DNA of 61,158 nucleotides. It comes from Nitrospiria bacterium (lineage in GTDB: Bacteria > Nitrospirota > UBA9217). Where the stretch lies: contig CAKKPG010000019.1 in assembly GCA_919901555.1 (NCBI GenBank), positions 1 to 61,158 of the forward strand, written 5' to 3'. Every line of letters begins with the position of its first letter. Positions within the stretch are counted from its first letter, which is position 1. The notes below the pieces were generated by a model that saw only the letters and a program-made list of their open reading frames with translations, was not told the DNA's origin and did no database searches. Position numbers and translations under genes: made by a program. This document shows, one piece after another, positions 1 through 61,158 of the stretch.

Positions 1-348
<348 letters not shown>

Positions 349-487
349 AAATCTGATCCTTATGCAATGTTACTCAAAGTAACTTGACTTTGTTTTAAAA
401 CCCGCCGATAGTCCCGAACCGCTTGCGCGATTCCGGACTTTATGCACCTATTTAGTTTTCAAAGACCATGTTCCAACTCATTTGCAG
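349..487 (-). promoter_or_regulatory. rRNA operon leader with boxA-like site and hairpins
   Basis: This stretch lies between the rRNA promoter and 16S. On the minus strand it contains GGTCTTTGAAAAC (about 454-467), which resembles the boxA antitermination site. Next comes a strong hairpin at 411-438 (GTCCGGAATCGC / GCGGTTCGGGAC) and a small one at 369-383 (GTTAC / GTAAC). These are likely antitermination and processing signals; the exact roles are inferred. Confidence 0.55.
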
Positions 488-494
488 AATATGA

Positions 495-523
495 ATCTTA
501 ACAGAATCGGATTGCCTTGTCAA
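495..523 (-). promoter_or_regulatory. Sigma-70 promoter of the rRNA operon
   Basis: On the minus strand there is a perfect -35 TTGACA (518-523), a 17-bp spacer and a -10 TAAGAT (495-500). An AT-rich segment follows upstream and may act as an UP element. Transcription would start near 488 and run into 16S. Confidence 0.85.
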
Positions 524-665
524 GAATTTTGTTTCTACGGATTGTTGGATTATTGTAATGCCCGGATGATATGTACTTCTTGTGAGATTACCCCCGAACA
601 GAGCGCGTAAAGTATCACAAGGGCCATCCTATGTCAAGACTTTTTTCGCAGAGTATGCAACTTTT

Positions 666-1880
666 TTACTTTTTTGGGATTACCTTGACAAACCGCTTCT
701 TTCCGACCCGTACTATATATTCCCCCATTCCGAGTTCGCTGTCGATTTCGACCATCGGCTGCTGGTTTACCTCCACCGCGCCCTGCTGGATCAGCCTCCG
801 GGCCTCGGAATTGCTCTTGGCCACGCCCGCGGCCGCCATGATCTTCGCCAGTTTCATCTTTTCGCCTTCCCAGGCGACCGCTGCCACCGCGATATCATCA
901 GGGAGATTCTTCTTGCTGAATACCTGCTCGAACTCTTCCCGGGCCTTCGAGCCCTCGCCCGGACCACAGAACCGGCCCACCATTTCGGCAGCAAGCCGCT
1001 TTTTCGCCTCCATGGGATGAAGTGCGCCGGACTTGATATCGGCCTTGATCTTCTGGAGGCCGTCAAAGGTCATCGCGCTGACCAGCTCGTAGTACCGGAG
1101 CATCAGGTCGTCGCTCACGGACATCACCTTGCCGAAGATCTCTTTTGCCGGCTCATTGATGCCGATATAGTTCCCCAGACTCTTGCTCATCTTGTTCACG
1201 CCGTCAAGCCCTTCCAAAAGCGGCATCATGACGATGGATTGCGGCTCCTGGCCGTACTCCTTCTGGAGCTCGCGGCCTACCAGCAGGTTGAACTTCTGGT
1301 CCGTGCCGCCCAGCTCGACGTCGGCCTTGAGCATGACGGAGTCATATCCCTGGATAAGGGGGTACAGGAACTCGTGGATGCTGATCGGCAGTTCCGCCTG
1401 GTAGCGCTTCTTGAAATCCTCCCGCTCGAGCATCCTGGCGACCGTATGCCTTGCCGCAAGCTGGATAATATCCTCGGCTGTCATCTTGGACATCCACTCG
1501 CTGTTGAAGACTATCCTGGTCTTTTGGGGATCGAGGATCTTGAAGATCTGCGCCTGGTAGGTCCTGGCGTTTTCCAGGACTTCATCTTTCGTGAGATGTT
1601 TCCTGGTTTCGGACTTGCCCGTGGGGTCGCCGATCATGCCGGTAAAATCGCCGATAAGAAAGATGACCTCGTGCCCGAGCTCCTGGAACTGGCGCATCTT
1701 GTTCAGGAGCACCGTATGGCCCAGGTGAATGTCCGGCGCCGTCGGGTCGAACCCCGCCTTGATCCGGAGCGGCTTCCCCGTCGACGCGGACTTCTCCAGC
1801 TTTTTGCGGAGGTCCTCTTCAACGATGATCTCGGCAGCCCCGCGCTTTATGATCTCAAATTGTTCTTTTGCAGATAGCAT
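666..1880 (-). CDS. tyrS: Tyrosyl-tRNA synthetase
   Basis: This 404-residue class I synthetase charges tRNA-Tyr with tyrosine in the cytoplasm. The HIGH-type motif reads HLGHTV (around residues 53-58), and KMSKS lies in [13 protein letters not shown] (around 231). The last 65 or so residues form an S4-like RNA-binding domain (ending near [17 protein letters not shown]). Length and motif spacing match the TyrRS type typified by TyrZ. The ATG at 1880 gives the standard N-terminus, but no Shine-Dalgarno sequence is visible in front of it. No T-box leader was seen. A long plus-strand ORF over this gene is a shadow. Confidence 0.97.
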
Positions 1881-1895
1881 GATCTTTTTGAGACT

Positions 1896-2332
1896 CTATT
1901 TGCCACGGATGGACACGGATAACCACGGATGAAGAACAATGTCGTGGTGCTTTTCTATTCCGCATTCCGCATTACTCCTCCCGACCAGTTCTTCCACGAT
2001 CTTCGCCATCATCGGATGGGCTCCGACGTATTCCGTCACGATAATATCGATCCCGGGATGCTGTTTTCTTGCTTTCTCGATCAGTTCCGGGATCTCCCTG
2101 GTCACATGGGCGCCCGCCTGCAAAAAAAAGGGACGACTACGATCCGCTCCGCCTTCTGCCTGGCGCAGCGCTCCAGGGCGTCCTGCGGTGTGGGCGGGAT
2201 ATATTGGAGAAAAGCGTGTTCGACATGAGCGTAGGCGCCGGCCTTTTTGACCTCTTCAACTACCCTCCGGATCGACCGATCAGCCTCATTGCTTCTGCTC
2301 CCGTGACCCAGGATTATGACGGCAGTCTTCAC
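1896..2332 (-). pseudogene. CbiX-like sirohydrochlorin chelatase, single-domain, frameshifted
   Basis: The first frame begins at a GTG (2332) after GGAGAG and reads KTAVIILGHGSR, the N-terminal signature of small CbiX/SirB chelatases. These insert cobalt or iron into sirohydrochlorin for B12, sirohaem or haem d1. The frame breaks at a run of eight T (minus strand, 2122-2129). One more T would join VVVPFF to LQAGAHVTREIPELIEKARK, which is the expected family sequence. The C-terminal tail after EELVGR is encoded by dispersed repeat words (1902-1974) and is not family sequence. A homopolymer sequencing error is as likely as a real mutation. Confidence 0.75.
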
Positions 2333-2361
2333 GAGATCTCTCCATGTACGCAAGGACTGAT

Positions 2362-2390
2362 TTTTTATCACAGCACGCAGCAAAAGTCAA
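2362..2390 (-). promoter_or_regulatory. Promoter for the cbiX-like gene
   Basis: Minus strand: -35 TTGACT (2385-2390), 17-bp spacer, -10 TAAAAA (2362-2367). It is placed 30 nt before the GTG start and is divergent from the promoter of the DUF1844 gene. Confidence 0.5.
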
Positions 2391-2397
2391 TTTAATA

Positions 2398-2426
2398 TTG
2401 ACAGAGGCCGGCGCGGCAAGTAAAGT
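2398..2426 (+). promoter_or_regulatory. Promoter for the DUF1844 gene
   Basis: Perfect -35 TTGACA (2398-2403), 17-bp spacer and -10 TAAAGT (2421-2426). The predicted start near 2433 leaves a 48-nt leader containing AAGGAGG before the ATG at 2481. Confidence 0.75.
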
Positions 2427-2480
2427 AACCGAATAGTATCACGACGAAGGATTTACTCCAATCCAAGGAGGCTTTCGCCC

Positions 2481-2906
2481 ATGAAAGAGCACAAGGAAGA
2501 AAAAGACTTCACCGTACGCGACCACAGGAGCTTTTCAGCGGAAGGCGGGGAGAAAAAACCACAGGAACAGGCCCAGTCGGCCCGGCAGAACCCCTCCGAT
2601 GGAACCCGTCCCCGGGAAGAGCAGCGGCCGGCAGGCGCGCCTCCCGATCTTGACTTTTCTTCGTTTGTCTTATCCCTGGCAACGACGGCCCAGGTGAGCC
2701 TGGGGAGCATGCCGCACCCTGAAACCGGGCAGACGGCGAGGGACCTCTCCGCGGCCAAGCAGATGATCGATATCCTCGGCATGCTCGCGGGAAAAACGAG
2801 GGGCAACCTGAGCGAAGAGGAACAGACCCTCCTGGACCAGGTCCTCTTCAATTTGAGAATGCACTACGTCAGGGTCATGGAAGAGAAGAAAAAATCGGGC
2901 GGGTAA
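2481..2906 (+). CDS. DUF1844 family protein
   Basis: A 141-residue cytoplasmic protein. The first 55 residues are charged, low in complexity and probably disordered. The conserved DUF1844 core follows, starting near LDFSSFVLSLATTAQVSLG and continuing through the helices around AKQMIDILGMLAGKTRGNL and EEEQTLLDQVLFNLRMHYV. The family is widespread in Desulfobacterota, Nitrospirota and Planctomycetes, and its function is unknown. AAGGAGG precedes the ATG by a normal distance and a strong promoter lies upstream. The stop codon sits inside the stem of the terminator shared with the converging small gene. Confidence 0.88.
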   Translation: MKEHKEEKDFTVRDHRSFSAEGGEKKPQEQAQSARQNPSDGTRPREEQRPAGAPPDLDFSSFVLSLATTAQVSLGSMPHPETGQTARDLSAAKQMIDILGMLAGKTRGNLSEEEQTLLDQVLFNLRMHYVRVMEEKKKSGG

Positions 2907-2920
2907 CCGTACCCGCCCGA
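2889..2920 (-). terminator. Intrinsic terminator, strongest on the minus strand
   Basis: A perfect 11-bp stem (TCGGGCGGGTA at 2895-2905, loop ACCG, complement at 2910-2920) is followed on the minus strand by six T. It ends the small Lys-rich gene and overlaps the 3' end of the converging DUF1844 gene. On the plus strand it is followed only later by a T-rich run, so termination there would be weaker. Confidence 0.85.
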
Positions 2921-2928
2921 GTGACCTT

Positions 2929-3006
2929 CTATTTTTTCTTCACCGTCTTTTTTTTGGTCGTCTTTTTCGCCCCGCACGACCCTTTGTGGCTTTTCCCGCA
3001 TGCCAT
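2929..3006 (-). CDS. Very small Lys-rich protein (25 residues)
   Basis: Too short for most gene callers. On the minus strand an excellent AAAGGAGGTGATGGAAG precedes ATG. The encoded peptide starts MACGKSHKGSCGAKK and ends in a poly-Lys/Thr tail, with two Cys in a C-x8-C spacing. A strong intrinsic terminator follows the stop directly. The upstream membrane-protein ORF ends inside this ribosome-binding site (its TGA is part of AGGAGGTGA), so the two are probably translationally coupled. The function is unknown; a nucleic-acid-binding or metal-binding peptide is possible but unsupported. Confidence 0.6.
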   Translation of the reverse strand: MACGKSHKGSCGAKKTTKKKTVKKK

Positions 3007-3012
3007 CTTCCA

Positions 3013-3414
3013 TCACCTCCTTTCAAGAATCCCCGCGAGCCTTTGACGTTCGCGCGCCGAAAACCGCTTCACCTGCCCCGATAACGCACTGACCGCGGTC
3101 ATGAGCGCCGCGACAAATACGGCAGGAGAAATGATGGCCGCCGGGGAGACCTCAAATTTCCGGGAGAGGAACGTGGCGGCGACAGGGGCCGCGTTCTGAG
3201 CTGAAAAAATACCCGCCTCGGCAATGATACGGGCGGCGCTGCGATAGTTACCATGCCTGATCCACCCCCTCACTGAAGATTGGCCGCACCGGCGCCTGTT
3301 GAGCAGTATAAAAGCAAACACCCCTGCGGTCAAGAGAAAGAACATGCAGGGCGCCGGCGCCGCAAAGGTCGAAATTTCTGCAGGACGGCCGATATCCGGA
3401 AGGCCCCCCGACAT
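3013..3414 (-). CDS. Small hydrophobic membrane protein, unknown
   Basis: An open frame of about 133 residues from the ATG at 3414 (an upstream ATG at 3501 would give 162). Hydrophobic segments lie near residues 15-40 (after PAEISTF, through FFLLTAGVFAFILL) and again at VSPAAIISPAVFVAALMTAV, separated by a basic loop, so two or three membrane spans are likely. No recognised domain was found. Neither start has a good Shine-Dalgarno site. Support comes mainly from coupling of its stop to the ribosome-binding site of the next small gene. Confidence 0.4.
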   Translation of the reverse strand: MSGGLPDIGRPAEISTFAAPAPCMFFLLTAGVFAFILLNRRRCGQSSVRGWIRHGNYRSAARIIAEAGIFSAQNAAPVAATFLSRKFEVSPAAIISPAVFVAALMTAVSALSGQVKRFSARERQRLAGILERR

Positions 3415-3515
3415 CACAATTTTTTCTGTATAAACTAAATTTTGCTGCATCCAGCAATAGCCCAGCAATCCCCCTGTGATAGAAAAAGAACCAGATACCA
3501 TGGGGAGGTGATCGA

Positions 3516-3728
3516 ATGAACCAGGAACGGCAGCAGCATAATGATGACGACAGTCCGAGCGTCGAGGAATATTTGCGCATGAATGAGCGGGACAAGGATA
3601 TAGCGGTCCAAAGGGCCGTGATCCGCCTTCAGACCAGGATTCAGGAAATCCTCTATCTCATGGAAAACGAGATGAAAACGAAAGTCATCTCACGAGGAAA
3701 GGAGGTGAAAAAACGTGAAGAAGATTAA
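3516..3728 (+). CDS. Small charged helical protein, unknown
   Basis: A 70-residue cytoplasmic protein rich in charged residues, predicted helical from SVEEYLRMNERDKDIAVQRAV through LQTRIQEILYLMENEMK. GGGAGGTGATCGA precedes the ATG at a good distance. Its last codons overlap the next gene by 14 nt and contain that gene's ribosome-binding site (AAAGGAGGTG), which argues for a two-gene operon with coupled translation. No family was recognised. Confidence 0.65.
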   Translation: MNQERQQHNDDDSPSVEEYLRMNERDKDIAVQRAVIRLQTRIQEILYLMENEMKTKVISRGKEVKKREED

Positions 3729-4089
3729 GGCAGCAGCACTATTCATCCTGGCCCTGCTCGTGCTTACGCAGGCGGCCCTGGCGGCGGAAAAGACGGATGC
3801 GAAGCCGAAATACAAGAAAGTCACCGGCAACGTGGTTTCGCTCAGCAAGACCGGCATCGTCGTGAAAAGCAAGGCCAAGGGAGACGTCACCATGACCGTC
3901 ACGGACAAAACAGACATCGTCAACGGCAAGGCGGCCAAGACGGGTGACAAGGTAGCGGTGAACTACCGGACGGACAAGAGCGGGAAGACCGCCACGCGGA
4001 TAGAAGTGCTCTCTCCTGTGGCCAAGGCCCCGCAGACCCAGCCCGTGACGAAGGCAGCCGCGGCTCCTGCGGCAAAAGCCGCACCGTAA
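3715..4089 (+). CDS. Secreted small beta-barrel-like protein with Ala/Pro tail
   Basis: A 124-residue protein that starts at a GTG after an ideal AAAGGAGGTG. A Sec signal peptide covers residues 1-23 (hydrophobic AAALFILALLVLTQAALA, cleavage near AAE). Then comes a compact domain of about 75 residues (KVTGNVVSLSKTGIVVKSKA ... GDKVAVNYRTD) that resembles DUF5666-type or OB-like periplasmic folds. It ends in an Ala/Pro/Lys-rich low-complexity tail. The function is unknown and the fold suggestion is inference. A strong terminator lies 43 nt after the stop. Confidence 0.75.
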   Translation: MKKIKAAALFILALLVLTQAALAAEKTDAKPKYKKVTGNVVSLSKTGIVVKSKAKGDVTMTVTDKTDIVNGKAAKTGDKVAVNYRTDKSGKTATRIEVLSPVAKAPQTQPVTKAAAAPAAKAAP

Positions 4090-4131
4090 CACCTTCACCT
4101 GCAAGCTTTTATCGGTAATACCCCATCCTTT

Positions 4132-4168
4132 TCGGCAGACGCTTGTCCAGGTCTGCCGATTTTTTTTC
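4132..4168 (+). terminator. Intrinsic terminator
   Basis: Stem TCGGCAGAC (4132-4140) and GTCTGCCGA (4151-4159), 10-nt loop, then eight T. It ends the 3516-4089 operon. Confidence 0.92.
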
Positions 4169-4207
4169 GCACTCAGCCCCCCTCCCCTCGTGTTGTCATA
4201 CATTACA

Positions 4208-4270
4208 GGTAACTACCCAGGTCAGCCGCTTCGCTGCGCCTGTGCTCAGCGGCAGACCTGAGTAGTTGCC
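4208..4270. repeat. Long imperfect palindrome
   Basis: GGTAACTAC at 4208 pairs with GTAGTTGCC at 4262-4270. Inside, CAGGTC-GCCGC pairs with GCGGC-GACCTG around a roughly 19-nt centre. It is about 22 bp per arm with a few mismatches and has no T-run, so it is not a standard terminator. It lies between two converging transcription units. Probably a dispersed repeat or a structured 3' end. Confidence 0.6.
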
Positions 4271-4357
4271 ATCGCAGATAAGCTGAAGGGCGACGCACGG
4301 CCCTTTCCCTGTCCTGGGCGCGCGTATGCTGAGAACTCTCTCAAACATTGAGGGCGA

Positions 4358-4789
4358 TTACCTGTTATGGCAGGCCATACAGAATTGTTTTCCCGGCTCC
4401 GGTCTCCGGAGATACATGGTCTTTTCGCCGGTACGAAGGTTCACATATTCCGCATGAGGGTCGTGGCACGTAGTACACGTCATCATGCGGCGGTCATCAA
4501 GAGGAAGGTCGGGGGGGATCGTCATCGATGGCTTGATATCCACCGGGTGAGAGGAACCGGGAAGCTTGTGACAGCCGTTGCATATCTCCCCCACGGGCTT
4601 CACCATGCCCCCCCGCTGTCGCAGCCCTATTGAGAGGTGACAGCTCCTGCAGTCCATGCCATAGGCGCGAAAATCGTGGGGTTCAAGCGCGGACGGCGCC
4701 GGGGCAAGCGGGCGGGCCGGCAGGGCCGTGATCCAGAGCGTAAGGAAGATAAGGAGGACCGCCTTTGTTACGCTACCAGGTGAACCCAT
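4358..4789 (-). CDS. Periplasmic tetraheme cytochrome c
   Basis: A 143-residue protein with an N-terminal export signal (residues about 7-27, VLLIFLTLWITALPA). Four CxxCH haem c sites are visible: CRSCH, CNGCH, CTTCH and CMACH. The SHPVDI and DPHAEY segments are typical of the doubled-CXXCH cytochrome group. It is the last gene of a four-gene minus-strand operon and overlaps the preceding HAMP gene by 17 nt. It likely carries electrons in the periplasm; the partner is unknown. It pairs logically with the heptaheme cytochrome encoded two genes upstream. Confidence 0.88.
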   Translation of the reverse strand: MGSPGSVTKAVLLIFLTLWITALPARPLAPAPSALEPHDFRAYGMDCRSCHLSIGLRQRGGMVKPVGEICNGCHKLPGSSHPVDIKPSMTIPPDLPLDDRRMMTCTTCHDPHAEYVNLRTGEKTMYLRRPEPGKQFCMACHNR

Positions 4790-5354
4790 TCAACTCCTCC
4801 TTCATGCGCTCCACGGCACTGCTGAGCGAAGCGACATGCTGCGCCGAGGGACGTCCTTTCAATACCGCCCGCTCAAGATCGGAAGCCGCGGCCGAGAGCG
4901 TCTCGTGCGCGTCCTTGACCCGGACAAACTTCTGCCTCAGCCCGTTCCTCATCCCGTCGAGGTCCGATGCCAGATCGCGAAATTCTTCCCCTTCCCGCAA
5001 CGTAATACCGCTCCCCAAGTCTCCGGAGGAGACCCTCGCAAGGTCCTTCTTGAGGCAATAGAGCGGCACTGACAGCCGCTTCCACAGAGCATGGATTGCG
5101 TACACGAGGATGGCGGCAAAAAGAGCAAGGGAGATTGCGTGTGCCTGAAGCGCTGACGGCATGAGCAGTTCCGTGGTGGTCCTGATATTGATGTGCGGCG
5201 AATAGAGCACCTCTTCAAGCCGGCGGCTGCCAAGCAGGGCAAAAAGGGAAACTGCCGCAGCCGCCCATACGGTCGTCGTAACGACAAACCTGACGATAAA
5301 CCTGGTCTGGAAATCCTTTTTGATAAAATAGCTTTTTCTGCCCATCAATAGCAT
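4773..5354 (-). CDS. HAMP-domain membrane protein without output domain (copy 2)
   Basis: A 193-residue protein with membrane segments near residues 20-42 (FVVTTTVWAAAAVSLFALL) and 70-90 (AISLALFAAILVYAIHALW). A short periplasmic loop lies between them. A cytoplasmic HAMP-like module follows (PLYCLKKDLARVSSGDLG ... EGEEFRDLASDLDGM), then a helical tail. There is no kinase, cyclase or methyl-accepting signalling domain. It is the same design as the gene at 6188-6763. The cytochrome neighbours suggest a redox-linked membrane sensor or anchor; this is inference. It starts 9 nt after the heptaheme gene, behind GGAGGACC. Confidence 0.75.
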   Translation of the reverse strand: MLLMGRKSYFIKKDFQTRFIVRFVVTTTVWAAAAVSLFALLGSRRLEEVLYSPHINIRTTTELLMPSALQAHAISLALFAAILVYAIHALWKRLSVPLYCLKKDLARVSSGDLGSGITLREGEEFRDLASDLDGMRNGLRQKFVRVKDAHETLSAAASDLERAVLKGRPSAQHVASLSSAVERMKEELNGFTW

Positions 5355-5363
5355 CGGTCCTCC

Positions 5364-6191
5364 TTACTTGTCATGGCATGAAAGACACAGCATGCTCCCG
5401 CGCATCGACATCACGAGCTGTTTGCGCTCTTTGGAGTAGGGATCGTGGCACGAGCTGCAACTGACTTTCCCCTCAATTAATTTTATGGCCGGATTCAGCG
5501 CCCCGACCGGAAGGAGCCCGCCGCGGCGGGCCCTTGCCAGCATATAGTCAACGCCCACGGGGTGGCTCCCCCTCGGATCGAAACGGGAAAGGGGCGCCCC
5601 GTGCTCCCACATGCCCGATCCAACACTCTCGGCAGAGCCGAGACTCCCATCATGGCAGGACAGACATTCACGGGAGATCGGGTCCAGAGTGCCCCGCGCA
5701 CTATCGGGTTTGAACCTCATATGCGCCTTGCCCATGGTAAGGGCATGGCCGCCTGCCGGTGAGCCCTGCCTTTCCAGGCCGTGGCAGGCGGAACAGAGCG
5801 CCGCTCCCGCAACGGGACGGCGAAGTGACCTTGCTTGGGCGCCAAAAGAGGCAAGCGAAGACGCACGGGACGCATGGATATCATGACAGGTGCTGCACGT
5901 CATCTTTCCCTCCCAGGAGAGCGGAAAATCCGCCGGCAGAACCGCGTCTACCGGCACGATCTCCACGGGATGCGAGACGCCATTCTCCATCTCGCCATGG
6001 CATCGCCTGCACAGGAAGGAGACGGGCGCAACCATCTTCAGGGTTTCGCGCTTGCCTTTGACCGGCTGAGCGGCATGACACTCGGGACATTGATCTTCAC
6101 GGAACTCATGCCCCCCTTTCTGGAAGACCGTATACGCCAAGCCCGCGAATCCCAGCAGGAAGAGCGGAATCAGGAGATAGCGCTTGCTCAC
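5364..6191 (-). CDS. Heptaheme cytochrome c, membrane-anchored or periplasmic
   Basis: A 275-residue protein with an N-terminal hydrophobic segment (LLIPLFLLGFAGLAYTVF) and seven CxxCH sites: CPECH, CRRCH, CSTCH, CSACH, CLSCH, CSSCH and CLSCH. The repeated SHPVEIV and SHPVGVD segments mark the doubled-CXXCH family. The signal has no obvious cleavage site, so it may stay anchored. It overlaps the upstream HAMP gene by 4 nt, indicating coupled translation. It is likely an electron-transfer protein. Its alternation with HAMP proteins is the unusual feature. Confidence 0.88.
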   Translation of the reverse strand: MSKRYLLIPLFLLGFAGLAYTVFQKGGHEFREDQCPECHAAQPVKGKRETLKMVAPVSFLCRRCHGEMENGVSHPVEIVPVDAVLPADFPLSWEGKMTCSTCHDIHASRASSLASFGAQARSLRRPVAGAALCSACHGLERQGSPAGGHALTMGKAHMRFKPDSARGTLDPISRECLSCHDGSLGSAESVGSGMWEHGAPLSRFDPRGSHPVGVDYMLARARRGGLLPVGALNPAIKLIEGKVSCSSCHDPYSKERKQLVMSMRGSMLCLSCHDK

Positions 6192-6763
6192 GTCCGGATC
6201 TCCAAAACGGCGTGGGTCAGATTTTTCAGGTTCATATTGATATCTTGCACAGAGCGTTCAATCACCGGCGCGCTTTCCCCCCTTTCAACGAGCTGAGCAA
6301 TCGACCCCGTCTGCTTCTCGATGGCTGCGATACGGTCTTTCATGATGCTTACGCTGTCCCGGTAGCGGGAGGCCACCTGATTAAGAGACTCTGCCATGTC
6401 CGTAAGATTGTCTTTTTTCCGAAAGCGGATATTCCCTTTGAAGTTTCCCTGCCCCAGGGCTTCTGCCTCGCGGCTCAGGCGATAGGCCGGCCCTGCTATG
6501 CGGTGGGAATAGAAGAGATGGAGCACAACCACCGCCAAAGCGATGAAAACCGCCATGATCGCATAAATACCGGCGACTTTTGCGGCCAGCACCTGTTCCA
6601 TGTCGCGGATTGCGGAATTTACGGCGCCATAGCTGTCACCGAGATGAGAGGGGAGAAACAGGAAAACCGCGGCCCCGGCCAATGCTGCGCCGAGAAAAAC
6701 GATGACCACCGTGTAAATGAAGAGAAGCGGTCGGTAAGACCGTCGAGCGGAAAAGGCCTCCAT
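6188..6763 (-). CDS. HAMP-domain membrane protein without output domain (copy 1)
   Basis: A 191-residue protein and the first gene of the cytochrome operon, with an ideal AAGGAGGACC before the ATG. Membrane spans lie near residues 13-34 and 64-85. A HAMP-like segment (HRIAGPAYRLSREAEALGQG ... FRKKDNLTDMAESLNQV) and a helical, coiled-coil-like C-terminus follow. The IAGPAYRL segment resembles the HAMP linkers of chemoreceptor-like proteins, but the methyl-accepting hairpin is absent. The operon order is HAMP, 7-heme, HAMP, 4-heme. A function in transmembrane redox sensing or complex assembly is inferred. Confidence 0.75.
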   Translation of the reverse strand: MEAFSARRSYRPLLFIYTVVIVFLGAALAGAAVFLFLPSHLGDSYGAVNSAIRDMEQVLAAKVAGIYAIMAVFIALAVVVLHLFYSHRIAGPAYRLSREAEALGQGNFKGNIRFRKKDNLTDMAESLNQVASRYRDSVSIMKDRIAAIEKQTGSIAQLVERGESAPVIERSVQDINMNLKNLTHAVLEIRT

Positions 6764-6778
6764 TGCAGGTCCTCCTTG

Positions 6779-6934
6779 GTTTTTGCGGTTGATGGCGAAA
6801 TTGTGGCTTTAACCGGTGATAGAGATGGTGTCGTACCCGTTACAGAGGAAAGTTTAGCCGAGGTTTTGCAATATGGCAAGGGCAAGATTAAAACTTTAGA
6901 AGAAAACATAGCTGACCTGCGGAGCAGGAATAAA
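6779..6934 (+). other. Possible coding relic of unknown origin
   Basis: The plus strand reads as about 50 codons of protein-like sequence (FAVDGEIVALTGDRDGVVPV, then a segment around EESLAEVLQYGKGKIKTLEEN). It has no start codon and runs on without a plausible end. It is lower in GC than its surroundings and overlaps the predicted cytochrome-operon promoter. It may be a fragment of a transferred gene or chance. Confidence 0.25.
6851..6879 (-). promoter_or_regulatory. Candidate promoter of the HAMP/cytochrome operon
   Basis: Minus strand: -35 TTGCCA (6874-6879), 17-bp spacer, -10 TAAACT (6851-6856). The start would be near 6844, giving a leader of about 80 nt to the ATG at 6763. Confidence 0.5.
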
Positions 6935-6944
6935 TCAAATTTAA

Positions 6945-7877
6945 TTATTTCAATCGGTTACCGAGAGCTTCCTTCGCCTGCTCCACATCCCGCTGCATCT
7001 GACGGATGAGAGACTGGGCATCGGGGAACTTCGCTTCGCCCCGAAGCCGCTTCACAAATGAAAGTTCCATATGTTTGCCGTAGAGGTCCCCCTCAAAATC
7101 AAAAAGATAGACCTCGATGGAAACAGGACCTGCGCCGAAGGTCGGCCTGACGCCGATGGACGTCACCCCTTCCAGGGTGCTGCCGCCCACGCGCGCGAGC
7201 ACGGCGTACACGCCGAAGGAGGGAAGGAGCTCATGCGCCGTGCTGATATTGGCGGTAGGAAATCCGAGGGTATGTCCCCGATGAGAGCCGTGCACCACCT
7301 CGCCCTCGATGCCGTAGTGCCGTCCGAGGAATTTCGCGGCTTCGTCCACCCTGCCTGCGGCTATCAGGTCGCGTATGCGGGAGCTGCTGACTGCCGCCCC
7401 CTCCACCTGCACCGCATCCACAACGCCCACCCCGAAGCCGTAGGTCCGGCCCGTCTTCTTGAGCGACTCGATGCTCCCTTCCCGGCCCTTGCCGAAGGCA
7501 TAGTCGTACCCCACGTACACTTCGCGGACGCCGATTTTCTTGTGGAGCACCTCCCGGGCGAAGTCTTCCGGGTTCTGGTCTGCAAAGGCCCGCGTGAAGT
7601 CGGCACAGATGGCCACCTCGATGCCTGCCGCCTCGATGAGCTTCATCTTCCCGTGAAAGGTGTTCAGGAGCTTCGGCGACCGCTCCGGCGCCAGGACCTT
7701 GAGCGGGTGGGGCTCGAAGGTGAAGACCATGGCCGTGCCGGAGATCTCCTTCGCCCGTTCGACGACCTTCCGGAATATCGCCTGATGGCCCAGGTGCACA
7801 CCGTCGAAATTCCCCAGGGTGAGCACCGGGTTCGGAAGCTTTTCGTTATAATTTTTTACTCCCCGGATGATCCTCAT
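6945..7877 (-). CDS. ribF: Bifunctional riboflavin kinase / FAD synthetase
   Basis: A 310-residue enzyme that converts riboflavin to FMN and then FAD. The N-terminal nucleotidyltransferase domain shows LGNFDGVHLGHQAIF (HxGH motif) and the later SSSRIRDLI block. The C-terminal flavokinase domain shows GHTLGFPTANI, then GVRPTFG and the FDFEGDLYGK block. The ATG at 7877 (MRIIRG) fits the family. An open frame extends further upstream but lacks homology. There is no Shine-Dalgarno sequence, and the upstream promoter predicts an almost leaderless transcript. No FMN riboswitch was seen. Confidence 0.95.
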   Translation of the reverse strand: MRIIRGVKNYNEKLPNPVLTLGNFDGVHLGHQAIFRKVVERAKEISGTAMVFTFEPHPLKVLAPERSPKLLNTFHGKMKLIEAAGIEVAICADFTRAFADQNPEDFAREVLHKKIGVREVYVGYDYAFGKGREGSIESLKKTGRTYGFGVGVVDAVQVEGAAVSSSRIRDLIAAGRVDEAAKFLGRHYGIEGEVVHGSHRGHTLGFPTANISTAHELLPSFGVYAVLARVGGSTLEGVTSIGVRPTFGAGPVSIEVYLFDFEGDLYGKHMELSFVKRLRGEAKFPDAQSLIRQMQRDVEQAKEALGNRLK

Positions 7878-7886
7878 TGCGGAGGG

Positions 7887-7915
7887 ATAATCGCATAAAG
7901 AGGCGAAATTGTCAA
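7887..7915 (-). promoter_or_regulatory. Promoter giving a near-leaderless ribF transcript
   Basis: Minus strand: perfect -35 TTGACA (7910-7915), 17-bp spacer, -10 GATTAT (7887-7892). The expected start is near 7880, only about three bases before the ATG at 7877. This explains the missing ribosome-binding site. Confidence 0.6.
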
Positions 7916-8302
7916 CAGCCCCGGCAGAGAAACACTTTTTCATGAACGCGCTTGCCCGGCGCGAATTCCGGACCAATCGATCCGATGCCGGCCTGGGCAA
8001 GATACATCCAGAATCAAGCACACCGTCGGAACAGCCGCTAAAATCGTGTGCATTTATTTGAAATTTTCTGCAGCAACCAAAAAACGGCCTCCTGCGCCCA
8101 TCCTGAATATATGCTAAAATCCATAACAAGAAGGCGGCGCGGCGACTGGGGCATGTTTAAGCGAATATGCCGGGCGCCTTTGCCCAATGGGGTTTCGGGG
8201 GGTACATTCATCCTTGACGCTCAGCAAGGCGGCAGGTGAAGGTATCCCCTTTTGTTTTTCCGGGGTTGCCCGAAGCGCAAAGAAGAATGAGGAGTAATAC
8301 TA
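7916..8302. other. Intergenic region without recognised gene
   Basis: This lies between divergent ribF and cheR. No convincing ORF or RNA gene was found. An extended -10-like TGCTAAAAT (8112-8120, plus) could be a weak promoter for the cheR operon. GAGGAGTAA just before 8303 is the cheR ribosome-binding site. Confidence 0.4.
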
Positions 8303-9130
8303 ATGAATCAGGGAAGCGGAACCGACTGCCGGGAGTTCCAGGAATTGCTTGCATATGTACAGGAATTGCGCGGTATCGATTTCAGCGCTTATCGGCCATC
8401 AACGATACAGCGAAGGCTTGCCTTACGGCTCCAGACCCTCGGGATGCCGGATTATGTCTCCTACCGTCGATTTCTCCAGGAGAAGCCGGCAGAACTTGAA
8501 TCCCTCGTTGATGCATTTACCGTCAGGGTAAGTCACTTTTTTAGAAACCCCTTTGTTTTTGAGGTGATCCATAACCTTGTCCTTCCCGAACTTATCGAGA
8601 CCTGCAAAAACGACACGCTGCGCATATGGTGCGCCGGATGAGCACGGGGCGAGGAGGCATATTCGATCGCCATCCTCCTGAAAGAGATTGCCGATAAAGA
8701 ATCTTTGCCGTCCGGAAGCTTTATCATCGCAACGGACATCGACCGGACAGCGCTCGCTGATGCTGAACGGGCCGTGTACAAAAACGAATCGCTGCTTGAA
8801 GTAAAAAATGAGCATCTCGATAAATACTTCATTCGAGAGAGCGGTAACTACGCATTAAATCATGAGATCCGGTCCATGGTGACGTTTGCCTGCCACGACG
8901 TCACCACCTGCACGTCGCCAAAAGAAGGGATATTCTCAGAGTACCATCTTGTTCTTTGCAGGAACCTGCTCATCTACTTCAACCGCGACCTGCAGAAGAG
9001 AGTGCAGAAGCAGGCATCAAGCGTATTGCGGCCGGGAGGGTATCTGGTCCTCGGCGAGGCCGAGGCCATGATTGGACCGGGTTTTGCGGAATTCATGCCT
9101 CATACGAAGATATACCGGAAAGGAAGCTGA
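8303..9130 (+). pseudogene. CheR-type protein-glutamate methyltransferase interrupted by in-frame TGA
   Basis: The frame reads through as a complete 275-residue CheR: an N-terminal helical domain (FSAYRPSTIQRRLALRL), then the SAM-binding domain with ATDIDRTALADAE and CRNLLIYFNRDL. It is split by one TGA (8639-8641) in the SAM motif, where WCAG-stop-ARGEEAYSIA matches the family pattern WxAGCxxGEExYS. The missing residue is thus normally Cys (TGC or TGT). If translated, it would methylate glutamates on chemoreceptor-like partners using SAM. The alternatives are base error, a real nonsense mutation, or selenocysteine; a typical SECIS is not evident. The kinase gene starts 5 nt downstream. Confidence 0.8.
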
Positions 9131-9135
9131 GCGCC

Positions 9136-11352
9136 GTGAAAAAATGGCTGCTCGAAAAAAAATGGCGCGCGATCCTTGCGGGGATCCTTGTGACGGCGAT
9201 GCCGCTCATCAGCCTTGCCTTGTTCGTCAATTTTACGGGGAACGCCGCGCTTGAGGAACGGGTCATAAATGAAAACAGAAATTATTCACTTCTTGCGGCC
9301 CATACTCTGGAAATGAATGTGAAGAGCCTTATCTACGCGGGAAAAGCATTTGCCACGAGGCCCCTATTGCTGCGAGATTTAAAAAGACGCGCTTATGCCT
9401 ATAAGGATACGCAAATACATCTCAAGAACCTGATTGATAATATCCCGAGCATCCAGAGGGCATTTATTACGACGCCTCAGGGGGTCCAGCTCTCCAATTA
9501 TCCGTTTACCCCTGATACCATCGGCAAGGACTTTTCAGCAAGGGACTGGTATAAGGGCGTATCGAGGAAATGGGGGCCTTACGTGTCCGAATATTATCTC
9601 AGGGCGGCGAAACCCCAGAAATACCTTTTCGCCATAGCCATACCCATAAGAGTGGAGGAACAAGTCATAGGCATCTTGGTCATGCAGCCCAAGGATGACT
9701 TTATCAAGGAATCCGTGAGCGCCCTTGATATCGGCAGCGGGCATCTTTATGTAGTGGACAGAAAAGGCGCGCTCGTCTATCACCAGAAGCTTGCCATCGA
9801 CAGGATCATTGATTATTCAAAAGTACCGGTAGTTCAGAAAGTTATGAAGGGGATGGAGGGTGTTGATAAGATCACAGACCCGTTGGATAACGTTCCGGTG
9901 CTTTCATCGTATCACCCCATGGAGGCATGGGGCTGGGGCGTGGTCGTGGACAAGCATCTGGATGTGGTCCTTGCACCGGTAAGGAAAGTGACTGTCTGGC
10001 TTGTCGTGGTGACGGGGCTCATGCTCTTCTTCGGAGGATATGCCGCCTACCGGGGGGTGGACCTCCTGGTCGAAACAGAACTGCTTGCGAAAAAACTTCA
10101 GGCAATGAATGAAGAGCAGCAGGCGATGAACGAGGAGCTTAGTTCGCAGCAGCATGAGATTGCCGAGGCGAACCAAAGGCTTGAGCAGGCGTCCCGGACC
10201 AAATCGGATTTTCTCGCCAACATGAGCCATGAGCTCAGGACGCCCCTGAACGCCGTCATCGGGTTTTCCGAGATCCTGCAGGACGAGCTGTTCGGAAAGC
10301 TGAATGAAAAGCAGCAGTTGTATGTAAAGAACATCCTCGGCAGCGGCAAGCATTTGCTAAATCTCATCAACGACATCCTCGACCTGTCGAAGGTGGAATC
10401 CGGCAAGATGGAGCTGGAACTGAGCAGGTTTTTAGTAAGAAACGAACTGAACGCAGCGATCTCGATGCTGAAGGAAAAGGCGATGAAACACGGGGTCATG
10501 CTCGGCTGTGAGCTGTCGCCGGATGCTGACATCGAGATCGAGGCGGACGAACGAAAGTTCAAGCAGATCATGTACAACCTACTCTCCAATGCCGTGAAGT
10601 TCACGCCGGAAGGGGGAGCCGTGAGCGTGAGCGCGAAATTAATTCGGAATGCGGAATTCGGAATGAAGACGAAAAAACAATTCCGCATTCCGCATTTGGA
10701 GATCAGCGTAGCTGATACGGGCATCGGCATCGCGCCCGACGACATCCCGAAGCTGTTTAACGAATTTACCCAGCTTGAATCGGCATATACCAAGAAGCAT
10801 GAAGGCACCGGACTGGGGCTTGCGCTGACGAGGAGGCTGGTTGAGCTTCACGGCGGCGTGATCAGGGTCGAAAGCGAGCCCGAGAAAGGCAGCAGGTTCA
10901 CGTTCACCCTGCCGGTGAAGCCGGCCCCGCGGCCGATACCCGTTGCAGGGGAAGATCGTCAGGCGGAAAAGAAACCAATGTCCGGGCGGCGCGCGCTCAT
11001 TATCGATGATGATCCAGGAACCCTCGGTCTCATGAAAGAGGCCTTGATGACCGACGGCTACAGCGTGTTCACGGCTGCTGAAGGAAAGACCGGCGTATTG
11101 ACCGCGAAACAAGAGACGCCGGATTTCATCGTGCTTGATCTGCTGATGCCCGGGATGAGCGGTTTTGAAGCGGTGGATATGCTGAGGTCCGACGCGAAGA
11201 CGGCGTCAATTCCGATCATCGTTCTCACGGGCATGGACCTTTCTACCGATGACAAGAAGAGACTGGATGGCAGGGTCCAATGCATCCTCGAAAAAGGAAA
11301 AATCAGGAAAGACAAATTCGCCGCAATGGTCAGGGAAGCGGTTGGCGGGTAA
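9136..11352 (+). CDS. Cache-domain hybrid histidine kinase
   Basis: A 738-residue inner-membrane kinase that starts at a GTG after GGAAAGGAAG. TM1 is near residues 11-33. A periplasmic double-Cache-like ligand domain follows (about 40-270, with PQGVQLSNYPF and RDWYKGVSRKWGPYVSEYY), then TM2 near 290-312. A Gln/Glu-rich coiled coil leads into HisKA with the phospho-accepting His in [12 protein letters not shown] (about 363). HATPase has the DTGIGI and GTGLGLAL boxes, and a C-terminal receiver carries FIVLDLLMPG. A palindromic repeat encodes about 20 extra residues inside the ATPase domain. It is in operon with CheR and the sigma-54 regulator, so phosphotransfer to that regulator is likely. Confidence 0.9.
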   Translation: MKKWLLEKKWRAILAGILVTAMPLISLALFVNFTGNAALEERVINENRNYSLLAAHTLEMNVKSLIYAGKAFATRPLLLRDLKRRAYAYKDTQIHLKNLIDNIPSIQRAFITTPQGVQLSNYPFTPDTIGKDFSARDWYKGVSRKWGPYVSEYYLRAAKPQKYLFAIAIPIRVEEQVIGILVMQPKDDFIKESVSALDIGSGHLYVVDRKGALVYHQKLAIDRIIDYSKVPVVQKVMKGMEGVDKITDPLDNVPVLSSYHPMEAWGWGVVVDKHLDVVLAPVRKVTVWLVVVTGLMLFFGGYAAYRGVDLLVETELLAKKLQAMNEEQQAMNEELSSQQHEIAEANQRLEQASRTKSDFLANMSHELRTPLNAVIGFSEILQDELFGKLNEKQQLYVKNILGSGKHLLNLINDILDLSKVESGKMELELSRFLVRNELNAAISMLKEKAMKHGVMLGCELSPDADIEIEADERKFKQIMYNLLSNAVKFTPEGGAVSVSAKLIRNAEFGMKTKKQFRIPHLEISVADTGIGIAPDDIPKLFNEFTQLESAYTKKHEGTGLGLALTRRLVELHGGVIRVESEPEKGSRFTFTLPVKPAPRPIPVAGEDRQAEKKPMSGRRALIIDDDPGTLGLMKEALMTDGYSVFTAAEGKTGVLTAKQETPDFIVLDLLMPGMSGFEAVDMLRSDAKTASIPIIVLTGMDLSTDDKKRLDGRVQCILEKGKIRKDKFAAMVREAVGG
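10638..10697. repeat. Word-type quasi-palindrome inserted in frame in a kinase
   Basis: TTCGGAAT words alternate with GCGGAA, then an A-rich spacer (AAGACGAAAAAACA), then ATTCCGCATTCCGCATT reading back. It is in frame and lies between the conserved ATPase segments VSVSAK and LEISVADTG. The same element occurs at the same site in the kinase at 27326-28672. Confidence 0.85.
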
Positions 11353-11373
11353 ATCTTGAAGCAGAAGACAGGT

Positions 11374-11398
11374 GCTCCGGGCTTGTCCGGGTCGGAGC
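11374..11398. repeat. Hairpin with CCCGGACAAGCC word
   Basis: GCTCCG (11374) pairs with CGGAGC (11398) around GGCTTGTCCGGGT. The word CCCGGACAAGCCGG recurs in either orientation near 12908, 36099 and 37447. It lies between the kinase stop and the ribosome-binding site of the next gene. Confidence 0.6.
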
Positions 11399-11433
11399 AA
11401 AGGGTTAAACGGTACTCAAGGAGATATTGTCGC

Positions 11434-12888
11434 ATGAACAACCCAAACGAACTCGGCATGCTTGTTGTGGACGACGATCCCCAGGCGCTGACCGTCGTCG
11501 AGAACATCCTTCAGGCCTGGGGCGCGAAAAACATCCTGACCGTTGACGATTCCCGCCGCGTCATGCCGCTCCTTGCCGAACGGAAAATATCGCTCATTAT
11601 CCTCGACCTCATCATGCCCCATGTCAAGGGACAGGAGTTGCTCGCGCAGATCACGGCGGAACATCCCGATATCACCGTCATTATCATGACCGGCATGAAT
11701 GACCTGGATACGGCCGTGGAGTGCATGAAAAAAGGCGCTTTTGACTTTTTGACCAAGCCCTTCCGGCAGGCCAAACTGATCGCAAGCGTGGAAAAAGCCG
11801 TGGAGATGCAGACCCTCCGCAGGGAGGTCGCGGCCCTCAGGCGTCAGGTGCTGCCCGGCGAAGTCCGGGACCCCTCGCGCTTCTCCTCCATCATCACGAA
11901 GAGCCCGAAGATGCTCGCCCTGTTCCGCTATGCCGAGGCTGTGGCCGGATCGGCCCAGCCGGTGCTGATCACCGGAGAGACCGGCACGGGCAAGGAGGTG
12001 ATGTCCAGGGCAGTGCATAACCTTTCCGGCCGGAAAGGGGAATTCATCGCGGTGAACATAGCCGGGCTCGATGATAGTCTCTTTTCCGACGCGCTCTTCG
12101 GCCACAAGCGCGGCGCCTTCACCGGCGCCCAGGGCGACCGTGAAGGACTGGTCAGCCGGGCCGCGGGCGGCACGCTTTTTTTGGACGAGATCGGCGACCT
12201 CCGCGAATCATCGCAGGTCAAGCTCCTGCGGCTCCTTCAGGAGCAGGTATATTATCCCGTGGGTTCCGACATCTCGAAGCGGACTGACTGCCGCGTCATC
12301 GCAACCACGAACCAGGACCTGCGGAAAAAGATCTCCGAGGGCGGATTCCGCAAAGACCTGTACTATCGCCTGTGCAGCCATGAGATCCATCTGCCGCCCC
12401 TCCGCGAGCGGGCAGAGGACATCCCCCTCCTGTTCCGTCAATTCATGGACGAGGCCGCGAGATCCATGGGCCTTGAGCAGTCGGACATTGTTTCGCTCGA
12501 GATCCCCGGCGCGTTGGCCGGCTATTCCTTCCCCGGCAATGTGCGCGAACTCCGGGCCATGGTCCATGACGCAATGGCGCAGCATCGGGGGGGAGCGCCT
12601 TTCACCGATTGTTTCAGCCGTCTCATCGAACAAAACAGCGGGACCGAATCCCCGGAAACCGGCGAAGACGGCCTAACCTGCGCATTCAAGCGGTTCCCCA
12701 CCCTCACGGAGATACAGGAGTATTTCGTGCGCGAGGCCCTCAAGCGCGCAAAGGGCAACCAGAGCGTTGCCGCGTCCCTCCTGGGGGTCACGCGCCAGGC
12801 CTTGAACAACAGACTGCAGCGGCGGAAAGACGTTTCAGATCCGATTTCCTCTTCCGACTCCGAGCCGGACCAGATCACGCTGCCGTGA
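11434..12888 (+). CDS. Sigma-54-dependent response regulator (NtrC family)
   Basis: A 484-residue transcription activator. The receiver spans residues 1-125 (VVDDDP, phospho-Asp in LIILDLIMPH, Lys in FLTKPF). The AAA+ domain spans about 160-390, with Walker A GETGTGKE, the sigma-54-contacting GAFTGA loop (KRGAFTGAQGD) and Walker B LFLDEIGDL. The C-terminus is a Fis-type helix-turn-helix (NQSVAASLLGVTRQALNNRL). AAGGAGATATTGTCGC sets the ATG at 11434. It probably receives phosphate from the hybrid kinase upstream. A sigma-54 promoter lies 260 nt after its stop and is a likely target. Confidence 0.95.
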   Translation: MNNPNELGMLVVDDDPQALTVVENILQAWGAKNILTVDDSRRVMPLLAERKISLIILDLIMPHVKGQELLAQITAEHPDITVIIMTGMNDLDTAVECMKKGAFDFLTKPFRQAKLIASVEKAVEMQTLRREVAALRRQVLPGEVRDPSRFSSIITKSPKMLALFRYAEAVAGSAQPVLITGETGTGKEVMSRAVHNLSGRKGEFIAVNIAGLDDSLFSDALFGHKRGAFTGAQGDREGLVSRAAGGTLFLDEIGDLRESSQVKLLRLLQEQVYYPVGSDISKRTDCRVIATTNQDLRKKISEGGFRKDLYYRLCSHEIHLPPLRERAEDIPLLFRQFMDEAARSMGLEQSDIVSLEIPGALAGYSFPGNVRELRAMVHDAMAQHRGGAPFTDCFSRLIEQNSGTESPETGEDGLTCAFKRFPTLTEIQEYFVREALKRAKGNQSVAASLLGVTRQALNNRLQRRKDVSDPISSSDSEPDQITLP

Positions 12889-13148
12889 GAAGGTCTTATC
12901 AAGCCTGACCCGGACAGGCCGGAACCAAATATGCCACGAAGACGCGAAAGCACGAAGAAAAGCAGCGCCCATGACTGACACCGGTAATTTTCATTGCGTA
13001 TCCTTCCGTGTAGTACTTTAGTTTCGCCTATCCATAGCAACATTTCTTGCTCGTCCCCGTCAACAAACGTTGCTCATCCATCACATGCATTCTCCCCCTC
13101 TCCCTCTCAAGCCGTTGCTTTTACGAATATAGCACGCGCAATCGCCGC
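12889..13148. other. Intergenic region with dispersed repeat words
   Basis: No gene is seen here. It contains a CCCGGACAGGCCGG word (about 12908-12922) and CACGAAG words (12934-12957) of the same kind as other spacers. The remaining 190 nt probably hold enhancer-like binding sites for the sigma-54 activator, since the promoter at 13149 follows; no binding motif could be defined. Confidence 0.4.
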
Positions 13149-13164
13149 TGGCATAATTTCTGCA
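13149..13164 (+). promoter_or_regulatory. Sigma-54 (RpoN) promoter
   Basis: TGGCATAATTTCTGCA matches the -24/-12 consensus: GG and GC are separated by exactly 10 nt, with TGGCA intact. It is 74 bp before the ATG of the small ORF at 13238 and just downstream of a sigma-54 activator gene. It would drive the small ORF, the receiver at 13460 and possibly the substrate-binding proteins. Confidence 0.65.
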
Positions 13165-13237
13165 ATGAATTTATCCGTACCCGAATGTTGCACTAAAGCA
13201 CGGCCTTGCTTAAACAACCCTCGTTAAGGAGACTTTC

Positions 13238-13372
13238 ATGGGAAAGAACGACAATAGCGACAAAAAAGCGTACAAGGAAGGCACGAGGATCCTCGAAGAG
13301 GCTGATTGAATTGCACAACATGAGACCTATTTTCAGGCGAAAGGGAAAGAGCAAATGAACACAGCCTTATAG
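13238..13372 (+). pseudogene. Small ORF with in-frame TGA (23 or 44 residues)
   Basis: TTAAGGAGACTTTC precedes ATG. The first part reads MGKNDNSDKKAYKEGTRILE plus EAD and stops at TGA (13307-13309). Beyond it the frame continues in the same style (IAQHETYFQAKGKEQMNTAL) to a TAG at 13370. A Trp (TGG) at the stop position would give a continuous helical protein. The true gene may have been longer, since a hairpin repeat starts exactly at the end. The function is unknown. Its position right behind the sigma-54 promoter suggests it is expressed. Confidence 0.45.
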
Positions 13373-13413
13373 GTCAAGCATCTTGCTTGACTGGTCAGGC
13401 TGGATGCCTGACC
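13372..13413. repeat. Two adjacent hairpins, second terminator-like
   Basis: GTCAAGCA/TGCTTGAC with a TCT loop, then GGTCAGGC/GCCTGACC with a TGGAT loop followed by TCTTTTGG. The first hairpin recurs at 27233-27251. The second could attenuate transcription into the receiver gene. Confidence 0.6.
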
Positions 13414-13459
13414 TCTTTTGGTGAGAAGATCAGAAGTTGAGAAGATGAGTGGAGGTTGT

Positions 13460-13822
13460 ATGCCCCGGAAAATATTAGTCGTCGAAGACAACGAAAAGAA
13501 CAGGATATTGATAAAGGACATCCTGCTGTATCACGGGTATGAGGTCATTGAGGCTGAAAACGGAAAGATCGGGGTGGAACTGGCGAAACAACATCTGCCG
13601 GACCTCATTCTCATGGACATCCAGATGCCGGTCATGGACGGGTTCAAGGCAATAGTAATGCTGAAAGACGACCCGGCCACACAGGCCATCAAAATGATCG
13701 CACTGACTTCATTCGCAATGAGGGGCGACCGGGAAAAGATCATGCAGGCCGGTTTCGACGATTATATTGCGAAGCCGATCGACACGAGAAAACTGCCGGA
13801 GATTGTGAAAAAATACTTATGA
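13460..13822 (+). CDS. Single-domain response regulator (DivK/CheY-like)
   Basis: A 120-residue receiver-only protein. It has the acidic pair in VVEDNEKN, the phospho-acceptor in LILMDIQMPVMDG, the Thr/Ser switch in IALTSFAM and the Lys in YIAKPID. GGAGGTTGT lies directly before the ATG at 13460; an ATG 15 nt upstream is an alternative. With no output domain, it likely shuttles phosphate within the phosphorelay or acts allosterically on a partner. It is closely similar in style to the receiver at 20979. Confidence 0.88.
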   Translation: MPRKILVVEDNEKNRILIKDILLYHGYEVIEAENGKIGVELAKQHLPDLILMDIQMPVMDGFKAIVMLKDDPATQAIKMIALTSFAMRGDREKIMQAGFDDYIAKPIDTRKLPEIVKKYL

Positions 13823-13991
13823 CTGAAGCCGGAAGGCCGTGATGCGCCTGAAACCCTGAAAGAAGCTGATGCAAGGATGTGTTCGAATAAAAGGGAGAAG
13901 AAGCACGAAAGAAATTAATAGCGCCTGGGCATTCTGCCGAGTGAGCTTTTAAGGAAGGTGCGGGCGGAGCTGGATAAGGGAGGCGAGAGAC

Positions 13992-15020
13992 ATGAATATA
14001 TCAATTCTAAAACGAAAAGCTTACAGGCTCACCATTGCTATTATTTTATTTCTCATGGTCCTGTCTGTCGGCAGCCCCGGCTGCAGCAGGAAGGAATCCG
14101 AAAAATACACGGGTCCTGTTGAAAAGGTCGCCCTCGCCGCCTATGCCGGTAGTTACGGATTTCTCCCATTTATAGCTCAGGAGCAAGGATATTTTGCGGC
14201 GAACGGCCTCGAGGTTACGGTCAATGAATACGACTTCGGCTTAAAGGCCGCTGATGCCCTTGTGGCCGGCAACGCCGATATTGCAACTGCCGCCGACTTC
14301 GTGCTGACCAGCTACAGTTTTGACCATGGCGACCTCAGGGCCTTGGGAACAATTGCAACCTCTACAACTGATGAAATTGTTTTCAGGAAGGACAGAGGCA
14401 TTGAGAAGCCGATTGACCTGAAGGGGAAAAGGGTCGGCGTACCGGCCAAAACCAAGGCGGAATATTTTCTGGCGCGGTTTCTCACCTTCAACGGGGTTGC
14501 TTTTAGGGACATCCATGTTGCCTATCTTGAGCCTTCTCAAATAGTAGAGGCAATTTCAAACGGCGGTATTGATGCCGCGAGCGTGTGGGGGCCGTTTGTC
14601 CAAAAGATCAGAGCTTCGCTTGGAGCGAATGCAGCAAGCTGGCCCGCCCAGAGCGACCAGGCGTTTTATTATTTGCTTCTGGGCAGGGAAGGCTGGGTCC
14701 GGAAGCACCCCGAGGCAATTAAGCGTTTTCTGAAAGCCATGATGCAGGCGGAGGAATTTACGGGGAAATATCCCGCTGAAGCCCGGAAGTTTGTTGCAAG
14801 ACGGTTTAAATACGATATGGCATTTGTACAGTCAATCTGGCAAAAGAACAATTTTACCGTTGAACTCCCGCAGGCTTTACTTTTGCAGATGGAGGACGGG
14901 GCAAGATGGAGGATAAAAAACAGGCTCACCCGTAAAACAAAGGTCCCGAACTATCTGAATTTTATTTATATAGACGGGCTGAAGGCGGTGAAACCTGAAG
15001 CGGTAACAATTATCAGGTGA
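13992..15020 (+). CDS. NMT1/SsuA-like periplasmic substrate-binding protein (A)
   Basis: A 342-residue exported protein with an N-terminal hydrophobic signal (residues 11-29) ending in a possible but atypical lipobox (SPGC). The NMT1/THI5-like fold is shown by GSYGFLPFIAQEQGYFAANG, the lobe-crossing DLKGKRVGVPAKTKAEYFL, and the helical region around HPEAIKRFLKAM. Relatives bind taurine, sulfonates, nitrate or pyrimidine precursors. No permease or ATPase gene is nearby. Two genes downstream is a membrane kinase, so a sensory role is likely. The C-terminus (KVPNYLNFIY) is nearly the same as in the next gene, showing recent duplication. Confidence 0.88.
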   Translation: MNISILKRKAYRLTIAIILFLMVLSVGSPGCSRKESEKYTGPVEKVALAAYAGSYGFLPFIAQEQGYFAANGLEVTVNEYDFGLKAADALVAGNADIATAADFVLTSYSFDHGDLRALGTIATSTTDEIVFRKDRGIEKPIDLKGKRVGVPAKTKAEYFLARFLTFNGVAFRDIHVAYLEPSQIVEAISNGGIDAASVWGPFVQKIRASLGANAASWPAQSDQAFYYLLLGREGWVRKHPEAIKRFLKAMMQAEEFTGKYPAEARKFVARRFKYDMAFVQSIWQKNNFTVELPQALLLQMEDGARWRIKNRLTRKTKVPNYLNFIYIDGLKAVKPEAVTIIR

Positions 15021-15063
15021 TGTTATGAAATATGCATTGTGAATTCGCAAAGAACAATGGAAA

Positions 15064-15168
15064 TGTCATTCCTGCCCCGTATCAGGGTACGGGGTAAACT
15101 CCAGCAGGAATCCAGAAGCCGTCCCCCGTATCAAGTACGGGGCAGGCTCAGTCAAGCACGGAATGACA
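15064..15168. repeat. GTCATTCC...GGAATGAC-type dispersed repeat
   Basis: TGTCATTCC at 15064 pairs with GGAATGACA at 15160-15168. Inside are two small palindromes built on CCCCGTATCA-GTACGGGG. This is the widespread class of intergenic repeat seen in many proteobacteria and relatives (similar ends occur in neisserial dRS3). It separates the two duplicated binding-protein genes. Confidence 0.8.
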
Positions 15169-15207
15169 GTGCCGGTAAACGAGGTGAGGCTAAAGGAGGG
15201 TTTCAAG

Positions 15208-16224
15208 ATGAAGTTTAAACCAAAACTTGTCCTTGCATTTATTCTAACGGCCTTGATAGCTGTTATAGCAGTCGGTGGCTACTACTGGTTCAGCCGGAAA
15301 TCAACCGTGCCGGTTGAGAAAATTAATTTTGGTGTGGAATTAAGCCTCCTGCCGGCAATGGTGTGGGTTGCTGAGCGCAATGGTTATTTTCAAGAGGAGG
15401 GGCTGGATGTCAACATAAAAGGGTTTGATTCCGGAAGGAGCGCCCTGAGGGCCATGTTAGATGAAGGTGCTGAGCTTGATATGGTAACCGTGGCCCAAAC
15501 TCCTTTTGTGTTCAATAGTTTCAAGAGAGATGATTATGCCATGATTGCAGTGATGGTTTTTTCCAATAACGATGTGAAGGTGGTTGGCCGCAAGGATCGG
15601 GGAATAGAAGCCCCTTCGGATCTAAGAGGCAAAAGAGTGGGGGTAACGAAAGGCTCGACCGGACATTACGTCATAGGCCTGTTTTTAAGTAAGCGCGGCC
15701 TGACGCTTTCCGATGTTGAACTTATTGACCTTAAAGCGACAGAACTCCCGGAGGCGCTGGCTGATGGAAAAGTGGATGCAATTTGTACCTGGGAGCCGCA
15801 TGTTTGGAAGGCGAAAAAGCTCCTGGGCAGGAACGCGCGAGAGTTTCTTGAGCCGGATATTTTTCGAGAAGATTTTTATTTTGTAGCCAAAAAGGATTTT
15901 ATCAAGAAGCATCCAGAGGCGCTAAAGAGCTTCTTGAAAGCCATGGAAAAAGCGGAAACCTTTATCGGCGGCAATAAAGAGGAGGCAATGACTATTGTTT
16001 CCGAGCGTCTTAAAATAGACAGAGACTTTGTTGTTTCAGTTTGGCCTGATTTCAGCTACCAATTACTCTTAGACCAAACAATATTTGTGACACTGGAACT
16101 TGAAGCCCGCTGGGCGATAAAAAATAATTTAACCCATAAGAAAAAAGTCCCGAACTATCTTAATTTTATTTATCAGGACGCCCTGAAGGCGGTGAAACCT
16201 GAAGCGGTTAGCATCATCAGGTGA
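15208..16224 (+). CDS. NMT1/SsuA-like periplasmic substrate-binding protein (B)
   Basis: A 338-residue exported protein. AAAGGAGGGTTTCAAG sets the ATG at 15208; an earlier in-frame ATG lies inside the repeat. An uncleaved-looking signal or anchor (LVLAFILTALIAVIAVGGYYW) is followed by the NMT1-like fold: SLLPAMVWVAERNGYFQEEG, DLRGKRVGVTKGSTGHYVI and TWEPHVWKAKKL. It is a paralogue of the protein encoded at 13992, and their C-termini are almost identical. It ends 6 nt before the kinase gene, so it likely presents ligand to that kinase in the periplasm (inference). Confidence 0.88.
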   Translation: MKFKPKLVLAFILTALIAVIAVGGYYWFSRKSTVPVEKINFGVELSLLPAMVWVAERNGYFQEEGLDVNIKGFDSGRSALRAMLDEGAELDMVTVAQTPFVFNSFKRDDYAMIAVMVFSNNDVKVVGRKDRGIEAPSDLRGKRVGVTKGSTGHYVIGLFLSKRGLTLSDVELIDLKATELPEALADGKVDAICTWEPHVWKAKKLLGRNAREFLEPDIFREDFYFVAKKDFIKKHPEALKSFLKAMEKAETFIGGNKEEAMTIVSERLKIDRDFVVSVWPDFSYQLLLDQTIFVTLELEARWAIKNNLTHKKKVPNYLNFIYQDALKAVKPEAVSIIR

Positions 16225-16230
16225 TGGATC

Positions 16231-17697
16231 ATGAAGATTAAAAGCAAATTACGGATCAGCACGATCTTCTCTCTCTGCGCCGCCCTTGCGGCAGGGTTTG
16301 CTCTCTTTCTTATCTCACAAGTTGTGAATGAGGCAATCGAGAGAAACAAAACAGCCGACGCGGTAGTCAAAGGGGTGTTTGAGCTGGACATCCTGACCTA
16401 TGAATATCTGCTCAATCAGGAAGAGCGGATGCAGGCGCAGTGGCAGTTAAGACACGACTCCCTGTCGGAGATCTTAACAAAAATGAAATTCAAAGGACCG
16501 GAGACGCGGGTTGTATGGGACAGAATCAATCAGGAACATGCGGGCTTAAAAACCCTCTTTGCCCGGCTGGTCGCAACCCATGACGGCCATAAAGGAAAGA
16601 GAGAAGGGATTTCGAAGGAGTTTGAAGACAGACTGGCGGGCCAGATGCTGGTAAAGTCGCAGGCAATGGTTTCCGGCGCCTTTCAATTGGCTGAAGCGAG
16701 CCGCGCGGAGATAGACGCGGCGCGGCAGAGGAGTAATCTGCTCCTCATATTCTTCATTGCAGCCATAGGCGCTGTGGTGGCAGGGACATCATTGGTGATC
16801 AGCAGAAGTGTTGCAAAGCCCATCACGAGGCTTCATGAGGGGACCGAAATAATAGGCGCCGGCAATCTGGAGTTCAGGGTAGGCACAGACGCAAAGGATG
16901 AAATCGGTCAGCTTTCTCGGGCATTTGATGAGATGATCGGAAAGCGTAAGCAGGCGGAAGAGGAGATCCGCAGGCTGAACGAAGAACTCGAGCGGCGCGT
17001 CCTCGATCGGACCGCGCAACTGGAGGCTGCAAACAAGGAGCTTGAGGCCTTCAGCTACTCCGTCTCCCACGACCTCAGGGCGCCACTCAGGAGCATAGAC
17101 GGGTTCAGCCAGGCGCTGCTGGAAGACTATGCCGACAGGCTCGATGAACAGGGCAGGGACTATCTCAGTCGTGTGCGTTCAGCAAGTCAGCGCATGGGAC
17201 ATCTCATCGATGATCTGTTGATGCTTTCAAGGATCACCCGCAGCGAGATGCAGCATGAGGTAGTTGATCTGAGTGAGCTTGCAAAGGAGATTGCATCAGG
17301 GCTTCAACAAAGGGAAACAGAGCGGATTCTGGAATTTGTTATTGAGGAAGGGCTGGTCGTAAACGGAGACAGGAGGCTCCTTAAGATAATGATGGAAAAC
17401 CTGCTGGACAATGCATGGAAGTTTACGGGCAGACATCCACGGGCAAGGATAGAGTTTGGCGCAGAAGAGCAGGATGGCACAAGGATGTATTTTGTCCGTG
17501 ACGACGGCGCAGGTTTTGACATGGCATATGTGAATAAGCTATTTGTCCCTTTTCAGCGTCTTCATACACCTGCTGAATTTCCTGGAACAGGCATTGGCCT
17601 CACCTCTGTGCAGCGCGTCATTCACCGCCACGGTGGAAAGGTATGGGCGGAAGGGGAGGTTGCAAAGGGGGCGACGTTTTATTTCAGTTTATCGTGA
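16231..17697 (+). CDS. HAMP histidine kinase coupled to binding proteins
   Basis: A 488-residue inner-membrane kinase with TM1 near residues 10-29. A helical periplasmic domain of about 140 residues follows, then TM2 near 170-190, HAMP to about 240 and a coiled coil. HisKA has the His in YSVSHDLRAPLRSIDG (about 279). HATPase carries ENLLDNAWKF, DDGAGFD and GTGIGLTSV. The kinase core is of the phytochrome-like type that pairs with Rcp1-like receivers, and such a receiver follows 11 nt downstream. The helical periplasmic domain may dock the NMT1-like proteins encoded just upstream. Confidence 0.92.
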   Translation: MKIKSKLRISTIFSLCAALAAGFALFLISQVVNEAIERNKTADAVVKGVFELDILTYEYLLNQEERMQAQWQLRHDSLSEILTKMKFKGPETRVVWDRINQEHAGLKTLFARLVATHDGHKGKREGISKEFEDRLAGQMLVKSQAMVSGAFQLAEASRAEIDAARQRSNLLLIFFIAAIGAVVAGTSLVISRSVAKPITRLHEGTEIIGAGNLEFRVGTDAKDEIGQLSRAFDEMIGKRKQAEEEIRRLNEELERRVLDRTAQLEAANKELEAFSYSVSHDLRAPLRSIDGFSQALLEDYADRLDEQGRDYLSRVRSASQRMGHLIDDLLMLSRITRSEMQHEVVDLSELAKEIASGLQQRETERILEFVIEEGLVVNGDRRLLKIMMENLLDNAWKFTGRHPRARIEFGAEEQDGTRMYFVRDDGAGFDMAYVNKLFVPFQRLHTPAEFPGTGIGLTSVQRVIHRHGGKVWAEGEVAKGATFYFSLS

Positions 17698-17708
17698 AAG
17701 GAGACAGC

Positions 17709-18146
17709 ATGAAAGACAAAATAATATTATTGGTAGAAGACAACCCTGACGATGTGGAGCTGACCCTCAGGGCGCTGAAGAAAAACAATATCCTTAACGA
17801 GGTTGTGGTGGCGCGGGATGGGGCTGAGGCGCTGGATTATCTCTTTGGAAAAGGCGCATATGCAGGCCGTGACATGGCCAGTATGCCGGCTGTGATCCTC
17901 CTTGATCTGAAACTGCCCAGGATTGACGGCCTTGAGGTGCTTCAGCGCATCCGTTCAGAGGAACGGACAAAATTCCTTCCTGTGGTCATCCTTACCTCTT
18001 CAAAGGAAGATAAAGACCGGATGAGTGGTTATAAACTCGGCGCCAACAGCTATATCCGCAAACCGGTTGATTTTAACCAGTTCATTGAGGCAGTGCGGCA
18101 GCTCGGCCTTTACTGGCTGATCCTTAATGAGCCGCCACCGCTATGA
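17709..18146 (+). CDS. Rcp1-like response regulator
   Basis: A 145-residue receiver-only protein behind AAGGAGACAGC. It has the Rcp1/phytochrome-partner features: VEDNPDDVELTLRALKKN, a longer loop before the phospho-Asp (GKGAYAGRDMASMPAVILLD), LTSSKEDKD and the C-terminal aromatic motif LYWL. It is the likely phosphate acceptor of the adjacent kinase. It is a paralogue of the receiver at 25124, which sits in an equivalent place behind the PhnD-linked kinase. Confidence 0.9.
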   Translation: MKDKIILLVEDNPDDVELTLRALKKNNILNEVVVARDGAEALDYLFGKGAYAGRDMASMPAVILLDLKLPRIDGLEVLQRIRSEERTKFLPVVILTSSKEDKDRMSGYKLGANSYIRKPVDFNQFIEAVRQLGLYWLILNEPPPL

Positions 18147-18256
18147 CGATGGACGAGAGATGAAGGACGAAGGACGAGGGAAGATGAATAAAAGGCGTTA
18201 ATGCGTCCATCATCTATCGTGTAATTCAAGAGCGGTCGTCCTTCGTCATTCGTGAT
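18143..18256. repeat. Word-type quasi-palindrome (GACGAAGGACGA words)
   Basis: GACGATGGACGAGAGATG and AAGGACGAAGGACGAGGG at 18147-18181 are mirrored by CGTCCTTCGTCATTCGTG at 18238-18255. An unrelated centre includes CGTCCATCATC. It fills the spacer between the receiver and the next hybrid kinase. Confidence 0.7.
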
Positions 18257-18270
18257 AAATGAGGTGTCGA

Positions 18271-20982
18271 ATGGGCATCCCCTTGCGTATATTGATCGTT
18301 GAAGATTTGGAAAACGACGCCCTGCTGTCGGTGCGGACGCTTGAGCGGGGAGGCTACGAAGTCGTTTTCGAGCGCGTGCAGACGGCCGATGCCATGGCCG
18401 ATGCGCTCGCGAAGAGACGCTGGGACATCGTCCTGGCCGACTACACCATGCCCCATTTCAGCGGCGCCGAGGCCCTGCTGCTGGTGAATGAGCGGCATCC
18501 CGGCCTGCCCTTCATTTTCGTTTCGGGGACCATCGGAGAAGACGTCGCCGTGGAGGCGATGAAGGAAGGAGCCGATGATTATATTCTCAAAGGCAACCTG
18601 AAACGGCTCGTCCCGGCGGTCGAGCGGGCGCTGCGCGAGGCGGAAGCAAAGCGCGAGCGCAGGCGGATGGAGGAGCAGCTTGAAGCAAGCCGCCAGACCC
18701 TGGCGGCCCTCAACAACATCCTCCTTGCGTCGCTGCAGCCCCTTCCCCTCGAAAAAATCCTGGATAGGGTCATCGACTACGCGATTTCCATCCCCTGGAT
18801 CCCCCTGGAGGCCAAAGGGGGCATCTTTCTTGTCGAGGACAACACGCTTGCGCTCAAGGCCCAGAGAGGTTTGCCCGCATCCCTGCAAACCCTTTGCGCC
18901 CGCGTTCCTTTGGGAACATGTCTTTGCGGCAGGGCGGCGCTGTCCGGCAAAACTGAATTCGCCGGCCGCATCGATGAACGGCACGTTGTCGGCTACGACG
19001 GCATGCCTCCTCACGGCCATTACTGCGTGCCCGTCACTTTTGCCGACAAGACGATCGGCGTGATCGTTCTGTACCTCGAAGAAGGACATTCCCGCGATGC
19101 GCGAGAGGAGGATTTCCTTCACGCCGTGGCCGGCGTGCTTGCCGGCATTGTCCGGCGCAAGCAGGCGGAAAAAGAGTTGCGGAGAATGAACCGGGCCCTG
19201 AAAATGGTCAGCGAATGCAATCAGGCCCTGGTGCGGCTCACGGAAGAAGCGGACCTGCTGAAAGCAATGTGCAGGATCATCGTGGACGTCGGAGGGTATC
19301 GTCTGGCCATGGTCGGTTATGCGGAGCACGACGAAGGGAAAACCGTCCGGGTAATGGCCCATGAAGGATATGAACACGGATTTTTCGACAACGCCCGTCT
19401 CACCTGGGCGGACACTCCTGCCAGCCATGGCCCGATCGGCGAGGCGATCAGGGACCGCGCGATCTGCGTTTTCAAGAACATCGATTCCGATCAATATCCT
19501 CCTGCCTGGCGCCAGGCTGCTCACGACCGGGGATACGGCGCCGCCGTCGGCTTGCCCCTGTTCGCGGGTGGGGAGGTATGCGGCGCGCTTGCCATTTACG
19601 CAGCGGAGCCGGAGGCCTTCGATGAAAAGGAAATGGGTCTGCTCACTGAACTTGCGACGGACCTCTCCTACGGCGTCGGGGCCATCCGGAACCGCCTGAT
19701 GAGGGAAGAGGCTGAGGAGGCGCTGTGCGAGAGTGAAGAACGGTATAAAAAACTTATTGAGTCCACGACAAACTATATTTACTCGGTCAAGATGGAAAAC
19801 GGCATGCCTCTATCAACAATGCACAGCCCCGGCTGTGTTTCGACAACCGGATATACAGCGGAAGACTACAAGGCTGACCCGTACCTGTGGTACAGAATGA
19901 TCCATGAGGAGGACCGCCAGCTTGTCATGAAAAGGATAAACGAGCTGCTTGACGGCAGGGAACCGCGGGCGCTGGAACACCGGATCGTACACAAGAACGG
20001 GACAATCAGATGGGTGAGCGACACGCTTGTGCCCAAGTATGACGGAGGAAAGCTGGTCGCCTATGACGGCCTTGTTGTGGACATCACTGAAGGGAAAAGG
20101 CTTCAGGAGGTGGAACTTGCGCGGTTGACGGCAGAGGGCGCCAATAAAGCAAAATCCGATTTTCTCGCCAATATGTCCCATGAGCTGCGGACGCCCCTCA
20201 ATTCCATCCTCGGGTTTTCCGAGATACTGAAGGATGAGTTGTTCGGCAAGATCAATGAAAAGCAGCATGAGTATGTCGGCAATATCTATGACAGCGGAAA
20301 ACACCTGCTTTCTCTCATCAATGATATCCTCGATCTGTCAAAAGTCGAATCAGGCAAGATGGAACTTGAGCTGAGCAAGGTTCCGATTGAGAAGATTCTC
20401 TATGCATCGCTTAAGATGGTGAAGGAAAAGGCGATGAAACACGGGGTCAAGCTCGATTGTGAGATAGAGCAGAATGCCGACATCGAGATCGAGGCGGACG
20501 ACCGAAAGTTCAAGCAGATCATGTACAATCTGCTTTCCAACGCGGTGAAGTTCACGCCGGATAATGGTTCCGTGCATGTTCATGCACGGAAAGTTCGGAG
20601 TTCGGAGTCGGGAGTTCGGAGTGAAGAAAAACCACCCCCCCAGCCCCCCCTTGGCAAGGGGGGGATTGAAGGGGGGGTAGTCTCTGAACTAAGAACTATG
20701 AACTCCGAACTCGACCGGGATTTCATCGAAATCTCGGTCGCCGACACCGGCATCGGCATCGCGCCCGAAGACATCCCGAAGCTCTTTCATGAATTCACCC
20801 AGCTTGAATCCACATATACCAAACAGCATGAAGGCACCGGGCTCGGGCTTGCGCTGACCAAAAGGCTGGTCGAGCTGCACAACGGGAGAATAGGGGTGGA
20901 AAGTGAGTTCGGGAAAGGGAGCAGGTTCACGTTTGTGATGCCAATAAGGCAGGAGTCAGGAGGCAGGAGGCAACAGCCATGA
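18271..20982 (+). CDS. REC-GAF-GAF-PAS hybrid histidine kinase
   Basis: A 903-residue soluble kinase with no membrane span. The order is an N-terminal receiver (1-125, [14 protein letters not shown] and [12 protein letters not shown]), GAF (about 155-300), GAF (about 315-475), PAS (about 490-610, [11 protein letters not shown] to VDITEGK), HisKA with the His in [12 protein letters not shown] (about 635), then HATPase with DTGIGI and GTGLGLAL. Two nested repeats encode about 40 proline- and glycine-rich residues in the ATPase domain (about 774-814). The PAS is a close paralogue of that in the 30253 kinase. The ATG at 18271 follows GAGGTGTCGA. Its last codons overlap the next receiver gene. Confidence 0.9.
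20592..20712. repeat. Nested double repeat inserted in frame in a kinase
   Basis: The outer element has AGTTCGGAG words (20592-20622) and reversed GAACTCCGAACT words (20701-20712). The inner element is a CCCCCCC-TTGGCAAGGGGGGG-type palindrome (20634-20678). The whole is in frame and encodes a [15 protein letters not shown]-like stretch. It sits at the same ATPase-domain site as the elements at 10638 and 28283. Confidence 0.85.
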
Positions 20983-21425
20983 GTGCGAAAATATTGGTTG
21001 CAGACGACACCGGAGAAAACAGGGCGCTGCTGAAAGATGTGCTCATGTATTACGGCTATGAGGTCATCGAAGCGCAGGACGGCGCCGAAGCCGTGAGATT
21101 AACGAAAGAGCGCATGCCCGCGCTGATCCTCATGGACGTGCAAATGCCCGTGATGAACGGCATAGAGGCGCTGAAGCTGCTCAGGGCCGATCCGGAGACG
21201 AGGAACATCAAGATCATTTCGCTCACCGCGTTCGCCGTGGATATGGAGATGGGACAGTTTCTCAACGCCGGCTTCGATGATTATATCTCCAAGCCGATTG
21301 ATATCCGGATGCTTCTTGCAATGATACAAAAGCACCTGGGAGGAACGGAGGGGCGACCTCCCCTCTTTGAAAAAGGGTCTCCGTCTTCGCCCCCCTTTAA
21401 CAAAGGGGGGCGAGGGGGGATTTGA
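20979..21425 (+). CDS. Single-domain response regulator with repeat-encoded tail
   Basis: A 148-residue DivK-like receiver: [36 protein letters not shown] and YISKPIDI. The receiver proper ends near residue 122 (MIQKHLGG). The last 25 residues ([20 protein letters not shown]) are encoded by the dispersed GC-rich palindrome that starts around 21344. It overlaps the upstream kinase by 4 nt (ATGA), so the two are co-translated and probably exchange phosphate. Confidence 0.88.
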
Positions 21426-21487
21426 GAATATCATAAAATCCTCCCCCTCCCCTCTTTGCCAAAGAGGGGGTAATGAGGGGGATTTAG
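21344..21487. repeat. GC-rich palindrome cluster (CCCCCCTTT...AAAGGGGGG)
   Basis: Three related palindromes: CCTCCCCTCTTTGAAAAAGG, CGCCCCCCTTTAACAAAGG continuing into a G-run, and CTCCCCTCTTTGCCAAAGAG continuing into a G-run. They are joined by GAGGGGGGATTT ends. This is a widespread intergenic repeat class. Here it extends one receiver gene and leads up to the ribosome-binding site of the next. Confidence 0.85.
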
Positions 21488-21501
21488 ACAAGGAGGTCAT
21501 C

Positions 21502-21894
21502 ATGGTCATCACCAGAAAGCGGGTCCTCATCGTGGACGACGATGAGCAGAGCAGAAAGGCATTCGACGGATTGCTGAGGTCGCTGGGGTACGATACGGTC
21601 TTCGCCAAGGACGGCGAGGACGCGATCGATGTGCTTGCGTTCGACGCCGGGTTCGACCTCATCGTCACCGACCTCATCATGCCCCACATGACCGGTTTTG
21701 ACTTCACGCAGAGGTTGAAGGCCCATTTCAGGACCATGAATATACCGGTGATCGTCACCAGCGCGTTCCATGACTGGCACAGGACGATCGACAAACGCGA
21801 CCTGGTTGTGGACGGGTTCATCGCCAAGCCCGTGGAACGCGAGGCGCTTATGAAGGTGCTGGACAGGGTGCTGATGGGGAGGCAGGGAGGTTGA
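21502..21894 (+). CDS. Single-domain response regulator
   Basis: A 130-residue receiver-only protein starting at the ATG after AAGGAGGTCATC. It has VLIVDDDEQSR, the phospho-Asp in LIVTDLIMPHMTG, a VTSAFHDW switch region and FIAKPVE. It differs from the DivK-like receivers in having a short insertion and a C-terminal helix ending in a Gly/Arg tail. It is the third protein of the kinase-receiver-receiver group at 18271-21894 and a likely phosphorelay intermediate. Confidence 0.87.
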   Translation: MVITRKRVLIVDDDEQSRKAFDGLLRSLGYDTVFAKDGEDAIDVLAFDAGFDLIVTDLIMPHMTGFDFTQRLKAHFRTMNIPVIVTSAFHDWHRTIDKRDLVVDGFIAKPVEREALMKVLDRVLMGRQGG

Positions 21895-21897
21895 GAA

Positions 21898-21972
21898 TAG
21901 TTCGGAGTTCGGAGTTCATAGTTCGGAGCGGGAGGCAGTAGCCGGAACATAGAGTAAAAGTGCGGACTGCGG
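21898..21972. repeat. TTCGGAG word array
   Basis: Several copies of AGTTCGGAGTTC, a CGGGAGGCAGTAGCCGG stretch and GCGGACTGCGGATTACGG. It follows the receiver gene and touches the 3' end of the converging PIN-domain gene. It shares words with 20592 and 27195. Confidence 0.7.
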
Positions 21973-21973
21973 A

Positions 21974-22402
21974 TTACGGCTTGATCGCATGAAAACCTTC
22001 TTTGACGGCGGCGTTATAAAGCGACAGGTCGGAAGTGACCATAACAGGATGCGCGGAGGCAAGATTCAAAAATACGGCGAGGTGAAGGCTGTCGAGCGTT
22101 CTCAGATTATGTTTCATGACAAGGGAAGCGCTCTTGTTGATGTGGCTGCGGTCAATGTCGATGATCCAGAGAGAGGAAATCATGTCCTTGCTGAATTCAG
22201 ATAAGCAGAAGCGAAAATCAGCGTCCGTAATAATGCCTTCGCGCATTTTTCTGTCGAAGACGGAGACGAACTCGGTGATCATCAGGCTTGAGATGACAAA
22301 GTTGCCCTCGGGGTCATTGAACAGCCTGTCAACCTCCGCGGAACCCGCTTCGACATGGTATCTCTTTACGAGAGCGCTGGTGTCGAAGAAGTATACGGGC
22401 AT
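21974..22402 (-). CDS. PIN-domain toxin (VapC-like)
   Basis: A 142-residue ribonuclease toxin. The PIN core has YFFDTSALVKRYHVE (first acidic residue), a Glu in SLMITEFVSVFDR, and the C-terminal acidic residues in LRTLDSLHLAVFL and VTSDLSLYNAA. It forms a pair with the antitoxin gene immediately upstream (joined by TAATG). It is on the opposite strand to the surrounding sensory genes, which suggests insertion as a module. Confidence 0.88.
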   Translation of the reverse strand: MPVYFFDTSALVKRYHVEAGSAEVDRLFNDPEGNFVISSLMITEFVSVFDRKMREGIITDADFRFCLSEFSKDMISSLWIIDIDRSHINKSASLVMKHNLRTLDSLHLAVFLNLASAHPVMVTSDLSLYNAAVKEGFHAIKP

Positions 22403-22629
22403 TATTTCTCCCGGTCTTTTACGATGTCTTCGGAAAGGGGCGTCTTTATGGAGGAGAGGCGTTTTCGCAGCTCTTCGAGGGTCGTTTCCGTCGTTGCGTA
22501 TTCCCGCAGATCGTAGTCATAGCCGTCCGACAGCTTTATGCCGGGAATGGAAAGCGTTTTCAACGCCGCGATCTTGCTTGCCGATGGATGCGGAACCGAC
22601 TCTATGTGTTTTCTTTTTACAGAGAGCAT
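22402..22629 (-). CDS. Antitoxin partner of the PIN toxin
   Basis: A 75-residue protein, first gene of the pair, with AAGGAGAATCAA before the ATG. The N-terminal half is basic (MLSVKRKHIESV) and the C-terminal half is acidic and helical (TTLEELRKRLSSIKTPLSEDI), as expected for DNA binding plus toxin neutralisation. The family is not clearly recognised. Assignment rests on size, overlap and partner. Confidence 0.7.
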   Translation of the reverse strand: MLSVKRKHIESVPHPSASKIAALKTLSIPGIKLSDGYDYDLREYATTETTLEELRKRLSSIKTPLSEDIVKDREK

Positions 22630-22653
22630 TTGATTCTCCTTATCCTTATGAAA

Positions 22654-22682
22654 AAAATAGCATAGTCATGCATAAAATGCAA
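22654..22682 (-). promoter_or_regulatory. Promoter/operator of the PIN toxin-antitoxin pair
   Basis: Minus strand: -35 TTGCAT (22677-22682), 17-bp spacer, -10 TATTTT (22654-22659). The spacer and -35 are covered by overlapping GCAT/ATGC inverted repeats (GCATTTTATGC), a likely autorepression site. Confidence 0.55.
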
Positions 22683-22773
22683 GAGATATGTTTCGGGTGT
22701 TTCGGGAAAGCGTGAAAAACGCGGATAATAACTCACTTATTAGACATTGATTTATCAAAAAGGGAGGCCCAAT

Positions 22774-23625
22774 ATGACAAGCCTGAGTAATAACAAGATC
22801 CGGACGGCAATTACAATCCTTGCCGTCTTCATCATATGTCTTGCCGGCCTTGCGACATGCTCATACGCGGCTGAAACGTATACGTTCGGCGTTGTCCCTC
22901 AGTATGACCAGCGGCAGCTTTTCGACATATGGAAGCCTCTTATTGACGAGCTCCAAAGACGGACAGGTCTTTCCTTCAGACTGGTCTCAGTGCCAAACAT
23001 ACCGGTATTTCAAAAGGACTTTCTGAACGGCAAATACGATTTTGTCTATACGAACCCCTATGACCTTTTGCAGGCACAGAAATCCCAGGGATATGCGCCC
23101 ATCGTCCGCGACCGCGCCCCCCTGCGCGGGATCCTGGTGGTCCGCAAAGACAGCCCGATAAAGAAATTAGCGGAGTTGAACAACAAGGTTGTGGCTTTTC
23201 CCGCGCCGAACGCCCTCGGCGCCTCCCTGCTCATGCGGGCCGACCTTTTCCGGATCTACCATGTCAACATCAGCCCGCTCTACGTCAAAACCCATGACTC
23301 CGTGTATCTTCACGTGGTGAAGGGCCTGGCGGATGCGGGAGGCGGCGTGCAGAAGACGCTCGAGGAGCAGGAGAAGCCCATACAGGAAGCCCTGAAGGTG
23401 CTCTATACGACGCGCGATCTTCCTTCTCATCCCATTGCTGCGCATCCCCGGGTGCCCGTCAGAGACGCGGAAAAAGTACGGAAAGCCTTTCTTGAGATGG
23501 CGGCTGCGGAGGAAGGGCGGAAGCTTCTTTTAAAAATACCCATGAAGCAACCTGTTTCAACCTCAATGGATGATTATTCCCCCATGCGGGACTGGGGACT
23601 TGAATCTTTCTGGGTCGAGGAATAA
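22774..23625 (+). CDS. PhnD-like phosphonate/phosphite-type substrate-binding protein
   Basis: A 283-residue exported protein. GGGAGGCCCAAT sets the ATG at 22774, and a signal peptide lies at residues about 10-31 ending near YAAE. The PhnD-type fold is shown by YTFGVVPQYDQRQLFDIWKP, NGKYDFVYTNPYDLLQAQ and VVAFPAPNALGASLLMRADL. No phosphonate transporter genes adjoin it. It ends 5 nt before a membrane kinase gene, so it probably acts as the ligand-binding subunit of a sensor rather than of a transporter. Confidence 0.9.
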   Translation: MTSLSNNKIRTAITILAVFIICLAGLATCSYAAETYTFGVVPQYDQRQLFDIWKPLIDELQRRTGLSFRLVSVPNIPVFQKDFLNGKYDFVYTNPYDLLQAQKSQGYAPIVRDRAPLRGILVVRKDSPIKKLAELNNKVVAFPAPNALGASLLMRADLFRIYHVNISPLYVKTHDSVYLHVVKGLADAGGGVQKTLEEQEKPIQEALKVLYTTRDLPSHPIAAHPRVPVRDAEKVRKAFLEMAAAEEGRKLLLKIPMKQPVSTSMDDYSPMRDWGLESFWVEE

Positions 23626-23630
23626 TTGCC

Positions 23631-25127
23631 GTGGGACTGAGAATAAAAATAATCCTGCCCCTTCTGCTTTCGGGCCTCCTGATCGTTATGTATCTGTACG
23701 CGTTCTGGCTGCCCCGCCTGCTTGCGGATGCTGAAGACGCGTACAAGGGCGCGGTAATAAACCATCTCGACAGCGTGGCGGAAGGACTGGTCCCCCTGCT
23801 GCTGGGAAGGCAGCTTGATGCGGTCTACGGCAACCTTGACGCCCTCCTCAAGAAGAATGAGAGCTGGGCAAGCATCGAGCTGTTCGATCCAAAAGGCAGG
23901 CTTCTTTACCCTCTTGATGCGCTCACGTCTTCAAAGGGACACAATGCCGATGATGACAGGACATTTAAGCAGGACATCCGATATCTTGACACGAACCTCG
24001 GCAATCTGGTTGTGAACGTCTGCTTTACCAAAAGACTGGATGTGATCAAAAAAGAGTATGCAAGACTTCTCTACCTGTTTTTCATTGTTATGTTCTTCTT
24101 TTTTCTGACAACAGGCTTTATCCTTGAGCTCCTGGTGAGAAGGCCGATCAAGCATCTTGCCGATGCGTCCCAGCGGCTTGCGGAGGGGGATTTCGAGATG
24201 CATTTTCCCCGGGCCGGCAATGACGAAATAGGAACGCTCATGAAAAGCTTTGTCACGATGCGCGACGCCATCAGTTTGAACACTGGAAGACTTTCCAATG
24301 CGAATGAACAGCTGCGCCTTGAGGTCAATGAGCGGAAGCAGGCGGAAGAGGCCCTCAGGGAAAGCTCCGCCCAGCTCGAAGCCGTGAACAGAGAGCTGGA
24401 ATCCTTCGCCTACGTCGTCTCCCACGACCTGAAGGCGCCGCTCCGGGGCGTTGCATCGCTTTCAAACTGGCTTATGGCGGATTACGCGGACAAACTCGAT
24501 GACGAAGGCAGGCAATCATTGAGCCTGCTCGTAAGCAGGGTGACGAGGATGAACAACATGATCGACGGCATTCTGCACTATTCGAGGGTGGGGCGTATCA
24601 AAGAGGAATTGGTAGAAGTAGACCTCAAACCAATGCTCGATGAACTCATTGACATGCTCACGGTGCCGACGCATATAGAGATAAAGGTGGAGACGGAGAT
24701 GCCGACAATCCTATGCGAAAAAACGCGCATCTTTCAGGTCTTCCAGAACCTGCTGAGCAATGCAGTGAAGTATATGGACAAGCCGAAAGGGATGATCAGG
24801 ATCGGCTGCGTTGACGAGGGACGAGGGACGCAAGGCTTCCACACCTTTTACGTCGCCGACAACGGCCCCGGGATCGAGGCGCAGTATTTTGAAAAGATCT
24901 TCCAGATATTCCAGACACTGAAGCCGAGGGACGAATTGGAAAGCACCGGTGTGGGGCTTACGATCGCGAAGAAGATCGTTGAGCTGCAGGGAGGAAAGAT
25001 ATGGGTTGAATCAAAGCCCGGGGAAGGGAGCACGTTCTGGTTTACGATAGCTGAAAAACAGGTTGAGAAGGACAAAAATTCGCAATCTGAAAAATTTAAC
25101 GTGGTGGAAAGTGAAGGTGCCAAATGA
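23631..25127 (+). CDS. HAMP histidine kinase coupled to a PhnD-like protein
   Basis: A 498-residue inner-membrane kinase with a GTG start. TM1 is near residues 6-26. A periplasmic domain of about 120 residues follows (SIELFDPKGRLLYPL), then TM2 near 148-170, HAMP to about 225 and a coiled coil. HisKA has the His in YVVSHDLKAPLRGVA (about 264). HATPase carries [17 protein letters not shown] and STGVGLTIAKK. A short GACGAGGG word doublet (24817-24834) falls in the same ATPase loop that holds large repeats in other kinases. It is followed by its Rcp1-like receiver with a 4-nt overlap. Confidence 0.92.
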   Translation: MGLRIKIILPLLLSGLLIVMYLYAFWLPRLLADAEDAYKGAVINHLDSVAEGLVPLLLGRQLDAVYGNLDALLKKNESWASIELFDPKGRLLYPLDALTSSKGHNADDDRTFKQDIRYLDTNLGNLVVNVCFTKRLDVIKKEYARLLYLFFIVMFFFFLTTGFILELLVRRPIKHLADASQRLAEGDFEMHFPRAGNDEIGTLMKSFVTMRDAISLNTGRLSNANEQLRLEVNERKQAEEALRESSAQLEAVNRELESFAYVVSHDLKAPLRGVASLSNWLMADYADKLDDEGRQSLSLLVSRVTRMNNMIDGILHYSRVGRIKEELVEVDLKPMLDELIDMLTVPTHIEIKVETEMPTILCEKTRIFQVFQNLLSNAVKYMDKPKGMIRIGCVDEGRGTQGFHTFYVADNGPGIEAQYFEKIFQIFQTLKPRDELESTGVGLTIAKKIVELQGGKIWVESKPGEGSTFWFTIAEKQVEKDKNSQSEKFNVVESEGAK

Positions 25128-25537
25128 GAAATAAAAAACCAATACTCCTCGTCGAAGATGATGTCGTGGACCAGATGACCGTTAAAAGGGCATTTCATGA
25201 CCTGAATATCACAAACAGGCTGGATATCGCAGGCAACGGGGTGGAGGCCCTGGATCTTCTGTTGCATCCAGAGAACGAAAGGCCCTGCCTCATTCTTCTG
25301 GACCTGAATATGCCGAAGATGAACGGAATTGAATTCCTCGGGATCGTAAAACAGGATAAGCTATTAAAGATTATCCCCGTTGTTGTTTTGACGACCTCAA
25401 AAGAAGAGCGGGACAGGGTGGAGAGTTTCAAGCTGAGCGTTGCGGGGTATATTGTCAAGCCTGTTGATTATATGCAGTTTGTAGAAGCGGTCAGAACAAT
25501 TGATCTATACTGGACGTTCAGCGAACTGCCGGAGTAG
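25124..25537 (+). CDS. Rcp1-like response regulator
   Basis: A 137-residue receiver with LVEDDVVDQMTVKRAFHDL, the phospho-Asp in CLILLDLNMPKMNG, LTTSKEERD, YIVKPVDY and the C-terminal aromatic motif LYWTFSELP. It overlaps the kinase gene by 4 nt. It is a paralogue of the receiver at 17709 in the parallel module. It probably hands the signal to the REC-GAF-GGDEF protein or another effector downstream. Confidence 0.9.
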   Translation: MRNKKPILLVEDDVVDQMTVKRAFHDLNITNRLDIAGNGVEALDLLLHPENERPCLILLDLNMPKMNGIEFLGIVKQDKLLKIIPVVVLTTSKEERDRVESFKLSVAGYIVKPVDYMQFVEAVRTIDLYWTFSELPE

Positions 25538-25691
25538 GGTGCGGAAGGAAGGACGGGGAAATATGGACTCTACGGTAGTTCCATTTTGCAAGGCCGCAGG
25601 TGTCCGGTTATGTCGCACAGGCGGCGATCCGGCCGATTGGAAAAGAGCCCGGACAATCCAGGAATTGCGTAGATAAGGAGGTGGAGTAAAG

Positions 25692-27134
25692 ATGCCCGAC
25701 ATAAAGGTCCTGCACATCGAAGACGATAGAGTCGACCGGATGGCGTTTGAACGCCTCGTGAGGGAGGGCAATCTTCCCTGCGAATACGACGCGGCGCAGT
25801 CCGTGGCCGAGGCAAAAGACCGCCTGTGCGCGAACCGCTACGACGTGGTGCTGCTCGACTACCTGCTGGGCGACGGCACGGCTTTCGACATTCTGAAGCT
25901 GAAGATCAGCGCGCCCGTCATCATCGTCACGGGCAGCGGGAGCGAGGAAGTCGCCGCGCAGGCCCTGAAGGCGGGGGCCTTCGACTATCTCATCAAGGAC
26001 CCGGCCGGGAAATACCTCTCGATCCTTCCCCTTATTGTCGAGAAGGCGCACCGGCACTGGAAGGCCGAGCAGGCCCTGGTCGAGGCCACGGAGGCGGCTG
26101 AGAAATGGGGCAAGGAGATTGACCAGCGGAACCGTGAGATGTCAATGCTCGGCGAGATGAGCAGCTCGCTTCAGACCTGTTTCACCGTTGACAAGGCCTA
26201 CACCGTGATCGGCCGGTTCGTGCATCAGCTCTTCCCCTTCGCGTCCGGGGCGCTGTACCTGCTGAACGAAAAGCGGACCCACGCGCACGCGGTAGAGCGC
26301 TGGGGAGACCGGCCTCCCGGGGAAGAGGCGATCGCGCGCGACGACTGCGTGGCGATCCAGCGCGGCCGGATCCACGCGGTGGGGACCAAGCGGGCGGTCC
26401 TGTCCTGCCGCCACCTGGGACCGGAGCCGCCGGCCGGGTATCTCTGCGTGCCCATGATGGCGCACGGGGAGATCATGGGGTCGCTGCACCTCCGGAGCGA
26501 CATGCACACTCCCAACACGCCGTTCATCAGGCAGCAGTATCTCAAGGTGTCGAACCAGGGGCTGATCGTGGCGCTGTCGGAGCACATCGCCCTGGCCCTG
26601 TCGAACCGGACGCTGCACGTACAGGCGACCCACGACCCGCTCACCGGCCTGTATAACCGGCGGTACATGGTAGAGGCAATCGAACGGGAGCTCAACCGGG
26701 CCGACCGCCGCCCGACCCGCCTCGGGATCATCATGCTCGACATCGACAATTTCAAGAAGTTCAACGACTCCTTCGGCCACTGCGCCGGAGACATGGTGCT
26801 GCAGGAAATCGGCGCCTATCTCCAGGACGCGGTGCGCATGGGAGACGTCGCCTGCCGATACGGGGGCGAGGAGTTCCTGCTTATGCTCTATGACGCCACC
26901 GTAGAAAATTCCGTCATGCGCGCCGAGGTCATTCGCAACGGGATCAGGAGCCTCCGCCCGAAGCACAACGGGAACCTGCTCGGCGATGTGACCGTCTCGG
27001 CAGGCGTGGCGGCCTTCCCCGAGCACGGCTTGTCGTCCAACGAGTTGATCGGGGCCGTGGACAAGGCCATGTACCGGGCCAAGGAAGAAGGAAGGGACCG
27101 GGTGGCGGTTTATGATTCGGCGCTTGCCCCGTAA
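25692..27134 (+). CDS. REC-GAF-GGDEF diguanylate cyclase
   Basis: A 480-residue cytoplasmic enzyme making c-di-GMP from two GTP. The receiver (1-120) has VLHIEDDRVDRMAF and VVLLDYLLGDG. GAF spans about 155-300. GGDEF (about 315-475) shows an intact active site, YGGEEFLLML. The inhibitory I-site RMGD lies five residues before it, so product inhibition is expected. The start follows AAGGAGGTGGAGTAAAG. Phosphorylation of the receiver by a neighbouring kinase would control activity. The opposing HD-GYP enzyme is encoded 1.5 kb downstream. Confidence 0.93.
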   Translation: MPDIKVLHIEDDRVDRMAFERLVREGNLPCEYDAAQSVAEAKDRLCANRYDVVLLDYLLGDGTAFDILKLKISAPVIIVTGSGSEEVAAQALKAGAFDYLIKDPAGKYLSILPLIVEKAHRHWKAEQALVEATEAAEKWGKEIDQRNREMSMLGEMSSSLQTCFTVDKAYTVIGRFVHQLFPFASGALYLLNEKRTHAHAVERWGDRPPGEEAIARDDCVAIQRGRIHAVGTKRAVLSCRHLGPEPPAGYLCVPMMAHGEIMGSLHLRSDMHTPNTPFIRQQYLKVSNQGLIVALSEHIALALSNRTLHVQATHDPLTGLYNRRYMVEAIERELNRADRRPTRLGIIMLDIDNFKKFNDSFGHCAGDMVLQEIGAYLQDAVRMGDVACRYGGEEFLLMLYDATVENSVMRAEVIRNGIRSLRPKHNGNLLGDVTVSAGVAAFPEHGLSSNELIGAVDKAMYRAKEEGRDRVAVYDSALAP

Positions 27135-27140
27135 GAAGTC

Positions 27141-27189
27141 GCGGGCGGGATCGCCCGCCCCGATTTAGAGGCATTCGCCTCTAACGGGG
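27141..27189. repeat. Two stacked hairpins after the GGDEF gene
   Basis: GCGGGCG/CGCCCGC with a GGAT loop (27141-27158), then TTAGAGGC/GCCTCTAA with an ATTC loop (27165-27184) enclosed by CCCCG...CGGGG. It may act as a weak terminator or mRNA 3' end. No T-run follows. Confidence 0.6.
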
Positions 27190-27194
27190 TGAAG

Positions 27195-27290
27195 AGTTCG
27201 GAGTTCAGCGTGCGGAGTAAAAACAATTATAAGTCAAGCATCCTGCTTGACCTGACCCCCTTAATCCCCCCTTGGCAAGGGGGGTGGGAG
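27195..27290. repeat. Mixed repeat cluster
   Basis: AGTTCGGAGTTC words, an A-rich spacer (AGTAAAAACAATTA), a GTCAAGCA/TGCTTGAC hairpin (27233-27251; copy at 13373) and a CCCCCCTTGGCAAGGGGGG palindrome (27267-27287). Three repeat types are joined head to tail in the spacer. Confidence 0.75.
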
Positions 27291-27325
27291 TAGAAAAGGG
27301 AAGTGTCAACAAGGAGTGAAAGAGC

Positions 27326-28672
27326 ATGGAGCGGAGCGACATGAAAACCAACATCAGGGTCCTGCTGGTCGAAGACGACAGCATTGATCAGACGGCGTTT
27401 AAGCGTTTCGTGGCCGGACAGCGTTTGCCCTATGACCTGTCCGTCGCCGGCTCCGTTGCCGAAGCGACGGCGGCGCTCGGCGCGGCGAAATTCGACATTA
27501 TCATCGCCGATTTTTCGCTCGGCGACGGGACGGCGCTTGATATTCTCGCGCAGGCGAAAGACACGCCGGTGGTGGTCGTCACCGGCACCGGCACCGAGGC
27601 GACCGCGGTCAATGCCCTGAAAGCGGGGGCCTACGATTACCTGATCAAGGACCATGACCGTTATTATCTCAATATCCTGCCCATAACGGTCGAAAACGCG
27701 ATCAGGCGGTTCAAGGCGGAGGAGGCAAGCAAGAGGTTCTACGCGGAACTCGAGACGAAGGTAAAAGAACGGACGCGGGAGCTTGCCGGGGCCAACCGGC
27801 TTCTTCAGGAGGCGCTCGTAATGGCCGAGGCGGGCCTCAGGGCGCGGGGAGCATTTCTGGCCAATATCTCGCACGAGCTGACAACGCCGCTCAATTCCGT
27901 AATCGGGTTCTCGCAGCTCCTGCTCGACGGCCTCGGCGGCCCGATGAACGAACAGCAGAAAAACTATGCGGCATCGATCCTGCAAGGCGGAAACCGGCTC
28001 CATGAGACCCTCAAGGAGATCGTCCAGTTCGCCGGGCTGGAATCGGGTGAGATGAAGCTCCATACGGACCGGTTCCTTCTCAAGGACTTCCTGAAGTCCT
28101 CGCTCCTGGCGCTCAACGAGAAGGCGGCCGTGCAGGGCGTCGCTCTTTCGCTGGAGCTCGGATTGCCGCCGGAGACCGAGCTCGAGGCGGACCGCGCCAA
28201 ACTCCAGCAGGCATTATTCAATCTCCTCGACAACGCCGTCAAGTTCACACCGGCAGGGGGGAGCGTGCGGGTCAGCGCGCGCTTAATTCGGAATGAAGAC
28301 GAAAAAACAATTCCGCATTCCGCATGCGGCATTCCGCATTTGGAGATTTCCGTGACTGACACCGGCATCGGGATCAAAGAGGAGGATATACCGAGACTCT
28401 TCCAGCCGTTCCAGCAGCTCGAATCGCCCTATACCAAGAAATACAAAGGGACCGGGCTCGGACTGATGCTGGCGAGAAAGATCGTTGAGCTCCACGGCGG
28501 AAGGATATGGGCCGAGAGCGAATTCGGCAAGGGGAGCAGGTTTGTGTTTGCGATACCGGTGGAACGAACGGCAGCGAAGGAAGATGCGGAAGGCCTGGGG
28601 GATGAGGGGGCTTTGCGGAAAGGAGAAACAGACCATGATCACGTCCAAACCAGGAATTCTCTGCGTCGATGA
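27326..28672 (+). CDS. REC-histidine kinase
   Basis: A 448-residue soluble kinase. The receiver (about 5-125) has LLVEDDSIDQTAF and IIADFSLGDG. A short coiled coil leads to HisKA with the His in NISHELTTPLNSVIG (about 182). HATPase has FNLLDNAVKF, DTGIGIKE and GTGLGLML. An in-frame palindromic repeat encodes about 19 residues (319-338) in the ATPase domain. The ATG at 27326 follows AAGGAGTGAAAGAGC. The C-terminal tail overlaps the next gene by 38 nt, so the last residues are probably not conserved. Confidence 0.9.
   Translation: MERSDMKTNIRVLLVEDDSIDQTAFKRFVAGQRLPYDLSVAGSVAEATAALGAAKFDIIIADFSLGDGTALDILAQAKDTPVVVVTGTGTEATAVNALKAGAYDYLIKDHDRYYLNILPITVENAIRRFKAEEASKRFYAELETKVKERTRELAGANRLLQEALVMAEAGLRARGAFLANISHELTTPLNSVIGFSQLLLDGLGGPMNEQQKNYAASILQGGNRLHETLKEIVQFAGLESGEMKLHTDRFLLKDFLKSSLLALNEKAAVQGVALSLELGLPPETELEADRAKLQQALFNLLDNAVKFTPAGGSVRVSARLIRNEDEKTIPHSACGIPHLEISVTDTGIGIKEEDIPRLFQPFQQLESPYTKKYKGTGLGLMLARKIVELHGGRIWAESEFGKGSRFVFAIPVERTAAKEDAEGLGDEGALRKGETDHDHVQTRNSLRR
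28283..28340. repeat. Word-type quasi-palindrome inserted in frame in a kinase
   Basis: TTAATTCGGAATG, then the A-rich spacer GAAGACGAAAAAACA, then ATTCCGCATTCCGCATG and a further CGGCATTCCGCATT. It has the same site, orientation and flanks as the element at 10638, but the number of words on each side differs. Confidence 0.85.
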
Positions 28673-30155
28673 TGAGCCTTCGAATCTGAAGATCCTTGAG
28701 GCCATCCTTACTCCGCGCGGGTACGAGGTGCTGCCGGCGGAAAGCGGCACGGAAGCGCTCGAAATCATCAACAAGCAGAAGGTGGACATCGTGCTCCTTG
28801 ACGTGATGATGCCGGGAGTGAGCGGATATGACGTTTGTAAGCGCGTCAAGGAAGATGAACGATGCCGGAACATCCCCGTCGTGATGGTGACGGCATTGAC
28901 GTCGAAGGAGGAGCGCATCAAGGGCATTGAGGCCGGGGCCGAGGACTTCATCAGCAAGCCCTTCGACCACACGGAGCTCCTGACGCGGATCAAGATGCTG
29001 CTCAAGATGAAGGACCTCCGTGACAGCCTCGATTCCGCCTATGCCAAAATCACGGCCCTGTCCGGTTTCGGAGCAAGGATGGCGATGTCGTTCGACCCGC
29101 TGAATTTCAATTTTATCTCCTCCTTTGACAATATCGTCAACCACATCATCCGGAAGACGTCCGAGATGTCGGACAAGCCCCAGATCGTTGTCGTCGGTTT
29201 TATAGACGAAAACAATAACTGGCAATGGTATCAATTTGAATCGATCTCCTCCAATCTAAAGCGAACATGGTTGAAGCTTGACATTCACAACGATCTTGGA
29301 GTGATAAATGGGGACAACAGGGTTTGCCACTACAATGAAGCGGATCTTGAGGGATCAAATATCCGGGCGTTCACGCAGACGATGGCGTCCCGGGCGATCA
29401 AGGTGTCGAATGTGGCAGGATTTGTGAGCAATGTGTTTTGCGTCCTGGCGCTGAATCATAATAAAGTAGTTTCCCGATATGACGCGGAAGTGCTGAACAG
29501 CATCGCCGTGCAGAGCCTTTTTTTTAAATCCCTCTCCTCCCAGGTCAAAGAAACGGAGAATGCCTTTGATTATCTCGTCCATGCCATGGCGCGGGCGGCG
29601 GAGGCGAACGACGAGGACACGGGAAACCACATCCTGAGGGTCGGCGAGTATTGCGCAATCGTGGCGAAAGAGATCGGCATGTCGGAGAAGTTCACCGGGA
29701 TCATCCGCATTCAGGCCACGCTGCACGATGTGGGGAAGATCCACGTACATCCGGACATCCTGAAAAAGCCGGGGAAATTCACGCCCGAAGAGTACGAGAA
29801 CATGAAAAAGCACACGATCTACGGCGCGAAAATTCTCGGAGACCATGTCCGGCTGACCCTGGCGAGAAAAGCGTGTCTCTCGCACCACGAGCGGTGGGAT
29901 GGGGGCGGTTATCCGCACGCCTTAAAGGGTGAGCAGATATCTGTCGAAGGCAGGATCCTGAACATCGCGGACCAGTATGATGCCTTGCGAAATGCCCGCG
30001 TATACAAGCCCGCCTTTGATCACCAAAAGACATACGGCATAATCACCGAAGGCGACGGCAGGACCATGCCGCACCATTTCGACCCGCAGGTGCTCAGGGC
30101 GTTCAAGGAGACGGCTTCGCAATTCGAGGAAGTGTATGAGAGGATGAAGGGGTAA
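28635..30155 (+). CDS. REC-HD-GYP c-di-GMP phosphodiesterase
   Basis: A 506-residue cytoplasmic protein. GGAAAGGAGAAACAGACC sets the ATG at 28635. The receiver (about 5-125) has LCVDDEPSNLKIL, IVLLDVMMPGVSG and FISKPFD. A middle region (about 140-330) is GAF-like but not clearly assigned. The HD-GYP domain (about 345-500) has HDVGKIHVH and HHERWDGGGYPH, the metal-binding and GYP signatures, so c-di-GMP hydrolysis is expected. It opposes the GGDEF protein encoded upstream. It is translated from within the end of the preceding kinase gene. Confidence 0.94.
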   Translation: MITSKPGILCVDDEPSNLKILEAILTPRGYEVLPAESGTEALEIINKQKVDIVLLDVMMPGVSGYDVCKRVKEDERCRNIPVVMVTALTSKEERIKGIEAGAEDFISKPFDHTELLTRIKMLLKMKDLRDSLDSAYAKITALSGFGARMAMSFDPLNFNFISSFDNIVNHIIRKTSEMSDKPQIVVVGFIDENNNWQWYQFESISSNLKRTWLKLDIHNDLGVINGDNRVCHYNEADLEGSNIRAFTQTMASRAIKVSNVAGFVSNVFCVLALNHNKVVSRYDAEVLNSIAVQSLFFKSLSSQVKETENAFDYLVHAMARAAEANDEDTGNHILRVGEYCAIVAKEIGMSEKFTGIIRIQATLHDVGKIHVHPDILKKPGKFTPEEYENMKKHTIYGAKILGDHVRLTLARKACLSHHERWDGGGYPHALKGEQISVEGRILNIADQYDALRNARVYKPAFDHQKTYGIITEGDGRTMPHHFDPQVLRAFKETASQFEEVYERMKG

Positions 30156-30252
30156 GTTAAGACGGAAAACAGCAACAAAGATCGTGGTCATTCACGGTGG
30201 ATGCTTTTGGGGACTCACCGGCGTCCGTGAGACCCAGAAGGAGATCATTGAG

Positions 30253-31857
30253 ATGAACAGGCGCAAAACGGCGGAAGACCTGCTGCGGGAGAGTGAACAA
30301 CGTTATCGCCGCCTCCTCGATTCGGTGACGGATTACATCTATACCGTCCGCCTCGAAAACGGCACGGCCGCGGCCACGTTCCACGGCGACGCGTGCCTTG
30401 CGGTGACGGGATACAAGCCGGAGGATTACGCCGCTGATCCGCTCCTGTGGTACCGGATGGTGTTTGAAGACGACAGGAAGGCCGTCCAGGACCGGATCAC
30501 CGCGGTGCTGCGGGGAGAAACACCGCCTCAGATCGAGCATCGTATCGTCCACCGGAATGGAAGCATACGTTGGGTGCGGAATGCCGTGGTCCCCCGCCAC
30601 GACGAACAGGGACGCCTCATCGGCTATGACGGGCTTGTCAAGGACATCACCCACCGGAGAAAGGTCGAGGAGCAGCTCCAGCATGCCCAGAAAATGGAGG
30701 CGATCGGCCAGCTCGCCGGAGGGATCGCCCACGACTTCAACAACATTCTGACCGCCATGATCGGTTACGGCAGCGTCATGAAGATGGACATGAAGGACGG
30801 CGATCCTCAGGGAGAGCATATCGACCATATCCTCGCCCTGGCGGACCGGGCCGCGGAGCTTACGCAGCGACTACTTCTCTTCAGCCGAAAGCAGGCGGGC
30901 AACTTGAAGCCGCTCGACTTGAACAAGGCCGTCGGAAAAGCGAAAAAGCTTCTGAAGAGCCTTATCGGCGAGGATATCGATTTCCAGCTCATGTCGTGTC
31001 CGGCATCGACCGCAGGGGCGGCGGCCGGGCCGGAAAATCTGATCGTGCGGGCGGATACCGCTCAACTGGAGCAGGTTTTGATGAACCTCGCGGCCAATGC
31101 CCGGGACGCCATGCCGGGCGGGGGCCGGTTGATCATCGAGACCGGCCTCTATGAAATGGACGACGATTTCGTGCGCGCGCACGGCTACGGCACGCCGGGG
31201 CGATACGCGTTTATGGGCGTTACGGACACCGGGACCGGCATGGATGAAAACACGCAGAAGAGGGTCTTCGAGCCTTTCTTCACGACCAAGGAGGTCGGCA
31301 AGGGAACGGGCCTCGGACTTTCCGTGGTGTACGGCATCGTGAAGCAGCACAACGGCTACATCACCGTGTCCAGCGAGCCGGGAAAGGGGGCCGCATTCAG
31401 GGTGTATCTGCCGATCATTCACGGAGAAGCGGAGAGGGAAAAGACGGCGGAAACCCCGGTCCCGCAGAGGGGAAGGGAGACCGTGCTCCTGGCCGAGGAC
31501 GACGCCGACGTCCGGCGATTCATGAAATCGGTGCTCGATAAATTCGGCTATCGAGTCATCACGGCGACCGACGGGAAGGAAGCGGTGCACAAATACAGGA
31601 AGCACAGGGGCCGGGTGGAGCTTCTTCTGTTCGACCTCGTCATGCCGAGAAAGACCGGGAAAAAAGCCTATGAGGAGATCAGGAAGATGACGCCGGACAT
31701 AAAAGTGCTGTTTTCGAGCGGCTACGCCCCCGATATCATCAGGCAGAGGGCGCTGCTCGACGATAACATGCCCGTGGCCTACAAGCCTATCTCACCGACG
31801 GACCTTCTGGCAAAGGTGAGAGACGTGCTGGATAAAGGGAAGGCGTCGCAGGGTTGA
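30253..31857 (+). CDS. PAS hybrid histidine kinase with C-terminal receiver
   Basis: A 534-residue soluble kinase. AAGGAGATCATTGAG sets the ATG at 30253. PAS (about 15-130, [12 protein letters not shown] to [11 protein letters not shown]) is a close paralogue of the PAS in the 18271 kinase. HisKA is of the [12 protein letters not shown] type (NtrB-like/cell-cycle subfamily). HATPase carries [18 protein letters not shown] and [12 protein letters not shown], with a C-terminal receiver (about 420-534, [14 protein letters not shown] and [12 protein letters not shown]). This type usually autophosphorylates and then passes phosphate through its own receiver. It is the last gene of the sensory island. 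Confidence 0.92.
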
Positions 31858-32019
31858 CCATACCGGTCTCGTTTGATACCATTTAAGCAATGGCTGAATG
31901 CAACTGCTCAGGTCGGCTTATTGGACCGCAGGCGGCTTCGTCGCACACGGTTAAAGGCAAATACTCGGCAACGAACAGCCCCGGCAGCGCCGCCTTCCGC
32001 TTCGCGCCGTGAAAATATA

Positions 32020-32049
32020 TTGACAATAAAACAGGCCCTGTGCTATAAA
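32020..32049 (+). promoter_or_regulatory. Promoter of the DUF1015 gene
   Basis: Perfect -35 TTGACA (32020-32025), 18-bp spacer, -10 TATAAA (32044-32049). The start near 32056 leaves a 36-nt leader to the ATG at 32092. Confidence 0.8.
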
Positions 32050-32091
32050 AGAAAGTCTTTCGAGGCATATTTTCATCCAGGAACGGCAGGA

Positions 32092-33417
32092 ATGGCGACC
32101 ATAACCCCTTTCCGGGGAATCGTATACAATCAGGCAAAAGCAGGCGGCATCGGCAGTCTCGTCTGCCCTCCCTACGACATCATATCGCCCCAGCAGCAGC
32201 AGGCGCTGTACCGCAAAAGCCCGTTTAACGTCGTACGGCTTGAATTCGGTCTGGAGGGCCCCGGCGACAGGGAGGGAGACAATCGTTATACCCGCGCTGC
32301 CGCCCTTCTGGACGAGTGGTTCAAGTCGGGCATTCTGTGCCCGAGCAGGGACCCGGCCCTTTATGTCTATGAGCTGGAATACACCGAAGGGAAAAGGCCC
32401 AAAAAACTCCGCGGCTTCATCTGCCTGGTCAACATAGAGGATTACGACTCGGGCATTGTCAAGCCTCACGAGACAACGCTCTCGGGGCCCAAGACGGACC
32501 GCCTGAACCTCCTGCGCGCCTGCAAGGCGAGCTTCAGCCAGATCTTTTCGCTCTTTTCCGACCCCCAGGGGAAGGTCTCGGGCATCCTCGGTCAGATCAC
32601 CCGCCAGCCCGAGATGGAAGTAAAGAACAGCGACAACGTGCTGCACCGCGTCTGGTCGCTGACCGACAAGGGTGATATCGAGGTCATTGTCCGGGAAATG
32701 GCGGACAAGCCGTTTTTCATCGCCGACGGCCATCACCGCTATGACACGGCCCTCAATTACCGGAATGAACGGCGCAGCGCCGCCGGCCCGTTCACCGGGG
32801 AGGAGCCGTACAACTATGTTGCCATGTACCTGGCGCGGCTGGAGGACCCCGGGCTCACCATCCTGCCGGCGCACCGGGCCCTCTGCAACCTGAGCGGGTT
32901 TCAACCCCGGCGGTTCGAAGAGGCCCTCAACAAGTACTTCGATATCGAGCGCATCGACTTCAATGATCGGTCGGAGTCGGCGGACCGCAGGACCCTTCTG
33001 GACACCATGGCACACCGCGCTGATCACGCCCATGTCTTCGGCATGAGGGTCAGGGGGGAAAGCAGTTACTATCTCCTGACCCTGAGGAGCGAGGCCGACA
33101 TGGATGCGCTGGTCCCGGACAGGTCCCCGGCATACCGCAGGCTTGACGTCTCGATCCTGCACCACCTGGTCATCGACACGCTGCTGGGGATCAAAATGGA
33201 GACACACGAGCTCGGCCTGAACATCGAATATATCAAAGACGCCGGCGAGGCGGTGGAGAAAATCCGGGACGGAACGGCCGACATCATTTTTTTCATGAAC
33301 CCCACGAAGGTGCAGGAAGTGAAGGACGTTGCAGCGGCGGGAGAGCGCATGCCCCAGAAGGCCACGTACTTTTATCCCAAGCTTCTGACCGGGCTGGTGG
33401 TGCATAAGATCGAGTAA
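32092..33417 (+). CDS. DUF1015 family protein
   Basis: A 441-residue cytoplasmic protein of the DUF1015 family. The typical N-terminus is present (ITPFRGIVYNQ then CPPYDIISPQQQQALYRKSP), with FIADGHHRYDTALNYRNER in the middle and TADIIFFMNPTKV near the end. The GHHRYDTA motif resembles ParB-like nuclease/CTPase folds, and some relatives are linked to serine kinase (SbnI-like) activity; the precise reaction here is unknown. The frame is open further upstream, but homology and the promoter place the start at 32092. It precedes the glycolytic cluster, as often seen in related genomes. Confidence 0.9.
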   Translation: MATITPFRGIVYNQAKAGGIGSLVCPPYDIISPQQQQALYRKSPFNVVRLEFGLEGPGDREGDNRYTRAAALLDEWFKSGILCPSRDPALYVYELEYTEGKRPKKLRGFICLVNIEDYDSGIVKPHETTLSGPKTDRLNLLRACKASFSQIFSLFSDPQGKVSGILGQITRQPEMEVKNSDNVLHRVWSLTDKGDIEVIVREMADKPFFIADGHHRYDTALNYRNERRSAAGPFTGEEPYNYVAMYLARLEDPGLTILPAHRALCNLSGFQPRRFEEALNKYFDIERIDFNDRSESADRRTLLDTMAHRADHAHVFGMRVRGESSYYLLTLRSEADMDALVPDRSPAYRRLDVSILHHLVIDTLLGIKMETHELGLNIEYIKDAGEAVEKIRDGTADIIFFMNPTKVQEVKDVAAAGERMPQKATYFYPKLLTGLVVHKIE

Positions 33418-33419
33418 AG

Positions 33420-34556
<1,137 letters not shown>

Positions 34557-34565
34557 GGGAGTATT

Positions 34566-34644
34566 ATGAATCGGAGAATCGGGGAAACGGAGAATCGGTG
34601 AGGATTTTTCTCCGCTTCGCCGGTTCCCCCGCTCTCCGGTTCAT
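34566..34644. repeat. Word-type quasi-palindrome (GGAGAATCGG words)
   Basis: ATGAATCGGAGAATCGGGG through GAGAATCGGTGAGGA, a TTTTT centre, then CTCCG, GCCGGTTCCCCCGC and CTCTCCGGTTCAT read back. One nearly continuous hairpin of about 37 bp per arm with mismatches. It lies between gap and pgk and is the cleanest example of the family in the window. Confidence 0.8.
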
Positions 34645-34680
34645 ATCTTCCTTGGACAACTCCTGACAAGGGGATAAGGC

Positions 34681-35874
34681 ATGGACAAAAAAACGATCGA
34701 AAAGGTCGACATAAAGGGCAAGCGGGTCTTTATCCGGGCGGACTTCAACGTGCCTCTCGATGAGAACGGCAACATCACCGACGACGGAAGGATCCGTTCG
34801 ACCCTGCCGACGATCAACTATGCCATCGACGAGGGCGCCAAGGTCATTCTTGCCTCGCACCTGGGGCGACCGGGAGGCAAGCCCAGCCCCAAGTACAGCC
34901 TTGCGCCGGTGGCAAAGCGGCTGAATCGCCTCCTGAACAAGGAAGTGAAATTTCTGGGCGACTGCATCGGCCCCGACGTGGAGCATACCATCAAGGGAAT
35001 GCGGCCGGGCGACGTGGTCCTGCTCGAAAACCTCCGCTTCCATCCCGAGGAGGAAAAGAACGACGAGGGGTTCTCAAAGGCCCTTGCCGCGCTTACCGAT
35101 GTCTACGTCAATGACGCCTTCGGCACGGCCCACCGGGCGCATGCCTCCACCTACGGCATCACCAAACAGGTGAAGTACGCGGTGGCCGGTTTCCTGATGA
35201 AGAAGGAGATCGACTACCTCCGGAATACGGTTGCCAACCCCGTACGGCCGTTCGTGGCCATTCTCGGCGGCGCAAAGGTCTCGGGCAAAATCGGCGTCAT
35301 CGAGAACCTCAAGGACAAGGTGAACAAGGTGATCATCGGCGGCGCCATGGCCTTCACGTTCCTGAAGGCCCAGGGGCAGGAAGTGGGCAACTCCCTCGTC
35401 GAACCGGAAATGATGGACGTGGCCCGGCGTATCCAGCAAAGCGTGCGGGAGCGCGGGGTGAAATTCTATCTGCCCGTCGACTTCGTTGTGGCCGAGAGCG
35501 CGAACGACGGGGCGGAAACCAAGATCGTCACCGCCCAGGAAATCCCCAAGGGATGGACCGGGCTCGACATCGGCCCTGCTACCACGCGGCTTTTTTCAGA
35601 GGCGATCCAGGACGCCAAGACCATCATCTGGAACGGCCCCATGGGCCTGTTCGAGAAGGACGCCTACTCCCGCGGCACCTTTGCCATTGCGCGCGCGGTG
35701 GCGGACTCCTACGCCCTCACCATCGTGGGCGGCGGCGACACGGACGTGGCAGTGCATCGGGCAGGCGTCTCCGACAGCATCTCGTTCATCTCCACGGGCG
35801 GCGGCGCTTCGCTGGAGCTGCTGGAAGGCAAGGAGCTGCCCGGCCTCGCCGCGCTGACGGACGACAAGGACTGA
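34681..35874 (+). CDS. pgk: Phosphoglycerate kinase
   Basis: A 397-residue enzyme transferring phosphate from 1,3-bisphosphoglycerate to ADP. Signatures: [53 protein letters not shown] and the ATP-binding [13 protein letters not shown] near the C-terminus. Length is standard. It starts 125 nt after gap, behind AAGGGGATAAGGC. The gap is filled by a quasi-palindrome. Confidence 0.98.
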
Positions 35875-36054
35875 GAAAGATCTTTGACGGGATTACAGGA
35901 CAGAATTGGATCGAAGCCGTTGTTTTCAACGATCCCAACCCGCATAAAGCGGAATTGGAAATTGGAAATTGAAAAGTGCAGATTTATTAAAAACGACACT
36001 TCAAAAATCGTTATATTGACCTCTATTTATAAGGCTTTTATGACTTTCGATAAA

Positions 36055-36096
36055 ATTTTCAACCCATTTTGGGTAGAATTTAACTAGTAAGTTACT
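36055..36096 (+). repeat. 42-bp direct repeat, copy 1
   Basis: This begins ATTTTC-AAC-CCATTTTG and ends GTAAGTTACT. It matches the sequence at 36241-36282 at 33 of 42 positions. The copies flank a cluster of dispersed repeat words. Confidence 0.65.
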
Positions 36097-36240
36097 AACC
36101 CGGACAAGCCGGAACTAAAAATAAATTCATATTTACCACGGATACACACTGATAAACACGGAAAAGAATTCAAGATTCAGTCTTTTGGTTTTTTTCCATC
36201 CGTGCAACTCCGTGTTAATCCGTGGTAAAATGGTCCTTAG

Positions 36241-36282
36241 ATTTTCTTGCCATTTTGAGAAGAATTTGACTCGTAACTGACT
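36241..36282 (+). repeat. 42-bp direct repeat, copy 2 (tpiA leader)
   Basis: This begins ATTTTC-TTG-CCATTTTG and ends GTAACTGACT. It lies 35 nt before the tpiA ATG, so copy 1 may be a displaced duplicate of the tpiA upstream region. Confidence 0.65.
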
Positions 36283-36317
36283 ATAAATCCTGTTATTCTG
36301 TCCAGGAAAGGCTTTGT

Positions 36318-37079
36318 ATGAATCCAAAAAGAAGACCCATCCTCGCAGGCAACTGGAAGATGAACATGACCGCCACGCAGGCCCGTGACCTCGCGGGCAA
36401 GCTCATCCCCCTCGTCGCCGGGGTAAAGGACAGAGACATCGTCCTGGCGCCGCCGTTCACCGCGCTTTCTGCGGTAGGGGAAACCATCAAGAACACCGGA
36501 ATTGCGCTCTCGGCCCAGGACCTGTTCTGGGAAGACAAGGGCGCCTTCACCGGCGAAGTCTCGGCGGAAATGCTGTTGGATTCTGGCTGTAAATATGTTA
36601 TCATAGGCCACAGCGAACGGAGACAGCACTTCGGCGAGACCGACGACACCGTGAACAAGAAGCTCCGGCAGGCCCTGAACAAGGGGCTCCTGCCCATCGT
36701 CTGCGTCGGAGAAACCCTCACGGAGCGCGAGGCCGGCAAGGCCTTTGAGGTCATCGGGCGCCAGATCGCCGGCGCGCTCAAGGGCGTAACCGCCGAAGAG
36801 ATGAAGCGGGTCGTCATCGCCTACGAACCGGTATGGGCCATCGGCACAGGCAAGACCGCCACGCCGGCGCAGGCAAATGAGGTCCACAGCTTCATCCGGC
36901 GGAAAGTCAAGGCTGCATACAACGCGGACGTCGCCGAGGCTCTCCGCATCCAGTACGGCGGGAGCGCCACCCCGGAGAACGTCTCCTCGCTCATGGCCAT
37001 GCCGGACATTGACGGCGCGCTCGTAGGCGGCGCGAGCCTGAAGCCGGAATCCTTCGCGGCGATAGTCAAATTTGTTTAA
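36318..37079 (+). CDS. tpiA: Triosephosphate isomerase
   Basis: A 253-residue TIM-barrel enzyme interconverting dihydroxyacetone phosphate and glyceraldehyde 3-phosphate. The catalytic Lys is in AGNWKMNMTA, the His in VIIGHSERRQHFGE and the Glu in AYEPVWAIGTGKTATPAQ. The phosphate-binding C-terminus has YGGSATPEN and VGGASLKPESF. The ATG follows AGGAAAGGCTTTGT. It is part of the gap-pgk-tpiA-secG cluster. Confidence 0.98.
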   Translation: MNPKRRPILAGNWKMNMTATQARDLAGKLIPLVAGVKDRDIVLAPPFTALSAVGETIKNTGIALSAQDLFWEDKGAFTGEVSAEMLLDSGCKYVIIGHSERRQHFGETDDTVNKKLRQALNKGLLPIVCVGETLTEREAGKAFEVIGRQIAGALKGVTAEEMKRVVIAYEPVWAIGTGKTATPAQANEVHSFIRRKVKAAYNADVAEALRIQYGGSATPENVSSLMAMPDIDGALVGGASLKPESFAAIVKFV

Positions 37080-37084
37080 TGAAG

Positions 37085-37315
37085 GAATTACCGAGGAATG
37101 AAGCGGAGAATGGGAGAATCGGAGAAAAATGCTTTGAAACTCCCCCCTTGGGCGATTCACCGATTCACCTGAAAATCCCCCTCACCCCAGCCCTCTCCCT
37201 CGGAGGGGAGAGGGAGCACGTCGTAGCCCCTCCCTTATGATAAATCCCCCTCTCCCTTTTCCCTCTCCCTCCAGGGGGAGAGGGGCAGGGGTGAGGGGAG
37301 TTCATATATGGTTGG
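37085..37315. repeat. Repeat cluster (GAATCGG words and CCCTCTCCC palindromes)
   Basis: GGAGAATGGGAGAATCGGAG words pair with GGCGATTCACCGATTCACC. Two palindromes follow, built on CCCTCACCCCAGCCCTCTCC...GGGGAGAGGGAG and CCCCCTCTCCCTTTTCCC...GGGGGAGAGGGGCAGGGGTG. The latter is a class found between genes in many phyla. Confidence 0.8.
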
Positions 37316-37404
37316 GGAGGGTGGTGGTCAGGTGGCCGAATAATTATTAATTTTCATTCCCCTTAGTGTACGCAGTTCATGGACGATTCTTGAACTGTTG
37401 TTTT

Positions 37405-37463
37405 TATAAATTTGCACTTTTCAATTTACAATTTGCATTTTACAATCCCGGCTTGTCCGGGTT
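37405..37463. repeat. TTTGCA words plus CCCGGCTTGTCCGGG hairpin
   Basis: TTTGCACTTTTC, TTTACAATTTGC and TTTTACAA words, then a CCCGG/CCGGG hairpin (37447-37461) immediately before the secG ribosome-binding site (AGGGAGGCAAC). The same hairpin word occurs at 11380, 12908 and 36099. Confidence 0.65.
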
Positions 37464-37475
37464 AGGGAGGCAACA

Positions 37476-37793
37476 ATGCGTTTTTTTCTGATAACCATCC
37501 ATGTGATCGTCTCCAGCATCCTGATCTCCATGGTGCTCTTGCAGCGGGGCAAGGGCGCCGACATCGGCGCGGCCTTCGGCGGCGCGTCCCAGACCGTGTT
37601 CGGCCCCCGGGGGGCGCAAAGCTTCCTGGCCAAGCTCACGACCGGCGCGGCGATCATATTCATGATCACGTCCCTCAGCCTGGCGCTTATCGCGGCCAAG
37701 AGGGGCTCCGTCATGGAACAGGTGAAGCCCGAGCAGACGCAGCAGGCCCCGGTGCCGCTTGCGCCGCCAGTCCAGGCCCCGGCGCAAAAATAA
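37476..37793 (+). CDS. secG: Preprotein translocase subunit SecG
   Basis: A 105-residue inner-membrane protein of the SecYEG channel. Two hydrophobic spans (about 2-21, FFLITIHVIVSSILISMVLL; about 54-74, LTTGAAIIFMITSLSLALIA) flank the conserved GGASQTVFGPRG loop. The C-terminal 30 residues are Gln/Pro/Ala-rich. It is located after tpiA as in many bacteria. A strong terminator follows 38 nt after the stop. Confidence 0.95.
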   Translation: MRFFLITIHVIVSSILISMVLLQRGKGADIGAAFGGASQTVFGPRGAQSFLAKLTTGAAIIFMITSLSLALIAAKRGSVMEQVKPEQTQQAPVPLAPPVQAPAQK

Positions 37794-37831
37794 GAAGCGG
37801 CATGCTCTTCGAACTCTGTGCCACAAGACCA

Positions 37832-37863
37832 CGGGTAGGCCATGCCTACCCGTTTATTTTTTG
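37832..37863 (+). terminator. Intrinsic terminator after secG
   Basis: Perfect 9-bp stem CGGGTAGGC / GCCTACCCG with loop CAT, then TTTATTTTTT. It ends 3 nt before the start codon of the next gene, so it may also work as an attenuator for that gene. Confidence 0.9.
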
Positions 37864-37866
37864 ACT

Positions 37867-39444
37867 ATGCGAAGCGTATCGCTTACCATACTTCTCAGCG
37901 GGGTCCTTCTCGCCTCCTGCGGCCACAAGGCCGAGCGGAATCCGAACGCCTTTGTGGAAAGTTCCATCGGCGACGCACGGCGATTGAACCCCATCATCGC
38001 CAACGACTCCGCATCGGGAACCATCAACGACCAGGTCTTCAACGGCCTCGTGAAATACGACAAGGACATCAAGCTCATCGGCGACCTGGCAGAGCGGTGG
38101 GCGGTTTCTCCCGACGGCAAGACCATAACTTTTCATCTCCGGAAGGGCGTCAAATGGCATGACGGCGTGGAATTCACCGCCGAGGACTGCCTATTCACGT
38201 ACCAGAAGCTCATGGACCCGAAGGTCGCCACTCCCTACAGTAGTTCGTACATGGATGTCCTCAAGGCCGAAGTCGTTGATCGATACACCTTCCGGGTGAC
38301 GTACAAGGAGCCCTTCTCCCCGGCCCTCGAAAGTTGGGGCATGGGCATGATCCCCAAGCATGTGCTCGAAGGGAAGGACATCAATACGGACCCCTTCAAC
38401 CGCCATCCCATCGGGACGGGACCGTACCGGTTCAAGGAGTGGCTCGCGGGACAGAAGATCGTGCTCCAGGCGAATGACGACTACTTCGAGGGCAGGCCGA
38501 ACATCGACGAGTTCATCTACCGGATCATCACTGACAGTTCGACGATGTTCCAGGAACTGCTCTCGGGCGGCGTGGACATGATGGGCCTGAACCCGATCCA
38601 GTACCTGCGGAAAAGCGAAACGCGGCGGATCAGGGAGAACTACCGAAAGTTCCGCTACCCGGCGAACGTTTATACGTATATGGGGTATAACCTGACAAGC
38701 AAACTCTTCACGGACAAAGGGGTCCGGCAGGCCCTGAACTACGCCATCGACCGCCAGAGCATCATCGACGGCATCCTCCTTGGTCTTGGCAGGCCCTGCA
38801 CCGGCCCTTTCTCCTATGTCTCCTGGGCGTACAACCCGAATGTAAAAAGTTACGCTTACGACCCCGAGCGCGCACGCAGGATGCTCCGCGAGGCCGGCTG
38901 GAAGGATACCGACGGTGACGGTGTGCTGGATAAGAACGGGCGTCCCTTCAGGTTCACGATCCTGACGAACCAGGGGAACAGCGAGCGCATCCACGCGGCC
39001 GAGATCATCCAGCAGAACTTCAAAAAAGTCGGCATTGACGCCGGCATCCGGGTCATGGAATGGCAGGCATTCCTGGAGCAGATCGACAAACGCTCCTTTG
39101 ACGCCATCATCCTGGGCTGGGGCATGGGCCGCGATCCGGACCTCTACGACATCTGGCATTCGAGCAAGACGAAAAAGGGCGAGTATAATTTCGTCGGATA
39201 CAAGAATCCTGAAGTGGACAAGCTGCTTGTGGACGGCCGCCGTACTTTTGATATTGAGATGAGGAAGAAAATTTACTACCGCATCCACGAGATCCTGGCC
39301 GAGGAACAGCCCTACGCCTTCCTCTACGTGCCGGACGCGATCCCCATCGTCCACAAGCGGTTCAAGGGAATTGAGCCTGCGCCGCTGGGCATCAGGCATA
39401 ACTTCATCAAGTGGTACGTGCCGAAGAACAGGATGGAATGGTAG
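37867..39444 (+). CDS. Family-5 extracellular solute-binding lipoprotein (peptide/nickel type)
   Basis: A 525-residue lipoprotein. The signal ends in the lipobox LLASC (residues about 14-18). The family-5 fold is shown by DARRLNPIIANDSASG, FHLRKGVKWHDGVEFTAED and FNRHPIGTGPYRFKEW. No dipeptide permease genes adjoin; an ABC-2 exporter follows instead, so any transport partner is elsewhere. The ATG at 37867 has no Shine-Dalgarno and sits right after the secG terminator, which is odd for a gene of this size. Confidence 0.9.
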   Translation: MRSVSLTILLSGVLLASCGHKAERNPNAFVESSIGDARRLNPIIANDSASGTINDQVFNGLVKYDKDIKLIGDLAERWAVSPDGKTITFHLRKGVKWHDGVEFTAEDCLFTYQKLMDPKVATPYSSSYMDVLKAEVVDRYTFRVTYKEPFSPALESWGMGMIPKHVLEGKDINTDPFNRHPIGTGPYRFKEWLAGQKIVLQANDDYFEGRPNIDEFIYRIITDSSTMFQELLSGGVDMMGLNPIQYLRKSETRRIRENYRKFRYPANVYTYMGYNLTSKLFTDKGVRQALNYAIDRQSIIDGILLGLGRPCTGPFSYVSWAYNPNVKSYAYDPERARRMLREAGWKDTDGDGVLDKNGRPFRFTILTNQGNSERIHAAEIIQQNFKKVGIDAGIRVMEWQAFLEQIDKRSFDAIILGWGMGRDPDLYDIWHSSKTKKGEYNFVGYKNPEVDKLLVDGRRTFDIEMRKKIYYRIHEILAEEQPYAFLYVPDAIPIVHKRFKGIEPAPLGIRHNFIKWYVPKNRMEW

Positions 39445-39454
39445 GTACATCCAA

Positions 39455-39543
39455 TGCAAAAGTCAAAATGCAAATTGCAGAATGCAAAAGATTAAGAATT
39501 GATTTTCAATCTACATTTTGCACTTTTCATTCTGCATTTTGCC
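39455..39543. repeat. Word-type quasi-palindrome (ATGCAAA words)
   Basis: AATGCAAAAGTC, AAATGCAAATTGC and AGAATGCAAAAG are mirrored by ACATTTTGCACTTTTC and ATTCTGCATTTTGCC. It lies between the solute-binding protein and the ABC exporter, and its words match those at 33420. Confidence 0.75.
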
Positions 39544-39556
39544 TTGAATTGTAAAT

Positions 39557-40540
39557 ATGCCAATCATTACCGCAAAAAACCTCACGAAGAAGTTCAAAGC
39601 GCTCACCGCCGTTGACGGGATATCGTTCTCCGTGAACGAAAACGAGGTCTTCGGCTTCCTCGGACCGAACGGCGCGGGAAAGACCACCACCATCAACATC
39701 CTCTGCACGCTCCTCACGCCCACGGGCGGGCAGGCGGAGATCGCGGGTTTTGACTGCGTCAGGGATCCCGACAAGGTGCGCGCTTCCATCGGCCTCATCT
39801 TCCAGGACACCACCCTCGACACGGGGCTGACGGCGTATGAGAACCTGCGGTTCCATGCCTACCTCTACAACCTCGATCGCAAGCTCACGGAGCGCAGGAT
39901 CGATGAAATGCTCGCCGTGGTGGAGCTCCAGGGCCGGAAGCACGATCTGATCAAGAACTTCTCGGGCGGCATGAAGCGCCGCCTCGAGATCGCCCGGGGC
40001 CTCCTCCACTATCCCCGCGTCCTCTTCCTGGATGAGCCGACCATCGGCCTCGATCCCCAGACCCGGAACACGATCTGGGACTTCATCAACACTCTCAGGA
40101 AGCGGGAGAACATCACGGTCTTCATGACCACTCACTACATGGAGGAGGCCGAGCACTGCGGCCGCATCGCCATCATCGACCACGGGAAGATCATCGCCCT
40201 GGACACCCCGGCCAGGCTCAAGGACATGGTGCACGGCGACGTGGTCCGGATCGTGACCGTGGACAACGAGCGGGCCGTCCGGGAGATCGAAACAGCCTTC
40301 CACGCAACGGTCCGGGAAGAGAACGGCGGCCTGTCCCTTGAAGTGGAGCGCGGCGAGGAGTTCGTCCCGAAGCTGATCCGCGCCCTGACCGTCAAGACCC
40401 TCTCCGTGAGCATCCAAAAGCCGACCTTGAACGACGTCTTCCTGAGGCTCACCGGCAGGACCATCAGGGATGAAGCGCTTCAGAACGGCAAAGAGGTCAT
40501 GCGGGAATTCGTCCGTAGCCACGCGAGGGCGCAGCGATGA
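39557..40540 (+). CDS. ABC-2 type exporter, ATP-binding protein (DrrA-like)
   Basis: A 327-residue ATPase with Walker A GPNGAGKTTTIN, the Q-loop in GLIFQDTTLDTGLTAYEN, signature FSGGMKRRLEIARG, Walker B VLFLDEPTIGLDP and the H-loop in FMTTHYMEEAEHC. A C-terminal domain of about 90 residues follows (residues 225-327), as in the DrrA/CcmA group. It powers export by the permease encoded next, with which it overlaps by 4 nt. The substrate is unknown (drug, lipid or polysaccharide are all possible). Confidence 0.94.
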   Translation: MPIITAKNLTKKFKALTAVDGISFSVNENEVFGFLGPNGAGKTTTINILCTLLTPTGGQAEIAGFDCVRDPDKVRASIGLIFQDTTLDTGLTAYENLRFHAYLYNLDRKLTERRIDEMLAVVELQGRKHDLIKNFSGGMKRRLEIARGLLHYPRVLFLDEPTIGLDPQTRNTIWDFINTLRKRENITVFMTTHYMEEAEHCGRIAIIDHGKIIALDTPARLKDMVHGDVVRIVTVDNERAVREIETAFHATVREENGGLSLEVERGEEFVPKLIRALTVKTLSVSIQKPTLNDVFLRLTGRTIRDEALQNGKEVMREFVRSHARAQR

Positions 40541-41304
40541 TCCAGCTCCGGCCCATCTATGTCATCTGCGTGCGGGAGTTCATCAAATTCTTCCGCGAGA
40601 AGAGCCGACTCCTCGGCACCCTGGCCCGGCCCGTGCTCTGGCTCTTCGTGGTGGGAAACGGCATGAGCGCGCTCGTCAAGCCCCATGCCGGGTTCTCCTA
40701 TCTCCAGTTCATCTTCCCCGGCATGATCGGCATGACCATCCTGTTTGCGTCCATCTTCTCGTCCATTTCCATCGTCTGGGACCGGGAGTTCGGGTTCATG
40801 AAGGAGATGCTCGTAGCGCCCATCTCGCGGCTGTCCATCGTCGTGGGCAAGGCCGTCTCGGGCACGCTCATCTCCGTTGCCCAGGCGATCATCATCCTGG
40901 TCCTCATCCCCTTCCTCGGCATACGGATCACGTTCCTCCAGTTCACCGAGGTCGTCGCCGTGTCCATGCTCGTCTCGTTCTGCATCACCTCCATCGGGAT
41001 ACTCATCGCCGCGCGGCTCACGTCCTTCGACGGGTTCAATATCATCATGAACTTCCTCGTGATGCCCATGTTCTTCCTCTCCGGCGCCATGTATCCGGTG
41101 TCGTCCATGCCGCCGGCGCTCCGGCAGCTCACGCACCTCAATCCCCTCACCTACGGCATCGACGCCTTCAAGCACGTGCTCCTGCGAGACTCCTCGCCGC
41201 CTCTCGGGCCGGAATTCCCGGTCGCCCTCGACCTCGCCATCGTGATCGCCGTCTCGGTCGTCATGCTCACCCTTGCGGCGCTGTCGTTCAGAAGGAAAGA
41301 GTAG
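40537..41304 (+). CDS. ABC-2 type exporter, permease (DrrB-like)
   Basis: A 255-residue inner-membrane protein with six predicted spans. ABC-2 family features include the N-terminal REFIKFFREKSRLLGTLARP, the FPGMIGMTILFASIFSS span, and the conserved MPMFFLSGAMYPVSSMP with LTHLNPLTYGIDA near the end. It forms a half or full exporter with the overlapping ATPase gene. Confidence 0.93.
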   Translation: MIQLRPIYVICVREFIKFFREKSRLLGTLARPVLWLFVVGNGMSALVKPHAGFSYLQFIFPGMIGMTILFASIFSSISIVWDREFGFMKEMLVAPISRLSIVVGKAVSGTLISVAQAIIILVLIPFLGIRITFLQFTEVVAVSMLVSFCITSIGILIAARLTSFDGFNIIMNFLVMPMFFLSGAMYPVSSMPPALRQLTHLNPLTYGIDAFKHVLLRDSSPPLGPEFPVALDLAIVIAVSVVMLTLAALSFRRKE

Positions 41305-41321
41305 CCAACCCAAAAAGCACC

Positions 41322-41350
41322 TTGCCAAAGGCCGCTTTTTCCGGTATCAT
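41322..41350 (+). promoter_or_regulatory. Promoter of the 41380-42029 toxin-antitoxin pair
   Basis: -35 TTGCCA (41322-41327), 17-bp spacer, -10 TATCAT (41345-41350), 30 nt before the antitoxin ATG. Confidence 0.6.
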
Positions 41351-41379
41351 ATTTAGCAATTATAAAGAAGGCGATTGCC

Positions 41380-41628
41380 ATGAGCAAGTCAAATACTCGC
41401 GATAAAGTTTTAGAAGAGATCCATCTCATCCCGGAGAACAAACTGGCCGAGGTATATGATTTCCTTCACTATTTCAGGTTAGGGCTCAAGGAAGCCGCCG
41501 GAAAAACTGAGGATGTCATGAAATTTGCCGGGTCGTGGAAGGACATGCCCGAAGAAACGTTCAATTCTTTTATCCGGGAAATCAATGAGCGAAGAAAAAT
41601 CGCCTTTTCCGGGAGACGTGGCGCGTGA
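41380..41628 (+). CDS. Antitoxin partner of VapC-like toxin
   Basis: An 82-residue helical protein whose N-terminus (RDKVLEEIHLIPENKLAEVYDFLHYF) is typical of small antitoxins of the DUF2281/VapB-like type. The C-terminus is charged (FIREINERRKIAF). The ATG follows AAGAAGGCGATTGCC. The gene overlaps the toxin gene by 4 nt. Confidence 0.78.
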   Translation: MSKSNTRDKVLEEIHLIPENKLAEVYDFLHYFRLGLKEAAGKTEDVMKFAGSWKDMPEETFNSFIREINERRKIAFSGRRGA

Positions 41629-42029
41629 AGCCTGCGCTCATTGATACCGATATTTTATCCCTCTTCTTCAGAAACAATCCCAACGTCGTATCGTCCTTCG
41701 CTAAATATCTCAAGCGCCACGAAACGATCAATTTCAGCATCATCACGTATTACGAAATCTTGAGCGGTTTGAAACATCGGGACGCATCAAAACAACTGAA
41801 TACCTTCCTTGACTTCGCAAACCGGAATACGATCATTCCGTTAACTGAGCAATCCGCGTCGATATCATCAGATCTCTATGCGATATCCCGAAAGAAAGGA
41901 AAGCCGATTGACGACATCGACCTCCTCATTGCCGGAATAGCCCTGGCGAACGGTCTTGCACTTATCACGCACAACACGGATCATTTTCAGGATATCGAGG
42001 GGCTGGAAATCTTTGACTGGAGCAGATAG
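41625..42029 (+). CDS. VapC-like PIN-domain ribonuclease toxin
   Basis: A 134-residue toxin. PIN residues are in LIDTDILSLFFRNN (first Asp), ITYYEILSGLKHR (Glu), GKPIDDIDLLIAGIAL (Asp pair) and LITHNTDHFQDIEGL. The length and end (FDWSR) fit the VapC subgroup that cleaves tRNA or rRNA. It is coupled to the overlapping antitoxin gene. Confidence 0.92.
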   Translation: MKPALIDTDILSLFFRNNPNVVSSFAKYLKRHETINFSIITYYEILSGLKHRDASKQLNTFLDFANRNTIIPLTEQSASISSDLYAISRKKGKPIDDIDLLIAGIALANGLALITHNTDHFQDIEGLEIFDWSR

Positions 42030-42043
42030 TATTGTGAATTGTT

Positions 42044-42271
42044 GTGGGTAAGGTTTATAAAGACAAGAAATCCAAGGGCTGCGCGCTCTGCAAGCCCCAC
42101 AAGCACGGCTGGGCGCCGAAGAAGAAGCCGAAAGAACTGGCTGGTGAAAAGGAATCGGCGCGGGAAATCGCCGAATTTGCCCTTAAAGACAACCCGGAGC
42201 TCCGGAAGAATTATGCCGGGTTTCTGAGCATCTGGAAGACGGAGTTGTTAAAGGCGGCGAAAAACCTGTAA
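42044..42271 (+). CDS. Small basic protein, unknown
   Basis: A 75-residue protein starting at GTG (42044), 14 nt after vapC. It has no clear Shine-Dalgarno. The N-terminus is very basic with CALCKPHKHGWAPKKKPKEL, a possible single metal-binding or RNA-binding patch. The C-terminal half is helical (SAREIAEFALKDNPELRKN). It looks like a real conserved small protein, but no function is known. It is not obviously part of the toxin-antitoxin pair. Confidence 0.6.
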   Translation: MGKVYKDKKSKGCALCKPHKHGWAPKKKPKELAGEKESAREIAEFALKDNPELRKNYAGFLSIWKTELLKAAKNL

Positions 42272-42302
42272 ACAGTGTTGAAACAACGTGCGTCGGAAGT
42301 TT

Positions 42303-42713
42303 TCATCCTGGTTTTCTAATATACTCGTCCGCCCACGATGCCGTCTTTTCGGCAAGCATGAGCGCTTCTGCCACATCATCACGGGTTATTTCACCCCAAT
42401 AGCCCGGATAACGGCTTTCTACCGCGTATGGCGTTAACGCGCCGATCTGCTTCAACTCATTCGGAATAATGATTCCAACGCCATCCATCGTATCGAGAAG
42501 CTCCTCAATATCATGGGTGAGGGGGAAGTCCGTGCCGGAAAAGAGCAACACGGCTTTCAGTGCCTTCTCAACCGCCTGCTGCGCATGAAAACATATCTGC
42601 TCCGGCAAGACGTCCTGGCTTGCTCCGAGACGGGCCAGCTTCAAGTCGCTCCGCGCATGGTTAAGCCAATCACCCGGCGACGCCGGCAGACGCGGTTTAA
42701 GAGGCGGATTCAT
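42303..42713 (-). CDS. HEPN-domain protein (HepT-like toxin side)
   Basis: A 136-residue all-helical HEPN protein with DWLNHARSDLKLARLG, then CFHAQQAVEKALKAVLLF and LTHDIEELLDTM. These match the HEPN family paired with minimal nucleotidyltransferases. The RNase-type RX4-6H motif is not clear; ESRYPGYW stands near its place, so RNase activity is uncertain. It overlaps the nucleotidyltransferase gene by 17 nt, as in HEPN/MNT modules. Confidence 0.85.
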   Translation of the reverse strand: MNPPLKPRLPASPGDWLNHARSDLKLARLGASQDVLPEQICFHAQQAVEKALKAVLLFSGTDFPLTHDIEELLDTMDGVGIIIPNELKQIGALTPYAVESRYPGYWGEITRDDVAEALMLAEKTASWADEYIRKPG

Positions 42714-43035
42714 AGACTAGTTTTCCTCGTTTCAGCGCTTCCCGGTAGATCAGCCCAGGGGTATCTGCAAGTACTTTCAGCAGGCTTTCCTGGATCACCA
42801 CGATGTCCATCGGCATTAAAATCCCCTTCAGGGCGCGCCGCAACCTGACGCTTTCCTTGCGAGGATTCTCAACATCATCTCCCGTCACGACCAGGATATC
42901 GAGATCGCTGTTTCGGTGCGTCGTCCCGCTGACATAGGAACCAAAGAGTATCAGCTTCCTCGGATGTCCAACTTCGATAATTCTTTGCAGCGCTGCATCC
43001 ACTTTTTCCCGTGTAACCGCCCAGGGGATGTCCAT
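42697..43035 (-). CDS. Minimal nucleotidyltransferase (MntA-like antitoxin)
   Basis: A 112-residue protein with the polymerase-beta-type motif GSYVSGTTHRNSDLDILVV (GSx10DxD) and a third acidic residue in MPMDIVVI. Such MNT proteins AMPylate and silence partner HEPN toxins. It is the first gene of the minus-strand pair, behind GAGGAGATCTT. Confidence 0.9.
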   Translation of the reverse strand: MDIPWAVTREKVDAALQRIIEVGHPRKLILFGSYVSGTTHRNSDLDILVVTGDDVENPRKESVRLRRALKGILMPMDIVVIQESLLKVLADTPGLIYREALKRGKLVYESAS

Positions 43036-43138
43036 AAGATCTCCTCATCCGAATACTAATGCAAGAATAGTACATAAGGCCGGAAAAAGCAAGGCCAAAG
43101 CGGCTATGCGCCAAACACTGAAAGCCCGGAAAAAGCCC

Positions 43139-43167
43139 TTGAGTTTTGCCGCATAAAATACTATTAT
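43139..43167 (+). promoter_or_regulatory. Promoter of hemE
   Basis: -35 TTGAGT (43139-43144), 17-bp spacer, -10 TATTAT (43162-43167). The start near 43174 leaves a 47-nt leader. Confidence 0.7.
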
Positions 43168-43220
43168 GGGGCCTTGCATTCACGACCCATAAACACTTTT
43201 CTGAATCGGAGAGACGATCA

Positions 43221-44252
43221 ATGGCCAGAGCGGACAGGTTTGTAAAAGCATGCAGGAGGGAGCGGGTTGACTGCACGCCGGTATGGATGATGCGCCAGGC
43301 GGGCAGGTATTTGCCGGAGTACCGCGAGATCAGGGCGAAGCGCAGCTTCCTTGAGATGTGCAAGACGCCGGAGCTTGCCGCCGAGGTGACGATCCAGCCG
43401 GTGCGCCGCTACGAGATCGATGCGGCCATCATTTTCGCCGACATCCTGCTCCCCCTCGAGCCCATGGGCATCGGGCTGGAGTTCGCCAAGGGAGAGGGGC
43501 CGGTGATCCATAACCCGGTGCGCACCATGGCCGACGTCCAAAAGCTCAAACCCATAGACGCGGCGGCCCAGATCGCCTATCTCATGCAGGCCATCAAGAT
43601 CGTGCTCAAGGAACTGGACGGCAAGGTCCCGCTCATCGGCTTCACGGGCGCCCCTTTCACCCTCGCGAGCTACATCATCGAGGGCGGCGGATCAAAAAAC
43701 TACGAGCACGCCAAGGCCATGATGTTCGCCGAGCCGAAGACCTGGCACAAGCTCATGGAGCATCTGACCGGCGTCATCATCAATTACCTGAACGCGCAGA
43801 TCGACGTCGGCGTGCAGGTGGTGCAGCTCTTCGACTCCTGGGTCGGCGCGCTGGGGCCAAGCGACTACCGGGAGTTCGTCCTGCCCCACCAGAAGAACGT
43901 CATTGCGGGGATCAAGAAGACCGTGCCGCTCATCCATTTCGCCCACGGCGCGAACCACCTGCTCGAAATGGTCGCCGAGGCCGGCGGCGACGTCATCGGT
44001 CTTGACTGGCGCTGCGAGCTGGACACGGCCTGGAAGCGCGTGGGCCACGACAGGGCGGTGCAGGGGAACCTGGACCCCGTGGCGCTCTTCGGATCAAAGG
44101 AATTCATCAGAAAGCGCACGAAGGAGATCCTCGACCGCGCCGGGGGCAGGAACGGCCACATCATGAACCTGGGCCACGGCATCCTCCAGCAGACGCCCAT
44201 CGAGAACGCGGCGGAGTTCATCAACGCCACGCATGAACTGAGTAAACGATAG
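43221..44252 (+). CDS. hemE: Uroporphyrinogen III decarboxylase
   Basis: A 343-residue cytoplasmic enzyme removing four acetate carboxyls to make coproporphyrinogen III. Signatures: PVWMMRQAGRYLPEYRE (substrate Arg residues), AAIIFADILLPLEPMGI, GFTGAPFTLASYIIEGG and NLGHGILQQTPIENA. GGAGAGACGATCA sets the ATG at 43221. It is first of the hemE-hemH-hemG haem cluster. Confidence 0.97.
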   Translation: MARADRFVKACRRERVDCTPVWMMRQAGRYLPEYREIRAKRSFLEMCKTPELAAEVTIQPVRRYEIDAAIIFADILLPLEPMGIGLEFAKGEGPVIHNPVRTMADVQKLKPIDAAAQIAYLMQAIKIVLKELDGKVPLIGFTGAPFTLASYIIEGGGSKNYEHAKAMMFAEPKTWHKLMEHLTGVIINYLNAQIDVGVQVVQLFDSWVGALGPSDYREFVLPHQKNVIAGIKKTVPLIHFAHGANHLLEMVAEAGGDVIGLDWRCELDTAWKRVGHDRAVQGNLDPVALFGSKEFIRKRTKEILDRAGGRNGHIMNLGHGILQQTPIENAAEFINATHELSKR

Positions 44253-44253
44253 A

Positions 44254-44334
44254 AAATGGGGCAAGGGTCATGGGTCAAGGAATAGCTTTTTCATGTTCCC
44301 TGACCCTTGCCCCCTGACCCCTGACCCTGTCTTT
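44254..44334. repeat. Word-type quasi-palindrome (GGGTCA words)
   Basis: GGGGCAAGGGTCATGGGTCA-AGG, centre AATAGCTTTTTCATG, then CCCTGACCCTTGCCCC and TGACCCCTGACCC read back. It ends 4 nt before the hemH ATG and leaves that gene without a Shine-Dalgarno site. Confidence 0.8.
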
Positions 44335-44337
44335 TTT

Positions 44338-45234
44338 ATGTCTCATACTGCCGTCATACTCATCGCCCTCGGCGGGCCCCGGTCTCTCGATGAAGTGGGC
44401 CCCTTCATGGCCGCCTTCATGGGCAGGCCCGCGCCTCCGCCGGTTGTCGCCGCTGTTGTGGAACGATACAAGCTGATCGGCGGCAAATCGCCGCTGCCCG
44501 AACTGGTCAAGGCCCAGGCTGAGGCACTGGCAAAGGAACTCGGCAATGGATACCGCGCGTACGAGGGCTTCCGGTACTCGGGGCCGACCGTCGCGGAATC
44601 ATTCGATAGGGCCGTCAAGGACGGCGCACGGCGCGTGATCGCCCTTTCCCTGTCTCCCTTTGCCACCGAGGTCACCACCGGCGCGTACCGCAGCGCCTGT
44701 GAGGGGCTCGGAAGCGGCGAAACCTGCCCGCTCTTCATCCCGTACTGGCACAACAATCCCCTGTTCATCGAGGCCTGGGAGGAACGGATCTGTCACGGGC
44801 TGAAACATTTTTGGGCGGGACGGCAGGAACACGTTGTTGTCATTTTCACAAGCCACAGTATCCCCGTCCGCTACATAACCGCAGGCGATCCCTATCAGCA
44901 GCAGGTGGAAGAGGCCGTCCGCCTGGTTGTAGCGAAAACCGGGATCAAGCACTGGCGTGTGGCGTGGCAGAGCAAGGGCGCCCGGGCCACGGAGCCGTGG
45001 CTCGAACCCGGGGTGGAACCCACGCTGGACAAGGCGGCCGCCGAGGGATTCAAGGCCGTTCTTGAGGTCCCCATCGGTTTCACCTGCGACCATATGGAGA
45101 CGCTTTACGATATTGATATCGTGCACCGCAAGCACGCGAAGGGACTGGGGCTCGCATTCGAACGGGCAGAGTCATTAAACAGCTCGCCGCTGTTCATCAA
45201 GGCCCTGGCGGATATCGTGAGAAAAGCTTTTTAA
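44338..45234 (+). CDS. hemH: Ferrochelatase
   Basis: A 298-residue enzyme inserting ferrous iron into a porphyrin (protoporphyrin IX, or coproporphyrin in some lineages). VILIALGGPRSLDEVGPFM forms the N-terminus. The active-site His is in FTSHSIPVRYITAGDPY, and the Glu region is GFTCDHMETLYDIDI. The ATG at 44338 directly follows a dispersed palindrome, so no ribosome-binding site is visible. Translation may depend on reinitiation from hemE or on the hairpin. Confidence 0.94.
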   Translation: MSHTAVILIALGGPRSLDEVGPFMAAFMGRPAPPPVVAAVVERYKLIGGKSPLPELVKAQAEALAKELGNGYRAYEGFRYSGPTVAESFDRAVKDGARRVIALSLSPFATEVTTGAYRSACEGLGSGETCPLFIPYWHNNPLFIEAWEERICHGLKHFWAGRQEHVVVIFTSHSIPVRYITAGDPYQQQVEEAVRLVVAKTGIKHWRVAWQSKGARATEPWLEPGVEPTLDKAAAEGFKAVLEVPIGFTCDHMETLYDIDIVHRKHAKGLGLAFERAESLNSSPLFIKALADIVRKAF

Positions 45235-45237
45235 TTT

Positions 45238-45322
45238 CAGCCACGAATGAGCACGAACGTTCACAAAAATAAAAACGTAGATCTTTTTTTTAATTCGTGT
45301 CAATTCGTGGAAATTCGTGGCC
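45238..45322. repeat. Word-type quasi-palindrome (CACGAA words)
   Basis: GCCACGAATGAGCACGAACG, an A-rich spacer (ACAAAAATAAAAACG), then AATTCGTGTCAATTCGTGG and AAATTCGTGGC. It lies between hemH and hemG. The A-rich centre is like those at 10638 and 28283 although the words differ. Confidence 0.8.
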
Positions 45323-45339
45323 AAAGGACGATTGAAACT

Positions 45340-46767
45340 ATGCCGAAGATCATCATCATCGGCGGCGGGATCGCCGGTCTCGCCGCTGCTGTTCATCTGA
45401 AGTCCGGGGCCAAGGCCCACGGCAAGACCGTTGAGGTCCTCCTCCTCGAGAAAAGCGCGCGCCTCGGCGGGAAGATCCTGACGGCGCGGGAGGGAGATTT
45501 TCTTATCGAGGGCGGCCCCGACAGCTTTCTCCCCGAGAAGGTCTGGACCGTGAACCTCGCAACGCGCCTGGGCCTGGAACGGGAAATGCTCCCGTCCAAC
45601 GATGAGTTCAAAGGAACCTTCATCTATTCGGACCGTGAGCTCCATCCCCTGCCCGAGGGCGTGATGCTCATGGTGCCCACCATGTTCTGGCCCCTCGCTA
45701 AATCCCGGCTTATTTCCTTACGCGGCAAGCTGCGCATGGGCATGGAGGTCATCATCCCGCGCCGGAAAGAGGCGGGCGACGAAAGCCTGGGCCGGTTCGT
45801 CACGCGCCGGCTCGGCCGCGAGTGCCTGGAGAAGATCGCCGAACCGCTCGTGGCCGGCATCCACACCTCGAACCCCGAGAACATGAGCGTAATGGCAACA
45901 TTCCCGCGCTTCGTGCAGATGGAGCAAAAGAGCGGAAGCCTGATCCTCGGCATGCTGGCGGCGCTCAAGAGCCGTCCCCACGCCACGCTGAGCGGGCCGT
46001 CACGCCCCCGGCGTAACTCGCCGTCCATGACCTATTTCATGAGCTTCAGGAACGGAATGCAGACCCTGCCGCAGGCCTGCGCCGATTTCATCGGGAAGGA
46101 CTCCATCAGGCTCGGCGCCGCGGTCAGGGCCGTGGAGCCCCGGGGCAAGGGATATGCCGTCATCCTCGAGAACGGCGAGAAGCTCGAAGCGGACCACGTC
46201 ATGCTCGGCGCCGCATCCTACGACTCGGCTGAAATGCTCCGGGACTTTGACGCCCACCTCGCCTCGCAGATGAACCGGATCGAGTGGTCGTCCTCGGCCA
46301 CCGTTTCCATCGCCTTCCGCAAAGAGGACGTGACCGTGCCCCTGAAGGGCTTCGGTTTCATTGTCCCGAAGGCGGGGAACCGGAGGGTCAATGCCGCGAC
46401 GTTCAGCTCCATCAAGTGGGCGCACCGCGCTCCTGATGATCATGTCCTTATCCGCGTCTTCGTGGGAGGCGGTCATCATGAGGAGCTCGTGAAGGAGCTC
46501 GACGACGCCGGCATGGCGGCGATGGCCCTTGAAGAGCTTGACGCGATCCTCGGGCTCAAGGCAAGCGCGCGCTTTTCCCGTGTCTACCGCTGGTTCAAGG
46601 GCATGCCCAAATACACCGTGGGCCATCTGGAGCGCATCTCCGTACTCGACCGGACCCTCGCCGCCCACCCGGGCCTGCACCTCATCGGCTGTTCGTACAA
46701 GGGGATCGGCATCGGCGATTGCGTGCACGAGGCCCAGGTGGCGTCGGAGAGGATCCTCCAGGGGTAA
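45340..46767 (+). CDS. hemG: Protoporphyrinogen/coproporphyrinogen oxidase (HemY type)
   Basis: A 475-residue FAD enzyme oxidising the porphyrinogen ring. It has the dinucleotide-binding IIIIGGGIAGLAAAVHL, the LGGKILTAREGDFLIEGGPDSF segment, GIHTSNPENMSVMATFPRF and a C-terminal FAD motif GIGIGDCVHEAQ. This is the oxygen-dependent family by sequence, although some members use other acceptors. The ATG at 45340 is set by homology; no clear Shine-Dalgarno is seen. It completes the haem branch that would feed the cytochromes encoded at 4.4-6.2 kb. Confidence 0.94.
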   Translation: MPKIIIIGGGIAGLAAAVHLKSGAKAHGKTVEVLLLEKSARLGGKILTAREGDFLIEGGPDSFLPEKVWTVNLATRLGLEREMLPSNDEFKGTFIYSDRELHPLPEGVMLMVPTMFWPLAKSRLISLRGKLRMGMEVIIPRRKEAGDESLGRFVTRRLGRECLEKIAEPLVAGIHTSNPENMSVMATFPRFVQMEQKSGSLILGMLAALKSRPHATLSGPSRPRRNSPSMTYFMSFRNGMQTLPQACADFIGKDSIRLGAAVRAVEPRGKGYAVILENGEKLEADHVMLGAASYDSAEMLRDFDAHLASQMNRIEWSSSATVSIAFRKEDVTVPLKGFGFIVPKAGNRRVNAATFSSIKWAHRAPDDHVLIRVFVGGGHHEELVKELDDAGMAAMALEELDAILGLKASARFSRVYRWFKGMPKYTVGHLERISVLDRTLAAHPGLHLIGCSYKGIGIGDCVHEAQVASERILQG

Positions 46768-46791
46768 GAGCAGGAAAGCAGGAGAAGAGAT

Positions 46792-47187
46792 ATGGCGAAG
46801 CATCGCATGGAGATAAAACTCTACTATGAGGACACTGACTGCGGCGGGGTGGTGTACTACGCCAACTACCTGCGCTACATGGAGCGCGCGAGGACCGAGT
46901 ACATGGCGGACCGCGGCGCGCCGGTCAAGGCGCTCATGGACCAGGGCATCCTGTTCCTCATCGCCCGCGCGGAGATCGACTACCGCACATCCGCACGCTA
47001 CGGCGACACGATCGTCGTCGAAACGTGGATTTCCGAAATCACGGCCGCGTCCATCATGTTCGAACACACCATGACGGAAAAAACCTCCGGCAGGCTCATC
47101 GCCGACTGCAAGGCAAAAGCGGTCTGTGTGGGCGCTGACGGCAGGCCCAAACGAATACCGAATGAAATTGCCGACAAGCTGCGATGA
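46792..47187 (+). CDS. YbgC-like acyl-CoA thioesterase
   Basis: A 131-residue hotdog-fold thioesterase. The catalytic Asp is in YEDTDCGGVVYYANYLRYMERARTEY (4HBT signature). ARYGDTIVVETWISEI is the central strand region. Relatives hydrolyse short-chain acyl-CoAs and associate with the Tol-Pal envelope system; that link is not shown here. GAAGAGAT precedes the ATG. It overlaps the next gene by 4 nt. Confidence 0.9.
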   Translation: MAKHRMEIKLYYEDTDCGGVVYYANYLRYMERARTEYMADRGAPVKALMDQGILFLIARAEIDYRTSARYGDTIVVETWISEITAASIMFEHTMTEKTSGRLIADCKAKAVCVGADGRPKRIPNEIADKLR

Positions 47188-47918
47188 GAGCATTGACCCA
47201 CGACAGCATCTCTCTCCGCGGCGCCGGTGTTGTGCATATTGTCCAGCCCCGGAAAGGCCACCGCTTCACCCTCGACAGCATCCTCCTGGCCGACTTCTGC
47301 CGCGCCAAGCCCCGTGACCGGGTCCTCGAGCCCGGCGCAGGCACGGGAGTCGTCTCCATGCTCCTCGCGAGGAAGTTTCCGAAGGCGAAGCTCTGTCCCG
47401 TAGAGATACAGCCGGACTTGGCGGACCTCTGCCAGGGGAATATTGAAGCGAACGGCCTTGCCGGGAACATCACCCTCGTCGAAGGGGACATCAGTATGCT
47501 GAAGCGTTCCCTGGCGCCGGAGACCTTCGACGTTATCGTCGCCAATCCCCCCTATACGAAATTCGGCGCCGGCAGGAAGAGCCCGGTCAGCGGGCGGCAG
47601 GCGGCGAGACAGGACCAGTCGGCGGGCATGGAGTTGTGGCTCGAGCTGCGCTCTTTTCTGAAAAACAGGGGAAGATATTTTCTCGTCTTTCCGGCCGCCA
47701 GGGCGGCGGAGTTGATCTCTCTGATGCGAGCAAAGAAGCTGGAACCAAAGCGCGTGCGGCTCGTCCATCCCTTTGAGGACAAGCCTGCATCGCTGGTCCT
47801 GATCGAGGCGGTAAAGGCCGCCGGCCCCGGACTTGATGTGCTGCCGCCCCTCATCGTCCATGACAGGTCCGGCGGCGGGTATACGAAGGAGATGAAGGAT
47901 ATCTACGGCCTGCCATAG
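47184..47918 (+). CDS. TrmN6/YfiC-like tRNA (adenine-N6)-methyltransferase
   Basis: A 244-residue class I SAM methyltransferase. Motif I is RVLEPGAGTGVVSMLLAR. The N6-adenine catalytic motif NPPY is in FDVIVANPPYTKFGAG. HRFTLDSILLADF is typical of the TrmN6 group that modifies A37 of tRNA-Val. A broader DNA or rRNA target cannot be excluded. It is translationally coupled to the thioesterase gene. Confidence 0.88.
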   Translation: MRALTHDSISLRGAGVVHIVQPRKGHRFTLDSILLADFCRAKPRDRVLEPGAGTGVVSMLLARKFPKAKLCPVEIQPDLADLCQGNIEANGLAGNITLVEGDISMLKRSLAPETFDVIVANPPYTKFGAGRKSPVSGRQAARQDQSAGMELWLELRSFLKNRGRYFLVFPAARAAELISLMRAKKLEPKRVRLVHPFEDKPASLVLIEAVKAAGPGLDVLPPLIVHDRSGGGYTKEMKDIYGLP

Positions 47919-48006
47919 TTGATGCGTGATACAGGATAGTCGAATCACGGTTGTGAACATCGTGAGTAAGACTTCCCTCAAAGAACACGCGATGACGCCG
48001 TGGGCC

Positions 48007-48066
48007 GTGGTCAAGGGCGAGAGGACCGCCTGTCCGGTGGTCAAGGGCGAGAGGACCGCCTGTCCG
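48007..48066. repeat. 30-bp perfect tandem duplication
   Basis: Two copies of a 30-bp unit, GTGGTCAAGGGCGAGAGG followed by ACCGCCTGTCCG, lie back to back. The spacer also holds CTGCCTACTGTTTCCCGCC words. There is no gene here. Two units are too few for a CRISPR array. Confidence 0.85.
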
Positions 48067-48101
48067 AAGGCGTAGAGAGAATTCTGTTTCCCGCCTGCTG
48101 C

Positions 48102-48590
48102 CTACTGTTTCCCGCCGACTATCTTTTTCTCTCTCTTTTTATTCACAAAATCCTTCTCCATCACGTGCCGGAGGGCCTCCCTGACCGCGGGATCGGCGAG
48201 ATCCTTGATATAATCCTCTATCCGCGCCCGTTCATCCTGCGTCAGGCTGCCGGACAGCGGCTGTTCATCCGGCGGCCGGGCCGGCGCCGACACCTCGCCG
48301 AGCTTGAGCGTGATGCTCTTCACGGAGTCCTGCCCCAGGCTCCTGTTGGCCTTCTCAATGATCTCCGGCTTCAGAAGGGAGAGCTGCTGCATCCAGGCAG
48401 AGCTGTCCACCTGGACAATGAGCTTCTTGGCCCGGAGCGAGAGGGGCCGGGCGTGGCGGGCAATGACCTTGCCGACGATCCGTTCCCACTGGCCGTAGAC
48501 GCGATACTCCTTGAGCCTGCCGGCGAGACCGCGGGCGGCAAAGATTTTGTCGAGGGTGACGGCAAGCTTTTCCACTCGTTTTCCGGCCAT
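48102..48590 (-). CDS. DUF721 (DciA-like) protein
   Basis: A 162-residue protein. The DUF721 core (about residues 1-100) has LDKIFAARGLAGRLKEYRVY, WERIVGKVIARHARPLSLRA and VDSSAWMQQLSLLKPEIIEK. DciA-type relatives help load the replicative helicase DnaB in bacteria that lack DnaC or DnaI. The C-terminal 60 residues are charged and helical. A direct role here is inferred from family. It is convergent with trmN6 and divergent from galT. Confidence 0.85.
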   Translation of the reverse strand: MAGKRVEKLAVTLDKIFAARGLAGRLKEYRVYGQWERIVGKVIARHARPLSLRAKKLIVQVDSSAWMQQLSLLKPEIIEKANRSLGQDSVKSITLKLGEVSAPARPPDEQPLSGSLTQDERARIEDYIKDLADPAVREALRHVMEKDFVNKKREKKIVGGKQ

Positions 48591-48691
48591 GGAAAGGATT
48601 ATAGAGGATTTAACGGCGATTTACAAAGGATTTGCGCCTGGCCGCCGCGGCAGCCGGCGCCGCCCGGGAATACCGCCGTTTTGACGATGAC

Positions 48692-48720
48692 TTGCAGACA
48701 CGGTGCAAACACGATATAAT
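48692..48720 (+). promoter_or_regulatory. Promoter of galT-glgA
   Basis: -35 TTGCAG (48692-48697), 17-bp spacer, perfect -10 TATAAT (48715-48720). The start near 48727 leaves a leader with AAGGAGTACAAGGAG before the ATG. Confidence 0.75.
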
Positions 48721-48764
48721 ATACTGGTTGTATTTTTACGTTCCAAGGAGTACAAGGAGTATAT

Positions 48765-49760
48765 ATGCCGGAATTACGCAAAGACCCCATCACCGGCCGC
48801 TGGGTGATCATATCGTCGGAGCGGGGCAAACGGCCCACGGACTTCCAGGACCAGCGTACCAGGAAGCTGGGAGGATTCTGCCCGTTCTGCGCAGGCAACG
48901 AGCGCACCACGCCCAACGAGACCCTCGCCTATCGCGATAACGGCGAGCCCAATGGACCGGGCTGGAGGCTCCGGGCGGTCCCGAACAAGTTCCCGGCGCT
49001 CCAGATCGAAGGCGACCTGAACAAGCAGGGCGAGGGCATCTTCGACAAGATGAACGGCATCGGCGCCCACGAGGTCATCATCGAAAGCCCGGACCACAAC
49101 GCCACCCTGGCGTCCCTCCCCCAGAAGGCCATGGAAGAGGTGCTCTGGGCATACCGGGACCGCATGGAAGACCTGAAGAAGGACACCCGCTTCCAGTATA
49201 CGCTGATATTCAAGAATGAAGGGCTGACCGCGGGGGCCACCCTCGAGCATTCCCATTCCCAGCTCATCGCGCTGCCCATCGTGCCGATCCAGGTGCAGGA
49301 AGAGCTGGACGGATGCCGGCGGCATTACGATCTCAAGGAGCGGTGCATCTTCTGCGACATCATCCGCCAGGAGACCCAGGGGGGCGCCCGCGTGGTGATG
49401 GAGACCCCGCTCTTCATCGCCCTTGCGCCCTTTGCTCCCCGGTTCCCCTTCGAGACCTGGATCATGCCCAGGCGGCATGTCTCCTGTTACGCCTGCTCCA
49501 CTGACGACGACTACCGGGACCTCGCCGCCATGATCCAGAACCTGCTCCGCAAGCTCGATCGCGCGCTCTCCATGCCTCCCTATAATTATGTCATCCACAC
49601 GTCCCCCTTCAAGGAAGAGCACAATGATTACTACCACTGGCACATAGAGCTCATGCCCAAGCTCACGAACGTGGCGGGCTTCGAGTGGGGATCGGGCTTC
49701 TATATCAATCCGACGCCCCCTGAGGAGGCGGCGCGGTTTTTGCGGGAAATCAAGCTGTGA
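48765..49760 (+). CDS. galT: Galactose-1-phosphate uridylyltransferase
   Basis: A 331-residue HIT-superfamily enzyme exchanging UMP between UDP-glucose and galactose 1-phosphate. It has RKDPITGRWVIISSERGKRP and zinc-type CxxC pairs FCPFCAGNE and CIFCDII. The nucleotidylated-His motif is GATLEHSHSQLIALP. Relatives lacking other Leloir genes nearby may act as UDP-sugar or ADP-sugar pyrophosphorylases, so the physiological substrate is uncertain. The stop overlaps the glgA start (GTGA). Confidence 0.93.
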   Translation: MPELRKDPITGRWVIISSERGKRPTDFQDQRTRKLGGFCPFCAGNERTTPNETLAYRDNGEPNGPGWRLRAVPNKFPALQIEGDLNKQGEGIFDKMNGIGAHEVIIESPDHNATLASLPQKAMEEVLWAYRDRMEDLKKDTRFQYTLIFKNEGLTAGATLEHSHSQLIALPIVPIQVQEELDGCRRHYDLKERCIFCDIIRQETQGGARVVMETPLFIALAPFAPRFPFETWIMPRRHVSCYACSTDDDYRDLAAMIQNLLRKLDRALSMPPYNYVIHTSPFKEEHNDYYHWHIELMPKLTNVAGFEWGSGFYINPTPPEEAARFLREIKL

Positions 49761-51217
49761 AGATACTCTTCGCGGCCTCCGAGGCAACGCCCTTTGCAAA
49801 GACCGGCGGGCTCGCGGACGTAGCGGGCAGCCTCCCCCCCGCCATCGCAGCGCTCGGGCATGATGTGCGCGTGGTCATGCCGCGATACCGGATGGTGGAC
49901 GTTGAGCGGTTCAAACTCAAGCACGTCGCCACGTTTTACGTCCCCCTCGGTTCGTGGAAAGAACGGTGCGATGTCCTCGAAGGCAGGATGGGAAAGAACG
50001 TGACCGCTTACTTCGTGAACAAGGACATTTACTTCGACCGTCCCGGACTCTACGGCACGCCGCGCGGCGACTACCGGGACAACGCGGAGCGCTTCACGTT
50101 TTTTTCGCGTTCCGTTCCTGAGCTCTGCCGCGTCCTCGGCTTCGTCCCCGATATCGTCCACTGCAACGACTGGCAAACGGGCCTTGTGCCGCTGTACCTG
50201 AAGACGGCATACAAAAAAGGCACGGCCGCCGCCCCCCGCGCCGGAACGGTCTTCACCATCCACAATCTCGGCTACCAGGGTCTGTTCTGGCACTGGGACA
50301 TGCGGCTCACCGGGCTGGGGTGGGAATTTTTCACGCCCGAGGGGATCGAGTTCTGGGGCAGGATAAGCTTCCTCAAGGCCGGCATCCGGTACGCCGATAT
50401 CATCACTACGGTGAGCGAGGCTTACAGCCGCGAGGTCCGGACGCCCGAGTACGGCGAGGGCATGGAGGACCTGCTCAGGAAACGCTCTGCCGATTTTTAC
50501 GGCATTGTGAACGGCATCGACTACCGGGAATGGGACCCTGCCCGGGACCCTGGAATCGCGCGGAAGTTCAGCGCTTCGCGGCCGTCGGGCAAGGCCGCTT
50601 GCAAGGCGGCGCTCCAGAAACGGACCGGCCTGCCGCTGTCCGGCGACCCCCTTCTCGGCATGGTCACGCGCCTCGTTGACCAGAAAGGCATTGATATTCT
50701 CCTTGAGGCCCTGCCGGAGCTCATGGCTCTCGGCGTTCAGCTTGTGATACTCGGCGCCGGAGACGAGAAGTATCACCGGCTTCTGAGCGATGCCGCCGCC
50801 AAGTACCCGGACCGGATGCATGCCCTGCTCCAGTACGACGACACCAGGGCCAGAGCAATCTACGCCGGATGCGACCTGTTTCTCATGCCGTCCCGGTATG
50901 AGCCCTGCGGCCTGGGACAGATGATCGCTCTGCGGTACGGCGCCGCGCCTTTAGTAAGAAGGACCGGCGGTCTTGCCGACACCGTAAAGGACTACCATGA
51001 ACGCACCGGCCGGGGAACGGGTTTTGTGTTCGATGAATATTCGGCAAGCGCCCTTGGCGCCTGTGTCGAGCGCGCTGTTGCCGTATACCACGATCGGAAG
51101 AAGTGGACGCGCCTGATGCAGAACGGGATGAAGCAGGACCTTTCCTGGGAGCATTCGGCAAAGGAATATGTGAAGATCTACAGGAAGGCAATGAAAAAAG
51201 TAGGTAGCATACAGTAG
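49757..51217 (+). CDS. glgA: Glycogen synthase (ADP-glucose type)
   Basis: A 486-residue GT5 glycosyltransferase extending alpha-1,4-glucan. The N-terminal KTGGLADVAGSLPPA binds the nucleotide sugar. ILHCNDWQTGLVPLY-like VHCNDWQTGLV, TIHNLGYQGLFWHWD and GMVTRLVDQKGIDIL follow, with the C-terminal FLMPSRYEPCGLGQMIALRYG carrying the catalytic Glu. It starts at GTG overlapping galT, so the two are co-translated. Together they point to storage polysaccharide synthesis. Confidence 0.96.
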   Translation: MKILFAASEATPFAKTGGLADVAGSLPPAIAALGHDVRVVMPRYRMVDVERFKLKHVATFYVPLGSWKERCDVLEGRMGKNVTAYFVNKDIYFDRPGLYGTPRGDYRDNAERFTFFSRSVPELCRVLGFVPDIVHCNDWQTGLVPLYLKTAYKKGTAAAPRAGTVFTIHNLGYQGLFWHWDMRLTGLGWEFFTPEGIEFWGRISFLKAGIRYADIITTVSEAYSREVRTPEYGEGMEDLLRKRSADFYGIVNGIDYREWDPARDPGIARKFSASRPSGKAACKAALQKRTGLPLSGDPLLGMVTRLVDQKGIDILLEALPELMALGVQLVILGAGDEKYHRLLSDAAAKYPDRMHALLQYDDTRARAIYAGCDLFLMPSRYEPCGLGQMIALRYGAAPLVRRTGGLADTVKDYHERTGRGTGFVFDEYSASALGACVERAVAVYHDRKKWTRLMQNGMKQDLSWEHSAKEYVKIYRKAMKKVGSIQ

Positions 51218-51226
51218 ACAGCAGGC

Positions 51227-51343
51227 AGGGGGGTACTTTCCCTACCTACTACCTACTACCTACTACCTACTACCTACTACCTACTACCTACTGTCTACTG
51301 ACTACTGACTACCGTCTACTGACTACTGACTACCGTCTACTGA
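51227..51343. repeat. CTACTAC / CTACTGA microsatellite-like array
   Basis: About 15 units of a 7- to 8-nt word (CTACTAC, then CTACTGA and CTACCGT variants), starting soon after glgA and ending 10 nt before the kinase ATG. The words are of the same style as other spacers but form only one arm here, with CAGTAGACAGCAGGC-like words at 51209-51225 as a short opposite arm. It displaces the ribosome-binding site of the kinase. Confidence 0.85.
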
Positions 51344-51352
51344 CTTTACGCC

Positions 51353-53737
51353 ATGGAAACAACGGACAAAGCAGAACTGGCCATCCTGAGCGAGATCAGC
51401 AGAATCTCGAACTCCTATATCGAGCTGCCCCAGAAGCTCCAGCGCATCATCGAGGTCATTGCGCGGGGCATGGAAAAGGACGGCGCCTCGGTGTTCCTCG
51501 TGGACCGCACCGGCAAGGCCGTCACCCTGACGGCCGCCATCGGGTTGAACCAGGAGACCGTGGGCAAGCTCACCTTTCCCTTTGGCGAGGGCATCGCCGG
51601 GTGGGTTGCCGAACAGAAAGTCCCGCTCGCCCTGGAGAACCCCTTTTCGGACCCCCGGTTCCAGTACGTGCCTGAAACGGGAATCGAACGCTTCAAATCC
51701 CTCACTGCCGCGCCCATCATGGACGAGGACCGCTGCCTGGGCGTGATCTTCGTGCTCTCCACTGCGCCCTGGAGCGCAACGTCCTCGGACATCACGCTCC
51801 TCACGACCACGGCAAACCAGATCAGCGGGGTGATCAAGGGCGCGCAGCTTTTCCAGAACATCAAGGACCGCCTTGCCGAGCTGGCGACCATCTATGAAAT
51901 AGGCATGGCCCTCACCTCCACCCTCGATCTGGAGCAGCTCCTCTCGCTCATCGCAACGAACACCACCCAGGCCCTCCGCGCACAGGGCTGCGCCCTCCGC
52001 CTCATGAACCTTTCCGGCGTACGCGCCCCGGCAACTGCGGCGCCGGCGCGGTATGTCAGCGATGCCGTCAGGGACGTGGACGCCCGGCTCGGCGAGGCCG
52101 TCGCGGAAAAAACGGCGCGAGAAGGAAGGCCCGTGCTGGTCGAGGACGCCGGCCGGGACCCCCTGCTCGTGAATGCTCCGGGGGCCCCTCCGATATCCAT
52201 TATCAGCGTTCCGCTCATTTTCCACGATGCCGTGACCGGCGTCATCGCCCTCTACGGAAGACAGGGGGACCGGCCGTTCTCGGAGGACGACCTCCAGTTC
52301 CTGGCCACCATCGCGAGCACCGCAGCCGTGGCCATTGAGAACGCCGCCATGTATGAACGCATGGAGGACCTGGCAACGGAGGCGCGGACCCGGGCGCAGG
52401 AGCTTGCCATCCTTTATGACATCGGATCGGCCATGAGCGCCACGCTCAATCTGGACCGCCTGCTTCGGATCATCCTGACGGCGGCCACCATGGGCGGCAC
52501 CGGCCTCGGCTTCAACCGGGCCATGCTGCTGCTGACGAATGAGCGCACCAACACCCTTCAGGGCATGATGGGCGTGGGACCTGCGAGTTGGGATGAGGCG
52601 GGCCGGGCCTGGGGAGAGGTTTCGCGCAAACACAAGAGCCTGATGGAATGGATCCAGACGGGGGAGCTCTTTGAACACCGGGACTCGGAGCTGAACGCCC
52701 TTGCGCGGAGCATCAGGGTCCCCCTCGACCACGGCGAGGGCGTACTCGCCCTCACGGTGCTCGAAAAAAAGGCCTTCAACATCCTCGACGGCGCGTCGAG
52801 TCCCGTCGTCGGCAAGGAGCTCCGCGAGGCCCTGCGGGTGAACAGCTTCGCGACCGTCCCCCTCATTGCAAAGGACAAGGCCATCGGCGTTATCCTCGTC
52901 GACAATATGTTCACCATGCGTCCGATCACCGACCACGACGTCCGCTTCCTCACCATGTTCGCGCACCAGGCGGCCCTGGCCATCGACAACGCCATCATCC
53001 ATTCCAACCTCGAGACGATGAACAAGGACATGCGCATCATGCATGAGCAGCTTGTCCAGTCGGAGAAAATGGCCGCCCTCGGCGCCATGATGGCGGAGAT
53101 CACCCACGAGATCAGGAACCCTCTTGTCTCCATCGGCGGCTTTGCGCGGAGGCTTGCGAGAAAGGTCCTGGACGAGGACGCCAAAAAATATATCGATATC
53201 ATCCTGGGCGAGGTGACGCGCCTGGAGGGGATCATCCACGACAACCTCTCGTACATCAAGGACATCTCCACTCAATTGCAGCCCGGCGACCTCAACGCCG
53301 TGGTCCGGGAGGTCATCGCGCTGTACGATGACGAGCTCCGTCAGAGGAGCATTGCCCTCGTGAAGAGCCTGTCGGAATCCCTGTCCCCTGTCCTGATCGA
53401 TCTCCAGCAGATCAAGCAGGCCGTCATCAACATCGTCACCAACGCCATGGAGGCCATGGAGAACGGCGGCATCCTCGGGATCAGGACATACCCCGTGGAG
53501 GGAGGCCGGGAGGCTGCGGTCGAGATCAGCGATACGGGGCCGGGCGTCTCGGCCGAGGCCATGCACAACCTGTTCAACCCCTACTATACCACCAAGGCGC
53601 GGGGCACCGGACTGGGCCTTCCCATCACCCACCGGATCGTCAAGGCGCACAGAGGCACGATCCAGTTCAAAAACAAAGAGGCCGGCGGAGCATTGTTCAC
53701 GATCAGAATTCCCTACGGGCCGGGCAGGGGCGCATAG
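51353..53737 (+). CDS. Triple-GAF histidine kinase
   Basis: A 794-residue soluble kinase with three GAF sensory domains (about 15-165 with GEGIAGWVAEQKVPLALEN; about 185-330; about 355-540). HisKA follows, with the His in ITHEIRNPLVSIGGFARRL (about 583). HATPase (about 670-790) carries NIVTNAMEAMENGG, DTGPGVS and GTGLGLPI. The domain order suggests sensing of small cytosolic ligands or redox state. No Shine-Dalgarno precedes the ATG at 51353 because a word array lies there. The partner receiver follows 26 nt downstream. Confidence 0.92.
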   Translation: METTDKAELAILSEISRISNSYIELPQKLQRIIEVIARGMEKDGASVFLVDRTGKAVTLTAAIGLNQETVGKLTFPFGEGIAGWVAEQKVPLALENPFSDPRFQYVPETGIERFKSLTAAPIMDEDRCLGVIFVLSTAPWSATSSDITLLTTTANQISGVIKGAQLFQNIKDRLAELATIYEIGMALTSTLDLEQLLSLIATNTTQALRAQGCALRLMNLSGVRAPATAAPARYVSDAVRDVDARLGEAVAEKTAREGRPVLVEDAGRDPLLVNAPGAPPISIISVPLIFHDAVTGVIALYGRQGDRPFSEDDLQFLATIASTAAVAIENAAMYERMEDLATEARTRAQELAILYDIGSAMSATLNLDRLLRIILTAATMGGTGLGFNRAMLLLTNERTNTLQGMMGVGPASWDEAGRAWGEVSRKHKSLMEWIQTGELFEHRDSELNALARSIRVPLDHGEGVLALTVLEKKAFNILDGASSPVVGKELREALRVNSFATVPLIAKDKAIGVILVDNMFTMRPITDHDVRFLTMFAHQAALAIDNAIIHSNLETMNKDMRIMHEQLVQSEKMAALGAMMAEITHEIRNPLVSIGGFARRLARKVLDEDAKKYIDIILGEVTRLEGIIHDNLSYIKDISTQLQPGDLNAVVREVIALYDDELRQRSIALVKSLSESLSPVLIDLQQIKQAVINIVTNAMEAMENGGILGIRTYPVEGGREAAVEISDTGPGVSAEAMHNLFNPYYTTKARGTGLGLPITHRIVKAHRGTIQFKNKEAGGALFTIRIPYGPGRGA

Positions 53738-53763
53738 TCAAGGTTAAACCAAGGAGGATGGAC

Positions 53764-54114
53764 ATGAAGAAAATCCTGGTTGTGGACGATGAGGAGAACA
53801 TCCGCAAACTCTACAAGGAAGAGCTGGAGGAGATGGGCTACGAGGTCACGGCCGCTTCCGACGGGGCCCTGGCCCTGGCGGCAATGGACGCAGCGAAGTT
53901 CGACCTCGTCACCCTCGACATGCGCATGAAAGGCATGGACGGGATCGAGACGCTGCGCAGGCTGAAGGAGAAGGACAGCGCCGTGCCCGTTGTCATTTCC
54001 ACCGCCTACGAGGAATACAAGCACGATTTCGGAAGCTGGGCCTCCGACGCGTACATCGTCAAGTCCGCGGACACCGCCGCGCTCCGGGACGCCGTTAAAA
54101 AGATACTGGGATGA
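53764..54114 (+). CDS. Single-domain response regulator
   Basis: A 116-residue receiver. AAGGAGGATGGAC sets the ATG at 53764 (an ATG at 53758 is too close to the AAGGAGG). It has ILVVDDEENIRKLY, the phospho-Asp in LVTLDMRMKGMDG, ISTAYEEYKHDF and YIVKSADT, where the usual KP is KS. It is the likely partner of the triple-GAF kinase. It overlaps rlmD by 4 nt (ATGA). Confidence 0.9.
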   Translation: MKKILVVDDEENIRKLYKEELEEMGYEVTAASDGALALAAMDAAKFDLVTLDMRMKGMDGIETLRRLKEKDSAVPVVISTAYEEYKHDFGSWASDAYIVKSADTAALRDAVKKILG

Positions 54115-55400
54115 TGCGGGAAGTCGAGATAACCGTCGAGAAGCTCGTCCACGGCGGCATGGGAATGTCGCGGCTCCAGACCGGCCAGACGGTGTTCGTG
54201 GCCGGCGTTCTGCCGGAAGAGCGGGCCCTCGTTCGCATCGTCAGAAGAAGAAAAGGAATTTTTGAGGCCGTGCCGGTGAGCATCATCACCCCGTCACCGG
54301 ACCGCATCGCCCCGCCCTGCGCAGGGGAAAAGCAGTGCACCGGCGCCACCTGGCCGCACATCGCATATCCGGCGCAGCTCAGGTACAAGCAGGAGATCCT
54401 GCTGGACACCCTCCGGAGAATCGGCGGCATGGAGCCGAAGAGGCTGCTGCCGATCCTTCCATCGCCGCGCACCGACCACTACCGTCTCCGCACCCAGTTC
54501 AACGTCCGCACAACGGACGGGATGCAGCGCATCGGTTTTTTCCGCCAGGGCACGTATCAGCTCATCGAGGTGGAAGACGCCTTTCTGCTCCATCCGCTCA
54601 TCAACAAGACACTGAACGGCATCAGGAGCCTTTCCAGTCGCCTGCCGGCTCTGACGGAAATTCATATCAACGTGAGTTCAACGGAAGAAGTGCACGTTCT
54701 TTTTTTCAGCCGGCAAGAATCTTATCCCCCCATGGACCAACTCCTTGCAGAGCTTAAAAAATGGTCGCCTGAGGTCATCGGCATTTCCGGGTTTGTTGCC
54801 AGGAAGAAGGTCTTCTCCCTCGGCAGAAATTATCTCACCCTGGTCATGGATGGCATGACGTTCCGGGCGACGGAAGGAAACTTCTTTCAGGTCAACTGGG
54901 AGCAGAACAGGAACATGGTAAGGACCGTGCTGGACTTCGCCGGGCTCACCGGCGGCGAGACCGTGCTCGACCTCTACTGCGGCATCGGCAACTTCTCTTT
55001 GCCGCTCGCAAAGAAAGCAAAGACCGTGATCGGCATCGAATCCGGCTATGCAGCTATTGAAGATGCTCGGAAAAACGCGGCGTTGAATGAAATAGCAAAT
55101 GTGGAATTCATTGCCGATGACATGGAGAAGGGTTTAAAAACATTGATCCGGAGAAAAATGCGGGCGGACGTTATCGTCCTCGACCCGCCCCGGGCCGGCG
55201 CCACGCTCAAGACCCTGGAGCGCGTCCTCGCCTTCGTCCCGCGGAAGATCATCTACGTCTCGTGCAATCCTTCGACCCTGGCGAGGGACCTGAAATACTT
55301 CCACCTCTTCGGCTTCCGCCTCGACCGTCTCCAGCCCGTGGACATGTTCCCCTATACCTATCATATCGAGTGTGTGGCGGAGATGGTGAGGGGGGGGTAG
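54111..55400 (+). CDS. 23S rRNA (uracil-C5)-methyltransferase, RlmD/TrmA family
   Basis: A 429-residue RNA methyltransferase. An N-terminal TRAM domain (about 1-60, EITVEKLVHGGMGMSRL) is followed by an Fe-S-like Cys segment PPCAGEKQCTGATWPH. Here the third cluster Cys of the usual CxGCxWQH pattern is replaced by Ala. The SAM domain has LDLYCGIGNFSLPLAKKA and VLDPPRAG, and the catalytic Cys is in VSCNPSTLARDL. RlmD methylates U1939, but the exact uridine cannot be fixed from sequence. The loss of a cluster ligand suggests the Fe-S cluster may be absent. Confidence 0.88.
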   Translation: MMREVEITVEKLVHGGMGMSRLQTGQTVFVAGVLPEERALVRIVRRRKGIFEAVPVSIITPSPDRIAPPCAGEKQCTGATWPHIAYPAQLRYKQEILLDTLRRIGGMEPKRLLPILPSPRTDHYRLRTQFNVRTTDGMQRIGFFRQGTYQLIEVEDAFLLHPLINKTLNGIRSLSSRLPALTEIHINVSSTEEVHVLFFSRQESYPPMDQLLAELKKWSPEVIGISGFVARKKVFSLGRNYLTLVMDGMTFRATEGNFFQVNWEQNRNMVRTVLDFAGLTGGETVLDLYCGIGNFSLPLAKKAKTVIGIESGYAAIEDARKNAALNEIANVEFIADDMEKGLKTLIRRKMRADVIVLDPPRAGATLKTLERVLAFVPRKIIYVSCNPSTLARDLKYFHLFGFRLDRLQPVDMFPYTYHIECVAEMVRGG

Positions 55401-55405
55401 TGCGG

Positions 55406-55756
55406 TTATCTTTTATTGTATTTCACGGCATTGTCTTTGGCCGGGTCCACGGGGTACTTCTTCGCGTTCTTCTCGATCTTTTCGATGACCGCCTGCTCAA
55501 TGTCCACGTTCAATTTGTCCGCCGGACGGACAAGGTAGATGAGCACGTCCGCGATCTCCTCCCGCACCAGACCCATGTCCTTTTCAGAGTTGACGACCTG
55601 CTTCGACTGCTCATCCGTCAGCCACTGGAAGATTTCGAGCAGCTCCGCCGCCTCCGCTGCCAGGGCCATGGAGCGGTTTTTCGGGGTATGGAATTGGTCC
55701 CCGTTGCGTTCTTTGGCAAAATCAGCAAGGCGTTTCTGAATATCAGCAACATTCAT
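55406..55756 (-). CDS. MazG-like nucleotide pyrophosphohydrolase (dCTPase type)
   Basis: A 116-residue all-alpha NTP pyrophosphatase. The metal-binding acidic helices are SMALAAEAAELLEIFQW and VREEIADVLIYLVRPAD, with the C-terminal IEKIEKNAKKYP typical of the RS21-C6/DCTPP1 subgroup that clears dCTP and modified nucleotides. The ATG at 55756 (MNVADIQ) fits the family. It is downstream of, and in line with, the DprA-like gene on the minus strand, with a 13-nt gap. It could be a housekeeping or defence-associated enzyme. Confidence 0.88.
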   Translation of the reverse strand: MNVADIQKRLADFAKERNGDQFHTPKNRSMALAAEAAELLEIFQWLTDEQSKQVVNSEKDMGLVREEIADVLIYLVRPADKLNVDIEQAVIEKIEKNAKKYPVDPAKDNAVKYNKR

Positions 55757-55769
55757 GATAAATATTCCA

Positions 55770-56372
55770 TCAAAGGGTCGCAGCTCGCGCGCCAAGCGCA
55801 ACAAGATTAATGTTTGCATCGTTGTCCAAGGTCGTAAAAGGCTTGCCCCTGGCAGCCAGCTCATGGCAAAAGGCTTCAATCTTTTCGCCTTCGGCTGCAT
55901 GTGCGACGAAAACATCATCCGCAATCGCAGCCACGAAACGATTTCTGATCAGCGCCGTCTCAGCCGTCATCCGTTTATCTTTTTCTGGAAACGCGGAAAG
56001 GAACAGAAGGCGGCTTTCCGCCAGCGGTGTTCTATACTCCGCCTTGAGCCGCATGGTCTCGATGCTTCTGGCCGGACAGACGATCACAGGCTGTCTGCCT
56101 CTGAGCAAGATGGACAGGCATTCCTGCTCCATGGGCGAATGAAAACCGCCGATCACCGTTATTCCTTCGTTGCGCCACTTCTTCGCCAGATCGTAGGTCT
56201 TGATGATCAGATCGCCGGGGCACTTGGAGGAGCAGAAAAAGGCGGCCTTCTTCTCTTTGAGAATATCGAGGTTCCCCAGAACGGCGACTCGTTCCGGTGT
56301 CTGATCGGCGAGATATTTCCTGAGCCCCACTGGAAAACCAGGATCGCTCTGATTGAGATATACAATGCCCAT
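55770..56372 (-). CDS. DprA-like (SLOG-superfamily) Rossmann protein
   Basis: A protein of about 200 residues from the ATG at 56372 (MGIVYLN; the open frame extends to 56450). The DprA/Smf-type core shows DPGFPVGLRKYLADQTPERV, VAVLGNLDIL, the phosphate-binding GITVIGGFHSPMEQECLSIL and QPVIVCPARSIETMRL. It lacks the DprA winged-helix and SAM-like domains, so it is not a transformation DprA. Stand-alone SLOG proteins are thought to sense or process nucleotides, and some act in anti-phage systems. Pairing with a MazG-like enzyme is suggestive. Confidence 0.78.
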   Translation of the reverse strand: MGIVYLNQSDPGFPVGLRKYLADQTPERVAVLGNLDILKEKKAAFFCSSKCPGDLIIKTYDLAKKWRNEGITVIGGFHSPMEQECLSILLRGRQPVIVCPARSIETMRLKAEYRTPLAESRLLFLSAFPEKDKRMTAETALIRNRFVAAIADDVFVAHAAEGEKIEAFCHELAARGKPFTTLDNDANINLVALGARAATL

Positions 56373-56588
56373 AGTTATGGAATTCTCTTGCAGCCGGGAT
56401 ATATCATTTTGCTCTAAAAACCCCTTGACAGTCGTAATAACATATGTCAATATGTAATTACATCATCTACCAATGGTGGTAGAAGGAGATCGGGGGCCGC
56501 TCATAGAATATATGGGCGGTCGCTGCTTTTTTACAGCATTTTTTCATATTTCCGGCGCAGTTCCGCTCTTTTCCCGAAGTTCATACTC

Positions 56589-56617
56589 TTGACATCGATG
56601 ATAATAAGCTGTACTAT
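56589..56617 (+). promoter_or_regulatory. Promoter giving a leaderless antitoxin transcript
   Basis: Perfect -35 TTGACA (56589-56594), 17-bp spacer, -10 TACTAT (56612-56617). The expected start coincides with the ATG at 56624, and no Shine-Dalgarno is present. Confidence 0.6.
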
Positions 56618-56623
56618 TTATCC

Positions 56624-56821
56624 ATGAAAGCACATGCTCAATATATTACCGACGAAAAAGGAAAAAAGAAAGCCATTATCCTTGACCTCAAGGAGTATGA
56701 AAAACTCATCCATGCCCTTGAGGATCTTGAGGATAGGAAAGCCTTCCTCTCCGTCGTCCGCGAGAAAGCCATCCCGTACGGCGAAATCGAATCCCGCCTG
56801 AAGAAATCCAAGCGCCTCTGA
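56624..56821 (+). CDS. Phd/YefM-like antitoxin
   Basis: A 65-residue antitoxin with the Phd/YefM-type pattern AQYITDEKGKKKAIILDLKEYEKLIHALEDLED, followed by a charged toxin-binding tail (SRLKKSKRL). The TGA stop overlaps the ATG of the toxin gene, so translation is coupled. The transcript is probably leaderless. Confidence 0.88.
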   Translation: MKAHAQYITDEKGKKKAIILDLKEYEKLIHALEDLEDRKAFLSVVREKAIPYGEIESRLKKSKRL

Positions 56822-57072
56822 TGTATACGCTCCTCGCCAAACCAACCGTCGAGAAAGACTTGCGCGCTATACGTCCAGAGGACCTCGTGGTCCTGAACGA
56901 TAAAATCAAGTCACTCGCCGAACAGCCCCGGCAGCATAAAACCGAAAAGCTCAGAGGCGTCGAAGGATACCGGCTTCGAGTCGGGAAATATCGAATTCTC
57001 TATGACATCGACGAACATGCGAAAACCGTGACCATCCACCGCGTGCAGCACCGAAAAGAAGTATACCGCTGA
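56821..57072 (+). CDS. RelE/ParE-family toxin
   Basis: An 83-residue toxin of the RelE/ParE fold: FLAKPTVEKDL-like start (LLAKPTVEKDLRAI), then KLRGVEGYRLRVGKYRILYDID and the C-terminal VHRVQHRKEVYR-type motif (IHRVQHRKEVYR). The RxGxYRI and HRxxxY patterns fit ribosome-dependent mRNA interferases (RelE). It is paired with the antitoxin gene immediately upstream. Confidence 0.93.
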   Translation: MYTLLAKPTVEKDLRAIRPEDLVVLNDKIKSLAEQPRQHKTEKLRGVEGYRLRVGKYRILYDIDEHAKTVTIHRVQHRKEVYR

Positions 57073-57213
57073 GCATTGTTTCGACACATTGAACTCCACT
57101 CCGCGCTGCAATTCGGGATCATGCATTGATCTCCGGCTGGAATCTATTCCACAGCCATCTCGATTTTCCTACGTCTCGTCTTATGCAATCTGAAATCCGC
57201 AATCCGCAATCAG

Positions 57214-57325
57214 AATGCCGCCTTTTCACATCTCACAGAATCAATTCGATGTCGCGTCCAAAGAAACCGGTCTTTGATCCATCCCGCCGCAATGCACTCT
57301 GAGAACGAACGTCCCCGAAGTTCTT
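57214..57325 (-). repeat. About 110-bp dispersed repeat, copy 1
   Basis: The core GATCCATCCCGCCGCAATGC and flanks are shared with copies at 58097, 59166 and 60673. The short unit ACGTCCCCGAAGTTCTTT is doubled at its end (57309-57344). ATCCGCAATCCGCAATC words lie just to the left. It sits at the 3' side of the TumE gene. Confidence 0.88.
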
Positions 57326-57363
57326 TACGTCCCCGAAGTTCTTTAAGTCCGCAAGGATCGAAG

Positions 57364-57759
57364 TTATTCTTCCTTTTGAGTGTAGGAGCCTTCTATTTCT
57401 TCGAGAACTGCGGACAAATCAATCCGACTGTCGGATTCAATAAGTTCCCCGGTCTGCAGATGCTTGTGGTGAGGAAACGTCTTCAACTTCTTTGCATGGG
57501 GGTCGGGAGAATTATCGTATCGGAAGATGACGATTCCCGACCGCCGGTGGTTATAGCCGTACAGGTATTTTTCGACGGCCTCCCCCTTGCTTTCGATGAA
57601 TTCCTTGAAGTCGAGGGCGGTCCCGTTCCTGAATTCTATGATGCCGGAAAGAAAGGCGATGTCATGGGTTTTTCTGTCGATGGTAAAGGTGTAGGAGGAC
57701 ACGAACGAGTTTGAGGCGATGCGGGCTTCCAGTGCGCCAATATACTTATCGATACTCAA
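57364..57759 (-). CDS. TumE-like toxin (DUF6516)
   Basis: A 131-residue protein matching the TumE family: YTFTIDRKTHDIAFLSGIIEF, then GTALDFKEFIES, YGYNHRRSGIVIFRYDN and the conserved end FPHHKHLQTGELIESD ... LSAVLEEIE. The family is a predicted toxin with an adjacent helical antitoxin, found here with a 14-nt overlap. The mechanism is not well established. Confidence 0.85.
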   Translation of the reverse strand: MSIDKYIGALEARIASNSFVSSYTFTIDRKTHDIAFLSGIIEFRNGTALDFKEFIESKGEAVEKYLYGYNHRRSGIVIFRYDNSPDPHAKKLKTFPHHKHLQTGELIESDSRIDLSAVLEEIEGSYTQKEE

Positions 57760-58021
57760 AGCTGATCTCCTCGAGCGATTTCAGCCTGCCCTGCAATCGC
57801 CGCAGGGACTCAATCTCACCCTCCCATTCCACAAGGATCATGTCGTCAACCGAGCCGTAAAGCCGCTGCCGGTCAAACGAGCCGTATTTTGCCTCGAACT
57901 CTTTTAGCTTTTGCTCGATCTTTTCCACGGTCCTTCTGAGCAGGTGGATCTCCGTATCAATGGCGAATTTTATCTTTTCGCGCGCCCACGTGTCGTCGGT
58001 TTCGATAATAAGCTTTGTCAT
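57746..58021 (-). CDS. TumA-like antitoxin
   Basis: A 91-residue helical protein. GGAGGTGAGTGCC sets the ATG at 58021 (MTKLIIETDD). The helix around IHLLRRTVEKIEQKLKEFEA and the segment YGSVDDMILVEWEGEIESL are typical of the antitoxin encoded before TumE. The open frame runs further upstream into the dispersed repeat, but that part is not real coding sequence. Confidence 0.83.
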   Translation of the reverse strand: MTKLIIETDDTWAREKIKFAIDTEIHLLRRTVEKIEQKLKEFEAKYGSFDRQRLYGSVDDMILVEWEGEIESLRRLQGRLKSLEEISFEYR

Positions 58022-58096
58022 GGCACTCACCTCCGCATATGTGATAATTCTACCAGAATACCCCTGTAAAATCAATCGCTGATACTGAACCTCTGT

Positions 58097-58214
58097 TTTG
58101 CATCCCACAAAATCAATTCGATGTCGCGTGCAAAGAAACAGGCCTTTGATCCATCCCGCCGCAAAGCACTCTGAGAACGAACGTCGCCAAGGTTGCTCCG
58201 TCCCCAAGGTTGCT
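58097..58214 (-). repeat. About 110-bp dispersed repeat, copy 2
   Basis: The same core as copy 1, with a doubled 17-bp unit (GAGCAACCTTGG type) at 58183-58216. It abuts the truncated 3' end of the AlbA_2 gene exactly. Confidence 0.88.
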
Positions 58215-58921
58215 CAATGCGGCAGGGCATCAAGGAGGCTGCGCTCTTTCCCGAACATGAGCAACCCGGCAAGCGTCAGGCCCTCTTCACCGGTTTTACG
58301 ATCTCTTCGCAAACCGCCCAGGCGTTCCAATAAGTCTAAATCACTGAGGGCAAGGAAGGGGTGGCCCGAATCATGGGACGCGAAACGGTTCCGGTAAGCG
58401 CTCAGAGTTTCAGGATCGATATCGCTGAGGTCGAACCCGTCAAGAATCTTCGCGTCCTGAGGTACCTCGGATGCGTCCCGCAGCATCTGACGCACTTCCG
58501 CTTCGGTGCAGCGGTAGTCACCTTCATAATTCCGTTTGTACGTCCCAGTGAGCGGATTGCCATTAATGAATACCGGTCGTTGCTGTCGCACGGCACGCGG
58601 AACATGGATAATGATGATTTTACGACCGCCAGCGGAAAGAACATGGACATCGGACTCGGAACAGATGGGCGGAGAAAGCTTCTGCGGGTTATTATGCGAA
58701 TCCCAGAAGGTCTTCATCAGCGCTTCCGGTTTACGGATACCGGCAAGCTCAAATTTTTCTCCCGTCTGTGTTATCCCGAGGACAATATATCCGCTTTCAG
58801 TATTTGCAAACGCAGAGACCGTTTCCCAAAGGGACTTCGGCAGTCCCCCTTCGGCTAACTTGAATTCGACATCCTGGTCTTCGCCGATGTCCAACTGTTT
58901 TAATATTTCATCGATATTCAC
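58214..58921 (-). pseudogene. AlbA_2 (Schlafen-like) ATP-binding protein, C-terminally truncated
   Basis: 235 residues remain of a family usually 400-550 long. The N-terminal AlbA_2 domain is intact: GEDQDVEFKLAEGGLPKSLWE, SAFANTESGYIVLGI, VHVPRAVRQQRPVFINGN-like IIIIHVPRAVRQQRP, and the region around EVRQMLRDAS. The wHTH and HATPase-like part that should follow TLAGLLMFGKERSLLDALPH is missing, because copy 2 of the dispersed repeat starts there. Family members are regulators or nucleases, and some are in defence loci. It is probably inactive, or a shortened nucleic-acid-binding protein. Confidence 0.8.
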
Positions 58922-59090
58922 TTACAACTCCACAATGTCTGAACGCGTGAAATGCTTTTTACCTCAAGTATCGCGACACGTTAAAATCGAAACATGTTTT
59001 AGCGGTTCGGCGCATTTGGGAAAAGCGCTCTATAACGGCAAAAGCATATCGTTAAACCGTTTCTCGCAATATCTTTTGCAACTTCATCGT

Positions 59091-59142
59091 GGGCGGCACT
59101 TACCAGCTATTGTGGTGGCTTGCTGCCGTGAGCCGGACTGCA
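59091..59142 (-). repeat. 52-bp repeat, copy A
   Basis: The CACTTACCAGCTATTGTGG ... GCCGTGAGCCGG unit, repeated at 60517-60568. Both copies lie just upstream (plus-strand sense) of a copy of the 110-bp repeat, so together they form a composite element. Confidence 0.82.
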
Positions 59143-59165
59143 AATTTACCGTGACTGCCGCCTCA

Positions 59166-59274
59166 CGCCGCCTTTTCACATCTCTCAGAATCAATTCGAT
59201 GTCGCGTGCAAAGAAACAGGCCTTTGATCCATCCCGGCGCAATGCGCTCTGAGAACGAACCTCCCCAAAGTTCT
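59166..59274 (-). repeat. About 110-bp dispersed repeat, copy 3
   Basis: CGCCGCCTTTTCACATC through GAACCTCCCCAAAGTTC, with the same core as the other copies. It separates the N-terminal and C-terminal AlbA_2 fragments. Confidence 0.88.
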
Positions 59275-59326
59275 GCACAGTGCAACAATATAGACCTGGC
59301 CCCAAGAAGTTGTTTGCCTGCATAAT

Positions 59327-59740
59327 TCATTTATTTTCACGGTATTTATATAATTCCCATCGCGCTCCCTTGCCGCGTTTGCCCTTCACCGGCCGGATCA
59401 TTTTCTTTCTCCGCATTTCCTGAAGAAGGTTGGTAACGAAATTTCTTTTTTGTGACTGGCTGAGAGCATCGGATATTTTGTCCAGCATAAGCTTGTCGAA
59501 ATCAGCCCGTGTAGCAGTCCCGAACTTGGCAAGGTATTCTTGCACCATCTTCAAGTAGTGTTGTTTATCAAAGGCCCTCTTCCTGATGTAGTCGGCCTTT
59601 GTTGCTGAACGGGGTTTGTTCTACGTGAAATTCCGGTTGCTTCAGGAAGGATTCTTCCATCTCCTCGTACATGCGCGGGATGCCCTCCCCTTCTTCCCGC
59701 ATGATGCCGCGTCAGCCGACACCCGGACCATCAGGGGATT
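59327..59740 (-). pseudogene. C-terminal fragment of an AlbA_2-family gene, frameshifted
   Basis: The last 75 residues from an internal ATG at 59554 (KMVQEYLAKFGTATRADFDK to WELYKYRENK) form the winged-helix end typical of AlbA_2 proteins. Upstream, the frame continues as ATKADYIRKRAFDKQHYL, and in another frame REEGEGIPRMYEEMEESFL can be read, which is the conserved ATPase-like segment. The fragment thus has at least one frameshift and lacks its N-terminal half. It is complementary to, but not contiguous with, the fragment at 58214-58921. Confidence 0.7.
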
Positions 59741-59782
59741 GCGGCTGGCATGAATTCGCTTGCGAAGGTCCGACAGGAGAAT

Positions 59783-60217
59783 TCACAGCTCGAGAATGGG
59801 GAACCCGATTGTCTTTACCAACGTTGTAAGCCGTTTGTCCGCGCAGACAAAGGTAATGTCCTTCTCGGCGACAATGGATAGCGTGGCGATCTGCAAAGCG
59901 TCCAGGGAGAAGAGATGATTGATCCTGCCGTGCGCGCCCAGAATATCCATGGCCGCATCAACGATGAAAGAGGCGACGTGAACAACGACGAAACGGATGG
60001 CGCAGTCCGCAAAAAAACGGTCCCTCACTGCCGCCAGCGTATCGGCGGTTATCTCGCCCGTTCTCAGTTTCTTGTGAATCGTAGAAAGAAGCTCCACCTT
60101 GCTGAGTTCAGAGATCACGATCGCCTCGCCGTCCCGGTACAGCGGAAGGACCCGGTCGCTCCCCGCTTCTTGGTGATACAGCTTGACAATGGCCGACGTG
60201 TCGAAGAAATACTGCAT
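59783..60217 (-). CDS. PIN-domain toxin (VapC-like)
   Basis: A 144-residue ribonuclease toxin. PIN residues are YFFDTSAIVKLYHQEAGS (Asp), VISELSKVELLSTIHKK (Glu), NHLFSLDALQIATLSI (Asp) and FVCADKRLTTL. It resembles the PIN toxin at 21974 in length and in the YFFDTSAxVK start. The ATG at 60217 overlaps the antitoxin stop region. Confidence 0.9.
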   Translation of the reverse strand: MQYFFDTSAIVKLYHQEAGSDRVLPLYRDGEAIVISELSKVELLSTIHKKLRTGEITADTLAAVRDRFFADCAIRFVVVHVASFIVDAAMDILGAHGRINHLFSLDALQIATLSIVAEKDITFVCADKRLTTLVKTIGFPILEL

Positions 60218-60429
60218 CAGCCACGCTCCTGCCGCTCGCGGACAACGTCCTCCGACCACGTCGATTTCGACGAAGCGGTCAGCTTCCGTATCTCCTCCGC
60301 CGGCAGCGCCTTCCCCTGCGGGGCCTTTGCCCGCTTCAGGAGCCGTATCTGCTCCGAGAGAACCACAAGTTCATCGGTCCGCAACTCGTCAATGTCTTTT
60401 TTTACCATTTCCTTGAGCCCCATGTTCAT
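60217..60429 (-). CDS. Antitoxin partner of the PIN toxin
   Basis: A 70-residue helical antitoxin (LKEMVKKDIDELRTDELVVL, then EEIRKLTASSKSTWSEDVV). The C-terminal SKSTWSEDVVRER type of tail is common in antitoxins of PIN toxins. The gene ends at the toxin start. The first or third codon ATG could be the start. Confidence 0.8.
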   Translation of the reverse strand: MNMGLKEMVKKDIDELRTDELVVLSEQIRLLKRAKAPQGKALPAEEIRKLTASSKSTWSEDVVRERQERG

Positions 60430-60516
60430 GACCTCCTCAACACGCTCACCTTTACAAAAATAATAGCATAATTACCAGCTAAAATAAACCGAAATCCTGA
60501 CTTACCCTCACCATGT

Positions 60517-60568
60517 GGGCGTCACTTACCAGCTACTGTGGTGGCTCGTTGCCGTGAGCCGGGCTGCA
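60517..60568 (-). repeat. 52-bp repeat, copy B
   Basis: This matches 59091-59142 (CACTTACCAGCTACTGTGG ... GCCGTGAGCCGG) with few differences. It precedes copy 4 of the 110-bp repeat by about 105 nt. Confidence 0.82.
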
Positions 60569-60672
60569 TGTCGTGCAGAAATTCCGCGTAATGTACATTC
60601 GCATCCGTTATATCCGACATGCCAACCTCCCGTACTGCGCATTTCAATCCGAAATCTGCAATCCAAAATCTG

Positions 60673-60780
60673 AATGCCGCCTTTTCACAGCTCACAGAAA
60701 CAATTCGATGCGCGTGCAAAGAAACCGGCCTTTGATCCATCCCGCCGCAATGCGCTCTGAGAACGATGTCCCCAAAGTTT
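60673..60780 (-). repeat. About 110-bp dispersed repeat, copy 4
   Basis: AATGCCGCCTTTTCACAGC through GATGTCCCCAAAGTTT, with the same core as copies 1-3. All four copies have the same orientation. Confidence 0.88.
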
Positions 60781-61109
60781 CCTCCAACTTCTATCAAACA
60801 ATCATCAAACAAAAGCGACAGACATATCCGCTTGATATTATAGAGCTTAATCGCTGACGAACTTCGACTGCAATCCCATGAAAAGCCGTTTATCAAGCAA
60901 TGCCCTCCCCTTGGGCGCTGAATGATCGGAATGTTTTATTCATTCTCCACGAAGTTGTAAAATATGGACACTTATTTGGATAAAAGCATCCAAATAATCC
61001 GCCAAATAACCTTTACTGCAAAACATTTTCAACCGCCACCGCGCACTGGCTCCATGACCACCCGGAACTGAGGTAGGATATATTCTCCGGCAATTCCACT
61101 TTAATAAAC

Positions 61110-61133
61110 TACCCCGCCGCAAGCAGCGGGGTA
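61110..61133. repeat. TACCCCGC...GCGGGGTA hairpin
   Basis: A near-perfect 24-bp palindrome (TACCCCGCCGCAAGC then AGCGGGGTA). Such hairpins are often seen at ends of IS200/IS605-type elements or as their relics, but no tnpA or tnpB is present in the window. Confidence 0.6.
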
Positions 61134-61158
61134 TTGGTTAGAACAACATCAGTTGATG

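Follow-up and report, generated by a model that had tools for sequence, protein, structure and literature searches.

Gene organization of the locus

The window, a stretch of 61,158 nucleotides from a Nitrospiria bacterium (contig CAKKPG010000019.1 of assembly GCA_919901555.1), carries on its reverse strand four consecutive genes for two HAMP-domain membrane proteins and two multiheme c-type cytochromes. The features are as follows.

6771–6777, reverse strand: AAGGAGG ribosome-binding site of HAMP1
6188–6763, reverse strand: HAMP1, 191 aa; predicted N-in, two transmembrane (TM) helices (about residues 14–38 and 65–86) with a periplasmic loop of about 27 residues between them, a HAMP domain, and a C-terminal coil
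6368–6511, reverse strand: HAMP domain in HAMP1, residues 85–132, PF00672 match; SHRIAGP motif (H87, G91, P92), R115, and D118
6188–6191, reverse strand: 4-nt stop/start overlap of HAMP1 and the heptaheme gene, retained in most triads
5364–6191, reverse strand: heptaheme c-type cytochrome, 275 aa, GTG start, N-terminal TM anchor, seven CxxCH motifs
4773–5354, reverse strand: HAMP2, 193 aa; two TM helices, a HAMP domain, and a coil; conserved R6, Y9, and Q16 in the cytosolic N-terminus and H54 in the periplasm
4932–5078, reverse strand: HAMP domain in HAMP2, about residues 93–141, from the profile and fold model
4773–4789, reverse strand: 17-nt overlap of HAMP2 and the tetraheme gene
4358–4789, reverse strand: tetraheme c-type cytochrome, 143 aa, four CxxCH motifs

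The gene order and the overlaps of 4 and 17 nt given in a preliminary description of this locus are exact by coordinates and CxxCH counts, and a 9-nt gap separates the heptaheme gene from HAMP2. The strong ribosome-binding site noted there was likewise found, and AAGGAGG-type sites precede HAMP1, HAMP2, and the tetraheme gene. The dedicated promoter claimed in the same description was not supported, since the single sigma-70-like site in 3.2 kb compares with 1.4 expected from shuffled sequence; sigma-54 sites 5′ of HAMP1 were absent from the scanned loci. The ribF gene lies about 182 nt upstream of HAMP1 on the same strand. Past ribF, the plus strand (window positions 8956–13822) encodes a Cache-domain hybrid histidine kinase, a sigma-54 response regulator, and a receiver protein.

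HAMP1 and HAMP2 are HAMP proteins without an output domain

HAMP1 and HAMP2 are HAMP-domain proteins with the AS1-connector-AS2 arrangement and the conserved Pro, Gly, and Asp/Glu residues. The window copies score 19.9 and 12.9 bits against the Pfam HAMP model, below its cut-off of 25, and PF00672 is matched at E ≤ 0.01 by 20 of 36 HAMP1 orthologues (best E-value 2.3e-10) and 17 of 36 HAMP2 orthologues (best 1.5e-11). The HAMP2 family profile matches solved chemoreceptors and a sensory-rhodopsin transducer (E 1.4e-11), and the HAMP1 family profile matches a chemoreceptor (E 1.6e-5). The helix-helix-linker-helix pattern is present in the HAMP2 model (pLDDT 84), which can be superposed on the HAMP domain of Af1503 (2y21_B) with an rmsd of 2.1 and a TM score of 0.78 by target (Foldseek probability 0.94, E 1.5); this search is supportive rather than decisive, all of its HAMP matches having E > 1.

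As the preliminary description had stated, neither protein carries an output domain. Pfam matches to the MA signaling domain of methyl-accepting chemoreceptors were absent from the window copies and from the 36 + 36 orthologues, and so were matches to HisKA and HATPase_c of sensor histidine kinases. The possibility that the two are fragments of known chemoreceptors is contradicted by their common end: in dozens of loci, they stop at a similar point, at about 190–200 aa, with C-termini about 50–60 residues past the HAMP domain. Neither protein has a conserved His pair of the b-heme type in its TM helices. Fusions of HAMP1 relatives to other domains were also considered and discarded, since most of the long frames inspected either were spuriously extended upstream or encoded ordinary receptors or kinases.

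Heptaheme and tetraheme cytochromes

The heptaheme protein is predicted to be a c-type multiheme cytochrome from its multiple CxxCH motifs and candidate distal ligands. In the alignment of 36 heptaheme sequences (32–63% identity to the window copy), the seven CxxCH motifs and H28, H74, H106, H149, H157, and H210 are invariant, and H197 is present in 35. Seven motifs together with seven further conserved His residues imply bis-His ligation of every heme. Since a second His appears to be available for all seven hemes, the protein looks like an electron carrier rather than a gas sensor or an enzyme. Its single TM helix is a hydrophobic segment at residues 3–23, and H28 lies just after it.

The Pfam matches of the heptaheme protein with E up to 1 include no NapC/NirT (Cytochrom_NNT) hit, the NrfH model was matched weakly by 3 of the 36 sequences, and the CX3CH motif occurs in none of them. 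The DmsE/GSU2203 decaheme and paired-CXXCH cytochromes are its sequence relatives; however, the protein scores far under the curated whole-protein cut-offs of this broad NCBIfam group and has seven hemes with their own conserved spacing. A fold search with its model (pLDDT 76) gave no match at E ≤ 0.001.

The tetraheme protein matches positions 24–129 of the heptaheme profile with 106 bits and is evidently a paralogue of the N-terminal four-heme half of the heptaheme protein. At three loci (L073, L074, and L076), both HAMP genes adjoin and are followed by a different cytochrome, which has three hemes and matches the heptaheme C-terminal half in L073 and L074, and has five hemes and no match to this half in L076. 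Since the four-heme protein corresponds to the N-terminal half and the three-heme protein to the C-terminal half, the cytochrome family is assembled from a four-heme module and a three-heme module.

The HAMP1-heptaheme-HAMP2 triad is conserved in two phyla

A profile search of 396 Nitrospirota genomes detected HAMP1 relatives in 91 and heptaheme relatives in 59. When 65 Nitrospirota heptaheme loci were classified with one script, HAMPs were located on both sides in 50, on one side in nine (several of these being truncated at contig ends), and on neither side in six; one of the six, L238, has HAMP1 slightly beyond the distance used, which leaves 5 of 65 HAMP-less. Among the 50 two-sided loci, 49 place HAMP1 before and HAMP2 after the heptaheme gene; in the other one, both HAMPs score best as HAMP1. 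In Desulfobacterota, HAMP1-profile matches were found in 140 of 395 genomes, and 14 complete triads were present among the 40 loci read. The two phyla together hold about 64 loci with the same order, an arrangement that far exceeds chance. Recurrence of the triad with conserved order across both phyla upholds the earlier view of a real unit. Since the wider contexts differ greatly, it is the triad that forms the conserved unit, and it is close to certain that the HAMP1, heptaheme, and HAMP2 genes are inherited together.

The four-gene operon of the preliminary description is present in the window but represents one variant only: the tetraheme gene occurs in only part of the triad loci, and the conserved core is HAMP1-heptaheme-HAMP2. 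Same-family relatives carry the same genes at 38–64% identity, including two copies in one genome, one of which has no tetraheme gene, and the heptaheme gene occurs in only 4 of 14 genomes of the window's own family. At L039:9744–10110 (genome G010), one of two triads and without the tetraheme gene, HAMP2 is followed by a sequence similar to the start of a REP-type transposase.

Single-HAMP relatives are found as 5-heme cytochrome-HAMP, HAMP-11-heme cytochrome, and 4-heme cytochrome-HAMP arrangements; other single HAMPs have no cytochrome and lie near PPIase-type and exopolysaccharide-type genes. L196:3790–9583 of Desulfobacterota, an arrangement that recurs in several genomes, encodes a 5-heme cytochrome, a HAMP protein, a CsgG/GNA1162-like lipoprotein, a SurA/PPIase protein, and a 26-heme cytochrome. 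At L134:5503–7400 and L132:3436–5745, the neighbors of cytochrome-less HAMPs are a lipoprotein that looks PpiC-like by sequence and a periplasmic protein of 177–184 aa, near exopolysaccharide-type genes.

HAMP1 and HAMP2 divide the conserved residues of single HAMPs

Conserved residues were compared among 40 single HAMPs (with or without a cytochrome), 61 HAMP1, and 57 HAMP2 sequences, grouped by gene context and, for 11 rows, also by tree position. In the single HAMPs, Q16 of the cytosolic N-terminus, Tyr/Phe45 of the periplasmic loop, G91, P92, R115, and D118 are each present in 40/40 and H87 in 36/40. HAMP1 retains Tyr/Phe45, H87, G91, P92, R115, and D118 in 61/61, with Q16 in only 8/61. 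HAMP2 keeps Q16 in 57/57 and is relaxed at H87 (6/57), G91 (31/57), and R115 (38/57). Such complementary loss is the pattern expected when a duplicated homodimer turns into a heterodimer, and this division of residues that single HAMPs hold together suggests that the two proteins are obligate heterodimer partners.

The distances of HAMP1, HAMP2, and the cytochrome co-vary (r = 0.91 for HAMP1-HAMP2, reached by 0 of 500 permutations, and 0.84 and 0.82 for the other pairs), and in a tree of 173 HAMPs, many deep branches of which are weak, HAMP1 and HAMP2 are largely separate with similar inner topology; both patterns are also expected from common species history alone. We infer a physical association in which HAMP1 and HAMP2 likely form a heterodimer bound to the heptaheme cytochrome.

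Conservation, expressed as mean pairwise identity by column, is highest in cytosolic segments. The three HAMP segments of HAMP1 reach 0.46, 0.37, and 0.36, versus 0.23–0.27 in its TM helices and periplasmic loop and 0.17 in both its coil and its N-terminus. HAMP2 is most conserved at its N-terminus (0.46), followed by its connector (0.42) and AS2 (0.39), and its coil is at about 0.17–0.18. A plain anchor would not explain this constraint on the cytosolic membrane interface; the poorly conserved C-terminal coil, in turn, shows no recognizable surface on which a partner in the cytosol could dock.

H54 is present in 71 of 82 cytochrome-coupled and 3 of 19 uncoupled HAMPs. It was rejected as a marker of cytochrome partnership, since coupling switches only once on the tree and the counts are therefore not independent.

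A possible redox-responsive relay

We propose that the products of the four genes form one inner-membrane complex. The obligate HAMP1:HAMP2 heterodimer would provide four TM helices, a parallel HAMP bundle, and a short cytosolic coil. The heptaheme cytochrome, held by its own N-terminal helix, would face the periplasm and rest on the short loops of the HAMP pair, and the tetraheme protein would extend it. The putative wire of bis-His hemes would exchange electrons with cytochromes of the periplasm or outer membrane, its redox state or occupancy would shift the HAMP pair, and the pair may hand a conformational signal to the cytosol by in-trans contact with a putative partner. That the HAMP1:HAMP2:heptaheme complex acts as such a relay is a tentative proposal, whose chances we place a little short of even. 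Gene order, conservation, the conserved candidate heme ligands, HAMP identity, and the paralogue relations are shown by the sequences, whereas the heterodimer and the docking of the cytochrome are inferred from them, and the signal step and its output are the most speculative part.

The relay is favored by the conserved gene order, the co-variation, the divided residues, the cytosolic conservation of HAMP1, the separate anchor of the cytochrome, and PilZ neighbors in a few loci. Since the heptaheme cytochrome has its own TM anchor, the HAMPs are not required merely as a tether. Against the relay stand the missing output domain, the coil as the least conserved part, kinases near only 15 of 59 triads, the five HAMP-less heptaheme loci, and the seven hemes, which exceed the needs of a sensor. 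The preliminary description had offered a signal relay or a conduit anchor; both survive, and the evidence leans toward a HAMP heterodimer that passes on conformation, although its output partner was not found.

PilZ genes occur at several related loci. The window's own genome holds a second heptaheme copy (L236:1475–4524, G000:C161) in the order 13-heme cytochrome, PilZ, heptaheme, tetraheme, with no HAMP. The heptaheme frame of this copy is split in two by a frameshift or an assembly error, and the PilZ gene overlaps the 13-heme gene by 4 nt. Its cytochromes share 47–63% identity with their counterparts in L085, L095, and L105, relatives in which HAMP1 and HAMP2 are placed among the cytochrome genes; PilZ stands at the position that HAMP1 has there. 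In L085, PilZ is likewise encoded next to the module, L074 has a receiver-PilZ gene nearby, and on the Geoalkalibacter plasmid pGSUB1 (NZ_CP010312.1, L235:6262–7795) a heptaheme relative (30% identity) without HAMPs comes right after a PilZ-domain gene. These neighbors are a lead toward a cyclic-di-GMP link and no more; PilZ as a general output was rejected with only about four loci.

Kinases are located near 15/59 triads and 1/29 control HAMP loci. Two-component coupling was rejected, as this count is unconvincing over the base rate, itself an estimate, of kinase-rich genomes.

Electron transfer and other alternatives

The main alternative is that the HAMP heterodimer is a scaffold that keeps the heptaheme protein in place on the inner membrane, replacing or standing beside a quinol dehydrogenase. 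The module would then feed periplasmic or outer-membrane cytochromes, and the HAMP fold would serve only stable dimerization. Extra multiheme cytochromes near 33/59 triads versus 7/29 control loci (Fisher p 0.006, kinship ignored; the 33 partly reflect the module's own tetraheme gene) agree with this, as do the second His of each heme and the poorly conserved cytosolic coil. Clusters of a porin-like barrel, an NHL protein, and an 11-heme cytochrome surround triads in both phyla (7/59), and the occurrence of the same cytochromes in these porin-cytochrome-like clusters favors electron transfer as the main job. However, the cytochrome anchors itself, the cytosolic HAMP signature is retained in 61/61 HAMP1, neither HAMP offers a TM His pair for b heme, and unrelated genes adjoin many triads. 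We regard a pure scaffold as the next most probable, though doubtful, explanation.

At L106:4612–12270 and L212:2446–10601, from the two phyla, the triad is located amid a barrel-like protein with no Pfam match, an NHL lipoprotein, and 11-heme and other cytochromes. In the window's own genome, the barrel-like protein of L106 finds no match.

It is improbable that the stand-alone HAMPs serve periplasmic proteins in general as inner-membrane partners, acting here as adaptors for the maturation, placement, or quality control of multiheme cytochromes. The cytochrome-less relatives of polysaccharide-type clusters, whose neighbors are small periplasmic proteins and a lipoprotein that looks PpiC/SurA-like by sequence, are in line with such a role, and so is the cluster joining a 5-heme cytochrome, HAMP, CsgG/GNA1162-like protein, PPIase, and 26-heme cytochrome; on the other hand, the triads have no chaperone, each cytochrome has a dedicated HAMP pair rather than one general set, and the genes are co-inherited in strict order. 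A new quinol:cytochrome oxidoreductase with a quinone site in the TM bundle beside heme 1 is highly unlikely: the candidate ligand H28 a few residues past the anchor, as in NapC/CymA-like proteins, and the conduit context of some loci would suit it, but the heptaheme protein has neither a NapC/NirT match nor CX3CH, and the HAMP1 and HAMP2 helices have no conserved residues typical of a quinone or b-heme site.

Comparison with known systems

A near parallel to the module is found in the Geobacter chemoreceptors GSU0582 and GSU0935, periplasmic c-type heme sensors (PMC3460858) in which a periplasmic c-heme input is likewise coupled to a chemoreceptor-type membrane protein. These are, however, single polypeptides with one heme in a PAS fold and a signaling output (PMC3460858), whereas the module has seven hemes on a separate protein, two HAMP chains, and no output. 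The TM-HAMP modules of Tsr, HtrII, NarQ, and Af1503 share the two TM helices and the HAMP domain by profile and fold, but the present pair is heteromeric, with neither a ligand domain nor an output domain.

The module failed the tests for membership in the NapC/NirT, ImcH, CbcL, and porin-cytochrome systems, in agreement with the earlier statement that this is not a standard respiratory complex. ImcH is also an inner-membrane cytochrome with seven heme motifs, but it differs in its three TM helices, its resemblance to NapC/NirT, and its CX3CH motif (PMC6295460), while the heptaheme protein has one TM helix, neither of these features, and HAMP partners. CymA, NapC, and NrfH share the single N-terminal anchor followed by periplasmic hemes; they have four hemes and belong to another family, to which the heptaheme protein has no NapC/NirT Pfam match. 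Some triads, clustered with a barrel-like protein, an NHL protein, and large cytochromes, resemble the OetABI porin-cytochrome conduit (PMC10553843), the main text of whose paper mentions no HAMP protein. Unlike OetABI, the triad has no outer-membrane barrel or other outer-membrane part among its genes and is also found alone.

The open-access literature, to which our search was confined, gave no mention of HAMP proteins and multiheme cytochromes as a unit, consistent with the preliminary remark that no complex with this plan is known. The architecture of the module is new, being unmatched to every known family tested; its presumed function may prove to be a known one. Possibly, though at somewhat less than even odds, the module represents a transmembrane receptor of a new class: a separate heptaheme wire would be the periplasmic input, an output-less HAMP heterodimer the converter through which the cytosol reads electron flow, and the output would be in trans.

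A conserved module that joins a multiheme wire to HAMP helices would be an immediate candidate for the way in which bacteria that respire or exchange electrons through their envelope sense this flow. Even if it serves only as a scaffold, the module would be a widespread, unannotated inner-membrane component in two phyla, often located beside other multiheme cytochromes.
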